From Candidatus Poseidoniaceae archaeon (lineage in GTDB: Archaea > Thermoplasmatota > Poseidoniia > Poseidoniales > Poseidoniaceae), in the NCBI GenBank assembly GCA_938084675.1, contig CALKGM010000017.1:1-59170 (forward strand): a stretch of DNA of 59,170 nucleotides, read 5' to 3'. The position numbers and the translations under genes are program-made. The first letter of the stretch is position 1; every line of letters begins with the position of its first letter. A model generated the notes under the pieces. It did not search any database. It was not told the DNA's origin and saw nothing but the letters and a program-made list of their open reading frames with translations. This document shows, piece after piece, positions 1-59,170 of this stretch.

Positions 1-1781
1 GCATTGTTGCTTTCATCGAATTCATCAATAACATTTGCAAAATCAATGACCAGTCTCAAATCAAACTGTCCCGATGTGGGGACGGTATACTGCCAGGTTA
101 CGGTTTCTGTACTGTTTGAGAGTGTTCCAAAAGGCAGGTTCCGAGTTTCCATTACCGTCCACTCAACCGTTGAAGATCGGTCGGCAGGGGCTGTTTCTAA
201 CCGCACGATAACGCTCCCTGGATAATCTTGGTTTGACTCAAGTACGCTCGTAATGGTGATGTTTCCGTTTTGTTCTCCCGGTCGTACGACCAAACGGTCA
301 AGGTTTGTTTGAGTTGCATTCCAATAGAGGTCCAATCCAGGAAGAATTTGGAAGGAAGCAGATTCAGTGGTGTAGGTATTGCCCGCTTCATCTTGTAAGA
401 ACGCCCTGAGCATAATGTGCTGGCGGGATTTTGTCACCCAACTAGAGAGGCCAATTTGGCCGTCAAGTCCGTTTACGCCCAAATTCAACCATCGGCCTGA
501 AATATCTGGAGTTTGACCAACACCGTTGGAATCAAATCCATATTGAATGTAAGACGAAACATTATCCATCCCTGAACCAAGGTCTTCTGCGTTAAAAGAA
601 ACGTTTGCTGGGCCAATTCTACTGGTTGTAAGTTCGTCAACAGTCCATCCGAGTGGCACAGGGTCTGTTTCATCCACGTTAATTTCAATCGTTTGATTAG
701 CACCAATATTTCCTACACGGTCAATGGCGCGAACAATGAGTTCATGAGTTCCCTCGGCAAAGGCGAGAGTCAATGAGTTGCTCGTTGTACTGGTCCAAGA
801 TGATGCTCCTGCGACCATGTATTGAATGCTCTCTACGCCGGACCCTTGTCCGTCGTTGGCCGAAGTCATGATGTTGCTGATGGTAATGCTACCTGAACGA
901 TGCCATGTTGAACCGTCACCAACAGTAATCGTTCCAATGGATGGCCCTGTTCGGTCAATACCAATGTGGAACGTTGAGGTGTTGGAGAGTCCGGACTGGT
1001 CGTATACGGTAAGTCTGGGAGACCAAGTGCCTTCAGCCATGTTTCCCGAAGCCCAATCCCATCCATAGGCCAGCGAAGTAGGCCCGTCGGTTGCTGGAGT
1101 TCCCGGCCCCGGGACGGTTGTGAGTGTTGCTTGCTTCAAATCATCGTCGTTTGCTCCCCATCGGAACGAAATCGCTCCCTGAGCGGGTATGTTGAACCAT
1201 GCACGGTCGTTGATCGAACTACCGGTGCCAGCATCAGGATTTAGCGCGGTGAAGATGGTAATTTCCGGAACCTGGTTTGTGATATTGAAGGAGCCAGAAA
1301 GAGTGCTTGTATTGGCTTCCGCATCACTATCCCACCCAGTTGCTCGCAAGGTGTAACTTCCGTTCGTGTAATCGGTGCTGTCAAACGGATACATCCAAGG
1401 GGTCTCGGTGAGGTTCACGACTGAACTCCAAACAGGTGTTGACGTAGAGGTATCGTCGTCGGTAATTTCGAGTAATAGGGAATCCAGTGTTCCGGTTCCA
1501 GTCAAACTGAAAGTTAGTGTTTGAAGTCCGGTAATGTCATCGTCTTGTGCGGGACCGTTTGAAAAGGCAATAGAAAGGCTCGATGAACCACTTTCAGAGG
1601 GTATAATGGCTTCTGAGAGGGACGCTGTGTGGCCTTGTTGGGGCAGCGGAGCAGTCCCCGCTAAGAGGATGAGCACAAGCAAGATGCCCATACGACTTCG
1701 TCCCATGCATTCACGACAGGTGCGATTGTCCTTCAATCCTCCCCTCCGTTTTCGCCCTCCTTTGCTCTTTCCGGCTTTCAT
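1..1781 (-). CDS. Secreted surface protein with Ig-like/CARDB-like repeats (C-terminus outside window)
   Basis: An open minus-strand frame runs from a start near 1781 to the window edge, so the C-terminus is missing. The protein has a basic N-terminus and a hydrophobic stretch (MGILLVLILLAG), which I read as a signal peptide. It continues with Ser/Thr/Asp/Gly-rich beta-sandwich sequence containing repeated 'GTHELIVRAIDRVGN' and 'QDEAGNTYT'-type strands, and an end resembling CARDB modules ('VIDFANVIDEFDESNN'). Start: ATG at 1781 has GGAGGG just upstream. An in-frame ATG at 1706 lies nearer the signal peptide and is the alternative. It is divergent from the next surface protein and shares its promoter region. 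Function is unknown beyond a likely role in the envelope or in adhesion. Confidence 0.75.
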   Translation of the reverse strand, partial: MKAGKSKGGRKRRGGLKDNRTCRECMGRSRMGILLVLILLAGTAPLPQQGHTASLSEAIIPSESGSSSLSIAFSNGPAQDDDITGLQTLTFSLTGTGTLDSLLLEITDDDTSTSTPVWSSVVNLTETPWMYPFDSTDYTNGSYTLRATGWDSDAEANTSTLSGSFNITNQVPEITIFTALNPDAGTGSSINDRAWFNIPAQGAISFRWGANDDDLKQATLTTVPGPGTPATDGPTSLAYGWDWASGNMAEGTWSPRLTVYDQSGLSNTSTFHIGIDRTGPSIGTITVGDGSTWHRSGSITISNIMTSANDGQGSGVESIQYMVAGASSWTSTTSNSLTLAFAEGTHELIVRAIDRVGNIGANQTIEINVDETDPVPLGWTVDELTTSRIGPANVSFNAEDLGSGMDNVSSYIQYGFDSNGVGQTPDISGRWLNLGVNGLDGQIGLSSWVTKSRQHIMLRAFLQDEAGNTYTTESASFQILPGLDLYWNATQTNLDRLVVRPGEQNGNITITSVLESNQDYPGSVIVRLETAPADRSSTVEWTVMETRNLPFGTLSNSTETVTWQYTVPTSGQFDLRLVIDFANVIDEFDESNN

Positions 1782-1819
1782 ACACCCTCCCGTATGATGT
1801 GTTCAGCGAAGAAGCACGA

Positions 1820-1829
1820 CGCTTAAACG
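1820..1829. promoter_or_regulatory. Shared TATA-like element between divergent surface genes
   Basis: CGCTTAAACG reads as a TATA-like box (TTTAAG/CTTAAA) on both strands, between the divergent starts at 1781 and 1878. It would place minus-strand transcription near 1795, just ahead of the GGAGGG of the left gene, and plus-strand transcription near 1850. This is inferred from spacing only. Confidence 0.4.
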
Positions 1830-1877
1830 GGCCAAGAAGAGATGGGTTCAAGTGCTTTGCACGTGCAAGTGTTATCC

Positions 1878-4703
1878 ATGCAGAGAACGCCGAAGGCCGC
1901 CATCATCGTAGCCTTGTTATTGGTCACTTTGATTCCACTCCCCGTTCAAGCCGGCGACAGTGGAGGAGTTCAAGCGTCTGTAGCTCAACTTGCATTGACT
2001 CCAGAAAACCCTGTCATGGGCGGCTCTATGGACATTGAAGTTGGATTGTATAACAGTGCTCAAAGCGATGCGTTTAACGTCCAAGTTGCTTTTTACAAAA
2101 ATTCAATTGCCACTCAAAACCGTCTTCTTCAAGATGAAATCTCCATTCCAGGAGAAAGTTTTGTCACGGTAAGTGTCACATGGAATGGATTGACCGAAGG
2201 AGTCCAAAAGGTCTGGTTTGAATTTAGTTCTGGAGGCGATATTCCTGTTTCATTTAATCAAGAATTCACCGTCCAGGGTCTGCCGAACCTTCGGATTGAT
2301 ACCGCTTCAGTCGACCAATCCCAACCGGTTTATTCTGGTGATACCGTTGAATTCTCTGCTCTGGTTACGAATTCAGGTTCGGTAGACGCAGGAGCCAGTA
2401 ATATGCTGCTTAGCGTTCCAGAATCTCCCGATGTTATACTCTCAACACCAGCACTTGTAGCAGGTTCTTCTGCTTGGGTCAACACCACCATCACCGCTCC
2501 TAGCAGTGGAATACATCTGATTGAGGCAACACCAGATATTGATAATTTAATCTACGAGGCCTCAGAAACCGGTAAAACAGAATCCGTCCAGTTGGTAGTT
2601 TCTAGCCGGATGGACCTTTCGTTCAAGGACGGACTAACCGTCACAAGTGATCCAGAAGCACTCGAAGGGCCGTGGCTGATTTCGGGAACTATTGTTCGTA
2701 CTGATGGGACTGGAGCAGCAACTATCCCAATGGTTCTTGAGATTAACAACCCCCTTGGCGGAGTTGTTATGGGTGCTCCCTTTACTGTAGAAATTCTAGG
2801 AACCGGTTATGCAGAACAAGCCTTCTCAACAGAACTCAATTCGTCTACTATCGGATCTCTTCCCGACGGCGACCACGTGGTCACGGCGCGAATTAATCCC
2901 TTCAACGAAGTTGGTTTTGAACAAGAGTCAACCGAAAACGATGAAGCCTCTGGCATGCTAACGATCTCTCCAATTCCAGATGTGAATGTGGACCCGCCGC
3001 TTTGTACAGCATGTACCGTTCAATCGGGTGATGATGTTGAATGGCGGATCACGGTAACCAACACTGGAGATAAAGCCGTACGGGGATACATCGAGTATAC
3101 CTTTGATGGAATCAATGGGCAATCGCCTCAAATCACCCTTACGGACGGAGAGATTTTGACGTGGACTGTAAGTTTACCAACCAACTTAGGGGAGCATGAA
3201 GCACTGTTCAACGGCAATTGGGTCGCAGCAGAAGGGAGTTGGGATGACAACAAACAAAATTCAAAGTTTTCAACCTCTGCACAGGTTGAATCAAAATTGA
3301 AGTTGAGTTGGGAATATGCCTCCTTACAAATCATTGATGCTGACGGCCAGTCAGTTGGAAGTCCTCTTCAAGACGGAGCATCATACACGCTTTCTATTAA
3401 CATGACCAGTAAGGAGACGGGCAGTGCAAATTTCTCATGTGATGACGGGTCAGAAAATATCCTTGCAACCTTGGCGACAAACGTTGCAGAGCGTGGAGAC
3501 CGCGTATCTCTTTCATGTACCTTTACAGCAACTGCAGCAATGACAACCATCCGCATTATTCCGGAGGAAACCAGTATTGCCGACCTCTTCAGCATGTCCT
3601 TTACGACATTGGCTCCAACTAAGGATGCCGGTGGTGTGAGCTCATCCGATGCAGGAACCATGACGCTGTTTGGTCTTGGAGCATTCATTCTTGTTGGCGT
3701 TCTTGTTGCAGCCATCCTCCTCACCCGTGAGCGAGAGGAAGAAGTTGAGCGAGACATCTTTGACTATTGTCCTGCCTGCGATGGGGAACTTGAAGGAACT
3801 GAGGACAAATGCCCCCACTGTTCCTTCAATCTCAAGAAAGCCCGAAGTCAGTTCCACGATTGCAAGGAATGTGGCGAATCAATTCCCGACTTGCTGGACA
3901 ATTGTGCATACTGTGGAGCCGAGCAAGATGTTTCGTCCTACTTTGAACAACGAGAACGTAAGGTGCGAAAAGAAGCCGTCAAAGAAACGGTTGCCCTTCC
4001 TGAGGAAGAAGACGAAGACAGAATCGTTACCGGAACTCAAAACTTTGCTGAGGCCGTCAAAGAATTTGGATTTGATGAAGAACATCTCGAGGAAGAATGG
4101 GATGCAAATATTGAAGCTGCTGAAGCTGAAGTCGAGGCCGCATACGACCGTCGTCATGCAGATGAGATTGCCTTAGAAGATATGACAGATGAAGAGGTTG
4201 AAACCTACAAGTCTCAAGTTGTTACAACGCTCAAATCGTCTCGGGATGAATCACCCGATCACGACTTTGAGGCCATTCTTGCTTCCAAGGGTGAATTGCG
4301 TTCATTGGCTAAGGAAGATGGGGAATTAAGCGCATCAGATGCTGGTATCAGGGAACGCTTGTTCGAAATCACCGGTGAAGAAGGTGTCCTGCCAGGCGAG
4401 AAGGTAACGGTCGGCATGACTCTTACCGATTCTGCTCTTGCAGGCAATGAAGTGGCTGAAGCGACTGCAAACTTCACGTTTGAAGACGACGATTTACCTC
4501 TTTCCGCCTCTACCAAGACGGCCGACGAACAACGAGAAGATACCAAAGCACGGAAACCTGTTCGTCGTCGAAGTCCACGTCAGCGCAAGAAGGAAGAAGC
4601 AGACCAAGATGTTGCTGAACAAACTTCCGAATGTGGTGCCTGTGGCGCTGATTTACCTCTTGATGCGGATGAATGTGGGACCTGCGGTGCACGGTTTAGT
4701 TGA
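1878..4703 (+). CDS. CARDB-like surface protein with one TM helix and cytoplasmic zinc ribbons
   Basis: About 941 residues. The N-terminal signal (MQRTPKAAIIVALLLVTLIPLPVQA) decides the start at 1878; an ATG at 1842 would put 12 extra residues before it. Residues about 30-590 are extracellular beta-sandwich modules of CARDB type ('VTVSVTWNGLTEG', 'ALVTNSGSVDAG', 'ITVTNTGDKAVRG'). One TM helix at about 594-617 ends in a basic stop-transfer (TREREEE). The cytoplasmic part opens with two zinc ribbons: CPAC...CPHC from residue 631, then CKEC...CAYC. A long acidic, probably helical linker follows, and another ribbon (CGAC...CGTC) ends the protein. The outside resembles archaeal adhesive or S-layer proteins. 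The internal zinc ribbons suggest a partner-binding or signalling role, which is inference. Confidence 0.8.
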   Translation: MQRTPKAAIIVALLLVTLIPLPVQAGDSGGVQASVAQLALTPENPVMGGSMDIEVGLYNSAQSDAFNVQVAFYKNSIATQNRLLQDEISIPGESFVTVSVTWNGLTEGVQKVWFEFSSGGDIPVSFNQEFTVQGLPNLRIDTASVDQSQPVYSGDTVEFSALVTNSGSVDAGASNMLLSVPESPDVILSTPALVAGSSAWVNTTITAPSSGIHLIEATPDIDNLIYEASETGKTESVQLVVSSRMDLSFKDGLTVTSDPEALEGPWLISGTIVRTDGTGAATIPMVLEINNPLGGVVMGAPFTVEILGTGYAEQAFSTELNSSTIGSLPDGDHVVTARINPFNEVGFEQESTENDEASGMLTISPIPDVNVDPPLCTACTVQSGDDVEWRITVTNTGDKAVRGYIEYTFDGINGQSPQITLTDGEILTWTVSLPTNLGEHEALFNGNWVAAEGSWDDNKQNSKFSTSAQVESKLKLSWEYASLQIIDADGQSVGSPLQDGASYTLSINMTSKETGSANFSCDDGSENILATLATNVAERGDRVSLSCTFTATAAMTTIRIIPEETSIADLFSMSFTTLAPTKDAGGVSSSDAGTMTLFGLGAFILVGVLVAAILLTREREEEVERDIFDYCPACDGELEGTEDKCPHCSFNLKKARSQFHDCKECGESIPDLLDNCAYCGAEQDVSSYFEQRERKVRKEAVKETVALPEEEDEDRIVTGTQNFAEAVKEFGFDEEHLEEEWDANIEAAEAEVEAAYDRRHADEIALEDMTDEEVETYKSQVVTTLKSSRDESPDHDFEAILASKGELRSLAKEDGELSASDAGIRERLFEITGEEGVLPGEKVTVGMTLTDSALAGNEVAEATANFTFEDDDLPLSASTKTADEQREDTKARKPVRRRSPRQRKKEEADQDVAEQTSECGACGADLPLDADECGTCGARFS

Positions 4704-4822
4704 GCGTCTGTCAGCGTTCATAGGGTTCGTCATCGCCGTGGCTCGGCCTTGTGCTCGCTTCATTCAGACATAGGCCGGTTTCCCTCCATCCACTTGAACT
4801 CAACGGAAACACTCTGTCGCGG

Positions 4823-4829
4823 AATTGAT
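4823..4829 (+). promoter_or_regulatory. Weak TATA-like box of lipoprotein gene
   Basis: AATTGAT lies 30 to 24 bases before the ATG at 4853. The same distance is seen at several stronger TATA boxes in this window, so a leaderless mRNA is plausible. Confidence 0.35.
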
Positions 4830-4852
4830 AGGGGCCATCATCTTCGGTAGGC

Positions 4853-5398
4853 ATGATGAGACAACACGGTAAGGTCTTGGCGTTGTTGTTAACAGCCCTG
4901 CTTTGCTCTATGTCCGGATGCCTAAGTTTGATTGCGGCAAGAGAAACCGTGGAAAATTTGCGGCCTGAGGCATACGAAAGCCTTGACTATACTAAAATTG
5001 AAGTTGCTCATACATTCAATGTTGTGAGTTTTGAGGAATTCACCAACCGTTCCACCTTCCTTGTTGACGGTTCTACGACAGAGGTTCGCATTTACTTCAA
5101 GGCAAGCTTTTCATTTTCCGATACCTTGCCGTCCGACAATACCACTCGCTATGTCCGTGCAACTCTAACCGATGGAGATGGAAACATTGCTTGGGAACAA
5201 GATGTCAGTGAGGATTCGTCGCCACTCGAAGAACGACTCTCCCCAAACCCCACGTTTGCTGAGGGAGATTGGGTATTGGACGTTAAGGCCCGAGGATGGG
5301 GAGAGAGCACCTTTGGAACGATTCAAGACAACTTCAATATTCTCGTAACCGTGACAAATACTTGCATGCAATATCCTCTCGTTGAGGAGTGCTCCTGA
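4853..5398 (+). CDS. Small lipoprotein, unknown function
   Basis: 181 residues. A short basic start (MMRQHGK) and hydrophobic stretch lead to a lipobox, MSGC, with the lipid-attachment Cys at residue 23, so the mature protein should be anchored to the outside of the cell membrane. The rest is one beta-rich domain ('ALTDGDGNIAWEQDVS'-like strands, then 'GDWVLDVKARGWG'), reminiscent of an immunoglobulin-like fold. Two Cys near the C-terminus could form a disulphide. I do not recognise the family. It stands alone, after the zinc-ribbon surface protein and convergent with the GNAT gene (18-base gap). Start could be the first or second ATG, 3 bases apart. Confidence 0.75.
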   Translation: MMRQHGKVLALLLTALLCSMSGCLSLIAARETVENLRPEAYESLDYTKIEVAHTFNVVSFEEFTNRSTFLVDGSTTEVRIYFKASFSFSDTLPSDNTTRYVRATLTDGDGNIAWEQDVSEDSSPLEERLSPNPTFAEGDWVLDVKARGWGESTFGTIQDNFNILVTVTNTCMQYPLVEECS

Positions 5399-5416
5399 TT
5401 CGTAGTGATAAGCGCC

Positions 5417-5899
5417 TCAGGAATCAGTTGGCCGCATCAGCATTGTAACCGATTTGGTCCCGTGATGAAGAACTCCAACCTCTTCAAACTGAAATCTTGA
5501 ATGAAAGCGCATCGAACCAGGGTTTGGGGGATTAAGGCTCACCTCTGCTACAACGGGAGCACCGATGTTCTTGGCTATTTCAACAACGAAGTCGTACAGG
5601 TGGGCCCCTATGCTCTTGTTTCTATGCTGTTCTGAAACTGCGATGCGATCCACGTAAACGAAGGAATCGTACTTGTCATTGAACCAAGAATAATTCGGAC
5701 TAGAATACTGTGTTCCTGGTGGCATGCAAATCACAAAGCCAAGAAGTTCATCATGCTCAAAGATTCCAACTGAAAATGAAGCAAATTCGAGTAATGCTTC
5801 TACCTCTTCATGCGTCACTTCACCCGTCCCAGGTAGGCCTTGTTGATTGATGTTCCAAATGGCGGGGATGTCTTTTTCCCCCAACTCTTTAATCTCCAT
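5417..5899 (-). CDS. GNAT-family N-acetyltransferase
   Basis: 160 residues, the usual size of a single GNAT domain. The acetyl-CoA-binding motif A is visible as 'VDRIAVSEQHRNKSIGAHLY' (beta4-alpha3, with the Q/R-x-x-x-x-G/A pattern), preceded by 'LLGFVICMP' for beta4 lead-in and followed by 'VVAEVSLNPPNPGSMRFHSRFQFEEVG', which matches motif B, where the N-P-x-S segment contacts the cofactor. The acceptor cannot be told from sequence; peptide, amine and antibiotic acceptors all occur in this superfamily. It is monocistronic with an AT-rich upstream region (CAATATAG about 20-27 bases ahead on the minus strand). Confidence 0.85.
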   Translation of the reverse strand: MEIKELGEKDIPAIWNINQQGLPGTGEVTHEEVEALLEFASFSVGIFEHDELLGFVICMPPGTQYSSPNYSWFNDKYDSFVYVDRIAVSEQHRNKSIGAHLYDFVVEIAKNIGAPVVAEVSLNPPNPGSMRFHSRFQFEEVGVLHHGTKSVTMLMRPTDS

Positions 5900-6181
5900 G
5901 TAAAACTCTTGGGATTGGACTATATTGCTTCTTTCTTCAATGGTGTTGCTATCGCCGTTTATTCATGCCATTTGTTCTTTCACAACCGGTATCGGTCAGC
6001 ACGATTATGCACTCAATCAAACAATAATTCAAGGGAGAATTTTAGGTATATTGTACCGTTGGTGAGTTTGTTTTGGGCCGATATTCGCTCTTAGAAAAGG
6101 GCAAATCCCTTGGTTCTGTGCTAAAAAACTAGTTTAGTTGGGTTGAACGTAACAGTTCCTAAGTCTCAATCCAGATGTCAA
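5900..6181. other. Intergenic region, AT-rich, no gene seen
   Basis: Separates the GNAT start from the 3' end of the Cas4-like gene. It holds the GNAT promoter at its left end and two small palindromes: AAGGG-CAAAT-CCCTT at 6097-6111, and AAACTAGTTT at 6126-6135. No convincing tRNA, small ORF with a promoter, or riboswitch was seen. Confidence 0.5.
6121..6137 (-). terminator. Possible U-rich terminator after Cas4-like gene
   Basis: On the minus strand the palindrome AAACTAGTTT runs into six consecutive T, about 50 bases past the stop of the membrane Cas4-like gene. Archaeal terminators are mostly U-tracts, so this fits, but the site is short. Confidence 0.35.
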
Positions 6182-7384
6182 TCATGGGCTTAATGGGTCG
6201 GGACAAGCGTATCGGCGCGAACAATTTCTACATTTCCCCTCTTGTGTGTGGTTTCGTGACGCCCCGCCTTTTGCCATGACTTCTTGAATGGTTTTGACCC
6301 TGTCAAAGAGAGAATTCTTTGTTTTTTCATTCCAATCGATAACATGTAAATTCTCTTCACCATATCTGAGAAGGCCATAAGGGGGAGTTTGCCCGGTGGT
6401 TGTCTCAATGAGGTAAGCATAGGCCAACACTTGCATCGAATGAGATTCATGAGGGTGTTTTGGGACCCTCCCTGTTTTTTGTTCTACGGGAATAAATTCC
6501 CCGTCAATGATGACGATTTGGTCTGGCCTACCCCGAAGGCCAGTCGTTATGTCAATGAGCAAATCACTACTTATTTCATCGTCAGAATATGCAACCTCGG
6601 TCCCGATAGTGATGTTGTTTTCGTCTGCTATGTCCAAAGATTTACTGTTGGCCACTAACGCTCGCTGAAGTTGGAAGGAAGCCAAGAGCGTCCAACAAAT
6701 GGCGATAAATGCAAATACATAGGCAGCCTGTTCTTTATCGCTTGCAAAACGTAGAGCCATGGAATGAAGGGCCATGACAATAGCGGCCATGAAAAAGGCC
6801 ACTTCAATACGTCCACCTTCGAACCATCCGCCCTTGAAGCCCTTTGGTTCAAAATATGGCTCAACTACAGCCTTATTTTCTACACTGAAGTGGATGCTTG
6901 AATCTTTATGGATTTCCATTCCAATAAGGTTCCGCCAAGGAAGAAGAAGTGCGCAAATACCTACCACTAAGCACGATAGGGCCCATGTTGCTAGCAGTTT
7001 AGAGAATTCATCGGTATCAAAATTTGAACGACTCAATCCTCGGAACAGTACTGTATCAACTACCAAAACGAGGACTACGGCATACCACCACTGCCAGATG
7101 AGTAAATTGCGTTTTGTTTGAACTCTCAGGTGTTGGTATTCCGAATAAATGTGATGAATTGCCTTGTGGCTTTCCTGACCTTTGATGATCTCTTCACCTT
7201 TTCCGGCATGACCGTGTGCGGCCAGAGACCAAGAGAGGGGGCAATAGGTATAACGCTCTAAGTCGCTAGCGCTAACCGGCAAAAACTCCTCATCATCCCC
7301 CGTCCAGTACCCTTCTTGAGTGACCGTGGCGTTTGGGTGGGTAGGTTCGTAGGCCACTAACTTTTCTTCAGTGTCCTCCTCCAT
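6182..7384 (-). CDS. Membrane-embedded Cas4/RecB-like PD-(D/E)XK nuclease with Fe-S cysteines
   Basis: 400 residues. The Cas4-type layout is visible: 'LERYTYCPL' with Cys48, 'GQESHKAIH' (motif-I His73), the nuclease core 'GRPDQIV' (Asp288) followed by 'VEQKTG' (Glu301-x-Lys303), the helix motif 'QVLAYAY' (Gln318, Tyr322), and C-terminal Cys385, Cys388 and Cys394 ('KCRNCSRRYAC'). Cys48 plus the three late Cys would hold a 4Fe-4S cluster as in Cas4 and AddB. Unusually, the region between His73 and Asp288 carries four hydrophobic helices (about 95-115, 130-150, 194-212 and 220-238), so the nuclease should sit at the inner membrane face. No cas genes or repeats are nearby. DNA cleavage is predicted, not shown; the substrate is unknown. 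Confidence 0.8.
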   Translation of the reverse strand: MEEDTEEKLVAYEPTHPNATVTQEGYWTGDDEEFLPVSASDLERYTYCPLSWSLAAHGHAGKGEEIIKGQESHKAIHHIYSEYQHLRVQTKRNLLIWQWWYAVVLVLVVDTVLFRGLSRSNFDTDEFSKLLATWALSCLVVGICALLLPWRNLIGMEIHKDSSIHFSVENKAVVEPYFEPKGFKGGWFEGGRIEVAFFMAAIVMALHSMALRFASDKEQAAYVFAFIAICWTLLASFQLQRALVANSKSLDIADENNITIGTEVAYSDDEISSDLLIDITTGLRGRPDQIVIIDGEFIPVEQKTGRVPKHPHESHSMQVLAYAYLIETTTGQTPPYGLLRYGEENLHVIDWNEKTKNSLFDRVKTIQEVMAKGGASRNHTQEGKCRNCSRRYACPDPLSP

Positions 7385-7407
7385 GGGATGCCCTACTGCG
7401 TTCTCTT

Positions 7408-7414
7408 TTTGATA
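7408..7414 (-). promoter_or_regulatory. TATA box of membrane Cas4-like gene
   Basis: Minus-strand TATCAAA lies 30 to 24 bases before the ATG at 7384. This predicts a leaderless transcript starting at or next to the ATG. Confidence 0.45.
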
Positions 7415-7477
7415 CCTTTTCCCTCCTTGATTTCATCAAAAGTCCGAAGTCTCGTGAACACTTTTGGGACGAAGCGG

Positions 7478-7484
7478 TTTAATA
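7478..7484 (+). promoter_or_regulatory. TATA box of rpsB
   Basis: TTTAATA, about 38 bases before the chosen ATG at 7519. Transcription would start near 7506, leaving a short leader of about 13 bases. It argues against the upstream GTG at 7495 as the start. Confidence 0.5.
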
Positions 7485-7518
7485 CAGGGGGTCTGTGGGC
7501 GGCTTACTGTGGTCTATT

Positions 7519-8127
7519 ATGTCCGATGAAGGAAGTTTGCTAGTCTCCGCCGAAGCCTATGAGGAGAGCGCCGTTAACATCGGAACTCAACAGAAGAGTG
7601 CCGACATGGGTCGCTTCATCGACCGGGTCCGTGAAGACGGTCTTTACCTTCTTGATATTCACATCACTGACGCCCGTATCCGCTCTATTGCAGCCTTCCT
7701 CAACACCTTTGATGCGCCATCAATTATGATTGTCAGCGCCCGCCAATACGGACAACGCCCTGCTCGTAAATTTGCAGAAGCGGTTGGTGCACACTCGGCT
7801 GTTGGCCGATTTATCCCAGGATCCTTGACCAACCCGGCACTACGTTCCTACTTGGAACCTGATGTCTTGTTCGTTACCGACCCTGCTGCAGACCAGCAAG
7901 CACTCCGTGAAGCAGTTGCTACTGGCCTCCCTATCGTTGGCATCGTTGATGCAAACAACCACCTTCGTAACGTTGATGTCGCTCTTCCTGCGAACAACAA
8001 AGGTCGTCGCTCACTCGCTTTGATTTACTGGCTCCTCGCCCGTGAAGTTCTCAAGGTTCGTGGAGAAACCACCGATGAGGCATGGGCAGAATCCAACGAC
8101 CTCGAAGACTGGGAATCCACCTTCTGA
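7519..8127 (+). CDS. rpsB: Small ribosomal subunit protein uS2
   Basis: 202 residues from ATG 7519; the frame is open further upstream but the promoter lies there. It matches archaeal/eukaryotic uS2, a structural protein at the platform/body junction of the 30S subunit. Family-typical segments are 'IDRVREDGLYLLDIHITDARIRSIAAFL', 'IMIVSARQYGQRPARKFAEAVGAHSAVGRFIPG' (split here over several strands) and 'EPDVLFVTDPAADQQALREA' followed by 'LPIVGIVDANNHLRNVDVALPANNKGRRSLALIYWLLAREVL'. It lacks the coiled-coil insertion of bacterial S2. It is monocistronic here, convergent with dus (3-base gap) and divergent from the Cas4-like gene, so the usual archaeal operon context (uL13, uS9, RNA polymerase subunits, enolase) is absent. 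Confidence 0.95.
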   Translation: MSDEGSLLVSAEAYEESAVNIGTQQKSADMGRFIDRVREDGLYLLDIHITDARIRSIAAFLNTFDAPSIMIVSARQYGQRPARKFAEAVGAHSAVGRFIPGSLTNPALRSYLEPDVLFVTDPAADQQALREAVATGLPIVGIVDANNHLRNVDVALPANNKGRRSLALIYWLLAREVLKVRGETTDEAWAESNDLEDWESTF

Positions 8128-8130
8128 GTG

Positions 8131-9156
8131 TTATACTCCGTTGGCCAAGTAGACGCTGATTGCATCAGCCATTGCTTTTGTTGTGTTTTGTTCATGCATG
8201 ATATTCCTAACTTTCTTTGCATTGGGTAAACCCTTGGTGAATGCTATTGCATGACGTTTCATCCAGCGAGCTTGGATGCCAGCCGTTTCCTCACACAAAT
8301 CGATATAACGGTCCCAGCACCACCTCCGTGATGCAAAGGATTGTTGGACATCATCCAACTCAAACCATTCCTCATTGGAAGCGATCCAAGGCAATTCCTC
8401 TTCTTTCATCCACCCTAGGCCAACTTTGATTTCGGCAAATACGGACGGGCGCCCTATTGCACCTCGCCCAACCATCAGTCCTGCTGCACCTGTTTGCTCT
8501 AAGCATGCTGCCGCAGAAGTGGCGTCTACAACATCCCCATTTGCGATGACGGGCACCTCTACAGCCTCCACTGCTTGCTTGATTGAAGTCCAGTCTGCAA
8601 CACCGGTATATCTCTGGCGCAAGGTTCGGCCGTGGATACAGAGTCGTTGTGCCCCAACCTCTTCCAAGCGCTTGCAAATTTCAGTAGCGTTGTTTTGACC
8701 ACTACCAGTTCCAAGTCGCATTTTAGCCGTTACTGGAGTATCAACGCGTTGAACGATATCATCAACCATCCCAACCAAACGTTCTGGTTCACCCATGAGA
8801 GCGGCTCCAGCACAAATGTTCGTGACTTTTGGCGCAGGACAACCAAAATTGAGGTCGATAATGTCGGCACTCGGTGCAAGCATTTCAGCTGCGGTAGCCA
8901 TGTCTCCCGGGTCGCCCCCAAAGATTTGCGGAATGAACGGGACTTCAGTATCATGCGTTTCCATGCGACGCCATGATGTGGCTGCTTCCCGGGTTAACGC
9001 AGTTGAATTGGTGAATTCGGTGATGGTAACGTCTGCACCACATTCCTTTGATAGCAACCGGAATGGTAAATCTGACACACCCGACATTGGCGCTAAGAAA
9101 AGAGGACGAGCATCACCATCCCAAGGCCCTGGAGCGGGTTGGATGTGCTCGGTCAT
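8131..9156 (-). CDS. dus: tRNA-dihydrouridine synthase
   Basis: 341 residues, full length for the Dus family. These are FMN enzymes that reduce uridines in the tRNA D-loop with NADPH. The TIM-barrel start 'LFLAPMSGVSDLPFR' carries the FMN phosphate/isoalloxazine contacts. The catalytic Cys106 sits in 'DLNFGCPAPKV', 'VTAKMRLG' gives the FMN-contacting Lys/Arg, 'LCIHGRTLRQRYTG' the conserved His/Arg, and 'VIANGDV' and 'GLMVGRGAIGRP' the phosphate-binding loops. A helical tRNA-binding domain ends the protein. It lies 24 bases downstream of the winged-helix gene on the same strand, so the two are likely co-transcribed. Confidence 0.95.
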   Translation of the reverse strand: MTEHIQPAPGPWDGDARPLFLAPMSGVSDLPFRLLSKECGADVTITEFTNSTALTREAATSWRRMETHDTEVPFIPQIFGGDPGDMATAAEMLAPSADIIDLNFGCPAPKVTNICAGAALMGEPERLVGMVDDIVQRVDTPVTAKMRLGTGSGQNNATEICKRLEEVGAQRLCIHGRTLRQRYTGVADWTSIKQAVEAVEVPVIANGDVVDATSAAACLEQTGAAGLMVGRGAIGRPSVFAEIKVGLGWMKEEELPWIASNEEWFELDDVQQSFASRRWCWDRYIDLCEETAGIQARWMKRHAIAFTKGLPNAKKVRNIMHEQNTTKAMADAISVYLANGV

Positions 9157-9180
9157 GGATTTGGGTCCATTGAAATTGTT

Positions 9181-10296
9181 TCAAGCATTTCCCTCATCTC
9201 CAGAGGTTTCAAGGGCTTCATCAAGTAAGTTAGCGACTCGGACCATTCTCCGGAGAACACGGTCCATGCGCTCTTGAACACGCCGTTGAACGGCTTGGGG
9301 TGAGGGGCCTGAGAGGCGATATCCCATCGGAAGGCGACCGCCGAGAAGGTTCAGGAGGAGCATTTGGTCTCGTGCCTCCATGGTTTCCAAATGCCTTCCA
9401 ACATCATCCACATTGAGGCTTCCTTTGTTCAACGATTGCAGAAGAGTGTTTTGCTGTTCATTACTGAGCAAACGTTGAAATCCACCTTTTTTCAACATCC
9501 AATCTTCACCACGTCTCTGATATTGTGTGGTCATAGCAGTCCATAATGCGACACTTAGTCGGTCGGTTCGGGCAACTCTCTCAACCATGCCAGACGCTCT
9601 GAATCGGTCTAGAATCCGTCCAATACGGGCTTTTTGCCCTCCATGGGACTCAACTGCTTCATCAAGAGAAAGAGGGAGGTCTCGTTCCAATAGTGTCATC
9701 ATCAAGCGAACGGATAACGAATCAGCGGTAATTTCTTGGCCGGGTCGCTCACCAAGCATTCCAAAATCATTCATCCAATGCGAAAGTACAGTCCCGTTAG
9801 AATCGTTGGGTATTGGCCGGTGGTCGGTTAAGCCAAGCATGAAGGGAGCATGTTCGGGTTCGGGAAGTTCCACTTCCATAGGTTCACCTGTTCGCTTCCA
9901 ATATGGCTCCAATGCGGCCATTCTCTGCGTGAGGATAAGAGAGCAATTTTGCTGGAAGAACGCAACAGCATTGCTCAATGAACCACCCCGAAGGAAATAA
10001 CGTCGCCATCCCTTCCCTTCGTTGGTGTAGCCTACAATTCCACTCTCTACAAGCCGTGTTAGGTGATGATTGAGCGAGGCTGGCATCAAGGCGAGTTCAT
10101 CTGCAAGCATTTGAGCGTCCCAAGCGGTATTCGGTTGACCAAACAAATGGTCTCGCAGGAGTCGGTGAACCGGGCCAGCCCTGCCGTTATCCGCCATAGC
10201 ATCTCCTCGCTTTCGAACCAGGCAAAGAGTGTCAGTCATCCACTCAACAAGAGCGTCAGCCTCGCGGTCGGTTGAGGGGAGCGGGAGTTCAACCAT
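9181..10296 (-). CDS. Winged-helix (ArsR/MarR-like) transcription regulator
   Basis: 371 residues from ATG 10296 (an upstream in-frame ATG at 10311 would add five). A winged-helix domain is visible near residues 50-105: 'AQMLADELALMPASLNHHLTRLVESGIVGY' broken by the recognition helix 'SLNHHLTRLVESG', then the wing 'GKGWRRYFLRGG'. A second HTH-like region ('QKARIGRILDRFRASGMVERV') occurs midway. No membrane helix or metal ligand cluster is seen. The long C-terminal helical region ('RRVQERMDRVLRRMVRVANLLDEAL') may dimerise. The target is unknown. It precedes dus on the same strand and follows a membrane-anchored winged-helix gene, making a small regulator cluster. Confidence 0.7.
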   Translation of the reverse strand: MVELPLPSTDREADALVEWMTDTLCLVRKRGDAMADNGRAGPVHRLLRDHLFGQPNTAWDAQMLADELALMPASLNHHLTRLVESGIVGYTNEGKGWRRYFLRGGSLSNAVAFFQQNCSLILTQRMAALEPYWKRTGEPMEVELPEPEHAPFMLGLTDHRPIPNDSNGTVLSHWMNDFGMLGERPGQEITADSLSVRLMMTLLERDLPLSLDEAVESHGGQKARIGRILDRFRASGMVERVARTDRLSVALWTAMTTQYQRRGEDWMLKKGGFQRLLSNEQQNTLLQSLNKGSLNVDDVGRHLETMEARDQMLLLNLLGGRLPMGYRLSGPSPQAVQRRVQERMDRVLRRMVRVANLLDEALETSGDEGNA

Positions 10297-10408
10297 TCGT
10301 ACCGAGAACATTCTGACTACCGAAGAGAAGCCAGTGGCGAAAGCCTTTGAAGTCTATGCAGTAAATGCCGCTCAAGCGATAGATTTCAAAAGAACTTCAG
10401 AGGAGCGG

Positions 10409-11077
10409 TCACGCCGTCCTTCGTTCGTCCTTCCATTCATAATCCACGCTACCGTGTGGTTGCCAGCACAGGTCAAGGTCGATATGTGGCATGAGTTCAA
10501 TCCGATCATCTCGTAAAATCCCCCGTCGTCGTAGCACTTTTACAGCGCTGTGTACGGTAGCCCGAGTTCTCCCGAGGCGTCGGGCAAGTTCTGCTTGTGA
10601 CCGTGGAACACCTTCACGTTCAACATTTTCTAAAATCAAGCGTTGTACAAGCGAAAGCCCAATCGGAAGACTATGAGCCATTCTTTCTTCTCCAATCACT
10701 GTGCTTCGGAGAACTTCAACTTGACTTGGTGCACCGGCAAAATAGCACGTTCGGCCGTTAACAGGAATGATTGTGACCGATTTGCGATTCTGGAGAACAT
10801 CAAGATGATGTCGCAATGTTCCATTGGCTGTATTCATTGAAGTTTGTAATTCACGGTAGCACAATCCTGGATGCGCCTCTAAGGTTGAAAGGATTCTCCG
10901 CCGCAACGGGTGTTCATGATGGGTTGCTTTGGTTCGTATGCCCCCCATTGTCATAGCGCCAACAGCACCTGCTGCTGCTGCAACACCTCCAGCAAGCCCT
11001 GCAACACTGCTTGCCGCTCCAGCCAATCCAGCCGCTAGCCATGGTCGCTGACGCACCCATTGGGAGAGAAGAGGCAT
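10409..11077 (-). CDS. Membrane-anchored protein with two winged-helix domains
   Basis: 222 residues. Residues about 12-44 form a glycine/alanine-rich hydrophobic segment ('WLAAGLAGAASSVAGLAGG' and onward) that should span the membrane. Two winged-helix domains follow: the first around 55-105 ('RRRILSTLEAHPGLCYREL', 'GTLRHHLDVLQ'), the second around 140-190 ('LVQRLILENVEREGVPRSQ', 'TRATVHSAVKVLRRRGIL'). The pattern matches archaeal membrane-tethered regulators found in Thermoplasmatota-related genomes. It could bind DNA at the membrane or respond to envelope cues, which is inference. A TATA box at 11101-11107 fits a leaderless start at 11077. It is divergent from the phosphatase gene. Confidence 0.75.
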   Translation of the reverse strand: MPLLSQWVRQRPWLAAGLAGAASSVAGLAGGVAAAAGAVGAMTMGGIRTKATHHEHPLRRRILSTLEAHPGLCYRELQTSMNTANGTLRHHLDVLQNRKSVTIIPVNGRTCYFAGAPSQVEVLRSTVIGEERMAHSLPIGLSLVQRLILENVEREGVPRSQAELARRLGRTRATVHSAVKVLRRRGILRDDRIELMPHIDLDLCWQPHGSVDYEWKDERRTA

Positions 11078-11100
11078 ACATTGGGGTTGGCCTTCTCCTT

Positions 11101-11107
11101 CCTTAAA
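11101..11107 (-). promoter_or_regulatory. TATA box of membrane winged-helix gene
   Basis: Minus-strand TTTAAGG, 30 to 24 bases before ATG 11077; predicts a leaderless mRNA. Confidence 0.45.
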
Positions 11108-11151
11108 CCATCGCCGCTTTGAGCGCTACTTTCACTGCTTGAATAAGCCGT

Positions 11152-11158
11152 TAATATA
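11152..11158 (+). promoter_or_regulatory. TATA box of metallophosphoesterase gene
   Basis: TAATATA within TTAATATACC, about 33-39 bases before the ATG at 11191. It predicts a leader of roughly 5-10 bases. Confidence 0.5.
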
Positions 11159-11190
11159 CCCTTGAAAGCGTTTACTTATGGTAGGATTTT

Positions 11191-12006
11191 ATGATGAAAA
11201 ACAAGAGAAATGAAACGATTGAAACGGAGCTACAGTCTGCATTGGACCAAGGTGCAAACGTGTGGGTCATCGGAGATATTCACGGATTTTATCAAAGTTT
11301 TATTTCGCTTCTTGAACAGTTGAATCTTGGTAGAGATGACCGAGTGGTTTTGTTGGGCGACCTCATTGACCGAGGCCCGAATTCTTACGGGGTTGTTCAC
11401 ACTGCACGAACAAATGAACAGATCTTGTGTGTAAAGGGAAATCATGAGGCTATGATGGCTGAAAATTTCTCGTTTGAGCAACTTGAAAACCCAAACATAG
11501 ACATGTTGGTTTGGATGAATAATGGGGGGAATACAACCATTCGTTCCTACTTGGACGCCTTCAACAATGCTTCGACGCTATCCGACCGTCATCTCATGGA
11601 AGAACAAATCCAGAACGATATCAAATGGATTGAAACCCTTCCTCTTCATATTGTTTTGAAGAAATGGAGATTGATACATGCAGGTTACAGCCCAAACCTT
11701 CCTCTTGATGAACAAACAGAGGAAGAATATTTGTGGGTCAGGAAGGAATTTCATCAGGCATCAGAACCTGTTGATATTGAGCGAACTGTTGTCTTTGGCC
11801 ATACTCCTACGGTCAGTCTTCCGGGGCATACGGAGCAATCGTGGGGCAAGGTTTGGCGAAACGAAGTGTGTCTTGACGATATGCGCCCAGCCTCGATCGG
11901 CCTCGATACATGTTTGTATCACGGAAAGCATGGGATGCCGGCAGTCCTGACCGCCTTTAATCTTCAAGACAAGCGTGTAGTTCAACAAAATAGAGTTGAG
12001 CCTTGA
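11191..12006 (+). CDS. Calcineurin-like metallophosphoesterase (PrpA/ApaH type)
   Basis: 271 residues. The binuclear metal site of the PPP-like family is complete: 'VIGDIHG' (Asp29, His31), 'LLGDLIDRGP' (Asp57, Arg61), 'VKGNHEAM' (Asn84, His85), 'HAGYSP' and 'VFGHTP' for the late His ligands, then 'IGLDTCLYHGKHG' as the usual closing strand. Bacterial relatives (PrpA/PrpB, ApaH) remove phosphate from proteins or split diadenosine polyphosphates; which substrate applies here cannot be told. Start is the first of two adjacent ATGs. It stands alone, divergent from the membrane winged-helix gene and convergent with the HxlR gene (2-base gap). Confidence 0.85.
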   Translation: MMKNKRNETIETELQSALDQGANVWVIGDIHGFYQSFISLLEQLNLGRDDRVVLLGDLIDRGPNSYGVVHTARTNEQILCVKGNHEAMMAENFSFEQLENPNIDMLVWMNNGGNTTIRSYLDAFNNASTLSDRHLMEEQIQNDIKWIETLPLHIVLKKWRLIHAGYSPNLPLDEQTEEEYLWVRKEFHQASEPVDIERTVVFGHTPTVSLPGHTEQSWGKVWRNEVCLDDMRPASIGLDTCLYHGKHGMPAVLTAFNLQDKRVVQQNRVEP

Positions 12007-12008
12007 TT

Positions 12009-12518
12009 TCACTCGGGTCGAACCGAGCCCATCTTCACTTTCAGATGCGCTACCAGCGGCGAGAGGAGTCGACCACAAGTCAAGCCGTGTTGGCTGAGTT
12101 CGTAATTGACTTTGATGGGTGGTCCTTCGTTAACCAAGCGCAAGACCAGCCCTTCTTCGGCTAGAAAACGCAACTTATCCGACAACGTTCTGCTTGAAAT
12201 ACCACTCAGCATGTTCTTCATTTCATTGAAACGTCGAGGGCCAGTAATGTACAATGTTGCAAGAATCTCAATGGTCCATCGTGACCCAAAGACGTGAAGA
12301 GCTTCTACTGCTGCTTCGACTTCCCAATCTGCGTTAAAGAGCCCTTGGTTAGAGTAATTTGCCAACGTTGAACGAATGATTTTGCCGTTGTTGAGTGTAC
12401 CCTCGATATTATTTTGAAGTGATTCAAATGCATCGGCTGGAATTTTCATCGGAGGCGTTGGCATGGGGTTCAACTCCACACGAGTGCCACCACTACTTGA
12501 TTTCTTTTCCACACTCAA
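12009..12518 (-). CDS. HxlR-family winged-helix regulator
   Basis: 169 residues. The HxlR signature is visible in the second half: 'HVFGSRWTIEILATLYITGPRRFNEMKNML' (seen as helix 1-2), 'GISSRTLSDKLRFLAEEGLV' (recognition helix) and 'INYELSQHGL'-like wing end ('VKVNYELSQHG'-type). The N-terminal 60 residues are extra compared with typical HxlR proteins of about 110 residues and look helical. HxlR proteins act as dimeric activators or repressors of nearby genes, often for aldehyde or redox stress. The neighbour downstream of its promoter is the divergent glycosyltransferase at 12597. Confidence 0.85.
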   Translation of the reverse strand: MSVEKKSSSGGTRVELNPMPTPPMKIPADAFESLQNNIEGTLNNGKIIRSTLANYSNQGLFNADWEVEAAVEALHVFGSRWTIEILATLYITGPRRFNEMKNMLSGISSRTLSDKLRFLAEEGLVLRLVNEGPPIKVNYELSQHGLTCGRLLSPLVAHLKVKMGSVRPE

Positions 12519-12596
12519 TGTCGCTCTGGGTTGGGAAGGATGGTCTCAGGAATTTTGAGGTTATTCTTTCAAGAAGTCCAGCACCCTCCCCAGTTC

Positions 12597-13781
12597 ATGG
12601 CTCAGGATAAGGACACGCACCCTACGCGGCGCGTGTTGCTTGTTCGCGGAGGAATACTCTCACGTTATTCCGGGCTTGGAGGTGCCTTTCACGATCTAAG
12701 AACCTCGCTTGAAGGAGGCCATATTAGGGATTGGGAAAGTGCAGGGACAGAAGAGTACAATCTTCCTGCAGGCGCCTCTGGATTGCGACGCATCACGAAA
12801 CGCTGGTTTGGGCACCCAAGGCAGATATTGCGAACCGTTCGTAACGTGCACAGTACCGGTTCACTTGACTTGATTCATGTAGCAGACCAAGAGCAGGCTC
12901 ACCTTATTCCAAAGCATTCACCGGTTCCTGTTGTTGTTTACATCCACGATTTCTTCCACCTTTTTCCAGAAACGATTACGCTCAATGGAGAGCGTATTGA
13001 AGTTGGTGAACAACGGCCACCATTGTACCGTCGTTCGGATTTGAAACGTTTGATGAAAGGGATTGGTCGAGCCAGCGCTATCATCTGTAATACGCAAGCA
13101 ACGGAATCGTTATGTCAGAAGCATTTCCCTAACAAACCCCTCTACCGCATCCCCTATGGGTTGGATGCTGCAGATTTTGCTCCTGTCTTGCCTCTACCCT
13201 CTCCACCGAGTGGACTTTCATCGGCGACTTGCAACCTTCTGGTCGTTGGAAGTCACGACCCGAGAAAGCGTTTGAGATTCCTTATTCGAATGCTAAGCAA
13301 ACTGCCCGATGAACTTCTTCAATCTTTGATGGTTCATCACATCGGCGGCGATTCTTGCCCCTACGGCGGTGTGGCCGCAAGCGAATATGCATCTCAGCAC
13401 GGTGTCCCATGGACTCAAGTTGGGGGCGACATTAGCGATGAGGTACTCAATCATTACCGGTGGCACACTGAAGCGCTTCTCTTTCCTTCGGGAGCTGAAG
13501 GGTTTGGTTACCCTCCTGTTGAATCAATGGCTGCTGGTCAACCCGTCCTTGCGTCGAACCGACCAGCGCACAACGAATTGATGCCGGATGGTCAATGCAT
13601 TGATGCTGAAGACGAAGATGCTTGGCGGGATGCAATTCAAGAGGTTCATGGTCGTTGGGTGGCTCGCAGTGGCGCAGACCGTGAGCCGGACCTCAACCTC
13701 ATCAAACATGTTGAATTTCTATCACCAGAGCGTTTCCATCGTGATATGGGCGATGCTTGGACCGAGATTTCGTCATTGTGA
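12597..13781 (+). CDS. Glycosyltransferase, GT4 family (group 1)
   Basis: 394 residues from ATG 12597; a TTATTCT element at 12561-12567 supports this start over one 66 bases upstream. GT-B fold: N-terminal acceptor half starting 'RRVLLVRGGILSRYSGLGGAF' in pieces, linker near 'YRIPYGLDAADF', and donor half with 'LLVVGSHDPRKRLRFLI' and the nucleotide-sugar motif 'EALLFPSGAEGFGYPPVESM' (E-x7-E, Glu in 'GAEGFGYPPVE'). It transfers a sugar from an NDP donor, probably to a lipid-linked or surface glycan. It precedes the fatty-acid oxidation gene by 43 bases and lies 3.7 kb from gmd. Acceptor unknown. Confidence 0.85.
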   Translation: MAQDKDTHPTRRVLLVRGGILSRYSGLGGAFHDLRTSLEGGHIRDWESAGTEEYNLPAGASGLRRITKRWFGHPRQILRTVRNVHSTGSLDLIHVADQEQAHLIPKHSPVPVVVYIHDFFHLFPETITLNGERIEVGEQRPPLYRRSDLKRLMKGIGRASAIICNTQATESLCQKHFPNKPLYRIPYGLDAADFAPVLPLPSPPSGLSSATCNLLVVGSHDPRKRLRFLIRMLSKLPDELLQSLMVHHIGGDSCPYGGVAASEYASQHGVPWTQVGGDISDEVLNHYRWHTEALLFPSGAEGFGYPPVESMAAGQPVLASNRPAHNELMPDGQCIDAEDEDAWRDAIQEVHGRWVARSGADREPDLNLIKHVEFLSPERFHRDMGDAWTEISSL

Positions 13782-13824
13782 ACCATCCGTATGCTTCATG
13801 AGCATCGTTTGATTGCGCAGTAAC

Positions 13825-15894
13825 ATGCAACCTATTCAGCGTGTAGCCGTTGTCGGCGCAGGAAACATGGGCTCGGGAATTGCTCAGAAAAGTGCTCAAG
13901 AAGAATTTGATGTCCAAATGGTGGACCGCGAAGCACAATGGGTTGAACGTGGACAGTCCATTATCACGAATTTTCTCTCCGAAGCAGTTGAACGCAGAAT
14001 TTTCTCTCCTCAGCAAGTGGAAGATATTCAAGGCCGCATAACCGGTGTGATTGGAGTTGAAGAAACTGCAACTGATACTGACTTGGTCATCGAGGCAGTT
14101 TTCGAGGATTTTGACGTGAAGACAGCAGTATTTGCTACGCTTGACAAGGTGTGTGGGCCGAACACGATCCTTGCATCAAACACATCATCACTCTCAGTCA
14201 ATGCCCTTGCTGAAGCGACAGGCCGTCCGGACCGCTTTGTTGGCCTCCATTTCTTTTATCATCCAGCAAAAAACCGCTTGGTAGAAGTGATTCCTGCTCA
14301 ATCTTCAAGCCAAGAAACCATCAATAAGGTTGTTCAGTACTGCAAAATGCTTGGTAAAGTTGTCATCGTTTGTGCTGACCGACCAGGTTTTGTCGTGAAT
14401 CGCTTCTTCGTTCCTTGGCTGAATGAAGCGTGTTTGCTTTTGGAAGAAGGTGCAGGGTCGGCAGCTCAAATTGACGCTATCGCTTGCAAAGCCTTCCGAA
14501 TCGGACTCGGCCCCTTCGGTTTGATGAATCTCACAGGACCTCCTATTGCGCTGCATTCAACCGACTATCTCGCAGAGCAACTCAACACGCCCCGATATAC
14601 CGGTGCACAAAACCTCAGAGATTTGATTGAAGCAAATGCTCAATGGGATGTTGCCGGTGAAACAGAGTATTCCGAGGACCAATATACTGCAGTCTCAGAA
14701 CGTCTTCTTGGTGTTGTTTTTGGCGTCGCAGCACAAATCGTTGACGAAGATATTTGCAGCATGGAAGACGTTGACCGCGGTGCAAAGGTTGGCCTCCGCT
14801 GGGCTCGTGGACCTTTTGAATTGATGAATAAAATTGGTGTTGAAGAAGCACATAGAATGGCTATGAAGTATGCAGAAGTGGCTGGAGAAGGCTGGAACGT
14901 TCCGACTTTCTTTACTCAACAAAGCGGAAACAGCTGGGACTTTTCTTATGTCGATACAACCATCACAAACGGTATCGCGACCATTACCATCAACCGGCCA
15001 GAAGCCATGAACGCCCTCAATGTGACGGTAGTAGAGCAACTGACAACGGCTGTTGAAGCAGCCAACTCAGATACTTCTGTCCACACCATCGTCCTTGATG
15101 GGGCTGGAAAGGCATTTGTCGCCGGAGCCGACGTCAAATTCTTTGTTGACAAAATCCGGGCGGATGCGTTTCCAGAAATTTACAATTTCACTGCGGACGG
15201 CCATACCATGCTCGACATGCTTGAAAACTCCTCAAAGACAACCGTGGCTCTGACAACCGGCCTGGCTCTTGGTGGTGGGCTTGAACTCGCTCTTGCTTGT
15301 GATTACCGAATTGGAACCCGTAGGACGCAATTCCGCTTCCCAGAGACTTCAATTGGAATCTATCCTGGACTTGGAGGTTCACAACGGCCCGCACGAATTT
15401 GTGGTATTCCTGCAGCCCGATGGGCGGTATTGGCTGGAAATTTCATGAATGCACAAACCGCAATGGATCTTGGCTTGATTACCCACCTCGTGGACGTTGC
15501 CAGCGTTGATTCTTGCGTGGCATCTCTTTCCTCGGAAGGAAAGCCAGCCAACAAATACCCTGGAAAGCCGTCAAATCCCGATTCCAAAGTGGCTCAATTT
15601 GCATCTTCATTCTACTCGGATGCTAACATGCCTGCTCTCATGAGTGGAACTTGTCCGGAAGGGTTTGAAACGGAAGACAAAACGGTTTCACGTCAAATCA
15701 AGAGTTTGTCCTTCACAGCACCTATTGGCTTGAAAATGGCGAGTGACCTCATCAACGCCACGGCGTCAACTTCCCTCGGAGACGGGTTAAAGATGGAACT
15801 GGATGGTTTGGATAGGATTTTCTCAACCAAGGATGCTCTAGAAGGCTTGTCTGCACTTATTGAGAACCGCAGAGCAACCTACAACAACGAATGA
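13825..15894 (+). CDS. Bifunctional 3-hydroxyacyl-CoA dehydrogenase / enoyl-CoA hydratase
   Basis: 689 residues from ATG 13825. The dehydrogenase comes first: NAD-binding 'VAVVGAGNMGSGIA' (about 7-20), 'NTSSLSVNALAEAT', catalytic 'HFFYHPAKNRLVEV', and two helical C-terminal dehydrogenase domains ('RPGFVVNRFF', 'GLGPFGLMNLTG'; 'GLRWARGPFELMNKIG'). From about residue 372 a crotonase domain follows: 'ATITINRPEAMNALN', oxyanion-hole segment 'AFVAGADVKFF', 'GGGLELALACDYRIG' and 'FPETSIGIYPGLGG' with the two catalytic Glu positions. The order is reversed relative to E. coli FadB but is known in archaea, for example the crotonyl-CoA hydratase/hydroxybutyryl-CoA dehydrogenase of Metallosphaera. Role: beta-oxidation or a related C4 step. 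Confidence 0.92.
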   Translation: MQPIQRVAVVGAGNMGSGIAQKSAQEEFDVQMVDREAQWVERGQSIITNFLSEAVERRIFSPQQVEDIQGRITGVIGVEETATDTDLVIEAVFEDFDVKTAVFATLDKVCGPNTILASNTSSLSVNALAEATGRPDRFVGLHFFYHPAKNRLVEVIPAQSSSQETINKVVQYCKMLGKVVIVCADRPGFVVNRFFVPWLNEACLLLEEGAGSAAQIDAIACKAFRIGLGPFGLMNLTGPPIALHSTDYLAEQLNTPRYTGAQNLRDLIEANAQWDVAGETEYSEDQYTAVSERLLGVVFGVAAQIVDEDICSMEDVDRGAKVGLRWARGPFELMNKIGVEEAHRMAMKYAEVAGEGWNVPTFFTQQSGNSWDFSYVDTTITNGIATITINRPEAMNALNVTVVEQLTTAVEAANSDTSVHTIVLDGAGKAFVAGADVKFFVDKIRADAFPEIYNFTADGHTMLDMLENSSKTTVALTTGLALGGGLELALACDYRIGTRRTQFRFPETSIGIYPGLGGSQRPARICGIPAARWAVLAGNFMNAQTAMDLGLITHLVDVASVDSCVASLSSEGKPANKYPGKPSNPDSKVAQFASSFYSDANMPALMSGTCPEGFETEDKTVSRQIKSLSFTAPIGLKMASDLINATASTSLGDGLKMELDGLDRIFSTKDALEGLSALIENRRATYNNE

Positions 15895-15896
15895 GT

Positions 15897-16133
15897 CTAG
15901 GCCCACTCGGACATCAAACTGTTGAGCGACTCAACAATTGATGCGATGTCAACGGATTCCCCGTTTTCTTGAGCGAGTTGCAATCGATTACGAACGGCTT
16001 CTATGGTTTCCTCAGAAGGAGCAGAGCCGGTAATTTCCTGTATGACTTCACCGATGCTCTTTCCTCGCCCTTCTTCAATGGCTAAGAGCGCCTTCACGAA
16101 TTCTTCTTCGTCTTTTGGTCTCCGAGCACTCAT
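15897..16133 (-). CDS. Small helical protein of the E1-JAMM operon
   Basis: 78 residues from ATG 16133, whose ATGA overlaps the stop of the JAMM gene, so the two are translationally coupled; an upstream in-frame ATG at 16172 would overlap further and is less likely. The sequence looks all-helical and acidic ('DEEEFVKALLAIEEGRG', 'IEAVRNRLQLAQENGE', 'IVESLNSLMSEW'). It is not a beta-grasp ubiquitin-like protein: no Gly-Gly end and no alternating strand pattern. I do not recognise the family. As third gene in an E1-JAMM operon it may be an adaptor or a substrate. It is convergent with the dehydrogenase/hydratase gene, 2 bases apart. Confidence 0.7.
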   Translation of the reverse strand: MSARRPKDEEEFVKALLAIEEGRGKSIGEVIQEITGSAPSEETIEAVRNRLQLAQENGESVDIASIVESLNSLMSEWA

Positions 16134-16681
16134 GCTTCTACCTCCACTGCAATGTTGTTGTTCCTGTACCACGAATGCCAGGGAGTTGGTTCTTCATTGG
16201 TCCAATTTGAGAGGGGTCCTTCGGTGGAAATAAACGGTGCTTCCAGTTGTTTATTGAACGTTGAATTGCTCGTAAATTTAGGACCAGGTTCGCCCAAGAC
16301 CATTGCAGTCTCCAGAATCATAGTGCCTAGAAATAGACTGTTGGTATCGGTGATGCTCCAATATGCTGCAAAATCAGGGTGAGTATGAACCCATAACTTG
16401 AACGGACTTTTTGCCCCTATTGGCGGTTGGAGGGTCACTTGGCCGGCCGTTCCCCAATCGATGTAGATGCTGTCTTGAGCGTCGATGAGGACAGAGGTTT
16501 CCAAGCCCGCAAGAACAGACAGAATATACACGCCATCCCAACGGCTGTGGGCAGCCAATGTTTCTTGTGCTGAAAGAAGTTGAGGGTTAGCAACCTTCCG
16601 TTCACTTGCTGCGAGACAAGCTTCGTCCCATGTGACTTCATCCAAACCAGTGTTGGAAAATTCCGGGAGTTCGACCATCAT
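16130..16681 (-). CDS. JAMM/MPN+ metalloprotease-like protein
   Basis: 183 residues. The JAMM zinc motif H-x-H-x7-S-x2-D is complete in 'HTHPDFAAYWSITD': His99, His101, Ser109, Asp112. Glu61 ('GLETSVLI') is a good candidate for the general base. JAMM proteins cleave isopeptide bonds after ubiquitin-like modifiers or process such modifiers; archaeal examples remove SAMPs. The gene overlaps the E1-like gene upstream (ATGA at 16678-16681) and the small helical gene downstream (ATGA at 16130-16133). The C-terminal 60 residues are not obviously part of the fold. The E1-JAMM pairing supports a protein-modification or sulphur-transfer role; the substrate is unknown. Confidence 0.85.
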   Translation of the reverse strand: MMVELPEFSNTGLDEVTWDEACLAASERKVANPQLLSAQETLAAHSRWDGVYILSVLAGLETSVLIDAQDSIYIDWGTAGQVTLQPPIGAKSPFKLWVHTHPDFAAYWSITDTNSLFLGTMILETAMVLGEPGPKFTSNSTFNKQLEAPFISTEGPLSNWTNEEPTPWHSWYRNNNIAVEVEA

Positions 16682-17307
16682 GCTTTCACCTCCGGAAATG
16701 AAAGAGCACCATAGGTGATGCTACCCATGGTTTGGGTCGGAGAAGGCTTCCCTCGCAATTCTTGCATGGCCCATTGTGAACCAATGGCAGCGGCGACAGC
16801 AAAGCCAAACTCTAGGTTTCCAGAATCCAATGCTCCATCAACCTGGCAACTCTTTGGTTCGTGGTCTGGTGTCATTTTTTGGACCAAACTTTGCGAGCTT
16901 TGCGATGTAAGAGCGACCCAACCATCTCCAGAACAACGCAAATCAATCCAAGGTACATCAAGACCGTGAACCAAGCGACGAGGCTCTGGCCTGTCAACGC
17001 AAACTACGACCAAATCAAAACCGTCGAGTTGGTTCGCATGCCTCAAATTTTCTGGAAGACCTCTAACATTGACATGTTCAGAATTGAGTCGTTGAGCCAG
17101 CTGTGTGACTTTGTAATGGCCAACATCAGTCAACTTGTAGCGTTGATGACCAAGATTGGTTGGTTCTACGGTATCAGCGTCCATAATGGTCACTGAGCAG
17201 GGCAGCGAAACTCTTGTGATGGCTGGAATCAAGTTTTCCAAAAGACTTGCACCGATGCCACCGGCTCCGACGACAAGCAGTTTTTTCACGGGGTGTTGGG
17301 TGTTCAT
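16678..17307 (-). CDS. E1/ThiF-family adenylyltransferase
   Basis: 209 residues, about the size of a bare E1/ThiF Rossmann domain. ATP-binding 'VVGAGGIGA' (14-19), then 'MDADTVEPTNLGHQRY' (Asp43, Asp45, Glu48, Asn51; the usual R-Q pair is replaced by H-Q-R), Lys66 in 'DVGHYKV', and 'VVVCVDRPEPRRLV' with Asp105. The end 'CQVDGALDSGN...GFAVAAAIGSQWAMQEL' follows the family pattern; Cys154 or Cys125 could be the thioester Cys. There is no CxxC zinc pair and no C-terminal rhodanese, unlike MoeB/UbaA. It heads a three-gene operon with a JAMM protein and a small protein. It probably adenylates a C-terminus, but no Ubl gene is nearby. PRTRC-type ThiF proteins are a possible relative. Confidence 0.85.
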   Translation of the reverse strand: MNTQHPVKKLLVVGAGGIGASLLENLIPAITRVSLPCSVTIMDADTVEPTNLGHQRYKLTDVGHYKVTQLAQRLNSEHVNVRGLPENLRHANQLDGFDLVVVCVDRPEPRRLVHGLDVPWIDLRCSGDGWVALTSQSSQSLVQKMTPDHEPKSCQVDGALDSGNLEFGFAVAAAIGSQWAMQELRGKPSPTQTMGSITYGALSFPEVKA

Positions 17308-17328
17308 GAGAAATGAACCCCGTTACGC

Positions 17329-17335
17329 TTTATGA
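17329..17335 (-). promoter_or_regulatory. TATA-like box of the E1-JAMM operon
   Basis: Minus-strand TCATAAA lies 28 to 22 bases before ATG 17307. It predicts a leaderless or near-leaderless operon mRNA. Confidence 0.35.
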
Positions 17336-17440
17336 AGAAATCATCATCGAATTAACATTTGCTTCAACGCGACGATTTGCCGTTGTTCCTGCCCATACTT
17401 GGACGCAACGATTGAAAAAGGGAAGCGCTCACGATAAGTT

Positions 17441-18505
17441 ATGAGCGGAAAGACTGCTATGATAACAGGCCTCACGGGACAAGACGGGTCTTATTTGGCT
17501 GAATTGCTTCTTGACAAAGGATACACGGTTCATGGTTTGGTTCGTCGTGTATCTCAACCCACATCCGGACGAAGCCTCATCAATCACTTGATGGAGCACA
17601 AAAACTTTCATCTCTTGAACGGAGATCTAGCCGACCAGAATTCCATTGACAATGCGGTTGCTCAAACACAACCCGACGAATTCTACAACCTCGGGGCTAT
17701 GTCATTTGTCCCAGAGTCATGGCGCTCTCCAATGATGACCGCTGACATCACTGGCCTTGGTGCTCTACGCTGTCTTGAAGCGATCCGAAAACATGCACCA
17801 AATTGCCGCTTTTACCAAGCTGGTTCTTCTGAACAATACGGTAAAGTCCGTGATGTGCCCCAAACAGAAGCGACTCCGTTCCATCCTCGTTCTCCATATG
17901 GATGTGCCAAGGTCTTTGCTTTTGAGATCACTCGGAACTACCGTGAATCATACGATATGTTCGCTTGCACCGGGATCCTCTTTAATCACGAAAGTCCACG
18001 ACGCGGACTGGAATTTGTGACACGTAAAGTGACCATGACAGCAGCCCGAATCGCTCAAGGCTTTGATGAATGCCTTTGGATTGGGAACGTTGATGCAAAG
18101 CGTGACTGGGGATTCGCTGGCGACTACGTTGAGATGCAATGGCGAATGCTCCAACAAGATAAGCCCGGAGATTATGTCGTTGCTACCGGACGAACACATA
18201 GCGTTCGTGATATGATTACTCTTGCCTTTTCACATGTTGGGATGAATCTGACATGGTCTGGAGAAGGTGTTGAAACCATTGCTACTGACCAAGAAGGCAA
18301 TGTTCGTGTTCGTACAAACCCCAAGTTCTTCCGCCCGGCTGAAGTTGATTTGTTGATTGGGGATCCTTCCCTTGCCGAAAAAGAACTTGGCTGGGTTCCT
18401 GGTACCTCCTTTGAAGAATTGGTTCAGATGATGGTTGATTCAGATATGACCATCGTCAAAGAAGCAGTTGCTGGTGGATACGCACCACCTATCCCACCAG
18501 AGTGA
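17441..18505 (+). CDS. gmd: GDP-mannose 4,6-dehydratase
   Basis: 354 residues, full length. It converts GDP-mannose to GDP-4-keto-6-deoxymannose, the precursor of GDP-fucose, rhamnose and perosamine used in surface glycans. SDR features: NADP-binding 'MITGLTGQDGSYLAELL', 'VHGLVRR' for the adenosine phosphate, 'LLNGDLADQNSI', 'YNLGAMSFV', catalytic Thr/Ser region 'GSSEQYG' and the Y-x-x-x-K pair in 'SPYGCAKVFAF'. The GDP-binding end 'NPKFFRPAEVDLLIGDPSLAEKELGW' is written here as two adjacent conserved strands. The epimerase or reductase that would use its product is not next to it. A hairpin right after the stop may terminate it. Confidence 0.95.
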   Translation: MSGKTAMITGLTGQDGSYLAELLLDKGYTVHGLVRRVSQPTSGRSLINHLMEHKNFHLLNGDLADQNSIDNAVAQTQPDEFYNLGAMSFVPESWRSPMMTADITGLGALRCLEAIRKHAPNCRFYQAGSSEQYGKVRDVPQTEATPFHPRSPYGCAKVFAFEITRNYRESYDMFACTGILFNHESPRRGLEFVTRKVTMTAARIAQGFDECLWIGNVDAKRDWGFAGDYVEMQWRMLQQDKPGDYVVATGRTHSVRDMITLAFSHVGMNLTWSGEGVETIATDQEGNVRVRTNPKFFRPAEVDLLIGDPSLAEKELGWVPGTSFEELVQMMVDSDMTIVKEAVAGGYAPPIPPE

Positions 18506-18508
18506 GTG

Positions 18509-18525
18509 AAGAACGGTCTGTTCTT
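18509..18525 (+). terminator. Hairpin after gmd
   Basis: AAGAAC-GGTCT-GTTCTT forms a perfect six-base stem three bases after the gmd stop codon, followed by an AT-rich run. It could terminate or stabilise the 3' end. Confidence 0.4.
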
Positions 18526-18641
18526 TGTAAATATCTGGATTTTCAACATCGAGTCGTTTACACCTCATGCCTTTACATGGCTTTGTTCACGAATGAACAA
18601 TTGATGTAGAATGTCCTAAATCGTTACTTTGTCGTTAAAAA

Positions 18642-18648
18642 TATTATA
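18642..18648 (+). promoter_or_regulatory. Strong TATA box of the membrane protein / SAP protein operon
   Basis: TATTATA in a very AT-rich stretch, exactly 30 to 24 bases before ATG 18672, so the mRNA should be leaderless. Confidence 0.6.
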
Positions 18649-18671
18649 ACTCGTTTGAAACATCATATTTC

Positions 18672-19997
18672 ATGGCGGAAGGTCTTGACTTACTGGATGA
18701 CATCGGATTGATACTCAGTATCTTTATTCTTCTCTTCATCTCCTACTTTCACCTTCGTGCTCTTGATGACAAACGAACATGGGATAGGAAGGTAGGGGCC
18801 GCTTTGGTGATTTGGCTTTTATTATACTTCATCCTTCGTCGTATACAGGAACTCGTCCCGACGGTAGGGATCAATGATCCCAATGTGAGTGGCTTGATTG
18901 TTGAACTTTCAGCTTATTCATCATCGATGAATTTCTATTATATTCATCTCTTTTTGATGCTCTTAGTTCCGATTCCATTCTTAAGAAACGGGTGGCAGAT
19001 TGGTGCTGTTGGTTTCGTAGTTGTCTTGTTTACCTACATTGACCGTTCAGCGGTCACCGCCGATGCAGATCCGCATTACAACTCAATGCTGCTTTTTTGT
19101 ATGATTTTAGCTGCTTGTTTAGTATGTTTCAGCGTCGGTTTGAGATTTCTCCTCTTCCCTCCATCCCTTGAAGACAAGAGCGAAGAGGCGCTGGCTTTGC
19201 GCCGTTCCGGATACTTCGCCTTGGGAACAATTGCTGTAGTCATGGACAATATGATCTTCCGGTCCATTGGATTTCTTGACGGATCAGGTAATGCTTGGTG
19301 GACCTTTCCAACCGTCAACTATTCTGCGGCATCGTCTGGATACAACTATGCCATGGTGACCTTGGCTGAAATGACTTTTGTGTTGGGAGTGTTTTCGTTC
19401 ATGATGCTGTCATTTGCAGTAGGCTGCATTTTCCACATCGTTCAATGCATTAGGGGAAAGCACCCCCTCAGTCTTGCAACGGTTTTTTCAGGATACATAC
19501 TCTTCATTTGGGCTCTGATTATTTTCCGCCATTGGGCGTATGTAAGTGGTTATGCAACCTGGGATATGCTCGAGAACCCGCAAGATGCAAATGCAGAAAT
19601 TATTACTGCCCTCAGTGATGGATTCAGTTTCCATCTGATTTACCCGACCATTGCTCTATTGCATGCAGTTAAGTTTGGCCTCATTACAATTGAGTCGGAG
19701 CGCGACCGAAAGATTCTCCGCGTTGTTTCTCTCGGTGTGATGGTGGCGATTACCGCAGTGTTCACAACGTTGCTGGAAGTCATCATTCCGGTTCCAGATA
19801 TCGTTCTCGCCGTACTCTGTGGTCTTGTTCTTGCAACGGGATGGGAGCGTCATCTCATCGATGCATTGGAGCCCGATGAGGAGATGAAAACCGTCTCGTG
19901 GGCTTGGCCGGGTAATGAGCGTAGTATGATTTGGGGTGTGAATCTTATGATTGGAATTCCCTTTGCCATCAAACTTCTCGCAGGGGTGATTTGGTGA
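18672..19997 (+). CDS. Polytopic membrane protein, unknown function
   Basis: 441 residues with roughly eleven or twelve hydrophobic helices spread evenly (for example 'LILSIFILLFISYFHL', 'AALVIWLLLYFIL', 'MLLFCMILAACLVCFSVGL', 'SFMMLSFAVGCIFHIVQ', 'ILRVVSLGVMVAITAVFTTLL'). Loops are short; a charged cytoplasmic loop ('PPSLEDKSEEALALRRSG') sits in the middle. I do not recognise a transporter family motif. The stop codon shares a base with the start of the next gene (TGATG at 19995-19999), so it is translated together with the SAP-domain protein, and the two probably form one membrane complex. Confidence 0.75.
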   Translation: MAEGLDLLDDIGLILSIFILLFISYFHLRALDDKRTWDRKVGAALVIWLLLYFILRRIQELVPTVGINDPNVSGLIVELSAYSSSMNFYYIHLFLMLLVPIPFLRNGWQIGAVGFVVVLFTYIDRSAVTADADPHYNSMLLFCMILAACLVCFSVGLRFLLFPPSLEDKSEEALALRRSGYFALGTIAVVMDNMIFRSIGFLDGSGNAWWTFPTVNYSAASSGYNYAMVTLAEMTFVLGVFSFMMLSFAVGCIFHIVQCIRGKHPLSLATVFSGYILFIWALIIFRHWAYVSGYATWDMLENPQDANAEIITALSDGFSFHLIYPTIALLHAVKFGLITIESERDRKILRVVSLGVMVAITAVFTTLLEVIIPVPDIVLAVLCGLVLATGWERHLIDALEPDEEMKTVSWAWPGNERSMIWGVNLMIGIPFAIKLLAGVIW

Positions 19998-21715
19998 TGC
20001 GTACCGAAAAGGAACTCATCGGTCTCAAAAAGGACGAATTAGTTGTCATTGCTAAAGAATACGACCTGCCCTCCTCGGGGACGAAAGAGGAGATTGCAAA
20101 ACGTATTGTAATTTATCAAATGGAACGTTACGAGCAAGAAACAGAACGCTTGGAGGATGTATTGTATCATAGCCCTGAGGAAGGTGAGGGGTTGTTGGTG
20201 ACGTCACAAGCAAAGAACGACGATAAGAGAAAACCGAATTCAGGCGTTACGGGAGGATCTGATCTGACCGCTAGTGAATCCAATCCAGAGGCAGCAAACG
20301 GTGAAGAATCCGTCTCAAATCATATTGTGTTCAAAGAACTTCCCTCACGAACCTTCGTTGCAGGAGGCTACCAGTTCAAACCTTATCTTGCAACGCTTGC
20401 AGTTGTTTTCATCATGATGTTCGGCTATGGCTTCCAGGATTACTATGGAAGTAATTTCTCTTACCCGGGAAGCGATAAAGCCACTGTTGACTGCATCCGA
20501 GTGTCTTATTATGAAGATGGGAATGGTAACGATTCAGGCTATGACCCTACGAGTCAAGCAAATCTTGATTGTGCAGAACGACTGAACATCTCTCCAAATT
20601 GGTGGCAGGAAGAAATGGACGCTTGGGTCCAAAGTCTCCTCATTTCAGCAACCTCGGACGGCAATCACACAGGGTTCGTATGGACCCAGCCTGGAATTGA
20701 TACAATGGCGTATCTTGGCGAAACAACATTTAACGTAAACATGAGTGTTTTCGGAGACCCCCTCGCAGGAGACGAGTTCACTGAACAGCATCTTGCAATT
20801 TGGAACGGCTTTGGAACAACATTCCCTGGCGGTGGAAACGATACCATCGAAAGTTTGCTCCAGGGAGGGAACAGTCCCTTCTCAATTTACATGCCTGCAG
20901 GAATCGTAGACCACAAACCTACAGGTTATTTGTGGACTCAATCCGGGATTGAGACCATGGCTTACCTGGGTGCTACCACGTTCAATACGAACATGAGTGT
21001 CTTTGGTGACCCTGTCGCAGGTGATGTATTTACTGAGCAACACCTTGCAGTTTGGAACGGATTTGGTGGGATGTTCCCAGGTGGTGGAAACGACAGTATT
21101 GCAGATTTGCTCCCAGGCGGGCCAAGTCCCTTTGCCGTTTACATGCCTGCGGGGATTGTTGAAGATGCCCCCACAGGGTATCTTTGGAGCCACCCTGGTG
21201 TCCCCACAATGAGCTATCTTGGTTCTTCCACATTCGGGGCCAACATGAGCGTTTACGGTGATCCAGTCCCTGGGGACGTCTTTACTGAAGCCCACCTTGC
21301 TGTTTGGAACGGCTTTACGCTCTCCCTTGGAGGAGGAAACGACAGCATTGCGAGTTTGCTACCCGGCGGAAACAGCCCGTTTGCGATTTACATGCCAAGT
21401 GGAATTGTCATCACGCAAGTGGAGTGGGACAACCAAACGCCATCGGCGAGCAATGTCACTCTCTCTGTAAACAATTCAACCACACCTTCGGTTTATTCGC
21501 TCAACTATGTGTTTTATGACGGGCAAAATGGTACTGATAACTCAACCGTTGAATGGTTTGTCAACGGGACCTATGTAGCCAATACCACCACGTACACGGC
21601 CAACCTCGCCAACGGTTCTACCATCATGTGCATCGTGACACCATACGACGATGTGTACTGGGGTGTTCCCGTAGAATCTAACACTCTGTTGATTGCGGTT
21701 GAAAGCCAAGCGTGA
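19997..21715 (+). CDS. SAP-domain transmembrane protein with three extracellular repeats
   Basis: 572 residues from ATG 19997. Residues about 8-42 form a SAP-like helix-turn-helix ('LIGLKKDELVVIAKEYDLP', 'SGTKEEIAKRIVIYQ'), a fold that usually binds DNA. A charged linker leads to one TM helix at about 128-148 ('YLATLAVVFIMMFGYGF'). Outside are three 84-residue repeats, each with 'GDP..GD.FTE.HLA.WNGF', a Gly-rich 'GGGND' turn and 'FA.YMP.GIV', then a beta-sandwich rich in N-x-S/T glycosylation sites. A SAP domain on the cytoplasmic side of a surface-exposed protein is unusual and could tether DNA to the envelope. SAP-like folds also bind RNA or act in protein contacts. Upstream partner: the polytopic protein. 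Confidence 0.75.
   Translation: MRTEKELIGLKKDELVVIAKEYDLPSSGTKEEIAKRIVIYQMERYEQETERLEDVLYHSPEEGEGLLVTSQAKNDDKRKPNSGVTGGSDLTASESNPEAANGEESVSNHIVFKELPSRTFVAGGYQFKPYLATLAVVFIMMFGYGFQDYYGSNFSYPGSDKATVDCIRVSYYEDGNGNDSGYDPTSQANLDCAERLNISPNWWQEEMDAWVQSLLISATSDGNHTGFVWTQPGIDTMAYLGETTFNVNMSVFGDPLAGDEFTEQHLAIWNGFGTTFPGGGNDTIESLLQGGNSPFSIYMPAGIVDHKPTGYLWTQSGIETMAYLGATTFNTNMSVFGDPVAGDVFTEQHLAVWNGFGGMFPGGGNDSIADLLPGGPSPFAVYMPAGIVEDAPTGYLWSHPGVPTMSYLGSSTFGANMSVYGDPVPGDVFTEAHLAVWNGFTLSLGGGNDSIASLLPGGNSPFAIYMPSGIVITQVEWDNQTPSASNVTLSVNNSTTPSVYSLNYVFYDGQNGTDNSTVEWFVNGTYVANTTTYTANLANGSTIMCIVTPYDDVYWGVPVESNTLLIAVESQA
20669..21409 (+). repeat. Three tandem in-frame repeats of 252 bases
   Basis: Units begin at 20669, 20921 and 21173, exactly 252 bases (84 codons) apart; the last is slightly shorter. 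They are similar at both protein and DNA level, with many matching codons, which points to fairly recent internal duplication. Confidence 0.85.
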
Positions 21716-21777
21716 TGGCCTCCAACTTCCCGAAAATGAAGTGGAGTCTTTTTAGGAGTCCGAGATAAGTTCGTATT

Positions 21778-23841
21778 ATGGCACAGTCTTGGAGGTTTGA
21801 TGGCTTCCCCGGTCGCGTGCTTTGGGTTGATTTGACCAAAGGAACTTGTGAAGAGCGAATCATTCCGCATGAATGGTGTATTTCGTCGATGGGAGGCAAG
21901 GCACTTGCCACGAAACTGCTTGTTGAATGGGATACAACTGACTACGATTCTGCGACAAAGCAGGTTCATCCTGTAACTGGAAAAATGGATGCTGCATCGC
22001 ACCCGACGACCCCACTTTTGTTCATGACGGGCCCCTATCAAGCATCCAAGATTGGTTCCTCAGGTCGCGCTGTTGTCGTCACCCGGTCCCCCTTAACCGA
22101 GTGTTATATCGACACATACATCGGAGGCAACATTGGTCATGATTTGCGAAAAGCAGGATGGGACGGTCTCTTTATCACGGGTGCAAGCGAACGCTGGGTC
22201 CGCCTTGAAATCAACGACGAGCAAGCTGACCTTCATGATGCAGAACCGTTGCTCGGACTTTCCACTTGGGAAGTTGAGAAACATCTTGATGAACTCGGCG
22301 AATGTCTTTCCATCGGTCCTGCTGGTGAAAACGGAATTCGGATTGCATCCCCTTTGACCGCTGGAAGACGCGCAGCAGGGCGCGGAGGTACCGGTGCTTC
22401 GTTTGGGTTCAAACGTCTCAAAGCAGTTACTGTCAAAGCAAGTTCTGAATCGTCATCTATGGTCCGGTATTCAAACGATTTTTCTCTTGGCGACGCTGTC
22501 AAAAAGCAGCGTAGTGAAATGGGTTTGCGCAGGAAGTCAGGTGACCCATTCTACAGTTTTGGAACAAGTCGCGGTCCACTTTATGCTGCTCAGAACGGAC
22601 GAATGCCAACAGCAAATTACGCATCAACAGACGCACAAATGCCCGACCTCTCTACGCTCAAAGCAGGAGGCGGCAAAGGTGGTCAAACAGCAGAGGCAGT
22701 TCGAAAGGGAGCAACTCCAGTTCCAATTCAAACCAAACTATCAACTCACGAACTTTCAGGCGAACACTGGCATGAATCCCTGCCCAACGCCAAACAATCA
22801 GGTTGCTGTGCCCCATGCCCTATTGCTTGTGAGGCTGCTGACCGTCCGGTCATTGATGGGAAGAAATTTCGTGGCCGACCGGTTCATATGAATCGTGTTG
22901 ACCGACCCGAATACGAAACCTTGGCGATGTTGGGGTCCAATCTCGGCATCGGCTCAAGTCTCGACGTGATGGATGGAAACGATGCGTGCAACCGTCTAGG
23001 CATGGATACCATTTCCTCTGGTGCTGCGCTCTCATTTGTATGCGAGGTAACAGAACGAGGATGGCTCCATGAATCCTGGGCTGACCATTTTCATGCACCG
23101 TTTGATTTTGGTTCCTTCAAAGAAGGAGATGCAGTTCCGTGGAAGTTTGGCATTCCTGAATTACCGCCCTTAGCACTACATCTCTTGGCTCATGCAACTC
23201 CGGGGGACGGGACGCTCTTCGGCACACTTACTGCGGGTGCAGTCGGTATGAGTGAGTGGATTGAGAACGAAACCGGACATCCAACCACTCGCCTAACCGC
23301 TCACTGCAAGGGCCTTGATTTACCGGCGTGGGACCCACGCGGAAAGCGTGGAAATGCCATGGCCTACATGACATCGAACGTCGGGGCTAATCACATGCGT
23401 GCGAATTACAAGGACCCAACAGGTCTTCCGAATCGCTCTGCGGTAGACCTCATGGGTGAACTTGTCATCAGCCAGCATAGCATCGTGATTCGTGATTCCA
23501 TGATTTTGTGTGCTTTTGCAAAAGGTGCTACACCCGACCACATCATGCTTGATGCATGGAATGCAATTACCGGTGAGGGTTGTGAATGGAGCGACCTCAT
23601 GGAACGGGCCCGAGTTCAGTGGGATACTGCTCGTCAATGGAATGTGGACCATTGGCTGCGGCAAGGCAAAGATGCAAAACAAGAAGACCTGCTTTCATGG
23701 CGTCTAAGAAATGAACCCGTAACGAGTGGGGTAGCATCGGGAATGGTCTCATTCGTTGATGAATCCGATGAAGAAGCATGCATGGCTGAATATTACAAGT
23801 ACCGAAAATGGAGTCCCGGAGGGTTACCAATTGGAGCCTGA
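21778..23841 (+). CDS. Aldehyde:ferredoxin oxidoreductase family (tungsten/molybdenum pterin) enzyme
   Basis: 687 residues, slightly longer than the usual 600-650. AOR-type enzymes oxidise aldehydes to acids and pass electrons to ferredoxin, using a bis-pterin metal site and one 4Fe-4S cluster. Visible: N-terminal 'GFPGRVLWVDLTKG', 'MGGKALATKLL', pterin-domain 'YIDTYIGGNIGHDLRKAGWDG', 'AAGRGGTGASFGFKRLKAV', the cluster ligands C344-x2-C347-x3-C351 ('CCAPCPIAC') and Cys578 in 'DSMILC'. 'AHCKGLDLPAWDPRGKRGNAMAY' is the substrate-channel region. No ferredoxin or pterin gene is adjacent. Substrate unknown; the family also holds benzoyl-CoA-type and aromatic aldehyde enzymes. A TTTTTA element precedes it by 24-30 bases. 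Confidence 0.92.
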   Translation: MAQSWRFDGFPGRVLWVDLTKGTCEERIIPHEWCISSMGGKALATKLLVEWDTTDYDSATKQVHPVTGKMDAASHPTTPLLFMTGPYQASKIGSSGRAVVVTRSPLTECYIDTYIGGNIGHDLRKAGWDGLFITGASERWVRLEINDEQADLHDAEPLLGLSTWEVEKHLDELGECLSIGPAGENGIRIASPLTAGRRAAGRGGTGASFGFKRLKAVTVKASSESSSMVRYSNDFSLGDAVKKQRSEMGLRRKSGDPFYSFGTSRGPLYAAQNGRMPTANYASTDAQMPDLSTLKAGGGKGGQTAEAVRKGATPVPIQTKLSTHELSGEHWHESLPNAKQSGCCAPCPIACEAADRPVIDGKKFRGRPVHMNRVDRPEYETLAMLGSNLGIGSSLDVMDGNDACNRLGMDTISSGAALSFVCEVTERGWLHESWADHFHAPFDFGSFKEGDAVPWKFGIPELPPLALHLLAHATPGDGTLFGTLTAGAVGMSEWIENETGHPTTRLTAHCKGLDLPAWDPRGKRGNAMAYMTSNVGANHMRANYKDPTGLPNRSAVDLMGELVISQHSIVIRDSMILCAFAKGATPDHIMLDAWNAITGEGCEWSDLMERARVQWDTARQWNVDHWLRQGKDAKQEDLLSWRLRNEPVTSGVASGMVSFVDESDEEACMAEYYKYRKWSPGGLPIGA

Positions 23842-24340
23842 AGAAGACATCGAATCATCATCAAAAATCAAGCGGAATGCATTGATTGTTTTCGCTTTAC
23901 TTTCTCCTCTTCTCTTGGTACAGGCATGGATCTTCGGAGCAGCTCCCGATGTGCCCTTTGCAACCATGCCTTCGTGTGAGTCCAACAGTCAAAATTGCGC
24001 TCACCTCGGTGGCGGAGACACCTTTCGGATGGATACGGAGCTTGACACAACAAACAATGCTGAACTGAACACATCCCTTGACGCTCTTACAGATTGGGTT
24101 GTGGAAAACGATCTCCGAATACTTGTCGAAGAGTCTGTGGATGGCGAGGAGTACTATATTCACGCAGTGGCCATCACTCCATTCTGGAGATTTCCCGACG
24201 ATGTTGTTGTTCAATTGCGTCAACTGAGTACTGGAGGGACAGAATTTGAACTCCACTCCCAATCGCGCCTTGGGCAGGGCGACCTCGGAGTCAATCCTGA
24301 CCGCTTGCTAGAATTGCATGCGGTTCTTGGAGATGCCTAA
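23759..24340 (+). CDS. DUF1499-family membrane-anchored protein
   Basis: 193 residues from ATG 23759 (an ATG at 23768 is equally possible). It overlaps the 3' end of the AOR gene by 83 bases in another frame, so the two are translationally linked. One TM helix ('LIVFALLSPLLLVQAWIFG') is followed by an outside domain of DUF1499 type: 'CESNSQNCAHLGGG', 'YYIHAVAITPFWRFPDDVVVQL' (shown as strands) and 'SQSRLGQGDLGVNPDRLLEL', the family's most conserved S-R-x-G-x-x-D-x-G-x-N-R-like ending. DUF1499 has no established activity. The overlap suggests a joint role with the AOR enzyme, but that is inference. Confidence 0.75.
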   Translation: MNPMKKHAWLNITSTENGVPEGYQLEPEEDIESSSKIKRNALIVFALLSPLLLVQAWIFGAAPDVPFATMPSCESNSQNCAHLGGGDTFRMDTELDTTNNAELNTSLDALTDWVVENDLRILVEESVDGEEYYIHAVAITPFWRFPDDVVVQLRQLSTGGTEFELHSQSRLGQGDLGVNPDRLLELHAVLGDA

Positions 24341-24346
24341 CCTGAT

Positions 24347-25174
24347 TCAGATTTGTACTGATTCCAATCCTTCCGTTTCCATGTCCCATCCGTAGGGCCA
24401 CCCATGTTCATCCACGAACACAATGTTGACGCCATGTCCTGATTTATGAAAACCAATGAGTTGAATCTCATGGATGCTATGTCCACTCGGGGCCTTTCCA
24501 AGAACAGGTAGACGATGGCGTGCAAAGAATGACCGTTTCCTCGGCGTGTTTTCTTTGCCTACTGCTTTCATTGAGCGGCGAGTTCCCTCAACATCATCAA
24601 ACCACGGCAGGGGGCCTTCAGGAGAAAATCTCAACCCCAATATCATGTCGATTCCACTGGTTTCTTGTGCAGCATCAGCATCGGGGCCACTGGGTATCGC
24701 AGGTGCGTTTGGATGTGTATGGAGCCAATGTGTGAATCGGCCCGCTCTTGAGCCCCGCTGGCTCGAGAACATGTCGTCCGTCCAATCCTCAGGAAGATGA
24801 TGAACGGAGTAAGAATCCCCTCGATTTACGATGTGTGCTTCACTGATGACGTAGCCCTGGCCTTGGAACAAATTACCATGAACTTCATCACCCGAAAAAT
24901 ACTCGTCAACTTGAGGTTTATGGGGCTGATTCGGGTCAATGTCAATTCCAACGAGAATTTCGTCTGGAAGCGCCTGTAAGGCCCACCAAACGAGTGATTG
25001 AAACACATGTCCTGGTACATGCACTTGCGCCATGTAACCGCTACGCTGCTCGTAGGAGTCACGGTTGTAAGACATCATCAATGCCCCTAACCATTCCTCC
25101 ACCATGAACCTCCCAAGAAGAAGTTCATCATCAAGGGTCCGACGAGGACAATCTTTGAAGAAGGGTAATGTCAA
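24347..25174 (-). CDS. Second JAMM/MPN+ protein
   Basis: Up to 275 residues. The JAMM motif is complete: 'HTHPNAPAIPSGPD' gives His152, His154, Ser162 and Asp165. The domain probably begins at 'VHVPGHVFQSLVWWALQALP'. The first 47 residues may be mis-called: ATGs at 25105 (preceded by GGGAGG) and 25033 give shorter proteins and would leave room for a promoter, since the divergent neighbour's ATG is only 9 bases away. Sequence similarity to the other JAMM protein in this window is confined to the motif, so they are distant paralogues. It could cleave isopeptide-linked or C-terminal extensions; substrate unknown. Convergent with the DUF1499 gene (6-base gap). Confidence 0.8.
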   Translation of the reverse strand: MTLPFFKDCPRRTLDDELLLGRFMVEEWLGALMMSYNRDSYEQRSGYMAQVHVPGHVFQSLVWWALQALPDEILVGIDIDPNQPHKPQVDEYFSGDEVHGNLFQGQGYVISEAHIVNRGDSYSVHHLPEDWTDDMFSSQRGSRAGRFTHWLHTHPNAPAIPSGPDADAAQETSGIDMILGLRFSPEGPLPWFDDVEGTRRSMKAVGKENTPRKRSFFARHRLPVLGKAPSGHSIHEIQLIGFHKSGHGVNIVFVDEHGWPYGWDMETEGLESVQI

Positions 25175-25183
25175 GGGTACACC

Positions 25184-25912
25184 ATGGCGAAGAAGAAGGG
25201 TGGATTCGGTCGGTTTCTCGGGGCCATCACCGGCAGCCCTTACGAAAAGATGTTGAAACAGGTCGATAAACTGACTGAACAGTACGGCGAAGAGGAAGAA
25301 GAACTCGCTTCACAGCTTGAGGCACTGGTCGACCAAGCGGGCGACCTTTACGAAGCCGAAGATATTGATGAGGAAGAGCATGACCTCCTTATCGAAGCCA
25401 TTGAAGAAGCGGACCCAGAGAGTCGTGTATTCGGGAAACTAGGAACTGAAGAAGATGCATTCTACGCGGGCGACATACCAAATGCTCCTGAACTTAATAT
25501 GGGCAAACGGATTGATTTGGACGACCTCATGAAATCCAAAGGTGACGAATTTACCGGAAGTTTTGGAAAAGAAGAATTTGACGAATTCCGTGAGAAAATG
25601 ACCGATGATTTCTATCAAGAGTCTGACAACGCTATTCGTCAAGGTGACCATCAAGCAGAGATCCGAACCTCAAATCGAGTGTTTGGAGGTGCGGAATCAG
25701 ATGTAGACGATGCTAAGCGCCGTATTGCCGAAGAAACGGGAATGGCAAACCCCGCTGAGGTTGAGGAAGTTCCTGAAGAAGAATACGAAGACGAAGGCGA
25801 TGATAATTATTCCATTGACGAAAACGGTGTTGAATGGTTTGAGGATGAAGATGGCTACTGGTGGTATCGTGAAGAAGGCCAGGCTGACTGGCAACCTTAC
25901 GACGAAGAGTGA
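25184..25912 (+). CDS. Acidic helical protein with aromatic C-terminal tail motif
   Basis: 242 residues. A short basic start ('MAKKKGGFGRFLGAITG') is followed by strongly acidic, helix-forming sequence ('TEQYGEEEEELASQLEALVDQAG', parts shown) with a likely coiled coil around 25-75. The end is aromatic and acidic: 'GVEWFEDEDGYWWYREEG' and 'WQPYDEE', a WW-like tail. Such tails recur in proteins of marine euryarchaea as far as I recall, probably as interaction tags. No catalytic motif or membrane segment is visible. It is divergent from the second JAMM gene with 9 bases between starts, and its stop overlaps the receiver gene by 16 bases on the opposite strand. Confidence 0.7.
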   Translation: MAKKKGGFGRFLGAITGSPYEKMLKQVDKLTEQYGEEEEELASQLEALVDQAGDLYEAEDIDEEEHDLLIEAIEEADPESRVFGKLGTEEDAFYAGDIPNAPELNMGKRIDLDDLMKSKGDEFTGSFGKEEFDEFREKMTDDFYQESDNAIRQGDHQAEIRTSNRVFGGAESDVDDAKRRIAEETGMANPAEVEEVPEEEYEDEGDDNYSIDENGVEWFEDEDGYWWYREEGQADWQPYDEE

Positions 25913-26250
25913 ACGGGCCAGAAGCCAAGTTCTGTCACATTGAATTTGATGGTTCCATAATTTGCACCGAGTTCAACCATTGCTTGATTTCTAGAGTGTT
26001 CGCTCGACATTGCAACGATGATATTCGGTCTTGTCACCGTAGATTCAAGGAGTTCTTTTAGAACCTCATAACCGCTGAATGGGGGCATGAAATGGTCAAG
26101 AAGCAGTACGTCGGGGTTGAAGGATTCAATGTGTTCAAGAGCATCACTGGAATCCCAACGTTGTCGAAACGTCACATCGCTCAAATCAATGCCTGCAGAA
26201 ACAAACATGGCTTCTATGTCATAGATGTCTTCAAACGCGAGAACTCGCAT
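25897..26250 (-). CDS. Stand-alone response-regulator receiver (CheY-like)
   Basis: 117 residues, one receiver domain. The phospho-acceptor is Asp52 in 'VLLLDHFMPPFSGYEVL', the acidic pocket is Glu7/Asp8 ('FEDIYD'), the switch Ser is at 82-83 ('MSSEHS') and the conserved Lys is 102 ('GTIKFN'). There is no output domain, so it would act through protein contacts. No histidine kinase lies in the window. It is 9 bases downstream of the S15-type peptidase gene, so it is probably in the same transcript. Its end overlaps the acidic protein gene by 16 bases. Confidence 0.85.
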   Translation of the reverse strand: MRVLAFEDIYDIEAMFVSAGIDLSDVTFRQRWDSSDALEHIESFNPDVLLLDHFMPPFSGYEVLKELLESTVTRPNIIVAMSSEHSRNQAMVELGANYGTIKFNVTELGFWPVHSSS

Positions 26251-26259
26251 AAGGTCCCC

Positions 26260-28227
26260 TCATTCTGGAATTGGCTGTTGCTCCCACCAAGGTGGGGCAA
26301 AGAACCACCGTTCGTCGTCCACCGGCCGGTCAATCAATGGCAGACTGAGGGTTGAAGACGAATCAAAGTTGACATTTAGCCCAACCGTTGCACACGGGCT
26401 AGGAAGGTAGTCTTCTCCGCTCTCGGTAAGGACGATTTCAAGTTGTGAGCCCGCAGTCAATATGACGTCCATAGGGTTGAATTCCATGAGCATCGTGTAG
26501 GTTTGGAACGGTAGAGCAGTTTTTGCTTCATAGCCTCCGTCACGATAACGAACATCCATTGTTGCATGGCCAAGGCGAAGCCCGTCTCCGTACATGGTTG
26601 CAAAGATTTGGCCACCTTGACACGCTAGTGTATCAACAGAGAGATGAAGTGTAGGCATTCCTGAGATGTGAATCACTTCTTCAAGAGGATCGAGTTGGAA
26701 CGAACGTTGGTTGTTTGCATTGACAGTGCCCCCCGATCCTTCTGCGGTGTCCAGTGTAACTGGCCACCACGTCATGTCTTCTGGCGGCCAAGTTTCCTCT
26801 ACGTGCCATTTTCCATTATTTGTTTGGATTTGCACCATAGGTTCAGGTTCCTCTCCGATATCCTTGAGGTAGTAGTTGAACCATGCAAAGAGTTCGACAG
26901 CCCAATCCATTCTGCTCATGTTGGGATATGCTTCTCGCCCGTATCCAGACGATAATTCGCCGTGTCGGTCTGGCTGGTCAGGGTAATTATGTGCCCACTG
27001 GCCCGAAATTGCTCGGGCATTGATTCCTGCATCCCGAAGCAGCTGATATGTGGGGAAGGCGTGGTACGGGTCAACGTTCCAATCCTGAAGCCCCCACACC
27101 AAATACACACTTCCTCGGTAGTTCTCAAGAACATCTGGAAGATGGCGTCGTTCGTCCCAGTAATCGTTCCATTCAGCACCGCCAAATTCTGCTCCGGCCC
27201 ATGTGGAGAACGGGTTTAGTGGACCGATGAGGTCGTCGCTGCACATGCGCATGTCATCGGTTGTACCGTCAGTTGTTGCACCTTCATAGAGGGCGTCGTA
27301 GAGCATGGCTCTGGTTTCTGAGGAGCCGTTACGATAGAACATTTCTTGCACCCCAATAGAACCGGAAATTGGTACGATTGTCTTCAGATGTTCCGACGGT
27401 TGTTGTGCAGCCTCCCAGTTCGTTGTTCCAGCATATGATTTACCCATCAGGCCAACATTCCCGTTGGACCATTCCTGTTCACCAAGCCAGTCGACAACGG
27501 CTTGTATTCCGGTTTGTTCCCCTAAGCCTTTCACATCTTGACAGTGAGTTGATTGCCCTGTTCCGAAGGTTGAGGCCTGAGCCAGGGCGTATCCGTGAGG
27601 CACGAAGGTATCGTAAACCCATTTTCCAACACCCCCGTCCGGCACGGTGTTAGGTGAGGAGTCATCGCCTGCTACGCCTTCTCCACCGAAGTCATAGTAC
27701 GGATGAATGGTCATGATGACCGGAATTTTCTCGCCTTCTGGGACGTCAGGAAGCCATAGAGCGACATGCATCAATGCGTCCCCTGGAAATCCAACGTCTT
27801 GTTCACTTGCAGGGAGGTCAACTTCGATGAAATGTTCCTCATAGGGTAGGGCCTCATACGTTCCATTCACGGGGAGCTGGGCACGTAGTGTGTCCATGGG
27901 TAGGTCCATTGTATGGCGAAGTTCAAGAGGAGTCTCCCACCACTCGCCAGAAAACGCCCCGCTTTCTTTGGCCGATTGGGTAAGATTTGTACCAAGCGTC
28001 ATGGCGAGCATGAGAAAAACGATGGAGATGGCTATTGTTGCTCCTGCTGAGAGGTTCAACTGTCGCCTTCCTTTTCCCTCAACCGGCTCAAATGGAGCCC
28101 CCTCAGAGGTCGTAGTTTCAATAAGGTCAGCATCGAGCGCTAAACTCGTACTGATGACCTTCCCTACGGCGCTCATGCTGGGACGAATGAGTTCAGTCTC
28201 AAGAGGCTGACGCTTCGGAGTTTTCAC
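26260..28227 (-). CDS. Membrane-anchored S15/CocE-type peptidase or esterase
   Basis: 655 residues. One TM helix at about 60-80 ('AGATIAISIVFLMLAMTLG') places the rest outside the cell. An alpha/beta-hydrolase domain follows: 'VIMTIHPYYDFGG' (oxyanion region), nucleophile Ser in 'GLMGKSYAGTT', acid Asp in 'WGLQDWNVD' and His in 'GQWAHNYP'. The C-terminal jelly-roll ('LHLSVDTLACQGGQIFATMY') is typical of X-Pro dipeptidyl-peptidase (S15) and cocaine-esterase-like enzymes. It likely trims proline-containing peptides or esters from organic matter in seawater; exact substrate unknown. Start is GTG at 28227, overlapping the upstream gene's stop by four bases (GTGA). Confidence 0.88.
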   Translation of the reverse strand: MKTPKRQPLETELIRPSMSAVGKVISTSLALDADLIETTTSEGAPFEPVEGKGRRQLNLSAGATIAISIVFLMLAMTLGTNLTQSAKESGAFSGEWWETPLELRHTMDLPMDTLRAQLPVNGTYEALPYEEHFIEVDLPASEQDVGFPGDALMHVALWLPDVPEGEKIPVIMTIHPYYDFGGEGVAGDDSSPNTVPDGGVGKWVYDTFVPHGYALAQASTFGTGQSTHCQDVKGLGEQTGIQAVVDWLGEQEWSNGNVGLMGKSYAGTTNWEAAQQPSEHLKTIVPISGSIGVQEMFYRNGSSETRAMLYDALYEGATTDGTTDDMRMCSDDLIGPLNPFSTWAGAEFGGAEWNDYWDERRHLPDVLENYRGSVYLVWGLQDWNVDPYHAFPTYQLLRDAGINARAISGQWAHNYPDQPDRHGELSSGYGREAYPNMSRMDWAVELFAWFNYYLKDIGEEPEPMVQIQTNNGKWHVEETWPPEDMTWWPVTLDTAEGSGGTVNANNQRSFQLDPLEEVIHISGMPTLHLSVDTLACQGGQIFATMYGDGLRLGHATMDVRYRDGGYEAKTALPFQTYTMLMEFNPMDVILTAGSQLEIVLTESGEDYLPSPCATVGLNVNFDSSSTLSLPLIDRPVDDERWFFAPPWWEQQPIPE

Positions 28228-28619
28228 ACTGCGGGGTCGGCATCAACACTTGGAATCGCCCGTAAGAGTGCCGTGGTATGAAGGAGAATCCCCATGGCGA
28301 TAACCGCGTGAATCAACGAAACCCAATGCATCTTAGCAAACATCTCTCCCATTCCGTATTGGAGAACCCACACGAAAAGCAAGCCAAATGACATACCCTT
28401 GACCTTTGAATTATCAGTCTTAGACATGATGACAAGGACCACCAAAGCGAAGCAGGCTAACAAGCCGATTTGAGCAGTCCATGCATGGCTGGATTTCGTA
28501 TTGTAATCGTAAAATGTTGACAAACCGGTTGATGCTTGACTGAGAGTTATTATGATGACGAGGATGACCATCCATCTCGCGTATTTGAGCATGTTTTGAT
28601 TGGTTACGGATTCTTCCAT
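28224..28619 (-). CDS. Four-helix membrane protein upstream of S15-type peptidase
   Basis: 131 residues from ATG 28619; an upstream ATG at 28685 would overlap the divergent cyclophilin promoter. Four TM helices are visible: 'WMVILVIIITLSQASTGL', 'IGLLACFALVVLVIM', 'GMSFGLLFVWVLQYGMG' and 'LIHAVIAMGILLHTTALL'. Several His sit in or next to the helices (in 'SSHAW', 'KMHWVSLIHAV', 'LLHTT'), so haem or metal binding is conceivable, but no family motif is recognised. Four-base overlap with the peptidase start points to translational coupling. Confidence 0.65.
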   Translation of the reverse strand: MEESVTNQNMLKYARWMVILVIIITLSQASTGLSTFYDYNTKSSHAWTAQIGLLACFALVVLVIMSKTDNSKVKGMSFGLLFVWVLQYGMGEMFAKMHWVSLIHAVIAMGILLHTTALLRAIPSVDADPAV

Positions 28620-28709
28620 GCTGTGAAATACAACTCCTACTTTTTCTGTGTAGCGGTCTTTTCCCCCAACACCCGCACGATTCATGGGGGAGATGCTCCT
28701 GCGACAACC

Positions 28710-29693
28710 ATGACTCGCCCGATGGTGATACGGTCGCTCCTCGTGGTGAGCCTGTTTCTAACCGTCTTGCTCCCTTCAACCATAGGGGCGCAACAAACTC
28801 AACCGCTGTGGCGCAGTAACGGCCTTGACCCCACGCAATGGGAAGACCGCCCTGAAACAGAAGACTCACCGATGATGGATTCGTACAAAGGAAACGCCAT
28901 CATCAAAGTTCAAGTGACCTATCAGGAAGGACATCTTTCGGGGCAAACTGAAGGGGTCATTATCATTGAACTGTTTGAAGAGTGGGCTCCTGTTACAACG
29001 GAAAATATGATCTCCCATGTTGAGTCGGGATTGTATGACGGTATCTTTTTCCACCGAGTCATCAATGATTTCGTAACTCAATCGGGCGACCCTACTTGCA
29101 AAGCCCTCGGCGCTTATCCTCTTACAACCCCATCTTGTGGGAGCGGGGGTACCGGCGAGACCATTCCTCTTGAACTCAATGACAATCTTTCGCACGTTGA
29201 TGGGGCTCTAGGAATGGCTCGTGGCCAAGAGGTTGATTCTGCGGATGCACAATGGTACATCGCTGAAACAGAGGCCCACAATTTAGACCCTGAAAACCGA
29301 GACGATGGAGGATATGCTACTTTTGGAATTGTTAGAGACGGAATGACACACATCCGAGCAATTGCTGAGACTCCAACGTCAGATGAACCCACAGGAACCG
29401 ATATTGACAATCCGTTTGCCTCCGGTGGAAGGCCCATTTATCAAGCAAAAATCAACTCGATGCAAATGATTGGAGTTGCAGACCCAGACGGCACGATTCA
29501 GAACCCTCCTAGTGGTGATGTTGAGAGCAATTCCATTGTTGAAACAGCCGTCAAGATTCTCACCATCCCGCTTGTGTTACTGCTATTAGCCGCAATTCCC
29601 CTTTTTGTCTACCGCGGGCGCAGTGATAAGCCTTTAAATATGCATAAGGAAGCAGTAATTCTTGATGCAGAACTTGTTGATGACGGGCTGTGA
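28710..29693 (+). CDS. Exported cyclophilin-type peptidyl-prolyl isomerase with C-terminal TM anchor
   Basis: 327 residues from ATG 28710. A signal peptide ('MVIRSLLVVSLFLTVLLPSTIGA') precedes a cyclophilin domain: 'GVIIIELFEEWAPVTTENMISHV', the active-site Arg in 'FFHRVINDFVTQSGDP', 'ELNDNLSHVDGALGMAR' and 'GYATFGIVRDGM' (shown as conserved blocks). The usual 'W-L-D' drug-binding Trp is not obvious. A C-terminal TM helix ('ILTIPLVLLLLAAIPLFVY') anchors it. It would speed proline isomerisation in exported proteins. The next gene, 4 bases on, is a thioredoxin-like lipoprotein, so the pair forms an extracytoplasmic folding unit. Confidence 0.88.
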   Translation: MTRPMVIRSLLVVSLFLTVLLPSTIGAQQTQPLWRSNGLDPTQWEDRPETEDSPMMDSYKGNAIIKVQVTYQEGHLSGQTEGVIIIELFEEWAPVTTENMISHVESGLYDGIFFHRVINDFVTQSGDPTCKALGAYPLTTPSCGSGGTGETIPLELNDNLSHVDGALGMARGQEVDSADAQWYIAETEAHNLDPENRDDGGYATFGIVRDGMTHIRAIAETPTSDEPTGTDIDNPFASGGRPIYQAKINSMQMIGVADPDGTIQNPPSGDVESNSIVETAVKILTIPLVLLLLAAIPLFVYRGRSDKPLNMHKEAVILDAELVDDGL

Positions 29694-29697
29694 CCTT

Positions 29698-30267
29698 ATG
29701 GAATTCTCAAATCGGTTCACTTTAGGCTTGGTACTTTGCCTGCTTCTCTCTGGTTGTATCTCATCTGAACCAGTTTTAGAGCAAACTGAGAGTGCGATGG
29801 ATGAACCATCTATTGCAGAGGCACAAAGTGTCCCTGAATGGACGGCAACTTCTCATAATGGTACCCAATTTAACCGAACGGTTATGTCCGGGGGAGCGTA
29901 CATCGCTTATTTCTCATCACCATGGTGTTCACATTGTGAAACGACCCTCAATGCTTACGACCACGTGATTCCACAAGGTCAAATGATGGTTTTTTCGCAA
30001 GATGATGATCCCGAATTTTCAAACATGAGTGCGTGGCACGAAACTACCGAATCCAATCTCAATCGGTCCATTGAACGACCGTTCATGCTCATGCCGGAGT
30101 TTGCGAGTGAGATGGGTGTAAAGTCAATCCCCCATGTTGCTTTTGTCAACGAACAAGGGTATATTTTCCAAACCGAAATTGGAAAGCGAACGAATCAAAC
30201 CATGATCGCTGAGATATGGAATGCAACATTGACCTCAACTTACAACACAACAACCGGATGGTCATGA
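29698..30267 (+). CDS. Thioredoxin-like lipoprotein
   Basis: 189 residues from ATG 29698. A signal sequence ends in a lipobox 'LLSGC', giving a membrane-anchored exported protein. The thioredoxin fold carries the active-site 'PWCSHCE' (C-x-x-C) and the cis-proline segment 'VKSIPHVAFVNEQGY'. N-x-S/T sites are frequent. Likely roles are disulphide exchange or cytochrome/peptidase maturation outside the cell. It follows the cyclophilin gene by 4 bases and overlaps the convergent TYW2 gene by six bases. Confidence 0.85.
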   Translation: MEFSNRFTLGLVLCLLLSGCISSEPVLEQTESAMDEPSIAEAQSVPEWTATSHNGTQFNRTVMSGGAYIAYFSSPWCSHCETTLNAYDHVIPQGQMMVFSQDDDPEFSNMSAWHETTESNLNRSIERPFMLMPEFASEMGVKSIPHVAFVNEQGYIFQTEIGKRTNQTMIAEIWNATLTSTYNTTTGWS

Positions 30268-31473
30268 TTCCTTAGGTCGGCATTCAACATCAAATACTAC
30301 ATGACGTACATGAGGTGCATACCATTTGACGCGTTCAAGATGGTCGCCTCGAATTGAAAACCCAAGCCCCATCGTATCACTTAGCGACTGAAATTGATTA
30401 ATCGTATTGGCTTTCCAATCGTCAATCTCTTCTTCTTTAACGTTCATGTGGACATGTAACCATCCTCCCTTTGTTTTGAGGGCTTGGAGGCACATCCCCC
30501 AAACGGCTTCTGATGATGGAAGTAAGCCAAGATGACAACGGTCAGCGATGCCTTTGAGTTGAGGGAGCGAGATTTGATTGTCTCCAGAATAAACGGTAAT
30601 CTTGTCGGCAATACCGTTCGCTTCCGCTCCGCGAAGCAAACCGTCAATTGATGGTGGATTCATTTCGCACGCATGGACATGTTCAGCGCCCGCATTGATG
30701 AGCATAGGAAACGAGTAATATCCAATCCCTGCATAAGCATCAACGATGGTTTCGCCAGTCATGTCCATTGACCCAATTCGTCGGCGTTCTGTGACGTTGC
30801 CGGAAGAAAACATGACCTTGCACGCATCAAACTCATAGTGAATACCATGGTCAATAAAGTTCACATATGAACTGCCGAGAAGAAGAACTGCTTGAGATGA
30901 ACGAACTCTATCCTTGGCAATAGGTGATTGAATGCCAACACTTGTTGCATTCAGTGCGGAGGATATTGCGCTCCAGAGTTCGTGTTGTTCTTCTTTGGAG
31001 GTTTCCGTCCAAATGTTTTGGCCGAAACTACCAGAGGGAAAGAGAACGAGTTCTCCAAGGCGCTCCCATTTGTTGGGAAGTGTATCCAAGAATGCTCTCT
31101 GGTCCGCCAAGGCATCGTTAGGAGCCAATTGCTTCAGCCAATTTTTCACTACCTCTTGAATCCGTTCATGCGGGTCAATCCTTTCCATCGCATGGGGGGT
31201 GCGTTTTACCAGCCGAAGAGGTTGGTTTGTTATCGTTGAAATTTCATTCTTCAACAGTTCCGAGAACTCCGTTGATCGAAGAGGGAAAGCAATGAAATCA
31301 TCTCCATGTTCAACCGGAGAGATGTGAGGATGCAAGACTTCATTGGATTTCAGCAGGGCATGAATACGTTCTCCCATAATACGATGAACAGCAAGGAACG
31401 GATGACCGCTTTCCTCATGGTTCATGGTACGGGGATGAGGGGAACTCCTTTCAAGTTCCCGTTCATAGCGCAT
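30262..31473 (-). CDS. taw2: TYW2-like tRNA wybutosine (wyosine) enzyme / Trm5 family
   Basis: Up to 403 residues. The Rossmann methyltransferase-like core has 'TIVDAYAGIGYYSFPML' (SAM-binding), 'VHACEMNPPSID', 'VYSGDNQISLP', and the TYW2 hallmark 'LGLLPSSEAVW', followed by 'GGWLHVHMNV'. 'MFSSGNVTERRRI' is the shared Trm5/TYW2 entry strand. TYW2 moves the aminocarboxypropyl group of SAM onto the tricyclic base at G37 of tRNA-Phe; Trm5 instead methylates. The SSE segment favours TYW2. Start at 31473 sits only 3 bases from the divergent ATG at 31477; ATGs at 31425 or 31377 are reasonable alternatives. Confidence 0.85.
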   Translation of the reverse strand: MRYERELERSSPHPRTMNHEESGHPFLAVHRIMGERIHALLKSNEVLHPHISPVEHGDDFIAFPLRSTEFSELLKNEISTITNQPLRLVKRTPHAMERIDPHERIQEVVKNWLKQLAPNDALADQRAFLDTLPNKWERLGELVLFPSGSFGQNIWTETSKEEQHELWSAISSALNATSVGIQSPIAKDRVRSSQAVLLLGSSYVNFIDHGIHYEFDACKVMFSSGNVTERRRIGSMDMTGETIVDAYAGIGYYSFPMLINAGAEHVHACEMNPPSIDGLLRGAEANGIADKITVYSGDNQISLPQLKGIADRCHLGLLPSSEAVWGMCLQALKTKGGWLHVHMNVKEEEIDDWKANTINQFQSLSDTMGLGFSIRGDHLERVKWYAPHVRHVVFDVECRPKES

Positions 31474-31476
31474 ACG

Positions 31477-34400
31477 ATGTCGGAACTAGTCTTCGGGAAG
31501 AATCGCGCAAGCCCGCTCATTCCAACTCTTCTTGTCGGATTCCTTTTTCTTCAGATTTGGGCCCCTCTTGCAAGTGCCGCTGGAATGCAATCCTGCAGTT
31601 CTCTCGGTGGTGAGTGTGACGAATACGACCACGCTGAGGACATGACTCCTAATCGCCAGGATTGGGTAGAAGGAATGTATGTTTTTGATTTGGTTTCAAC
31701 CCAAACCATTGAACTTGAACTCACCTGGGCAGTTCGTGAATTCGAGCGGGATTCGCTTGGGCTTGGCTCTGGAACAATTGTGGGAAATACCCTTGAAAAC
31801 ACCGATGGACTTGATTCCAATGACGGAGCACCTGCTGATTTAATTCGTGAAATGTTTAACACAGAAACTGGTGGAAGTGGAACTCCGACAGTGGGTCAAA
31901 AACTGAAAAACGAAGTCAATGATGCCATTGAAGATGCTCTTACAAGTGGGTTTGGAACCGTGACGAGTTTGAGTACGAATTATGTGACTCAATATACCAA
32001 TGCAGGCACCGTTGTACAATGCTCAACAGATGAAACAACTGACTCTGCTGCAGAAGGCGCAAGTCAAGACAACGTGTTTGAACCTCCTTTGTGTTTTACA
32101 GCCGTGGCTTCGGTAGAATTGGTATCCTCAAATTTCAATCTTGCCGGCAATGAAGATTTAGACCTTGAGCGCACCTACAAGGGACTTTTGACCATGGGTG
32201 CAGACATTAACACCGGGTTTGAGTTGACCACACAACCAGGTCATAAAGCAGATTTCATCATCAACCCCCCAGCATACTCTACGGTCTTGTCAGTTGACGA
32301 TAACGGGTCGAAGGTTGCTCGTAATGGACCTCCTAGTTATTGGGCTGCTGAATGGTCTATGAACCACCTCAATGCTCAAGAAGAGGACACTGATTTACTC
32401 CAAACTGTTGACATGAAAATGGGTCATCGCAACTCATCAGAAACCCCTACGGTTTGGGTCGCTGAAGGAACAAAAGCCCTTGACCTGAACTTGGTTTTGG
32501 ATTTACGGGATGAAAATGCGGCCACGATTGATTTTGTAGCAGGCTTGTACTATTTGGATGAAGCAACATTGTCCGACTGGGGAGTGAATATGTTTGAAGT
32601 TTCCTCGGATGCAAGCATTCCACTGATTACTTCCGATGGAATTCGTCTTGCCTACCATAACGGCATCGTTGACCTTACACAGTTTACCGATCAGTTCCCG
32701 ATTGGAGATATTGTGGAGGGTATTGGTTCTACCGTAGCAGGCGTAGGAACCATTACAATGAGCGACCTTGAATGGGTTTCTGAATCGGATGGAACCGGGA
32801 ATTTTGAACAGCCAGGAGGGCTTAATTACACTCATTCAGCGGGTTGCTCAGAACCTGTTGTGTCGGGTCAAGAATTGAACTATTGCCTCAAAGGTTCGGT
32901 CGCAATGGACGCAACATATCCGGTTTACCTTCAGACAACAAGTGCTCCAATTCAAAACATGAGCCTCATCAGCATTCTCAAGGAATACAACACCAATGCG
33001 ATGGTAGATGACTTCCTTGGAGGCGTGCAGCAAAACGATTTGGAGCGTCTGATGAACTCAGGAATCACGCTTGAAACCGTTCTTGACTCAAGCTATCTCG
33101 ACGACATCATACCAGATGGGCTTCCACCATCTGAATTAACTGTTGAAATCCTTGTCCCCTCTTGGATAACTACCATGGATGGAAGCTCCAAAATCATCTT
33201 GACAAAAACGATTGAAGGAACACAGAGCACAGATGTTTCGTTTACTGGAACAGGCCCTTCTTATTCGTGGGAAAGTGAGATCAAGAACGATGAAGGTGAT
33301 GTTCTATGTTATGCAAACCAAACCACATGCATAAGCAGTAAAATTGACCTCGATTGGGAAAAATTCAGTTTGAATGAATGGAGTCAATCCGTTAGTTTCA
33401 CCTTTGCCTTGGATGCAGAACTCAGTATTTACCGAATTGGAATCCCTATTGATGACCTCCCACAAGATGAAAAGACCAAAGTTACCATGGAAGCAATCCC
33501 TTCAGACCTTATTCGCCTCATCATTGACCTCTCCAGCAGGATGGATGAGCCACTAAATACAACCGTTCCACTTGGTGACGAAGATATCACGATGACGGCT
33601 ACACGGCAAGGAATGAAAGACTTCACTGAACTTTTCGGAGAAACCATAACCGACCAGATTCATAAAATTGGAACTGAAATTGAATCAAATGAGAGCATCG
33701 AGAGAATGGACTTAAGTGGTTTTGAATTGAAAACCAAAATTTCAGGAATCGAGGCCCCTGATGAAACGATATCTGACGAAGAACCCATTACGCTGAAAGT
33801 TACCATACCAAGGGTTACCTTCACAATTGGGCTGGACGTCAATACAGATGAAATAGGAACCGACGATAGTAATCCTCTCTTAGGAGTCGGCATTGACGTT
33901 GTCGCAGATGCCTTGACGACCTCGTTGATTCAACCGATGGGATGGGCAACCAATGCACTTACCTCAGGAATTACTAACTCGATGTTCAGCATGAAGGGGA
34001 TCAGTTATCCCAATGAATTCAGCATCCCTGCAGTCAACACAACAGTTGAGGAGGATTATGACATTGAAATGTCGGGGCCGATTTCTTTTACACTCCCTTG
34101 GGGTGTTGAAATTCAAGATTGGAACTCGACATCAGGTAATCTCAAAGTGACTGAAGATGGGGGTCGTCAAACCGTAACTTATCTTATCCCACCAGGTACA
34201 TTCAGTGACGATATTTCATACACAATACATGTCAGTTGGATGTATTTCTTAGTCCAATTCTGGATTTATCCAACTATCGTAATTCTCCTTCTGGTGTTGT
34301 TCATACGGCGCCGTCGCAGAAAGAAGAAGGCGAAAAAGAACCGATTGAAGCAGCGAGAAAACAACATCAACAAGGCTCAACTTGGAGACAGTGAGTTTTC

Positions 34401-34479
34401 TGACCTCGTAGGGTTTTCCAGTCCAGGGCTTCGGCGTGGCGAGTCCATAGAGGACATGGCTACAATAGATGACTACTGA
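31477..34479 (+). CDS. Large surface protein with signal peptide and C-terminal TM anchor
   Basis: 1000 residues from ATG 31477, chosen because the signal peptide ('LIPTLLVGFLFLQIWAPLASA') follows directly; the open frame upstream has no signal. An acid-rich extracellular part of mixed beta and coil sequence has Cys pairs near the start ('SCSSLGGECDEYD') and many N-x-S/T sites. Around residues 500-620 there is a helix-rich part ('EYNTNAMVDDFLGGVQQND'). One TM helix at about 922-946 ends in a long basic tail ('RRRRRKKKAKKNRLKQRE'). I recognise no defined family. It is probably an S-layer-like or envelope assembly protein. Confidence 0.7.
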   Translation: MSELVFGKNRASPLIPTLLVGFLFLQIWAPLASAAGMQSCSSLGGECDEYDHAEDMTPNRQDWVEGMYVFDLVSTQTIELELTWAVREFERDSLGLGSGTIVGNTLENTDGLDSNDGAPADLIREMFNTETGGSGTPTVGQKLKNEVNDAIEDALTSGFGTVTSLSTNYVTQYTNAGTVVQCSTDETTDSAAEGASQDNVFEPPLCFTAVASVELVSSNFNLAGNEDLDLERTYKGLLTMGADINTGFELTTQPGHKADFIINPPAYSTVLSVDDNGSKVARNGPPSYWAAEWSMNHLNAQEEDTDLLQTVDMKMGHRNSSETPTVWVAEGTKALDLNLVLDLRDENAATIDFVAGLYYLDEATLSDWGVNMFEVSSDASIPLITSDGIRLAYHNGIVDLTQFTDQFPIGDIVEGIGSTVAGVGTITMSDLEWVSESDGTGNFEQPGGLNYTHSAGCSEPVVSGQELNYCLKGSVAMDATYPVYLQTTSAPIQNMSLISILKEYNTNAMVDDFLGGVQQNDLERLMNSGITLETVLDSSYLDDIIPDGLPPSELTVEILVPSWITTMDGSSKIILTKTIEGTQSTDVSFTGTGPSYSWESEIKNDEGDVLCYANQTTCISSKIDLDWEKFSLNEWSQSVSFTFALDAELSIYRIGIPIDDLPQDEKTKVTMEAIPSDLIRLIIDLSSRMDEPLNTTVPLGDEDITMTATRQGMKDFTELFGETITDQIHKIGTEIESNESIERMDLSGFELKTKISGIEAPDETISDEEPITLKVTIPRVTFTIGLDVNTDEIGTDDSNPLLGVGIDVVADALTTSLIQPMGWATNALTSGITNSMFSMKGISYPNEFSIPAVNTTVEEDYDIEMSGPISFTLPWGVEIQDWNSTSGNLKVTEDGGRQTVTYLIPPGTFSDDISYTIHVSWMYFLVQFWIYPTIVILLLVLFIRRRRRKKKAKKNRLKQRENNINKAQLGDSEFSDLVGFSSPGLRRGESIEDMATIDDY

Positions 34480-34482
34480 GGT

Positions 34483-36207
34483 TCAGTGCAGCGAATCATA
34501 GATTCGTTGAGCCAATGATGGGCCAATGCCGGGGACGGTAAGCAATTCGTTAACGGCAGCGTGTTCGATACCTTTTCTCCCTCCAAAATGGCGAAGAAGA
34601 GTTTGCAACTTTTTAGCACCCAATCCTTCAACGCCTTCAAGCGGGTCTGCCAGTCGGTTTCTACTTCGCCGTTTGCGATGAAACGTATTGACAAAACGAT
34701 GGGCTTCGTCCCTTGCATGAACCATCACCCGTCCTTGTCGGTCAAGAACCAATGGCTCATGACCGTCCCGATAAACGGTTTCTTCACGTTTAGCCAAGGC
34801 CGCTAAAGGAAAGCGTCCAGCCCAACCGTGCTCTTCGAGCGCCTTCTTGATCGTACTGAGGTGAGTTTCTCCACCGTCGATAAGAAGAAGGTCGGGCCAT
34901 TCTTCTTGTCGCTTTGCCCACCTTACGACCACCTCTTTCATCATTCGTAAATCGTCGATAGCGTCGCCTTTGACCACGTATTTACGATATTCATCTTTGG
35001 CAGGCCGTCCATTTCTCATGACGACGCTTGCACCAACTCGTTCACTTCCAAGAAGTTGCGCCATGTCAAAACAAACGACATGATTTAATTGGTCCAATCC
35101 GAGAACGGCTGCCCCATCATCTGCAGCTCGTTGCTCGAGGGACCCACTTGTTTTAGTTGCCATCCGCTGAAGTTGAATTTCAGCATTCTGGCGAGCAAGA
35201 GTGGCTAAATTTTCAAGGTCGCCTCGTTGAGGCGTACGAATTTCTACCGAACTTCCTCTTCGTTGATTTAACCACGATTGAAGTCCATCAAATATCGGCA
35301 CGGGACTCAAGAGAAGTCTTGGCGGCCTTCGGTGAGTATAATGTTCTGAAATAAACATGGAAATCGTTTCACCAATATCGCCTCCATAGACCACCGGCCA
35401 GGCTTCTTGACCTTGGACCATGCCTTCGTCTGCATGCAATACAACAACAGCAGCCAACTCTCCTTGGGTAGCAAGGCCGATGGCGTCGCAATCACGGTAG
35501 ACTTTGCTTGAGACGACATGTTGGCTGGTTGTGGCCCGAACTGCACGAATGGTATCCCTGTACCTCGCTGCTTCTTCAAAGGCCTCACGAGCAGAAGCAT
35601 CCTCCATAGAAGCGACCAGTTCGTCGGTTAGAGCCGCAGCATTTCCGTTTAGAATTTGGCGCACGTTCTTGACATTCTCGTTGTAACCTTCTGACGAGAC
35701 ACAAGGGCCAGCACATAATCCAATATGCATGGAAAGGCATCCTTGGGGGAGCAGTTCCTTACAATCACGAATTCCAAACTGCCTCCGCAATAACTGCATC
35801 ACCTGTTTTGCAGCCCCAGCATTAGGGAAGGGCCCCCACTGCTCAGAATTCTTTGGAGGATATCTCGTGTACATGATGCGAGGGAACTCATGATTGGTCA
35901 AGACGAGGTAGGGGAAGGATTTACCATCCTTGAGCATAGAGTTGTAACGCGGCATGTGCTCTCGAATCAACTGTCGTTCTAGGATGAGGGCGGCTTGTGG
36001 AGTTTGAGTCACGATACACTCGATATCATCGGCCTTTGTGACGAGTTCCGGAATCATTTGTCGGTCCGGATTTGAGGCGAAGTACGACCGGATTCGTTCG
36101 TTAAGGCGCGTTGCCTTTCCGACATAGAGAACCCTTCCCTCTGCGGTTTTGAATAAATAAACACCCGCCTCTTTGGGGAGGTCAGCCGAACTGAGGTCGA
36201 CGGGCAT
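34483..36207 (-). CDS. uvrC: Excinuclease ABC subunit C
   Basis: 574 residues. UvrC makes both incisions beside bulky DNA lesions, such as UV dimers, with UvrA/UvrB. Domains: GIY-YIG nuclease at 12-95 ('AGVYLFKTAEGRVLYVGKATRL'), the Cys-rich segment ('CKELLPQGCLSMHIGLCAGPC', shown as blocks), UVR UvrB-binding helix around 195-230 ('AREAFEEAARYRDTI'), RNase H-like domain ('CFDMAQLLGSERVGASVV', 'DLLLIDGGETHL') and tandem HhH ('GVEGLGAKKLQTLLRHFGG', 'LTVPGIGPSLAQRIYDSL'). uvrA and uvrB are not in the window. A palindrome sits over its upstream region. It is divergent from the STAND regulator and convergent with the surface protein (3-base gap). Confidence 0.95.
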   Translation of the reverse strand: MPVDLSSADLPKEAGVYLFKTAEGRVLYVGKATRLNERIRSYFASNPDRQMIPELVTKADDIECIVTQTPQAALILERQLIREHMPRYNSMLKDGKSFPYLVLTNHEFPRIMYTRYPPKNSEQWGPFPNAGAAKQVMQLLRRQFGIRDCKELLPQGCLSMHIGLCAGPCVSSEGYNENVKNVRQILNGNAAALTDELVASMEDASAREAFEEAARYRDTIRAVRATTSQHVVSSKVYRDCDAIGLATQGELAAVVVLHADEGMVQGQEAWPVVYGGDIGETISMFISEHYTHRRPPRLLLSPVPIFDGLQSWLNQRRGSSVEIRTPQRGDLENLATLARQNAEIQLQRMATKTSGSLEQRAADDGAAVLGLDQLNHVVCFDMAQLLGSERVGASVVMRNGRPAKDEYRKYVVKGDAIDDLRMMKEVVVRWAKRQEEWPDLLLIDGGETHLSTIKKALEEHGWAGRFPLAALAKREETVYRDGHEPLVLDRQGRVMVHARDEAHRFVNTFHRKRRSRNRLADPLEGVEGLGAKKLQTLLRHFGGRKGIEHAAVNELLTVPGIGPSLAQRIYDSLH

Positions 36208-36224
36208 AGAGGCACCTTAGGGAC

Positions 36225-36244
36225 GGTTGCTCAAAAGGGCAACC
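36225..36244. promoter_or_regulatory. Palindrome between uvrC and STAND regulator
   Basis: GGTTGC-TCAAAAGG-GCAACC is a perfect six-base inverted repeat with an eight-base centre, 18-37 bases upstream of the uvrC ATG. The centre gives CTTTTGA on the minus strand, the position of uvrC's TATA-like box. It could be an operator for the neighbouring winged-helix STAND protein. Confidence 0.45.
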
Positions 36245-36283
36245 CCGTAAAGAGAAGGGTTCACGCAACCAATGGGATGATTG

Positions 36284-38515
36284 ATGAAGGAGAAGCAGGA
36301 AGTGCATTATGGAAGAGATATGCTTAGTCGTTCGCAGGAGAAGTTGCTTCGATACCTCGGTACCTTTCCCGAGGCCTTGGATCAAGCCTGGGATGTTCCT
36401 CGTGACCTGTCTCTCCCGGGCCTTGCCGAAGCGATGGGTGTTGTTCGCTCTGGGTTGAACCGGCCTCTTAGTTCGTTGGAATCAGAGCAATTGATTACCG
36501 TTCGCGTTGCTCACGTCATCGGGGGGGGTTCTCGCCGACGCCAGGTCTACCACGCCTCTGAAAAAGGCCGTTTATGGCTACTTGAGCATCCTGAAAGCGC
36601 TGAGGTTGAGGATGGAGAAGATGATACCAATCAGGACCACCTGCCGACTGAACTCATCGGTCGCAATGAAACCCTTCTTGATCTAGAATCTCTTTTTGGG
36701 CAACGTCAGCCTGTTTTTCTCGGAGGTTTATCCGGAATCGGAAAGACGACCGTTGCGCAATCTCTCACGTCCCGTGCCTCAGTTGAAGGCACGCTAACCC
36801 ACTCAGCAGTCATCAATGAATTCTCTGACATGAGGGACATCATTCAACAGTGGTTTCCGACTGTTAATCCGCTTCCACACGATACAGAGGCATTAGCGTC
36901 ACTTCTTGAGGCCACAGATAAGAAGCAAATGTTTGTGATTGATGATGTTCACTTAATTTCATCAAGACACGCTCCGAAGATTAAAGACATGATTGAAACG
37001 TTTCAATGCGACAACTCAACGACACTTCTTCTTGTTGGCCGAACCCCGCTCCCGTTTGAGATTGAGTGTAACTACCGGCAACTGCCCGCCCTTGACCCTG
37101 AAGATGCAACCCATTTGTTAGGAGAGCATTTGGACTTGGAACGCCGCCTTTCAATAGCAAAAGCCCTTGGCGGCCATCCAATGGCCTTGCAATTATATTC
37201 GGAAGGAACGCCTCTTCCCGAAGCGGGGGAAGACATTCAAAATTTTGTAGAACAAACGATTCTGCAAAACCTTGGGGGTGAAGAGTTGGTCGCCTTGGAC
37301 CACTTTGTTCTCTTTCCTAGGCCACTCGCTGCAAAAGATGTTCCTCATCAAGATGAAATTGGAGACCTGGACCTCCATGCCCTCTTGCGGTGGGAACATG
37401 ATAACACGAAACTTGAGATTCAACACCTGGTCCGAAATGTTCGTCGTACAATGTTCTCCTCAGGTCGGCTCAAAGAACTCCATCAACAATCCTTGAACCA
37501 CTGGCTTTTGTGTGAAGACACTCCAGATTCACAAATTCTTCGCCTGTACCATCAACTCGCCCTTGATGACCCCGACGTTCAATCGCACATTGAAGGTCAA
37601 GTCGAACGCCTTCTTCCATCCCAAGGAGCAGCCATCGCCGTTATTCTAAACCGAGCGGTTGAACAGAAGCCTGAGGATGAAATGCTTCATTATTGGGCGG
37701 GTAAAGTTGCCCTACACCGTCAGGAAATGGACCAAGCCCAGATCCATCTTGATTCTCTATCCGATGGTAGCCTCCGAAGTGAATTAGAGTATCAAAAAGC
37801 CCTTCTTGAGGGCAATGAGGCTGAATCCAAACTTTTGTTGACCGCAGTTCTCGCTCAAGCCAACGAAGTGGATGCTGCGCGTACCTTACTCTCTGCGGCG
37901 GTACAACAACTCGAAGACCGTTTGTTTGACGAACCATCAGAGACAGTCTCTTCATCGATTCATTCCCTTCTTCAAGACATTAAACTTCCTTCGCAGCAGG
38001 AGTACCGCACTGCGATGATGGTGAGTCTTTCCATGATTCAACACGCGGTGGCTTTGTTTGAGGGAGACTCTAAACGAGCAAGCGAACTTCGCGATGCACT
38101 CGCTTCAATCAGTGATGAGCACGACCCTTTTGTTCGCCTCCTCAAACTGAAGGCATCCTTTTGTTTCCATTCTTCTAACGATCTTGAACAACTTATCGCA
38201 GAGGCAGAAGCAGTCATTCAACGGCAACCAACTGATTTTCACAAGGCCGCTTTGAGATTGACTCTTGTTGAATTTCTATGGGTCCATGATTCCAAGAGAG
38301 CACAATCTGTATTTGTAGACGTTCCACAACCCGATACCCTTCAATCCAAAGGGGTAGCCCAACAGCGCTATGCTGGACGATGGTGGTATTTGCATTCTAA
38401 ATCTTCACCAAACCAAGCGCTCATGTCAATGCGTGAAGCAAGTCGTTGCTTCCGTTCAGCAGGTTGTCATTCAGCCAGCCGTAGACTTGTCAAACGCATG
38501 CATCGTTTGTTGTGA
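36284..38515 (+). CDS. STAND-type NTPase with N-terminal winged helix and helical repeats
   Basis: 743 residues from ATG 36284 (ATG 36320 also possible). A winged-helix domain at about 10-100 ('LPGLAEAMGVVRSGLNRPL' with 'LITVRVAHVIGGGSRRRQVY') is followed by a STAND/NACHT-like ATPase: P-loop 'GGLSGIGKTT' (147-156), Walker B 'MFVIDDVH' (216-223) and sensor 'LLLVGRTPLP'. The C-terminal half is helical, TPR-like ('HYWAGKVALHRQEMDQAQIHL', shown partly). STAND proteins switch between monomer and oligomer on ligand binding; relatives include MalT/AfsR-type activators and some defence proteins. It lies divergent from uvrC with a palindrome between, so it may be a DNA-damage or light-response regulator; that is inference. 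Confidence 0.75.
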   Translation: MKEKQEVHYGRDMLSRSQEKLLRYLGTFPEALDQAWDVPRDLSLPGLAEAMGVVRSGLNRPLSSLESEQLITVRVAHVIGGGSRRRQVYHASEKGRLWLLEHPESAEVEDGEDDTNQDHLPTELIGRNETLLDLESLFGQRQPVFLGGLSGIGKTTVAQSLTSRASVEGTLTHSAVINEFSDMRDIIQQWFPTVNPLPHDTEALASLLEATDKKQMFVIDDVHLISSRHAPKIKDMIETFQCDNSTTLLLVGRTPLPFEIECNYRQLPALDPEDATHLLGEHLDLERRLSIAKALGGHPMALQLYSEGTPLPEAGEDIQNFVEQTILQNLGGEELVALDHFVLFPRPLAAKDVPHQDEIGDLDLHALLRWEHDNTKLEIQHLVRNVRRTMFSSGRLKELHQQSLNHWLLCEDTPDSQILRLYHQLALDDPDVQSHIEGQVERLLPSQGAAIAVILNRAVEQKPEDEMLHYWAGKVALHRQEMDQAQIHLDSLSDGSLRSELEYQKALLEGNEAESKLLLTAVLAQANEVDAARTLLSAAVQQLEDRLFDEPSETVSSSIHSLLQDIKLPSQQEYRTAMMVSLSMIQHAVALFEGDSKRASELRDALASISDEHDPFVRLLKLKASFCFHSSNDLEQLIAEAEAVIQRQPTDFHKAALRLTLVEFLWVHDSKRAQSVFVDVPQPDTLQSKGVAQQRYAGRWWYLHSKSSPNQALMSMREASRCFRSAGCHSASRRLVKRMHRLL

Positions 38516-38761
38516 TTAGAGTTCTGCTCCAATCAGTGTCTTGGTATCAGCGATGCCGCTAAGAGAGCGAATGTCCTCAACAATGCATCGGGTGAGTGCA
38601 AATTCTTCATCAGCTTGTACGCGAGCGATGATGTCGTATTCGCCAAACAGCATCCATCTGTTGGTTACTAAATCGATGTTATCAAGCGCAGTACGGACCT
38701 TGTCCTCTTCGCCGGGAAGGGTGGTAATCAAAACGAATCCAATAGCCATGTTATCACTCAT
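38516..38761 (-). CDS. Stand-alone Lrp/AsnC ligand-binding (RAM) domain protein, second copy
   Basis: 81 residues (or 77 from the internal ATG). It matches the RAM/ACT-like ligand domain of Lrp/AsnC regulators without the helix-turn-helix: beta strand 'IGFVLITTLPGEEDKV', 'WMLFGEYDIIARVQADEEFAL' (as blocks) and 'GIADTKTLIGAEL'. RAM domains bind amino acids and assemble into larger rings. It overlaps the previous RAM gene by four bases (ATGA at 38758-38761). Its stop abuts that of the STAND regulator. Confidence 0.85.
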   Translation of the reverse strand: MSDNMAIGFVLITTLPGEEDKVRTALDNIDLVTNRWMLFGEYDIIARVQADEEFALTRCIVEDIRSLSGIADTKTLIGAEL

Positions 38762-38991
38762 CCTTCAACTGCAATCAGCGTTTGTGTTTCTTTGACGCCC
38801 GTTATCTTGCGAAATGTATTCATCACGAGGTCGGAAAGCCGTTTGGAATTTGGCGCAGTGATACGAACCAAGAGGTCAAACTCACCGTAGAGTGCATGAA
38901 CCTCCGCAACATCCTCGTGTCCGGTAAGGGAGAGGTATACTTCACGCTCATGCGTGGGTTCAGTTTTGAACAGAATAAACGCCTCAGGCAT
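38758..38991 (-). CDS. Stand-alone Lrp/AsnC ligand-binding (RAM) domain protein, first copy
   Basis: 77 residues, one RAM domain: 'AFILFKTEPTHEREVYLSL' and 'EVHALYGEFDLLVRITA' followed by 'VKETQTLIAVE'. It is a paralogue of the next gene. Without a DNA-binding domain it may co-assemble with full Lrp proteins or with its partner into mixed ligand-binding rings. A TATA-like CCATAAA 24-30 bases upstream supports a leaderless start at 38991. Confidence 0.85.
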   Translation of the reverse strand: MPEAFILFKTEPTHEREVYLSLTGHEDVAEVHALYGEFDLLVRITAPNSKRLSDLVMNTFRKITGVKETQTLIAVEG

Positions 38992-39014
38992 GTATGTTGG
39001 AATGAAAGTCGGGA

Positions 39015-39021
39015 TTTATGG
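39015..39021 (-). promoter_or_regulatory. TATA-like box of the RAM-domain gene pair
   Basis: Minus-strand CCATAAA lies 30 to 24 bases before ATG 38991. Confidence 0.4.
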
Positions 39022-39096
39022 CTTCCTCTCAGTGCGTTTCCCCTTCCGATACATAACAGCGAACCATTGAAAGGGTATTGCAGGTGTTTCCGAGAT

Positions 39097-42000
39097 ATGA
39101 CAGCGTCTTCTCGTACTGCATCGCGGGTGATTTTAGTCACACTTCTGTTTCTTTTACCGCTGCTAACAGCAATTCATCCTCTCAACGAGGCTGAAACAGT
39201 TGACCCTATGGTTCAGAATACTGGGGCTCGGGCTCAAGTCACCTGGTCGGGCACTAAGGTTCTCTCAGCCACCTACACCGTCCCTGTTTCTGATGAATTG
39301 GTCATTCAGGCCTGCACTGTGGTCCAAATGGGTGGAGGAGTGCGCATTATTGTTGACGGGCGGCTCACCGTGCAGGGGACTCAAAGTTGCCCCGTAACGC
39401 TTGAAGCAAGCGGATTATCCGATCATGAAGGCATTCAATTCAATTCCTCCTCCTCAGGGCGAGGTTCCTTTTTGCAAAATTTAACGATTGAGGATTCCAT
39501 TTACGGAATGACGATTTACAGTTCAAATCCCGTTATTGAAAATTTGACTGTGGTCAATCCAGACCGAGTGGGCGTTGACATGTTCAACAACGCTGCTCCA
39601 AGAATCACAGATTTATTCATCGATCAAGCCGGACGGGAATTGGCTTTTCAAGGCGATTGGCGTTATGGAATTGGTCTTTCAATCGGCGCAGGCTCTACCC
39701 CAATTGTTACGCGCGCGGTCTTCAGCGATGTTTTGACACGGGGAGTGAACATTTGGGGCGCATCAGGCGGACTTGTACAGGGGATTACCATTGACAACTG
39801 TTCAGGGTCAAGTTGGGCTATGGCTGCTGGAGTTTGGGTTGAAGACAGCCAACCTCTTCTCACAAACATCTCTATTGACAAATCAGATACAGGCATGGTT
39901 ATTCGTCATATTGACGATGGAGGCTATACTCGTGCAGTTGTCCGCGATGCAACGATTACAAATTCAATGTACCGCGGCGTCTATGTTGACAAAAATAATC
40001 ACACCAATTATACCAATTATGAGACCGCTGATTTCACAAACCTAACCATTCGTGGGACGGGAACGAGCGGAGCAACAACAGCGAACATTGGTTTTGCAGC
40101 ACTTGAAGTCAACGCCACCGGTGCGTGGTTTGACAATACCTTGATTGAAGATTCAACAACCGTTGGTGTACGTTTGTACTTCGTTGATGATACCACCACC
40201 TTCCGAAACCTGACGATACGAGATTCAGGAGACCCGGGTCAAGGTCCCCATGAAGCTGGACTTGCTGTCAGGTCGTCGTTTTTCGCACCTCATTTTGAGG
40301 GAATGGAAATTTCGGGTTCAGTTGGACCAGGCATCTCTTCAACCTCTGGAGGGGCCATGCAAGGATTTGATTGGAACCTACACAACAATTCACAGCAGGG
40401 GTTGTTGATTGATAGAGCCACTGTGGTGGTCAATGAACTGGAACTCAACGACAACGGACAGTCTGGTGCACATGTTCTAAATGCAAGGTATGTGACATTT
40501 GAAAATCTCACTGCAGCGAATAACGGCGGAGACGCAACAAGTAATCCATTGCCGCAAAACCAAGCGGGCTTGTATTATGATGAATCCAACGATATGGAAT
40601 CAGAATCAGGTGATGTCCGCTGCAGGAACTGTACGGTATCAGGGTCTACCGGAGCCGGGGTTTTGGCTGAAAACTCAGTTGATTTGTGGCTTGAGGGCCT
40701 CACACTCTACGGGAACAGCGCAGATGTTCCTGCGCTCAGCGTCAATAATGAGGACACTATGCCTGCAGGTGCTAGCGGGCGCATCAACATTCTCCAAGCG
40801 AGCATTGGTGCAGAAAGCCCAGGGCAGCCAGCCGTTGAACTGTTGCGAACAGCAGCACACATCGAGGGGTTGTCTATGGTTGGAAACCATACTGGCTTAG
40901 ATTGGAGTGGTGATAATAATGGAAACTTTGCATCAACAATTTCCCACAGCGAATTTTCAGGGACCTCCTGCGTCAAATTAACAAATCATCCCAACCTTGG
41001 AGGCCAAGGAAATACCATTACTTCATCTTGTTCAGGCTTTGTCCAACTGGTCAACAGTCAGGTGAATTGGTCAAACCTTGAAGATGAATTAGGTACAACA
41101 ATGATTCAACTCGATGATTCTTCCGACCTCCATCTCCATCAACCCATTAATGTTGATTTGAATTTGGCTTCCTTTTCAGGAACAGCGACCATCGATGTCG
41201 CTTGGGACCTTACCATATGGGTCGTAAACAACTTCACAAACGGTGTTCCAAACGCCAACGTTGATGCAACATTCACAGACTATGAGCCATCAGTACAAGA
41301 GTATACGAACGATTTAGGCTATGTTTTCCTATCTGATTTCATAGGACAACAGTGGACCTCCTCAGGAGCATCTTCCTTCAATACTGTCACCGTTCAATGC
41401 GGCTATGACAGCATCACGAACTCAACCAGCGCAACACTCGACCAGAATCGGTTTGTGAATTGTTTACTGCCCCTTGACAATCAAGCCCCGTTCTTGATGT
41501 GGACCTCGCCTCTGGATGAAGCGATTTATCCCTCCCAAGGCGAAGTGATGTTCAACGCAAGCGATTCTTGGGACCTTGATGATGATGAACTCACCTTCTC
41601 ATGGACCAGTGACCTTGATGGGGATATTGTGGCGTCATGTACCGGGCAGGGAGTGGGCAACGGGCAAGGGATTACTCAACAAGATATGACCAATGGGGCT
41701 CCATTCACAGTCAATACAAATTCTGCAAATATGGGATGTCAATTATCCGATGGGATTCACCTTATCACTCTCGAAATCTGCGATGATGCAGGTCATTGTG
41801 TATCCGAGGTTCGGACCATTGAATTGGTGAATCTCGCTCCAAATCTTGTCGTTGACTTTGAACCCTCTTTGAATCCGTGGAGTGAACTCATCATGCCGCA
41901 AACCGGGACCGTGGTCATCAACACCACGGGCACATTTGATCCTGAGGGTGATGATTTCGCATGCGTCATCGATTTCAACGGCGAAGGCGCCGGCTGGGGC

Positions 42001-43884
42001 AACCAGTGGGTGTGCCCCGAGGAACTCACGTACACCTTCGATTATACTACCGAGGACCCACCAGCGTCTGCCACGTTGACGGTCATGGCTTTTGATGCCG
42101 TAGGCAACAATGCGACATATACCGTGGACGTGATTCTGTTCAATGAAATACCTGAACCAATATTTGAGGTTCAGCGTCAAGGAAACGAAAGTGAACAATT
42201 GGTCACACTGGAAGGAAGCGCGACTTCAGACCCAGAAGGTGATGATATGGTCGTGACCTATCGTTCCAGCCTTGACGGGGTGTTGGCTGAACTCACGAAT
42301 GGCTCAGCAACTTGGTCAGGATATCTTTCTCGGGGAGTCCATACGATAACAATGGAAGTTACTGATGACCAAGCTGAACATGTCAATCAAAGCGCATCAT
42401 CATCCGTTTTGGTGACGGTTGACAACTCGTTTCCAATCGCCATGATCGCCTCACCCTCGTTGACAACGTTCGATTCCTCTGAGTTAATTGAGTTCTCAGC
42501 GAACGGCTCAGGGGATTTCGATGCAGCATGCGACACCTTCCCAGAAGAAGGAACATGGCATTGTGCTCCGTTCTCACCTTATGGCGGCTCAGAGTTTTTG
42601 GTGGTTACATGGACGAGTGACCTTGATGGTCGCCTCACTCCTGAAGGCGAAGATTGGTTGATGTTTGAATCACGATTGAGTACCGGGACCCACACCATTA
42701 CATTGAGTTTGGATGACGGAATCCATGAACCTGTTATCTCAACAATAAGTTTAGAGATTGTACCCTCTGCTCCAGTTCTCGGTTTGCTGAGTCCCGTTGA
42801 TGGTTCAAGCCACTCCTCTTCTTCTATTCTGATGTTTGACGCATCGCAAAGCATAGATTACGACAATGATAGTTTTGTTTTAACCCTACGAACTTCACTT
42901 GAGGACGACCCAATTCTCGTTGATATATTACCAAGTGAAAGCCACGCTTTGACCTTGCGTGCAGGCAATCATATTCTCACCGTGACACTAACTGATGATA
43001 CCGGAATGTCCCGGGATGAAACCTTCACGCTCACCATCAATGAATCTGGCCCAACAATGGTGCTCATCTCGCCCGAAAATCGGCAGTCCATCGCCCCAGG
43101 CGGCGTTGTGATACTGGAAGAAGCCTCGTTTGATGCGGACAATGATTTGGTCGTACGAGAATGGCGCCGCTGGTCGGATGGAATGAGTCTCCCAGAGGTT
43201 ATCTCAACGAGTTCAATCGATGAAATTACAAACTTGATGCCGGGGGAGTACCATCTCTCACTTTACATTGAGGACTCTCAAGGAAACTGGCTTGAAGAGC
43301 ACGTGAACATAACGATTCAATCCAGTCTTCCGTCTTTTGACAGAGACTCGTTGGTTCTCAGTGAAACCACCTTTGTTGCGGGGGAACTGTCTCAACTCAA
43401 TATTTCAATTCGCCTTGATGATGCGGACGGCACTACAAAGGACGTACGAGCAAATATGACACATAACATTCAGCAATGGGAAATCAATCTTACCGATGAT
43501 GACGGGGATGGTATTTGGGAAGGAATCCTCAATTGGCGCCCTGAAGAAACAGGGAGTCCAAGTTTGAAATTAGTTGCACGTGACGGTGAGGGGCAAAACG
43601 CCAATATTGACATCTTTACGAGTACGTTAACTGTTGAAGAATCTGAAGACGATCAGCGAATCCTGCTTTTCGCCTTAGGCGCTATTGGCCTCTTTGGTGG
43701 ATTTGGTTTGCTAGCATTTATCGCTATGCGCCGACGTCGGGCCATAGCAGATATTGACCTCATCGCTTCTTGGGATGCATTTAGAGCACCGGAAAAGACT
43801 GCCGAAGTTAAGCAACGTCCATTAGAAGAGAACATCATGGACGGTACTGAAGAAGTTCAGAGTGACCTTGACGGTTTGCTTTGA
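39097..43884 (+). CDS. Giant surface protein: parallel beta-helix plus PKD/Ig-like repeats and C-terminal TM
   Basis: 1595 residues from ATG 39097, chosen because the signal peptide ('ILVTLLFLLPLLTAI') follows. Residues about 60-640 look like a right-handed parallel beta-helix with repeated 'N-x-T-I-x-D-S/N' turns ('NLTIEDSIYGMTIYSSNPVI', 'NLTIRDSGD'), a fold seen in pectate-lyase, NosD and adhesin proteins. From about 793 there are PKD/Ig-like modules with 'LDDDELTFSWTSDLDG', 'FDPEGDDFAC' and 'DADNDLVVREWRRWSDG'. One TM helix at about 1522-1548 ends in 'RRRRAI' and a short acidic tail. Many N-glycosylation sites. Probably binds or processes polysaccharide at the cell surface; no catalytic site is identified. 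Confidence 0.8.
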   Translation: MTASSRTASRVILVTLLFLLPLLTAIHPLNEAETVDPMVQNTGARAQVTWSGTKVLSATYTVPVSDELVIQACTVVQMGGGVRIIVDGRLTVQGTQSCPVTLEASGLSDHEGIQFNSSSSGRGSFLQNLTIEDSIYGMTIYSSNPVIENLTVVNPDRVGVDMFNNAAPRITDLFIDQAGRELAFQGDWRYGIGLSIGAGSTPIVTRAVFSDVLTRGVNIWGASGGLVQGITIDNCSGSSWAMAAGVWVEDSQPLLTNISIDKSDTGMVIRHIDDGGYTRAVVRDATITNSMYRGVYVDKNNHTNYTNYETADFTNLTIRGTGTSGATTANIGFAALEVNATGAWFDNTLIEDSTTVGVRLYFVDDTTTFRNLTIRDSGDPGQGPHEAGLAVRSSFFAPHFEGMEISGSVGPGISSTSGGAMQGFDWNLHNNSQQGLLIDRATVVVNELELNDNGQSGAHVLNARYVTFENLTAANNGGDATSNPLPQNQAGLYYDESNDMESESGDVRCRNCTVSGSTGAGVLAENSVDLWLEGLTLYGNSADVPALSVNNEDTMPAGASGRINILQASIGAESPGQPAVELLRTAAHIEGLSMVGNHTGLDWSGDNNGNFASTISHSEFSGTSCVKLTNHPNLGGQGNTITSSCSGFVQLVNSQVNWSNLEDELGTTMIQLDDSSDLHLHQPINVDLNLASFSGTATIDVAWDLTIWVVNNFTNGVPNANVDATFTDYEPSVQEYTNDLGYVFLSDFIGQQWTSSGASSFNTVTVQCGYDSITNSTSATLDQNRFVNCLLPLDNQAPFLMWTSPLDEAIYPSQGEVMFNASDSWDLDDDELTFSWTSDLDGDIVASCTGQGVGNGQGITQQDMTNGAPFTVNTNSANMGCQLSDGIHLITLEICDDAGHCVSEVRTIELVNLAPNLVVDFEPSLNPWSELIMPQTGTVVINTTGTFDPEGDDFACVIDFNGEGAGWGNQWVCPEELTYTFDYTTEDPPASATLTVMAFDAVGNNATYTVDVILFNEIPEPIFEVQRQGNESEQLVTLEGSATSDPEGDDMVVTYRSSLDGVLAELTNGSATWSGYLSRGVHTITMEVTDDQAEHVNQSASSSVLVTVDNSFPIAMIASPSLTTFDSSELIEFSANGSGDFDAACDTFPEEGTWHCAPFSPYGGSEFLVVTWTSDLDGRLTPEGEDWLMFESRLSTGTHTITLSLDDGIHEPVISTISLEIVPSAPVLGLLSPVDGSSHSSSSILMFDASQSIDYDNDSFVLTLRTSLEDDPILVDILPSESHALTLRAGNHILTVTLTDDTGMSRDETFTLTINESGPTMVLISPENRQSIAPGGVVILEEASFDADNDLVVREWRRWSDGMSLPEVISTSSIDEITNLMPGEYHLSLYIEDSQGNWLEEHVNITIQSSLPSFDRDSLVLSETTFVAGELSQLNISIRLDDADGTTKDVRANMTHNIQQWEINLTDDDGDGIWEGILNWRPEETGSPSLKLVARDGEGQNANIDIFTSTLTVEESEDDQRILLFALGAIGLFGGFGLLAFIAMRRRRAIADIDLIASWDAFRAPEKTAEVKQRPLEENIMDGTEEVQSDLDGLL

Positions 43885-43887
43885 GGT

Positions 43888-44664
43888 TCACTTCTTCTGT
43901 TCAGGAAGGTCGCCATTGGTTGAATCTGGGTTTTCATCACGGCCACCCCATGGAGTCAAGGTCTTGTTTAGTCCAAATCGTCGAGAGAAGAGGAACTTCA
44001 GGTTCTTCCATCCGTCACCCCAGGTGTGAATTTCAGCGTCACCAACACGTGGACGGTAAGGGACTGAGATTTCAACAGCTTTCTTCTTTCCAAGATGTCG
44101 GCGTGTGATGATTTTCATTTCCTCACTTAGGGGCATGCCGTCATTGGTTGGCCGGAGTTTTTCATCTTCGAAAATGGATTTCTTGAATACCCACATTCCT
44201 GATTGAGAATCTTTAACCCCGTATCCAAACAAGAGGCGTGCAGTAAACGAAAGCACCCAATTTCCAAACCCGTGGAGTCCAGACATGGAACCGTCCTCTG
44301 CCATCGACAAGCGGTCGCAAGTAATGAATTCCAAATCATCATCAATGAGTCGCTTTACGAGTTCGGGAACAAGTTCAGCGGGGTAGGTGCAATCTGCATC
44401 CATAGTGACAATGATGTCGTTTGAGGCAACATCAAATCCTGTTCTGTATGCGCGTCCGTAGCCTTTCCGGTCTTCGAGATGGACGCGAATCCCCTTTTCA
44501 AGGGCAATTTCACGAGTTCGGTCGGATGAGTTTCCATCCACAATCATGATTTCTAAATCCTCACACCATCCGCGGGGGATTGCATCAATAGTTGGCCCTA
44601 GGGCTTCTTCCTCGTTCCGGGTAGGAAGGATAACTGTCACGGTCACGGGTAACACATCGGCCAT
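43888..44664 (-). CDS. Family 2 glycosyltransferase, dolichyl-phosphate hexose synthase type
   Basis: 258 residues. GT-A fold: 'VTVILPTRNEEEALGPTI' (nucleotide-binding start), 'IMIVDGNSSDRT', the DxD-type metal site 'IVTMDADCTYPAEL' and 'GYGVKDSQSGMWVFKKS' (acceptor-side motif). The family charges dolichol phosphate with mannose or glucose for surface glycan assembly. No C-terminal TM pair is present, so it is the soluble type. The C-terminal 20 residues are polar and unusual. A TATA-like TTTCAAG is 24-30 bases before the start. Divergent from the GT4 gene, so the two glycosyltransferases may share a purpose. Confidence 0.85.
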   Translation of the reverse strand: MADVLPVTVTVILPTRNEEEALGPTIDAIPRGWCEDLEIMIVDGNSSDRTREIALEKGIRVHLEDRKGYGRAYRTGFDVASNDIIVTMDADCTYPAELVPELVKRLIDDDLEFITCDRLSMAEDGSMSGLHGFGNWVLSFTARLLFGYGVKDSQSGMWVFKKSIFEDEKLRPTNDGMPLSEEMKIITRRHLGKKKAVEISVPYRPRVGDAEIHTWGDGWKNLKFLFSRRFGLNKTLTPWGGRDENPDSTNGDLPEQKK

Positions 44665-44733
44665 GGTTCGCCCACCGTTTGGATGGACTTGAAAGGTTTG
44701 GCTTTATTCTCCACAGAAGCAGGCACATCTTCA

Positions 44734-46035
44734 ATGACATTCAAATGCCCGTTGGTCTTGGTTGTCTTGATGCACATCGCCATGGTCTCAGGCGAATATC
44801 CTCCTCGTTGGGGTGGTATTGGCTCGGTTGTATTCCACCTGGCTGGTCATCTCGCTCAGCGGGGTCACGATGTCACTGTTATCACCAGAACTCACCAGAA
44901 GCGGACCCCTGCGCAACCCGGAGTCAGTGTTCTTCACGTGCCTTGGCTCAAAGCACCGATGGCCTTTACCCGCTCATATGGGAAGCATGCACTTACCTCT
45001 CTACGGCGGCTCCATCTGGAAAAACCGGTCGATGTTGTCCATACGCTTCTTCCACTTGTGAGTTGGAACGAACGAGAATATGATTGGGTTGAAGAGAACA
45101 TTGGCCCCGTGGTTTCAGCCCTGAATGGGAGTTGGATTGGTGAACGTGAAGGCATGAAACTTGCTGCACGCCATAAAGAATCAGCAACTTGGAAGAACCC
45201 TAATGATTTGGCTATTCTTCTTACTGCGAAGCACTACGCAAAATACGAACAAGCTGGAATTACAGGTTCAACCATTAGTGTAGCAATTTCCGAATCCACC
45301 AAAAATGAATTTGAACAGTGGTACCAACCTCCAGATGATTGGGATTGCGAGACTGTCCTCTACGGCGTTGACCACAGCGTGTTCCGACCAGTGAATCATG
45401 ATGATGAAGAAGACCAACTTGCCTATGAGGCCATTCGAACCACCTATGGCGCAGCTGATGAAGCTGCTCTTATTGGTAGAGCAGATACAGAAACACCCCT
45501 CTTGCTTGCCGTTGGAAGATTGGTTGCTCGGAAGGGCCATCGGACTTTGTTGCGGGCCATGCCAGAAATTCTCAAAGTCCACCCCGGGGCGAAATTGGTT
45601 ATCATCGGCAGGGGGCACATGCGGAAGACGCTGATGCGGCAAGCCAAACGCTTGGGAATCGGTCATGCCGTTTCAATTCAGCCTGGAATGAGTTTTGAAC
45701 GTCTTGCGTTGCATTTCCGCTCAGCAGATTTGGTCATCTATCCCTCGTATTATGAAGGTCAAGGACTCATACCTCTCGAGGCGCTCGCAAGTGGGACTCC
45801 AGTCGTGACAGTCAACCAACCTCCACTCACCGAGATGATTGATTCTACCGTTGGAGGGCTTTTCGCTTGTGGCGACCCTGCGGATTTGGCAAGGAGTGTC
45901 ATTGATTCTCTTAATCAACCGGATGTTAGAACTACACAAGCCCAGCTTGGACGTGAGCGTGTGCTTAACCTGTACACTTATGAGCACAATGCAGAGGCCT
46001 ATGAGGCCATCTACATGCGAGCAAGAGAAGGCTAA
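44734..46035 (+). CDS. Glycosyltransferase, GT4 family (group 1)
   Basis: 433 residues from ATG 44734; a TTATTCT box sits 30-24 bases upstream, which favours this start. ATG 44770 begins right at the conserved first strand ('MHIAMVSGEYPPRWGGIGS') and is the alternative. GT-B fold: N-terminal acceptor half, then donor half with 'LLLAVGRLVARKGHRTLL', 'KLVIIGRGHMRKTL', 'FRSADLVIYPSYYEGQGLIP' (nucleotide-sugar E-x7-E motif, shown in part) and 'ALASGTPVVT'. It uses an NDP-sugar to extend a glycan. Neighbours are a GT2 enzyme and two lipoproteins. Confidence 0.87.
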   Translation: MTFKCPLVLVVLMHIAMVSGEYPPRWGGIGSVVFHLAGHLAQRGHDVTVITRTHQKRTPAQPGVSVLHVPWLKAPMAFTRSYGKHALTSLRRLHLEKPVDVVHTLLPLVSWNEREYDWVEENIGPVVSALNGSWIGEREGMKLAARHKESATWKNPNDLAILLTAKHYAKYEQAGITGSTISVAISESTKNEFEQWYQPPDDWDCETVLYGVDHSVFRPVNHDDEEDQLAYEAIRTTYGAADEAALIGRADTETPLLLAVGRLVARKGHRTLLRAMPEILKVHPGAKLVIIGRGHMRKTLMRQAKRLGIGHAVSIQPGMSFERLALHFRSADLVIYPSYYEGQGLIPLEALASGTPVVTVNQPPLTEMIDSTVGGLFACGDPADLARSVIDSLNQPDVRTTQAQLGRERVLNLYTYEHNAEAYEAIYMRAREG

Positions 46036-46072
46036 ATACACCTTCATAGGGTACATTTGTCTTGACATTGAA

Positions 46073-46087
46073 GCGGAAGGTCATTAT
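46073..46087 (+). promoter_or_regulatory. Conserved 15-base promoter element before first BNR lipoprotein
   Basis: GCGGAAGGTCATTAT, with its first base 38 bases before ATG 46111. The identical element occurs at the same distance ahead of the paralogous gene at 47636. TCATTAT would be the TATA box at -30 to -24 and GCGGAAGG a BRE-like purine stretch. Confidence 0.6.
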
Positions 46088-46110
46088 TGCCCGAGTGGTT
46101 GGGTCGTACC

Positions 46111-47586
46111 ATGCAGGCAAAGGCAGTGTTCCTAGCACTCATCGTCGCAACGGTTTCCCTATCGGGTTGTTTCGGAGAAGAAATTGAAGAAGCAGTTGTC
46201 GTGGACATTGAGGAAGAGGACAGACGAACCTTTGTTACCGACAAGAACGGAGAACTCGTGTCAGACGCACTTTTGGACCTGGAGTTCATGTTCAGTGATG
46301 TTGGTGAAACCGGAAAGGAGCCCAGCATCGGTATCACTTCAAGCGGTTGCATCTTTTTCATTGCTATGGAGAAAGTGATGAGGTCCTGCGATGGAGGTGT
46401 TGCGTGGGAAGAAACTCAAGATCCGATTCAATGCTCTCCAACAACCAGCGACCCATACGGGTGGGTTGACCCGATTACTGATCGAGTTTTCAATGTCCAA
46501 ATGATTGGCTTGGAAACATCGTGGATTTGCTGGAGCGATGACGATGGGGAGTCTTGGCTCGGCAATCCGCATGACTCTGGAACTACTCCAATCAATGACC
46601 ACATCAAACTAGCAAGCGGGCCTTGGACAAGTTCCGGGTATGGGGCATTGGGGCAATTTACCTCGAACTTTTATGAAACAGCCGTGTATTATTGTTACAA
46701 TAAACTAGCAGGAATCTTCTGTTTCACAAGTTTCGACGGCGGTGCTACATTTGAGGCGGGCGGTCAGATTGTTGGTTTGGCCACAACGAACGGCGGCCTA
46801 CACGGAGCGATTTCAACGGCTCCAGACGGGACTGTATACGTGACTCCAAGAGTTGAAACCCCAACGGTTATCGTTTCGCATGACAATGGATATTCTTGGT
46901 TTGAGCAAACAATGGGCCAAGATGTTGGAACCCCCAACCCGAGGAAAAATTCTGAAGTTTCAACCGATACGGATTCCAATGCCTACCATATTTGGACGGG
47001 CGGAGATGAAGGGATTTACATGTCAAGGTCAACCGATTCGGGAGAAAGTTGGGAACAAGAGAGTATTCGTATCTCTCCAAACCAGGTGATTTCCACCGTT
47101 TTCCCTCAAACCGATGCTGGCGACCCAGGACGAATCGCTGTAACCTACCTGGGCAGTGAGAATTCCGAGATGTTGAATCAATCCAATCTTGATGGAAGCC
47201 CTTGGGACGGGAATGCACACTATGCTCCAAACAATGCTACTTACCACCTTTACATAACGTACAGCTTGAACGCGTTGGATGATGAACCGATTTTCCACAC
47301 CTACCGGGTAACCGATGACCCCGTTCAAATCGGTTCGATTTGTTTGAATTCAGGTGATTGTAGGGATATCGGGGGTTCAAATCGAAACCTCCTGGATTTC
47401 AATGATTTACACATTGACCGCGAAGGAAGAGTGTATGTCGCATTTGCAGACGGATGTACGGGCGATTGCGCTACCGGCGGAAATTCCACTGCGGAGGACT
47501 CTCGGGACGGGCGCGGTTCGGTATATTATCTCGCCAAGGGCCCTAGTCTTCTCGTGGAAAATGGTGAACTTTCACCACTGGTTTGA
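46111..47586 (+). CDS. Lipoprotein with BNR/Asp-box (sialidase-like) repeats, copy 1
   Basis: 491 residues from ATG 46111. A signal ends in the lipobox 'LSGC'. The body looks like a beta-propeller: Asp-box motifs of S-x-D-x-G-x-x-W type recur ('SCDGGVAWEE', 'SDDDGESWLG', 'SFDGGATFE', 'SHDNGYSWFE', 'STDSGESWEQ'). This is the sialidase/BNR superfamily fold, found in sialidases, sortilin-like receptors and photosystem assembly factors. The catalytic Arg triad of sialidases cannot be assigned, so sugar cleavage is not assured. It is a paralogue of the next gene; the leader peptides are nearly the same (MQAKAVFL / MQARALFL). Confidence 0.8.
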   Translation: MQAKAVFLALIVATVSLSGCFGEEIEEAVVVDIEEEDRRTFVTDKNGELVSDALLDLEFMFSDVGETGKEPSIGITSSGCIFFIAMEKVMRSCDGGVAWEETQDPIQCSPTTSDPYGWVDPITDRVFNVQMIGLETSWICWSDDDGESWLGNPHDSGTTPINDHIKLASGPWTSSGYGALGQFTSNFYETAVYYCYNKLAGIFCFTSFDGGATFEAGGQIVGLATTNGGLHGAISTAPDGTVYVTPRVETPTVIVSHDNGYSWFEQTMGQDVGTPNPRKNSEVSTDTDSNAYHIWTGGDEGIYMSRSTDSGESWEQESIRISPNQVISTVFPQTDAGDPGRIAVTYLGSENSEMLNQSNLDGSPWDGNAHYAPNNATYHLYITYSLNALDDEPIFHTYRVTDDPVQIGSICLNSGDCRDIGGSNRNLLDFNDLHIDREGRVYVAFADGCTGDCATGGNSTAEDSRDGRGSVYYLAKGPSLLVENGELSPLV

Positions 47587-47597
47587 TATCAGTCCAT

Positions 47598-47612
47598 GCG
47601 GAAGGTCATTAT
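47598..47612 (+). promoter_or_regulatory. Conserved 15-base promoter element before second BNR lipoprotein
   Basis: Same GCGGAAGGTCATTAT, first base 38 bases before ATG 47636, matching the element at 46073. Exact spacing and identity suggest both genes are started by the same factors and that duplication included the promoter. Confidence 0.6.
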
Positions 47613-47635
47613 CCCCATGACGATTCGGCATTACT

Positions 47636-49081
47636 ATGCAAGCAAGAGCATTGTTTCTCTCTCTCATGGTGGTGACCCTCTCCTTGTCGGGTTGTTTTGG
47701 CGAGGATGAGGAGAATACATCCATCGTGGAACCAACTCCTTTTGACTCGCTTCCAAGCATGACGACCTGGTACCATTACCCCGGCGGTGTTAACGCAACG
47801 AATGCTTCAATCGGCTTTGATAACCTGACCGGTAATTCAACGCCATACCCCGCTTTGGGGACCTACTACGGTATTGGTGATACAACCTTTGAACCAACCA
47901 TTGGCGTTACCTCGACCGGTGGAATCCACTATTCATCCTTTGGAGGGGCAGGCTCTGGAACCATGGTCTATACTTCAATGGACCAAGGTCAGACATGGAA
48001 CAATATGGGCCCGTTCAATCCGATATTACCAATTGAAGTCGGGCAAGTTCCATCATCCAACGATCCATACATTTACGTCGACAAGTGGACCGACCGTATC
48101 GTCAAATTCGACATGCATGCCCTTACTGCCATGTTCGTAGAATATTCTGATGATGACGGTGAAACATGGTCCATACCATTCTCTGCAGAAGGCTACTACA
48201 GCCCACAAGACCACCAATCGATTGCTTCAATGCCTGATGTTGACGGAATTGGATTTTACGACACCATCTATGTATTTTGTATTAACACTGGAAGTGCAGC
48301 AGCTGGCCCACAATGTTCACGGTCGCTTGATGGAGCCCACACATGGGACATCCAACGTCCTGGATATCCAACAGATACTGCTCAGTGTTCAGGATTGCAC
48401 GGACATCTTGCAGGTTCTAACGATGGTGCGATTTACCGAGGTAACCCATCCTGCGAGGGGCCTGCTGTCTATCGGAGCATTGACGGAGGCTATTCATGGA
48501 CTGAACACACCATTACCACAGAAGTTCCCATGCAGGACGGATGGCACAGTCACGAGGTCGCTGTTGCAACCGATGAAGCAGGAAATCTCTTTGCGTCTTG
48601 GATTAGCGTAGACCAGATGCCTTGGATGGCATATTCAAGGGACCAAGGAGATACTTGGTCTGAACCAATGATGGTTGCACCCCCCGAAGTAACAGAAACG
48701 GGCTTCCCGACGATTTTTGCCGGAGATGAAGGTCGTGTTGTAGTTGGATACATCGGAGAAAGCGTCGATAATGGCGGCTGGTCAGGCTATATGTCGGTGA
48801 TGACTGATGCGTTTGCAGATAATCCTCTCATCACATCCGTAGCAGTGAACACCCCTGACGACCCTCTAGATTCCACCGATGATTGTGGTAACGTTCGGTG
48901 CGGTGGATTTGGAGATTTCATAGATGTTGAACTGGACGATGAAGGCCGTCCTTGGATTGCTCTTGCACACAATGTCAATGGCGAACTTGGAATCGTTGGG
49001 ACCTATGTATACGGCCCTTCTTTGTACGGTGACTTGAAACTTCTTCCTGAGATTACTGCTGGTGGACCCTCAACGTTGTGA
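47636..49081 (+). CDS. Lipoprotein with BNR/Asp-box (sialidase-like) repeats, copy 2
   Basis: 481 residues. Signal and lipobox 'LSGC' as in the preceding paralogue. Asp-box repeats: 'TSMDQGQTWNN', 'SDDDGETWSI', 'SLDGAHTWDI', 'SIDGGYSWTE', 'SRDQGDTWSE', consistent with a beta-propeller on the cell surface. Between them are 'NDGAIYRGNPSCEGP' and 'FGDFIDVELDDEGRPW'-type blades. It may bind or hydrolyse glycans in marine particles. It sits 49 bases after copy 1, has its own promoter, and is followed 4 bases later by a small membrane protein. Confidence 0.8.
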   Translation: MQARALFLSLMVVTLSLSGCFGEDEENTSIVEPTPFDSLPSMTTWYHYPGGVNATNASIGFDNLTGNSTPYPALGTYYGIGDTTFEPTIGVTSTGGIHYSSFGGAGSGTMVYTSMDQGQTWNNMGPFNPILPIEVGQVPSSNDPYIYVDKWTDRIVKFDMHALTAMFVEYSDDDGETWSIPFSAEGYYSPQDHQSIASMPDVDGIGFYDTIYVFCINTGSAAAGPQCSRSLDGAHTWDIQRPGYPTDTAQCSGLHGHLAGSNDGAIYRGNPSCEGPAVYRSIDGGYSWTEHTITTEVPMQDGWHSHEVAVATDEAGNLFASWISVDQMPWMAYSRDQGDTWSEPMMVAPPEVTETGFPTIFAGDEGRVVVGYIGESVDNGGWSGYMSVMTDAFADNPLITSVAVNTPDDPLDSTDDCGNVRCGGFGDFIDVELDDEGRPWIALAHNVNGELGIVGTYVYGPSLYGDLKLLPEITAGGPSTL

Positions 49082-49085
49082 GCCA

Positions 49086-49325
49086 ATGGCGTTACTGAAT
49101 CTTTGGTCGTTATCTCACTTTGCGATTTGGTCTACCGCTGGTCGTTGGACGAAGTTGAGCTGGGGCATGTTCTTCGTGCTCTCTATTTCTTGGGAATGTT
49201 TTGAGTGGGCCGTTGACGACCAATCATGGGCTTCGTTCGCTGTTGAGCCGTTGGAAAATAAACTCTCAGACGTGGTAGTAAATACGATTGGATTTTGGCT
49301 GGGCAGGCGTTTGAAAATTGATTGA
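49086..49325 (+). CDS. Small VanZ-like membrane protein
   Basis: 79 residues from ATG 49086, right after the BNR gene (4-base gap). Two or three hydrophobic helices ('FAIWSTAGRWTKLSWGMFFVLSISWECFEW', shown partly) with the pattern Trp-Glu...Glu-Pro-x-x-Asn-Lys-x-x-Asp-x-x-x-Asn-x-x-Gly ('VEPLENKLSDVVVNTIGFWLG'). The E...N..D...N..G pattern is typical of VanZ-like/DUF2585-type proteins, of unknown biochemical role. It may be co-transcribed with the lipoprotein. Confidence 0.65.
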   Translation: MALLNLWSLSHFAIWSTAGRWTKLSWGMFFVLSISWECFEWAVDDQSWASFAVEPLENKLSDVVVNTIGFWLGRRLKID

Positions 49326-49369
49326 CGGCAACATCCCTTCGGGGTTATGCAAGGGCTTGGATGCTTTAC

Positions 49370-50365
49370 TCAGGATGTAAGCAATCGCGCTTTGACCTTG
49401 CGAAGGTTGAGTCTAACGCCGAGGAGAATTTTACGCCATAGTGGGAGTCGGACAGGTTGGCTGAAGACATCACCGGAGCGTCGGACAATCTCGTTGAGAA
49501 TGGATTGGTACGCGTCGGACATGATTTGAGGTTGGACGCGGGCACGTGCGTCGAGGTATCCAAACAGATGGTTGGCGGATTCACGATGGCGTTTAATCAT
49601 CTCAACATATTCAATGATGAATCCTTTCCACGAGGGCGATTTGGCAACATTGGGTCGCTGCAAGTCTTCAATTGAAATGCCATGAGATGCAAGAATGTCA
49701 AGAGGGAGATAGATTCGCCCACGCTCGATATCTTCATTGATGTCTCGTAACACATTGATCAATTGCATTTGGATTCCAAGGTCGACTGCATGGAGTTGGG
49801 CTGCTCTGTCTTCATAGCCATATATTTCTATCAGAATGAGGCCAACGGCAGAGGCAACCTTGTAACAGTAGGAGCGGAGTTCATCCCAAGTTTTGTTTTG
49901 AACGGGGTAAAGGTCGTCTTCCATCCCTTCAAGAACAGTTTCAAATTCATGAATTTTGATTGGGAACCTTACGAATACATCTTGCAACGCAATGAAAATC
50001 GGATGATCACTTGAAGTGATTTCGTTTTCTTTGGCTTTGTTGATTTTTAAGCGTATGTCTACGAGCGCCATAAGGCGTCGGCGGTGCTCATCTTCGGGGA
50101 GGGTCGGCTCTTTTCCATCATGGATTTCGTTAATGATGCGCTGGCGTGCATCGGTCGCTTCCCGCAGGGAGTTAGTTTCTAGAATTGAAGGCTCTTCATC
50201 TCCGTCAACGATGTCATCAACCCATCTGCAGAGTGCATAGACGGCATGAACTGCCCTTCTCTTATCGTACTGGAGTGCGGAAAACGATGAGAAGAAGGTG
50301 GTGGAGGCTTCGCGGCACACGGATTCACAATAGCCGTACGCATTGTCTACCAGCAACTGCTTCAT
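49370..50365 (-). CDS. crtB: Phytoene synthase
   Basis: 331 residues. It joins two geranylgeranyl-PP molecules to phytoene, the first carotenoid step; squalene synthases are close relatives. The first Asp-rich motif is 'LCRWVDDIVDGDEE', the second 'VLRDINEDIERGRIYLP', with 'YCYKVASAVGLILIEIYGY' between. The linkage to crtI (9-base gap) decides phytoene rather than squalene. It is the last gene of a crtI-crtB operon. In rhodopsin-bearing marine archaea this pathway can feed retinal; no rhodopsin or beta-carotene cleavage gene is in this window. Confidence 0.93.
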   Translation of the reverse strand: MKQLLVDNAYGYCESVCREASTTFFSSFSALQYDKRRAVHAVYALCRWVDDIVDGDEEPSILETNSLREATDARQRIINEIHDGKEPTLPEDEHRRRLMALVDIRLKINKAKENEITSSDHPIFIALQDVFVRFPIKIHEFETVLEGMEDDLYPVQNKTWDELRSYCYKVASAVGLILIEIYGYEDRAAQLHAVDLGIQMQLINVLRDINEDIERGRIYLPLDILASHGISIEDLQRPNVAKSPSWKGFIIEYVEMIKRHRESANHLFGYLDARARVQPQIMSDAYQSILNEIVRRSGDVFSQPVRLPLWRKILLGVRLNLRKVKARLLTS

Positions 50366-50374
50366 GATGATCCC

Positions 50375-51988
50375 TCAAGCGCTTGTTGGCGTTCCAGGAA
50401 GGTTTTCCTTTCGCTTTTGTTTGAGAGCATTTCGTCCTTGCTTCGAGCGCTTTCGGCTTTCAAACCACGTGTCGACGCCGTTCCAGTCTGGAATGATTCC
50501 GAGACTGTCAAGAAGCAATTTACTGCTGATGCGAGCAGACTCGTAGATAACTGGCAGGCCGCTTCCAGGGTGGGTTCCTCCACCGACGAGGTACAAGTTA
50601 GCGATTTCATCAAACTGATTCTTGGGTCGGCGCCATAGCATTTGGTCCAGTCCGTGAGCCAAGTTGAAAACAGCTCCACGGTAACAATGGTCGCCCCAAT
50701 CTTCAGGGGTGATGACAAGTTCAGTTTGGATGTGTTCACGAATGTTTTCAAAACCGAGTTTGGCTTCGATTTGGTCGATAATTCGGTCACGGTAAGCGTC
50801 TTTTTCATCTTCCCAGTTAATGTTCTCGTGGATGTGAGATACCGGTACAAGGGCGTAGATGGTCGAACAGCCTTCAGGAGCAAGACCAGGGTCTGTGACA
50901 CAGGCATTCTGGACATAGACTGAAGGGTCATCCCATGTGATTCTGTGATGGTTCTCAATATCCTCAAGATTAGATTCGTAATTTTCTGATGCGTAGATTT
51001 GGTGGTGCGGAAGGTCATCAAATGTCGTGTTGACTCCAAGATAGAGCATAAAGGTAGAACACGAGTACTTTTTCTTATCCAATTTCTTATTGTTCCACTT
51101 CTTTCGAGACTTGTCTGGGAACAACTGAGTCATCCCGTTGGCAAAGTCAGCGTTCATGATGACTCGGTCAGCAAGGAAGTCTCCTTCTTTTGTGGTAACG
51201 CCCTTGATGGTTTTTCCATCCATGATCACCTTCTCAACTTCTTCTTCCATGCGGAAGGTTACGCCGAGGTCGCGTGCGATACCGGCCATGCGCTCGCTGA
51301 CGCTACCGAGTCCGCCCATTGGGTGGAAAATTCCGTATTCGTACTCGAGGTAGGCGAGCATGGTAAAGAGGCTAGGGCAATTGAAGGGAGACATTCCGAG
51401 ATATTTGGTTTGGAACGACATAGCGAGCATGAGTCGGTCGTCGTCGAAGAGTTTCATCAAATCTCCAGCAACGCTTCGCTGAGGGCGTAGGACACTCGCA
51501 ACACGAAACGCTCTTTTTGAGATAAGGTCAGTTGGACCGTACCATGGCTCTTGGAGACATGCTTTTGACTTGTTGAGTTTGTTGCTGTTGTCCTCGACGT
51601 ACCGCTTGAATGCTTCTGCGTTATTGTCGCCAGAGAGGGTTCGTATTCGTTCTGTCATTTCGGTAAGGTCACTTGTGCAATCCAATTGGCCACCTTGTCC
51701 GAAGATGAGGCGATAATTCATGTCAAGTTTGTTCAATTTGAGCTCTTCATGGGCATCCATTCCGATGGCTTTGAAGATGTCTTCAATAACTTCAGGATAG
51801 TGAAAAAATGTCGGGCCGAGGTCAAATTTGTACCCGTCTCGCTCAAACACCTTATTCCGGCCACCAACAGCCTTGGAGCGTTCAAAAACGGTAACATCTA
51901 CGCCGGATTTTGCAAGCAATAGGGATGATGCAAGACCCCCGGGTCCCGCTCCGATAATTGCTACCTTTGGTCGTGCACTTGTGCTCAT
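50375..51988 (-). CDS. crtI: Phytoene desaturase
   Basis: 537 residues. FAD-dependent desaturase that turns phytoene into neurosporene or lycopene. The N-terminal dinucleotide-binding motif is 'VAIIGAGPGGLASSLLLAKSG', followed by 'VTVFERSKAVGGRNKVFERDGYKFDLGPT' (blocks). The CrtI C-terminal signature region 'LYLVGGGTHPGSGLPVIYESA' is complete. It is the first gene of the crtI-crtB unit, and its TATA box at 52012-52018 predicts a leaderless start. The upstream gene is a UbiB kinase on the same strand with a separate transcript. Confidence 0.95.
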   Translation of the reverse strand: MSTSARPKVAIIGAGPGGLASSLLLAKSGVDVTVFERSKAVGGRNKVFERDGYKFDLGPTFFHYPEVIEDIFKAIGMDAHEELKLNKLDMNYRLIFGQGGQLDCTSDLTEMTERIRTLSGDNNAEAFKRYVEDNSNKLNKSKACLQEPWYGPTDLISKRAFRVASVLRPQRSVAGDLMKLFDDDRLMLAMSFQTKYLGMSPFNCPSLFTMLAYLEYEYGIFHPMGGLGSVSERMAGIARDLGVTFRMEEEVEKVIMDGKTIKGVTTKEGDFLADRVIMNADFANGMTQLFPDKSRKKWNNKKLDKKKYSCSTFMLYLGVNTTFDDLPHHQIYASENYESNLEDIENHHRITWDDPSVYVQNACVTDPGLAPEGCSTIYALVPVSHIHENINWEDEKDAYRDRIIDQIEAKLGFENIREHIQTELVITPEDWGDHCYRGAVFNLAHGLDQMLWRRPKNQFDEIANLYLVGGGTHPGSGLPVIYESARISSKLLLDSLGIIPDWNGVDTWFESRKRSKQGRNALKQKRKENLPGTPTSA

Positions 51989-52011
51989 AATTTATGTGGA
52001 CTCGATTGGAC

Positions 52012-52018
52012 ATATAAA
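52012..52018 (-). promoter_or_regulatory. TATA box of crtI
   Basis: Minus-strand TTTATAT lies exactly 30 to 24 bases before ATG 51988. The same heptamer at the same distance precedes ribA, so both genes probably have leaderless mRNAs. Confidence 0.7.
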
Positions 52019-52049
52019 GGCAGGTTTTTAGCCGCAAATTTTTGAAGGC

Positions 52050-52055
52050 AAAAAA
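52050..52055 (-). terminator. Poly-U tract after UbiB kinase gene
   Basis: Six consecutive T on the minus strand about 25 bases past the kinase gene's stop and just upstream of the crtI promoter. It fits an archaeal U-tract terminator separating the two transcripts. Confidence 0.35.
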
Positions 52056-52079
52056 TATCATTACTTGTGGTGAAAGAGG

Positions 52080-53309
52080 TCACTTGATGATGGAATGAGG
52101 GTCGATCAAAACTGAGAATTCATCAAGATATGGGCCCATTGAGCTGATGAGGTCAACCTCGGGGTGCCCTTTGAGTACCATTCCGTCCATGTACATGAGG
52201 GAACGGATGATTGGAAACGCTTCTTCGCCGAAGGAGCAACCGGCCAATACCGCAGCCTTGACCGTCTTCATCATCTGTTCAGTGAGGGACACTTCACTTA
52301 CTGAAGTCCCAACAAACCCGTCATAAAGTTCGTTCATGGAATCATAGTATGTCTGAAGGGTTTTCCCGGTTGGCTGTACGTCCGCCATGGTTAACATCGC
52401 ATCATACGCATGACGCAATTCGCCTTTGGCAAGGAAGTAGAAGAAGCCAAACAACGCATTACGAACATGGTCCGGGGCGTTACATATGGCTCCGGTATCA
52501 ATGAAAATGAAGTTGCCTTTGTCGTCCATCATTGCGTTACCAGGGTGAAGGTCGCCGTGGAATGTACCGATTCCGAACATAAATGCTCCGTGAATCCGGA
52601 ACAGTTCAAGCATATCAGGCCAACTGAGTGTTCCTTCTTCCAAATGTTGTTCAAGAGTCGGGTGGACAATTTCTTCCATGACCAATACGTGACGGTTTGA
52701 GAGTTCGTCCCACATTTTCGGGAATTTTAGTTTGGGCATTGAGAAGTTTTTCTCAATTTCACTCGCCTTTGACATCAGTTCATTCCGGCCAGAAATTTCG
52801 TTTGTAAGGTCAAGTTCGCGAAGAGTATAATCTTCAATGTGGGCCAAGAGACCAATTGGATTTCCGACTTTCCTTAATTTGCGGCGAAAGAATAGACCGA
52901 TAGTGATCCACCGTTTCATACGCCGGACATCTCGCTTGAATGAAGCTTCAAAATCTGCTTTGATAATCTTGACAACAACCTTCGTACCGTCGTTGAGCAC
53001 ACCGCGGTGAATTTGTCCTATGCTTGCAGCCGCAAAAGGTTCCTTATCCAGCGATTTGAAGTGACTCATGAATCCCTCGGGAGCAAATTGCTGGAGGAGA
53101 TTTTGGGAATCTTCCGTGGGAATGGTGGCTCCTCTGCTGTACAATTGTTGAAGTTCTATGCAGCGGTCTGGGTCGATAAGGTCTGGTCTTAGGGCAAAGA
53201 TTTGCCCAAGTTTGACCGCTAACAAACCCATGGATTGAATCGCATCGACATCAACTGGTTTTTTGCCCTTTAGTTGCCTAAAGAACCTGAGGAACGTCAA
53301 GAGTTTCAT
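52080..53309 (-). CDS. ABC1/ADCK/UbiB-family atypical kinase
   Basis: 409 residues. The UbiB family supports isoprenoid lipid (quinone) metabolism or lipid handling. The hallmark 'AVKLGQIFALRPDL' with K-x-G-Q (33-36) is present; 'AAASIGQIHRG' is the Ala-rich loop, 'VVVKII' holds the ATP-anchoring Lys, 'FHGDLHPGNAMM' is the catalytic loop and 'FIDTGA' replaces the DFG motif. No C-terminal TM pair is seen. It follows the TrmB-like gene by 17 bases and precedes the carotenoid unit, suggesting a role in isoprenoid or membrane redox lipids. Confidence 0.92.
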   Translation of the reverse strand: MKLLTFLRFFRQLKGKKPVDVDAIQSMGLLAVKLGQIFALRPDLIDPDRCIELQQLYSRGATIPTEDSQNLLQQFAPEGFMSHFKSLDKEPFAAASIGQIHRGVLNDGTKVVVKIIKADFEASFKRDVRRMKRWITIGLFFRRKLRKVGNPIGLLAHIEDYTLRELDLTNEISGRNELMSKASEIEKNFSMPKLKFPKMWDELSNRHVLVMEEIVHPTLEQHLEEGTLSWPDMLELFRIHGAFMFGIGTFHGDLHPGNAMMDDKGNFIFIDTGAICNAPDHVRNALFGFFYFLAKGELRHAYDAMLTMADVQPTGKTLQTYYDSMNELYDGFVGTSVSEVSLTEQMMKTVKAAVLAGCSFGEEAFPIIRSLMYMDGMVLKGHPEVDLISSMGPYLDEFSVLIDPHSIIK

Positions 53310-53326
53310 GGCCGTTCACCTCTGGT

Positions 53327-54727
53327 TCAGTCAAGCAGTTCAACGGCTTTCAATTCATGACGATGAATGAGGTAGTGCCAGAGGTTGTCTGGTGTTCCAC
53401 TTCCTTCCGTACGTTGGATTACAACATTAGCGTCCTTGGTGAACCGGGTAGAGAGGGCTCCTTCGATGATTCCATCGTCCATCTCCCACATCGGGAGTGC
53501 ATCTGGGTCAGAAACTGGCGGATGATTGAGGCCGACAATGACATGGAACTGAGGGTCGACGTCGTATTCGAGCATACCCAATCCTGCATGCTCCCACCAA
53601 TCCATCATCTCATCAAGAAATTCAATATCATTTTCTATCGAGCGGAGAGAAAAGGCGATTTCACGCCCAACACGGTTTCCAATCTGACGGAGCATTCGGC
53701 CCAAGTCAATCCCCAACACTTTGAGGTTGGAGAGCTTTCCTTCTGTGAGTCGCTTTCGTGCTTCGTTGACTTCCTTTCCAGCAGCAAAGAAGGCATCAGG
53801 GTCAAATGGAGTATCCTCTTCTGGTAATTCTCCATCAAATCCGAGAGCGACTGAGACGTTTTTCAGGAAGGAACCTTCACCGATGGTCAACCGCAGAGGA
53901 TCGTTAATTTGGTTCTCAGTAAATCGGGCACGAGCGGTTTCTAGAGGGACAGCGGCCTCCCATATTGCATCAATAAGGTGCAGGTGTGCTTGTGAGAACG
54001 GTGATGACTCAATAATGAGTGCTGCGTCTTCTTTTCCACGTCCTACTGGATTGTCTTCAATGTTCAGGTATTGAATGACTTCCGACTGATCTTGCACGAA
54101 ACCGAGAGAATCCAACTCATCAGAGTGGCGTACATCGATACTGGAGTTCAATTGGTCAAAGAACCGTAGGGTGCGCCCGTCGAGATGTGTAATGATTTGA
54201 ACAACGACACCACGAACAGCTGCAGTGTTTACTGCCTCTAAGGCGTCGGGGTTTCGGCACAGATGGAGGATACCAAACTGACCAAGAAGGAGAATCAATC
54301 GTTCTTCAGATTCGTTAGCCATCTTTTGGAGTCGGTTGTAGATGTGAGTTCGTTCTTTGAGCACAGCGAAACGGGGGTCGTCAATGTCCCGTCGTTGTTT
54401 CTCATACGATGCATCAGTTTCAGTAATTCCTTGAGAAAGGTCTTCAAAACCACCCACCAATCGGTCAAGTTGTTGCTTTCGTGATTGAATGATGTGTTCC
54501 ATAGCCTCGTTAACACGGAGGCTTGAGAAGAGCATTGGGCGGTCAGCAGTTGCTGTGACGATGCCCATTTCTTGTAGCCGTGAGAGGCTGTTGTATGCGT
54601 CTAATCGTGTTGTGTTTAGTTCCTTAGCGAGTTCGGAGGCTTTCATCCTGGGGCGAGAGCCGAGAATGAGTATTGAGCGGACTTCACGTTCATTGAGTCC
54701 TGCTTCGAGGAGGAGTTCTTCCCACAT
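53327..54727 (-). CDS. TrmB-like transcription regulator with C-terminal ligand/PLD-like domain
   Basis: 466 residues from ATG 54727, two bases after the peroxiredoxin stop and with GGAGGGG six bases ahead. N-terminal winged helix (about 1-75: 'LNEREVRSILILGSRPRMKASEL', 'NTTRLDAYNSLSRLQEMGIV') followed by a coiled coil ('EHIIQSRKQQLDRLVGGFEDL') and a C-terminal domain like the phospholipase-D-like part of TrmB/PadR-related archaeal regulators ('RLILLLGQFGILHLC', 'VVQIITHLDGRT'). The size is longer than usual TrmB (about 330-380). Position in a ribA-peroxiredoxin operon near carotenoid genes makes it the likeliest regulator of this block; its ligand is unknown. Confidence 0.75.
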   Translation of the reverse strand: MWEELLLEAGLNEREVRSILILGSRPRMKASELAKELNTTRLDAYNSLSRLQEMGIVTATADRPMLFSSLRVNEAMEHIIQSRKQQLDRLVGGFEDLSQGITETDASYEKQRRDIDDPRFAVLKERTHIYNRLQKMANESEERLILLLGQFGILHLCRNPDALEAVNTAAVRGVVVQIITHLDGRTLRFFDQLNSSIDVRHSDELDSLGFVQDQSEVIQYLNIEDNPVGRGKEDAALIIESSPFSQAHLHLIDAIWEAAVPLETARARFTENQINDPLRLTIGEGSFLKNVSVALGFDGELPEEDTPFDPDAFFAAGKEVNEARKRLTEGKLSNLKVLGIDLGRMLRQIGNRVGREIAFSLRSIENDIEFLDEMMDWWEHAGLGMLEYDVDPQFHVIVGLNHPPVSDPDALPMWEMDDGIIEGALSTRFTKDANVVIQRTEGSGTPDNLWHYLIHRHELKAVELLD

Positions 54728-54728
54728 T

Positions 54729-55196
54729 TCAGTCCCCTCCACTAACCTTCGAGATGTCTCCAAGGATCTTTGCAACGTGGCGCCGGGGCCTGAAAAGCCA
54801 ATCGTAGACATAATGGATGGTATTGTCGGGTCCGATGAGGAACGATGACTTGGCTGGGAATTGACCGAGGTGCATGGGTACGTTGTACATCGTGCCCACA
54901 ATTCTTTCAGGGTCTGCGAGCAACGGGAAGGGCAGATCTCCGAGTTCAAGTTTGAACGATGCTTGTTCTTCTACTGTGCCTGGGCCAATGCCAACGATAG
55001 AACATCCGGCGGACTGGAACAGGTCATGTTGTTGTTTGAACGTGAGGCATCCTCTTTTACAGGTGGGTGAGTTGTGCCTTGAGTAGAAAAAGACAACGCG
55101 CCATGTCCCATTAAGCGAGGCGCTATCAAAGAATTCTCCAGTGTCTGTTTCGAGTTTGAATTGGGGTGCTGCTTGGCCGACGAGATTTAATTTCAT
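54729..55196 (-). CDS. Peroxiredoxin (Bcp/PrxQ-like)
   Basis: 155 residues. The thioredoxin-fold peroxidase core shows 'GTWRVVFFYSRHNSPTCKRGC': the peroxidatic Cys46 and, four residues on, Cys50 that may resolve it. Bcp proteins normally have C-x4-C here, so a C-x3-C is unusual. 'SIVGIGPGTVEEQASF' and 'FPLLADPERIVGTMYNVPMH' follow the family. It removes hydroperoxides. It lies 9 bases after ribA and 2 bases before the TrmB-like gene, in the same operon. Confidence 0.88.
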   Translation of the reverse strand: MKLNLVGQAAPQFKLETDTGEFFDSASLNGTWRVVFFYSRHNSPTCKRGCLTFKQQHDLFQSAGCSIVGIGPGTVEEQASFKLELGDLPFPLLADPERIVGTMYNVPMHLGQFPAKSSFLIGPDNTIHYVYDWLFRPRRHVAKILGDISKVSGGD

Positions 55197-55205
55197 GAGA
55201 ATTCC

Positions 55206-55817
55206 TCAGACCGGTAGGATGTGGCCCATTCGAGCCGCCTTGGTGAGTAGGTATGAACGATTCTGTGCGCAGTGCCCTACAATGATTGGTACTCGTGACT
55301 TGACTTCAATGCCGTGGTCCATCAGTTGGGCTTTCTTGTCGGGGTTGTTTGTAATGAGTTCTACCGACGTAACCCCCATGGAGTAGAGCATCTCCGCAGC
55401 GAAATCGTAGTTGCGGCCATCGGCCGGAAGGCCGAGCGCTAGATTTGCATCTAGGGTGTCATAACCGACATCTTGCAGAGCGTAAGCTTGCATTTTAGCA
55501 TAGAGTCCGATTCCTCGTCCTTCTTGACGCAGGTAAACGATAGCACCGCTTCCAGATTCCTGCACTGCCTTCATCGATGCTTGAAGTTGGGGGCCGCAGT
55601 CGCATCGTAGCGATCCAAAAGCATCCCCGGTCAAACATTCAGAGTGCATGCGCACCAGCGGAGTGCCTTTCGAAATGTCACCCACGTAGAGAATTGAATG
55701 TTCCTTTCCGTCGCTAGGGTCTCTGAAGGCGCGAATTCTAAACTCGCCGTGTTCAGTGGGCAATATTGCGTCCGCTTCCGGTAGTGTGTCCAATGGATGT
55801 GCGCTTGTTCCGAGCAT
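55206..55817 (-). CDS. ribA: GTP cyclohydrolase II (riboflavin pathway)
   Basis: 203 residues from ATG 55817, leaderless by its TATA box; an upstream extension of 48 residues would contain the promoter. The zinc Cys triad is in 'SECLTGDAFGSLRCDCGPQL', 'RQEGRGIGLYAKMQAYALQD' holds the catalytic region and 'LITNNPDKKAQL' the GTP-binding Asn/Lys. It turns GTP into the first riboflavin intermediate; archaea often use ArfA instead, so a bacterial-type RibA is a sign of transfer. It sits in the photoprotection block, next to a photolyase that needs FAD. Confidence 0.93.
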   Translation of the reverse strand: MLGTSAHPLDTLPEADAILPTEHGEFRIRAFRDPSDGKEHSILYVGDISKGTPLVRMHSECLTGDAFGSLRCDCGPQLQASMKAVQESGSGAIVYLRQEGRGIGLYAKMQAYALQDVGYDTLDANLALGLPADGRNYDFAAEMLYSMGVTSVELITNNPDKKAQLMDHGIEVKSRVPIIVGHCAQNRSYLLTKAARMGHILPV

Positions 55818-55840
55818 GTTACAAAAATCTGCATTTTTAC

Positions 55841-55847
55841 ATATAAA
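55841..55847 (-). promoter_or_regulatory. TATA box of the ribA operon
   Basis: Minus-strand TTTATAT at 30 to 24 bases before ATG 55817, identical in sequence and distance to the crtI box. It would drive ribA, peroxiredoxin, TrmB-like and UbiB genes. Confidence 0.7.
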
Positions 55848-55883
55848 CCCCTGTTCATATCCGCCCAAGGGGCTAAACGGCTC

Positions 55884-55890
55884 TTGATAT
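55884..55890 (+). promoter_or_regulatory. TATA-like box of the Nudix-photolyase operon
   Basis: TTGATAT within TTGATATACT, 30 to 24 bases before ATG 55914. It is only 37 bases from the divergent ribA box, so the two operons share a compact regulatory region (55818-55913). Confidence 0.5.
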
Positions 55891-55913
55891 ACTGAGTGAT
55901 GGAAACTTCTTGT

Positions 55914-56417
55914 ATGGGACGACTCATGTGTGACCTTGGAGTTGCTGCAAGGGTTGTCCACGGTAACAAAATTTTGTTGGTCCAGGAAGCCAGAGGCCGG
56001 TATTCAGGGTGTTGGGGACTTCCCAAAGGCCATGTTGAAGCAGGTGAAAGCCCCGAGCAAGCAGTTTTGAGAGAACTTGTAGAAGAAACCGAAGTCGAGG
56101 GGGTTGTTTTGGGTCTCGCCGCTGTCCGCACAGCGCTCAAGAAAGATGACCCAGCGGTTTTCTTGTGTTACGATGTTTCTGCTAACACAACCACCATCAT
56201 TGACCAGTCTGAGGAAATATCAGCAGCCGGTTGGTATTCCTTGATAGAACTCAATCAACTTTCGTGGGTCTCCGAGACAATGCAACAACTCGCCATCGAC
56301 GGTTTGAGTCAACGAAAAACAATGGAAGCAACCAACGGTTTGACCCTTCGCAACACCCCTTACGCAGTCTATCGTTCAAATCGAAATCTAGCATCCAATA
56401 CGGGGGTTCCATTGTGA
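55914..56417 (+). CDS. Nudix hydrolase
   Basis: 167 residues from ATG 55914 (ATG 55899 would add five). The Nudix box G-x5-E-x7-R-E-U-x-E-E is in 'GHVEAGESPEQAVLRELVEE', with the final Gly replaced by Glu. Nudix enzymes hydrolyse nucleoside diphosphate derivatives; MutT-like members clean oxidised nucleotides, others NAD or diadenosine polyphosphates. Substrate is not clear from sequence. It heads the plus-strand operon and overlaps the photolyase by four bases, so an oxidised-nucleotide cleaning role beside DNA photorepair is reasonable. Confidence 0.87.
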   Translation: MGRLMCDLGVAARVVHGNKILLVQEARGRYSGCWGLPKGHVEAGESPEQAVLRELVEETEVEGVVLGLAAVRTALKKDDPAVFLCYDVSANTTTIIDQSEEISAAGWYSLIELNQLSWVSETMQQLAIDGLSQRKTMEATNGLTLRNTPYAVYRSNRNLASNTGVPL

Positions 56418-57958
56418 TTCCTCCTGGCAGGCTCAACGTCCACGGGGCGCTGAACACGAACGGCAACTTTGTCGTTTACTGGATGACATCAGCTCGGCGC
56501 GCTCATTGGAACCATGCCCTCGAGCATGCAGTTGACCTGGCTAACCAGCACCAACAACCGCTCGTCGTCATTGAATGCCTCGCTCTCAACCATCGCTGGG
56601 CTAATGACCGCATCTCGACCTTCGTTCTCCAGGGGATGATCGACAACAGAGCCGCTTTCGCCCAAACAGGAGTCACTTACATTCCCTATGTAGAAACCCG
56701 TCCCAAAGAAGCCTCTGGACTTCTCGAAGTTTGGTTGAAACAAGCAACTGCCTGCGTCATCGATGACTTCCCAACGTATTACCCACGACATGTTCTTGAA
56801 ACAGCCCTCCAATTCAACACCTGCGAACTCCACGTTGTTGACTCGAATGGATTTATGGCTATGCGGGCCCAAGGTCGTGATTTTACCACAGCATATTCAC
56901 TTCGCCGCCATCTCCACAAAACTATTTTGGAACACATGTACGAATTCCCACTGGCCAACCCGTTGGACAATGCTCGTGACCTGCCGATGATCGATGCGAC
57001 CTTGATAGAAGACATATTCGCCAAGAGCAATACCCCGCTCACTCCTTACGAATACTTGTGGAGGGTTGCTGAGGGAGGAGATATCGGAAAAAGTGCCCTC
57101 TCTACGCTCAAAATAGACCACACTGTCCCTCCCGTTTTAACCAAAAAAGGTGGAAGTGTAGAAGCCCGTCGACGATGGAAAACATTCCTCAGCCAGCGCC
57201 TTGTCAATTACAACGAGTTGCGTAACCAACCACAAGAAAACGGTGCGAGTGGAATTTCACCATGGCTCCACTTCGGCCACATCGGAGTTCATCAAATCAT
57301 CAATGAAATTTTCACCGCATACAGGTGGGATGTCTCAATGGTGACTCCTCCTAACGACGGACGACGAAACGGCTGGTGGGGACTTCCAGAACCCGTTGAG
57401 GCGTTCCTTGACCAAATCATCACGTGGAGAGATATCGGATTCATACACTGTGCGATGATACCAAATCACACGGAATTCTCCTCCCTACCGCAATGGGCTC
57501 AAATCACACTTGCAGAACACGCAAACGACGAGCGCCCATATGTGTACACGTTTGAACAATTTGAACAGGCTAAAACTCACGACCCGCTTTGGAATGCAGC
57601 CCAGCAGCAATTGAGGCAAGAGGGTATAATTCACAACTACTTACGAATGCTCTGGGGCAAAAAAATATTGGAATGGTCTCCCGACCCTCAAACTGCACTG
57701 GAATGGATGATTGCACTCAATGATAGATGGGCTCTTGACGGCCGCGACCCTAACTCATACACTGGCATCGGATGGGTATTGGGCAAGTTTGATCGTGGCT
57801 GGACTGAACGGGATGTTTTCGGAAAGATTCGCTGCATGACCAGCGCATCAACCATGCGTAAATTCAAAACAAAAGCCTACATCGAAAAATACAGTCAGGG
57901 CCACACCCAACAAACTGTCTTGGGATCAGGGCCCTCTCTTTACACCGCTCACCAATGA
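56414..57958 (+). CDS. phr: Class II CPD photolyase
   Basis: 514 residues from GTG 56414, whose GTGA overlaps the Nudix stop; the frame continues upstream but the family begins here ('NFVVYWMTSARRAHWNHAL'). Class II photolyases split UV cyclobutane dimers using reduced FAD and blue light. The FAD-binding and DNA-contact helices are well kept: 'RMLWGKKILEWSPDP', 'LNDRWALDGRDPNSYTGIGW' and 'DRGWTERDVFGKIRCM', with the Trp chain used in photoreduction. N-terminal antenna domain present. It sits between Nudix and an SRPBCC-SDR fusion, divergent from ribA. Confidence 0.95.
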   Translation: MIPPGRLNVHGALNTNGNFVVYWMTSARRAHWNHALEHAVDLANQHQQPLVVIECLALNHRWANDRISTFVLQGMIDNRAAFAQTGVTYIPYVETRPKEASGLLEVWLKQATACVIDDFPTYYPRHVLETALQFNTCELHVVDSNGFMAMRAQGRDFTTAYSLRRHLHKTILEHMYEFPLANPLDNARDLPMIDATLIEDIFAKSNTPLTPYEYLWRVAEGGDIGKSALSTLKIDHTVPPVLTKKGGSVEARRRWKTFLSQRLVNYNELRNQPQENGASGISPWLHFGHIGVHQIINEIFTAYRWDVSMVTPPNDGRRNGWWGLPEPVEAFLDQIITWRDIGFIHCAMIPNHTEFSSLPQWAQITLAEHANDERPYVYTFEQFEQAKTHDPLWNAAQQQLRQEGIIHNYLRMLWGKKILEWSPDPQTALEWMIALNDRWALDGRDPNSYTGIGWVLGKFDRGWTERDVFGKIRCMTSASTMRKFKTKAYIEKYSQGHTQQTVLGSGPSLYTAHQ

Positions 57959-57970
57959 GGACGATCAAAC

Positions 57971-59170
57971 ATGCCTACCTACGAACACATCGGCGAGTTT
58001 GAGATGCCTGTTGACCGAGTATGGCAGTGGTATGACAGCCCTGGAGCGTTCCGGAGAATCATGCCCGAGTGGGAAGGAATTACTCCACTACGGGCTGGAG
58101 CCCTCAAGAACGGCGAGGAAACCAGATTCAAAGTCAGCATTGGACCGATAAAACAGAAGTGGATTGCTCGTCATCATGATGTAGTCGCCGGAGAAGTTTT
58201 TCACGACAGGATGGTAAAAGGCCCCTTTGGAGCCTGGGACCATGAACATCGTTTTCTCCCGGTTGACGGCACGTCTTCCAAAATTCATGACACAGTACAG
58301 TGGAAATTACCTTTCCACATGTTGACCTGGTGGACTGCTCCATTTACGGTCAAGGGGCGAATGAACCAGATGTTTGCATACAGAACACAACGTGTACAAT
58401 CTGATTTGTCTCGTATCGCCATGTTTGACCACATGCCTCGTCAAAAGGTGTTGGTCAGCGGATCCACGGGCCTTATTGGGATGCAACTCTGCGCATTTCT
58501 CGCAGCAGCAGGGCACGAGATAACACGACTCGTACGACCTACAACGAAACTTCCTCCAGATGCTTCAAACGACGCAGTCATTGTCTGGGATGATGTCAAG
58601 GGAGTGATTCTTGAGGGAGATTTGAACGGCTTCGACACGGTCATCCACCTCGCAGGAGCCGGAATTGGTGACAAGCGTTGGAACAAACAGCGCAAGGAAC
58701 TAATTGAAACGAGCAGAACCATTCCAACCAAAAATCTGGCGACCCTTCTTGCCGGGCTTAATCAACCACCAAAGGCCTTCCTCTCCGGTTCCGCTATCGG
58801 GTTTTATGGTAACCGAGGCGATGAAGAACTCACAGAATCCTCAGAAGGAGGAGATAATTTCCTCGCAGGTACCGTACGTCGTTGGGAAGAATCCGCACAG
58901 CCAGCGGCAGATGCCGGAATACGTACTGCATGGATGCGTACAGGTATCGTCGTAACACCTATGGGCGGCGCACTGAAGAAACTGCTTCTGCCCGCAAATC
59001 TTGGTGCTGGAGGGCCAGTAGGTGGCGGTAAACAATACTATTCTTGGGTCTCTCTTGACGACCAAATCTATGCTATTCATCACCTGATGATGACTCCGGA
59101 ATGCGAAGGTCGCTTCAATTTAACAGCGCCAAATCCACTCACTCAGAAACAGTTTGCAAAAACCATGGGG
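57971..59170 (+). CDS. SRPBCC (cyclase/START-like) domain fused to TIGR01777-type NAD-dependent epimerase, partial
   Basis: The frame is open to the window edge, giving 400 residues so far. The first 160 residues form an SRPBCC fold ('YEHIGEFEMPVDRVWQWYDSP', 'WDHEHRFLPVDG'-type strands). The second part is a short-chain dehydrogenase of TIGR01777/SDR39U1 type: 'VLVSGSTGLIGMQLCAFLAA', 'VIHLAGAGIGDKRWNKQRK', 'FLSGSAIGFYGNRGDEELTE' and 'MRTGIVVTPMGGALKK' (conserved blocks). The fusion and its place directly after photolyase (12-base gap) recall bacterial light-responsive clusters. Substrate unknown; isoprenoid or fatty-acyl modification is possible. Confidence 0.85.
   Translation, partial: MPTYEHIGEFEMPVDRVWQWYDSPGAFRRIMPEWEGITPLRAGALKNGEETRFKVSIGPIKQKWIARHHDVVAGEVFHDRMVKGPFGAWDHEHRFLPVDGTSSKIHDTVQWKLPFHMLTWWTAPFTVKGRMNQMFAYRTQRVQSDLSRIAMFDHMPRQKVLVSGSTGLIGMQLCAFLAAAGHEITRLVRPTTKLPPDASNDAVIVWDDVKGVILEGDLNGFDTVIHLAGAGIGDKRWNKQRKELIETSRTIPTKNLATLLAGLNQPPKAFLSGSAIGFYGNRGDEELTESSEGGDNFLAGTVRRWEESAQPAADAGIRTAWMRTGIVVTPMGGALKKLLLPANLGAGGPVGGGKQYYSWVSLDDQIYAIHHLMMTPECEGRFNLTAPNPLTQKQFAKTMG

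Follow-up and report, generated by a model that had tools for sequence, protein, structure and literature searches.

What does an E1-like enzyme act on when it is encoded beside a JAMM protease in an operon that carries no recognisable ubiquitin-like modifier (Ubl)? This question is raised by three consecutive genes on the minus strand of the window, the whole stretch of 59,170 nucleotides analysed here. They code for an E1-like adenylating enzyme of the ThiF fold (16678..17307, 209 aa), recognised by Pfam ThiF and its motifs, a JAMM/MPN+ metalloprotease (16130..16681, 183 aa), recognised by its motif residues and a family profile, and a small, helical-looking protein, SM (15897..16133, 78 aa), defined by its position 3' of the JAMM gene. 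The initial annotation had described a three-gene operon with an ATGA at both junctions, and the ORFs are indeed arranged in this way, with 4-nt overlaps on the minus strand between the E1 stop and the JAMM start (16678..16681) and between the JAMM stop and the SM start (16130..16133). We consider it very likely that this triplet represents the activation and processing locus of a Ubl-conjugation system of Ca. Poseidoniales (Marine Group II), the Ubl of which is encoded elsewhere. The proposal draws on gene presence, linkage, motif conservation, a predicted Ubl fold and co-inheritance, from which we infer the biochemistry.

Both catalytic cores had been described as intact from the window, and a search of the fetched homologues for loss of active-site residues found the catalytic motifs of E1 and JAMM conserved. 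The window E1 matches Pfam ThiF at 2.8e-17 (62-63 bits, with a cut-off of 28.1) and contains the ThiF/E1 adenylation motif, composed of a nucleotide loop, two Asp, a Lys and an Asp. The glycines and Ile of the GxGGIG loop (GAGGIG in the window), D43, D45, K66 and D105 are unvarying in 17/17 aligned E1s, as are R124 and S153-C154-Q155, which were not among the residues listed earlier. The window E1 harbours four Cys (37, 103, 125 and 154), of which Cys154 presumably corresponds to the residue that carries the thioester or persulfide in E1/MoeB/ThiF enzymes; this invariant residue probably takes the Ubl as a thioester. The E1s of two near relatives are 88% (G006) and 95% (G180) identical to that of the window. 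With regard to the JAMM protein, E61, H99, H101, P102, S109 and D112 are unvarying in all 27 aligned relatives, which belong to the E...HxHP...SxxD motif and include the four residues first pointed out (H99, H101, S109 and D112). Its match to Pfam Prok-JAB is weak (0.13, 12.6 bits, with a cut-off of 25), and with the JAMM family profile, AMSH-like proteases are matched at 8.5e-4 and Rpn11-type ones less well (0.04 and above). From these sequence features, JAMM is predicted to be a Ubl precursor-processing and deconjugating enzyme.

The linkage of the three genes was examined in relatives, using the best 80 of 87 confirmed Ca. Poseidoniales-type loci. E1 is followed by JAMM in 80/80 of these loci, as a neighbour in 70 and as a fusion in 10, and the SM gene lies directly 3' of JAMM in 67 and was not found in the other 13. 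Start-stop overlaps (ATGA, GTGA or TTGA) join E1 and JAMM in 60 of the 70 unfused loci, and JAMM and SM in 55 of 67. In a separate, earlier set of 121 locus records, duplicates included, E1 and JAMM occur together in 117, adjacent in 107, fused in 9 and apart in 1. The arrangement of the triplet is far from chance. Linkage of JAMM and the small gene to E1 is thus conserved, the exception being genome G100, in which E1 and JAMM are not adjacent. At this locus (L087, 4599-6759, plus strand), the sole one of its kind fetched, JAMM precedes E1 and two ORFs, one of them E2-like, lie between; no other genuine JAMM match is as weak as the one found here.

Four of the 80 records bear bacterial names, namely, L218-L220 from the MAG IN47 ('Acidiferrobacter'), with three separate copies of the system, and L221 from the MAG NP80 ('Acidimicrobiaceae'). 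L218 and L221 have E1s that share 64-72% identity with one another or with L223, a Poseidoniales entry, and those of L219 and L220 share 52-58% with their nearest E1. Given this likeness to Poseidoniales, the bacterial names are probably wrong, or the bins mixed.

The absence of a visible modifier, noted in the initial annotation, holds for the triplet but not for the genome. In several relatives, the small genes upstream of E1 form one family of about 70 residues, which mostly end in Gly-Gly and a short tail. A profile built from 20 units of this family and run against the contigs of the window genome finds two units, both in a single 144-aa ORF on the minus strand of contig C26 (G000:C26:54963-55373), unlinked to E1. 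Each unit of this tandem di-Ubl precursor ends in LVGG, with NAP as the linker and NHC as the C-terminal tail, and the two differ at 9/67 positions. The suggestion that the E1 activates a modifier made elsewhere is supported by this protein with its two Gly-Gly ends; the genome also encodes one ThiS-family protein. Since the Ubl is unlinked from E1 in the genus of the window, the argument for their pairing there is one of homology and co-occurrence. In relatives the link can be direct: 28/80 loci (best 80 of 87) have a Ubl within the flank, two Ubl copies precede E1 within one fused protein in L066, L067 and L068, and Ubl-Ubl-E1 forms a single protein in L257, L260 and L265. In the genomes of family f1 that were examined, the poly-Ubl gene lies away from E1 in a common neighbourhood, which by eye includes a clamp-loader-like gene.

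The number of Ubl units is three in the close relative G180 and two to four in other genomes. Polyubiquitin genes of plants and animals consist of head-to-tail ubiquitin copies, and by analogy the Ubl copy number varies as it does in them. A Gly-Gly end is found in 69/75 distinct Ubl units fetched, including both units of the window genome, and the remaining six end in AG or FG. Among 55 distinct Ubl frames, 49 have GG at the last unit, and in 9 of these the tail exceeds 12 residues; of the 40 precursors with a tail of at most 12 residues after the last GG, 39 carry 1-10 residues. As these 39 extend past the GG, cutting would be needed before E1 acts, and JAMM, which adjoins E1, is the obvious candidate.

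An AlphaFold2 model of an E1-linked Ubl homologue (L253) has the order b-b-a-b-b-a-b, with a pLDDT of 88 and a loose Gly-Gly tail. Foldseek places SUMO, ubiquilin-type UBL and ubiquitin chains on top (probability up to 0.98, TM about 0.45), with a best E of 4.6e-3 and none below 1e-3. The Ubl is therefore predicted to adopt a beta-grasp, ubiquitin/SUMO-like fold, as modelled on this homologue and not on the copy of the window genome. The latter, the di-Ubl, matches Pfam ThiS (4.5e-4) and Urm1 (0.012) and NCBIfam SAMP1 (0.0019), all under the curated cut-offs. Single ubiquitins match the Ubl profile at E 0.06-0.6; a polyubiquitin match at 3.9e-16 sums the repeats of one chain and is not used as strong evidence.

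Two further genes were noticed beside Ubl genes. An 82-aa gene that looks SANT/Myb-like by eye (L121, 1277-1029, minus strand, G000:C26) starts 7 nt past the di-Ubl stop, and has no meaningful Pfam match. It adjoins the poly-Ubl gene in three further genomes (L190, L194 and L198), and the E1 of L084, L085, L095 and L099 terminates in a stretch of similar appearance, again by eye. In G008, a gene that begins with a diverged Ubl unit and continues as an unrelated region (L191, 5154-5801, plus strand) lies directly 3' of a three-unit poly-Ubl gene.

The components are inherited together. Among 193 genomes of the order, E1 is present in 92, JAMM in 96, Ubl in 91 and the E2-like family considered below in 107; for E1, counted by hand, matches weaker than about 1e-15 were excluded as MoeB/UbaA-like paralogues. 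All four genes are found in 84 genomes, none in 83 and only some in 26. Pairwise Fisher tests over the 193 genomes give p values of 2e-35 to 8e-45, which are not corrected for the species tree and, the genomes being related, overstate independence. JAMM, Ubl and the E2-like family occur in the same 17/21 genera of the order, counting positive rows. In the phylum sample of 389 genomes, JAMM is found in 66, 65 of this order and one with a weak 26-residue match, and Ubl in 65, all of this order. Three Ubl-bearing genomes show no E1 or JAMM, and no Ubl is seen in 10/98 genomes that have E1 or JAMM, including G051 (same genus as the window, 93% complete) and G081; genome completeness is mostly 70-96%, so that single absences mean little. 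In G081, the genes flanking the Ubl locus are kept on a 130-kb contig and the Ubl gene is gone, with no E1, Ubl or E2-like match in this genome. A putative JAMM remnant there (E 5.6e-5, three stops) was rejected, as tblastn with two JAMM queries and E up to 1 returned none and the stretch behind it is this same Ubl neighbourhood without Ubl; the 96 JAMM genomes are thus probably 95.

The fourth component is a Cys-bearing, E2-like family. Its gene stands in the order Ubl, E2-like, E1, JAMM in four loci (L217, L218, L221 and L223), and Ubl-E2-like fusions occur in L070 and L246. The window genome encodes three members (E 1e-19, 5.5e-9 and 1.1e-6), each with the Cys, which are located at L184 391-2763, L185 1369-2142 and L186 982-2115. 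The locus had also been suggested to be a trimmed E1-JAB system, which is true of the window locus itself, but the operon of relatives also contains Ubl and E2-like genes, and the window genome carries both at other sites. Since the E2-like profile was built from rows picked with the Cys required (regular expressions, A2 and A7), the Cys was counted anew in all profile matches, with this requirement lifted, and the residue is invariant in 78/78 readable domains of 85 distinct ones (two have an X, five fall short of the column). The invariant columns of alignment A2 are G, C, D and D, with no invariant His. The predicted core (pLDDT about 90) comprises a helix, four strands, the Cys and a helix, in an E2/RWD-like order. 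The family is probably an E2, as judged from these sequence and model features.

In the proposed system, JAMM would separate the two units of the di-Ubl and free the second of its tail by cutting after each Gly-Gly. E1 would then adenylate the Gly-Gly carboxylate of the Ubl by means of GAGGIG, D43/D45, K66 and D105, and hold the Ubl as a thioester on Cys154. One or more of the Cys-containing E2-like proteins would receive the Ubl and transfer it to targets, and JAMM could also remove or recycle the tag. The window genome has two matches to 20S proteasome alpha/beta-type genes, so degradation is one possible fate of tagged proteins. The system is real, conserved and probably complete, the window showing its activating and trimming part. 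Somewhat short of an even chance, we would place the stronger claim of an independent complete cascade, with a polyubiquitin-type precursor, a dedicated E1, JAMM and a new, highly diverged E2 family that has spread into several large multidomain proteins, some with TFIIB-like neighbours; if so, transcription might be under the control of the tag, or tagged proteins might be directed to the 20S proteasome.

It is possible, though rather doubtful, that conjugation is real and the Cys-containing proteins are not E2s but substrates, readers or effectors, with direct transfer from E1. The family has no relatives in Pfam, NCBIfam or PDB profile searches, and Foldseek gives its model no significant match, the best (E 0.15) being to an unrelated chain. 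Furthermore, the members of the window genome vary in size (257, about 377 and 790 aa) and in their extra parts, and some of the family adjoin TFIIB-like genes. Against this reading stand the invariance of the Cys in every readable domain, the four-gene order and the fusions with Ubl, and the predicted order of elements. Chains of E2 entries also appear in the Foldseek results at E 0.56-0.84 (ranks 6, 9 and 11), and an E2 has the highest probability among the 50 rows listed, at only 0.21. Of note, the 790-aa protein of the window genome (L187, G000:C11, 7085-9457, plus strand) lies near a gene for a TFIIB-type zinc ribbon (10393-11544, minus strand), matched at 5.4e-5, which is below the cut-off, and similar pairs were seen by eye in L193 and L196.

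According to a second and unlikely explanation, the E1 makes a Ubl thiocarboxylate for biosynthesis or tRNA thiolation, JAMM trims the carrier and the E2-like proteins use sulfur or Ubl. MoeB, ThiF and UbaA have no separate catalytic-Cys domain, and the window E1 likewise lacks one; the best profile matches of the di-Ubl moreover include ThiS, Urm1 and SAMP1. UbaA carries zinc CxxC pairs and also serves MoCo synthesis and tRNA thiolation. The pairs typical of the MoeB/UbaA subfamily are missing from the window E1, as previously noted, none of its Cys forming a CxxC, and its 28 bits with the UbaA equivalog model (cut-off 450) place it outside this subfamily. A second, canonical MoeB/UbaA-like E1 is present in the window genome (402-aa frame, 1.4e-78) and can pair with the ThiS-family protein, which leaves the window set free for tagging. 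For the same reason, this SAMP/MoaD-like protein was discarded as a partner of the window E1. We know of no sulfur-carrier pathway that includes tandem Ubl copies or a co-inherited Cys-bearing family. In the accessible sections of the survey by Iyer, Burroughs and Aravind, thiamine and MoCo operons are also described without any JAB (PMC1779556).

We consider it very unlikely that the locus is a mobile cassette of the anti-phage E1-JAB or PRTRC type. Such an origin would agree with the patchy distribution, with the best NCBIfam match of the window E1, PRTRC ThiF (4.8e-18), and with the PADLOC E1-E2 models, which match the E1 part of the window system only. However, the PRTRC ThiF match reaches 65.4 bits against a cut-off of 144.75, and JAMM, SM, Ubl and the five E2-like proteins tried have no PADLOC match; the PRTRC and CBASS-like labels, being below cut-off or confined to the E1 part, were set aside. 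The f1 loci keep their chromosomal surroundings, with a fatty-acid-oxidation-like gene downstream in 22 loci (by eye), and no defence-like neighbours were recognised by eye in the clustered loci, which comprise those of at least 6 kb. In the phylum sample, the system is moreover confined to one order, apart from the one weak JAMM match.

With regard to known systems, we consider this one an archaeal variant of bacterial-type polyUbl/E1-JAB systems, the Caldiarchaeum ubiquitin system being also among the closest. The bacterial polyUbl operons of row 6e, as they appear in the accessible sections of Iyer, Burroughs and Aravind 2006 (PMC1779556), share tandem Ubls, E1 and JAB in one protein in some members, and an E2-fold-like partner that is sometimes fused to the polyUbl. 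In these sections, however, the 6e E2-like domain has no Cys and is termed inactive, whereas the Cys is invariant in Poseidoniales; the fusion is worded as JAB fused to E1, whereas the E1 part comes first in the Poseidoniales fusions; and the operons come from sporadic bacteria, whereas the present system is archaeal, occurs in 17/21 sampled genera of one order and has an unlinked polyUbl gene in the genus of the window. The 6d operons of the same source combine Ubl, JAB, E1, a Cys-bearing E2-like protein and a helical protein, but their E2-like domain is described there with an absolutely conserved His after the Cys, in contrast to the Poseidoniales family, which has no invariant His (PMC1779556). 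A 2024 review, in its accessible part, repeats the bacterial systems of 2006 (PMC11354881).

Among archaea, the operon of Caldiarchaeum subterraneum resembles the proposed system by its short-tailed Ubl precursor, its trimming JAMM and its E1 and E2 steps (PMC5654768, PMC6043591), and the accessible text reports that the archaeal JAMM trims pro-ubiquitin (PMC5654768). It is described there with a eukaryote-like E1 and E2, a small RING and a single ubiquitin (PMC5654768, PMC6043591), whereas Poseidoniales have a 209-aa E1, tandem Ubls weakly like ubiquitin and no recognisable UBC family match. The Haloferax SAMP/UbaA/HvJAMM1 system, as outlined in the available parts of two articles (PMC4443979, PMC4895103), likewise has an archaeal Ubl, a ThiF-type E1, a JAMM and a proteasome; Poseidoniales differ by a second, dedicated E1 and co-inherited Cys-bearing proteins. 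BilABCD (PMC11354881) and CBASS ubiquitin-like conjugation (PMC10097602) follow a similar logic of E1, E2-like protein, Ubl or target, and JAB, but are antiviral operons, in contrast to the E1-only PADLOC matches and the lack of defence-like neighbours by eye here. In the accessible part of a 2014 survey, a UCH and RING-type genes are mentioned for one Marine Group II single-cell genome, but the genes of the present system are not (PMC4327156). The Poseidoniales/Marine Group II and ubiquitin literature, in the parts available and with preprints and most subscription journals aside, gave no description of the present system.

Only an E2-like family that turned out to be its own type of E2 would make the system more than a new archaeal variant. 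If the family is a real E2, it forms a very diverged branch, which would bear on the origin of E1-E2 relays and of polyubiquitin genes. Outside eukaryotes, we know of a tandem Ubl precursor with its own E1 and JAMM only from bacterial operons (PMC1779556).

We give practically no credence to the idea that SM itself is the modifier or the E1 substrate, an option also raised in the initial annotation, as its place directly 3' of JAMM (67/80 loci of the best 80 of 87, mostly with start-stop overlap) is set against its lack of a C-terminal Gly-Gly, the 13/80 loci in which it was not found and the beta-grasp Ubl co-inherited with E1. The window copy ends in WA, and the ends differ among relatives. 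With the modifier role discarded on account of the missing Gly-Gly and the separate Ubl, SM probably serves JAMM or E1 as a partner or adaptor; the term helical is a reading of its primary structure. In genus g18 (L084, L085, L095, L096 and L099), the SM gene is followed 3' by a gene that looks CYTH-like by eye, then by a TFIIB-like gene and by a Ubl with AG and two further residues at its end in place of GG. TFIIB-like genes were also observed 3' of the SM gene in several f2 loci.
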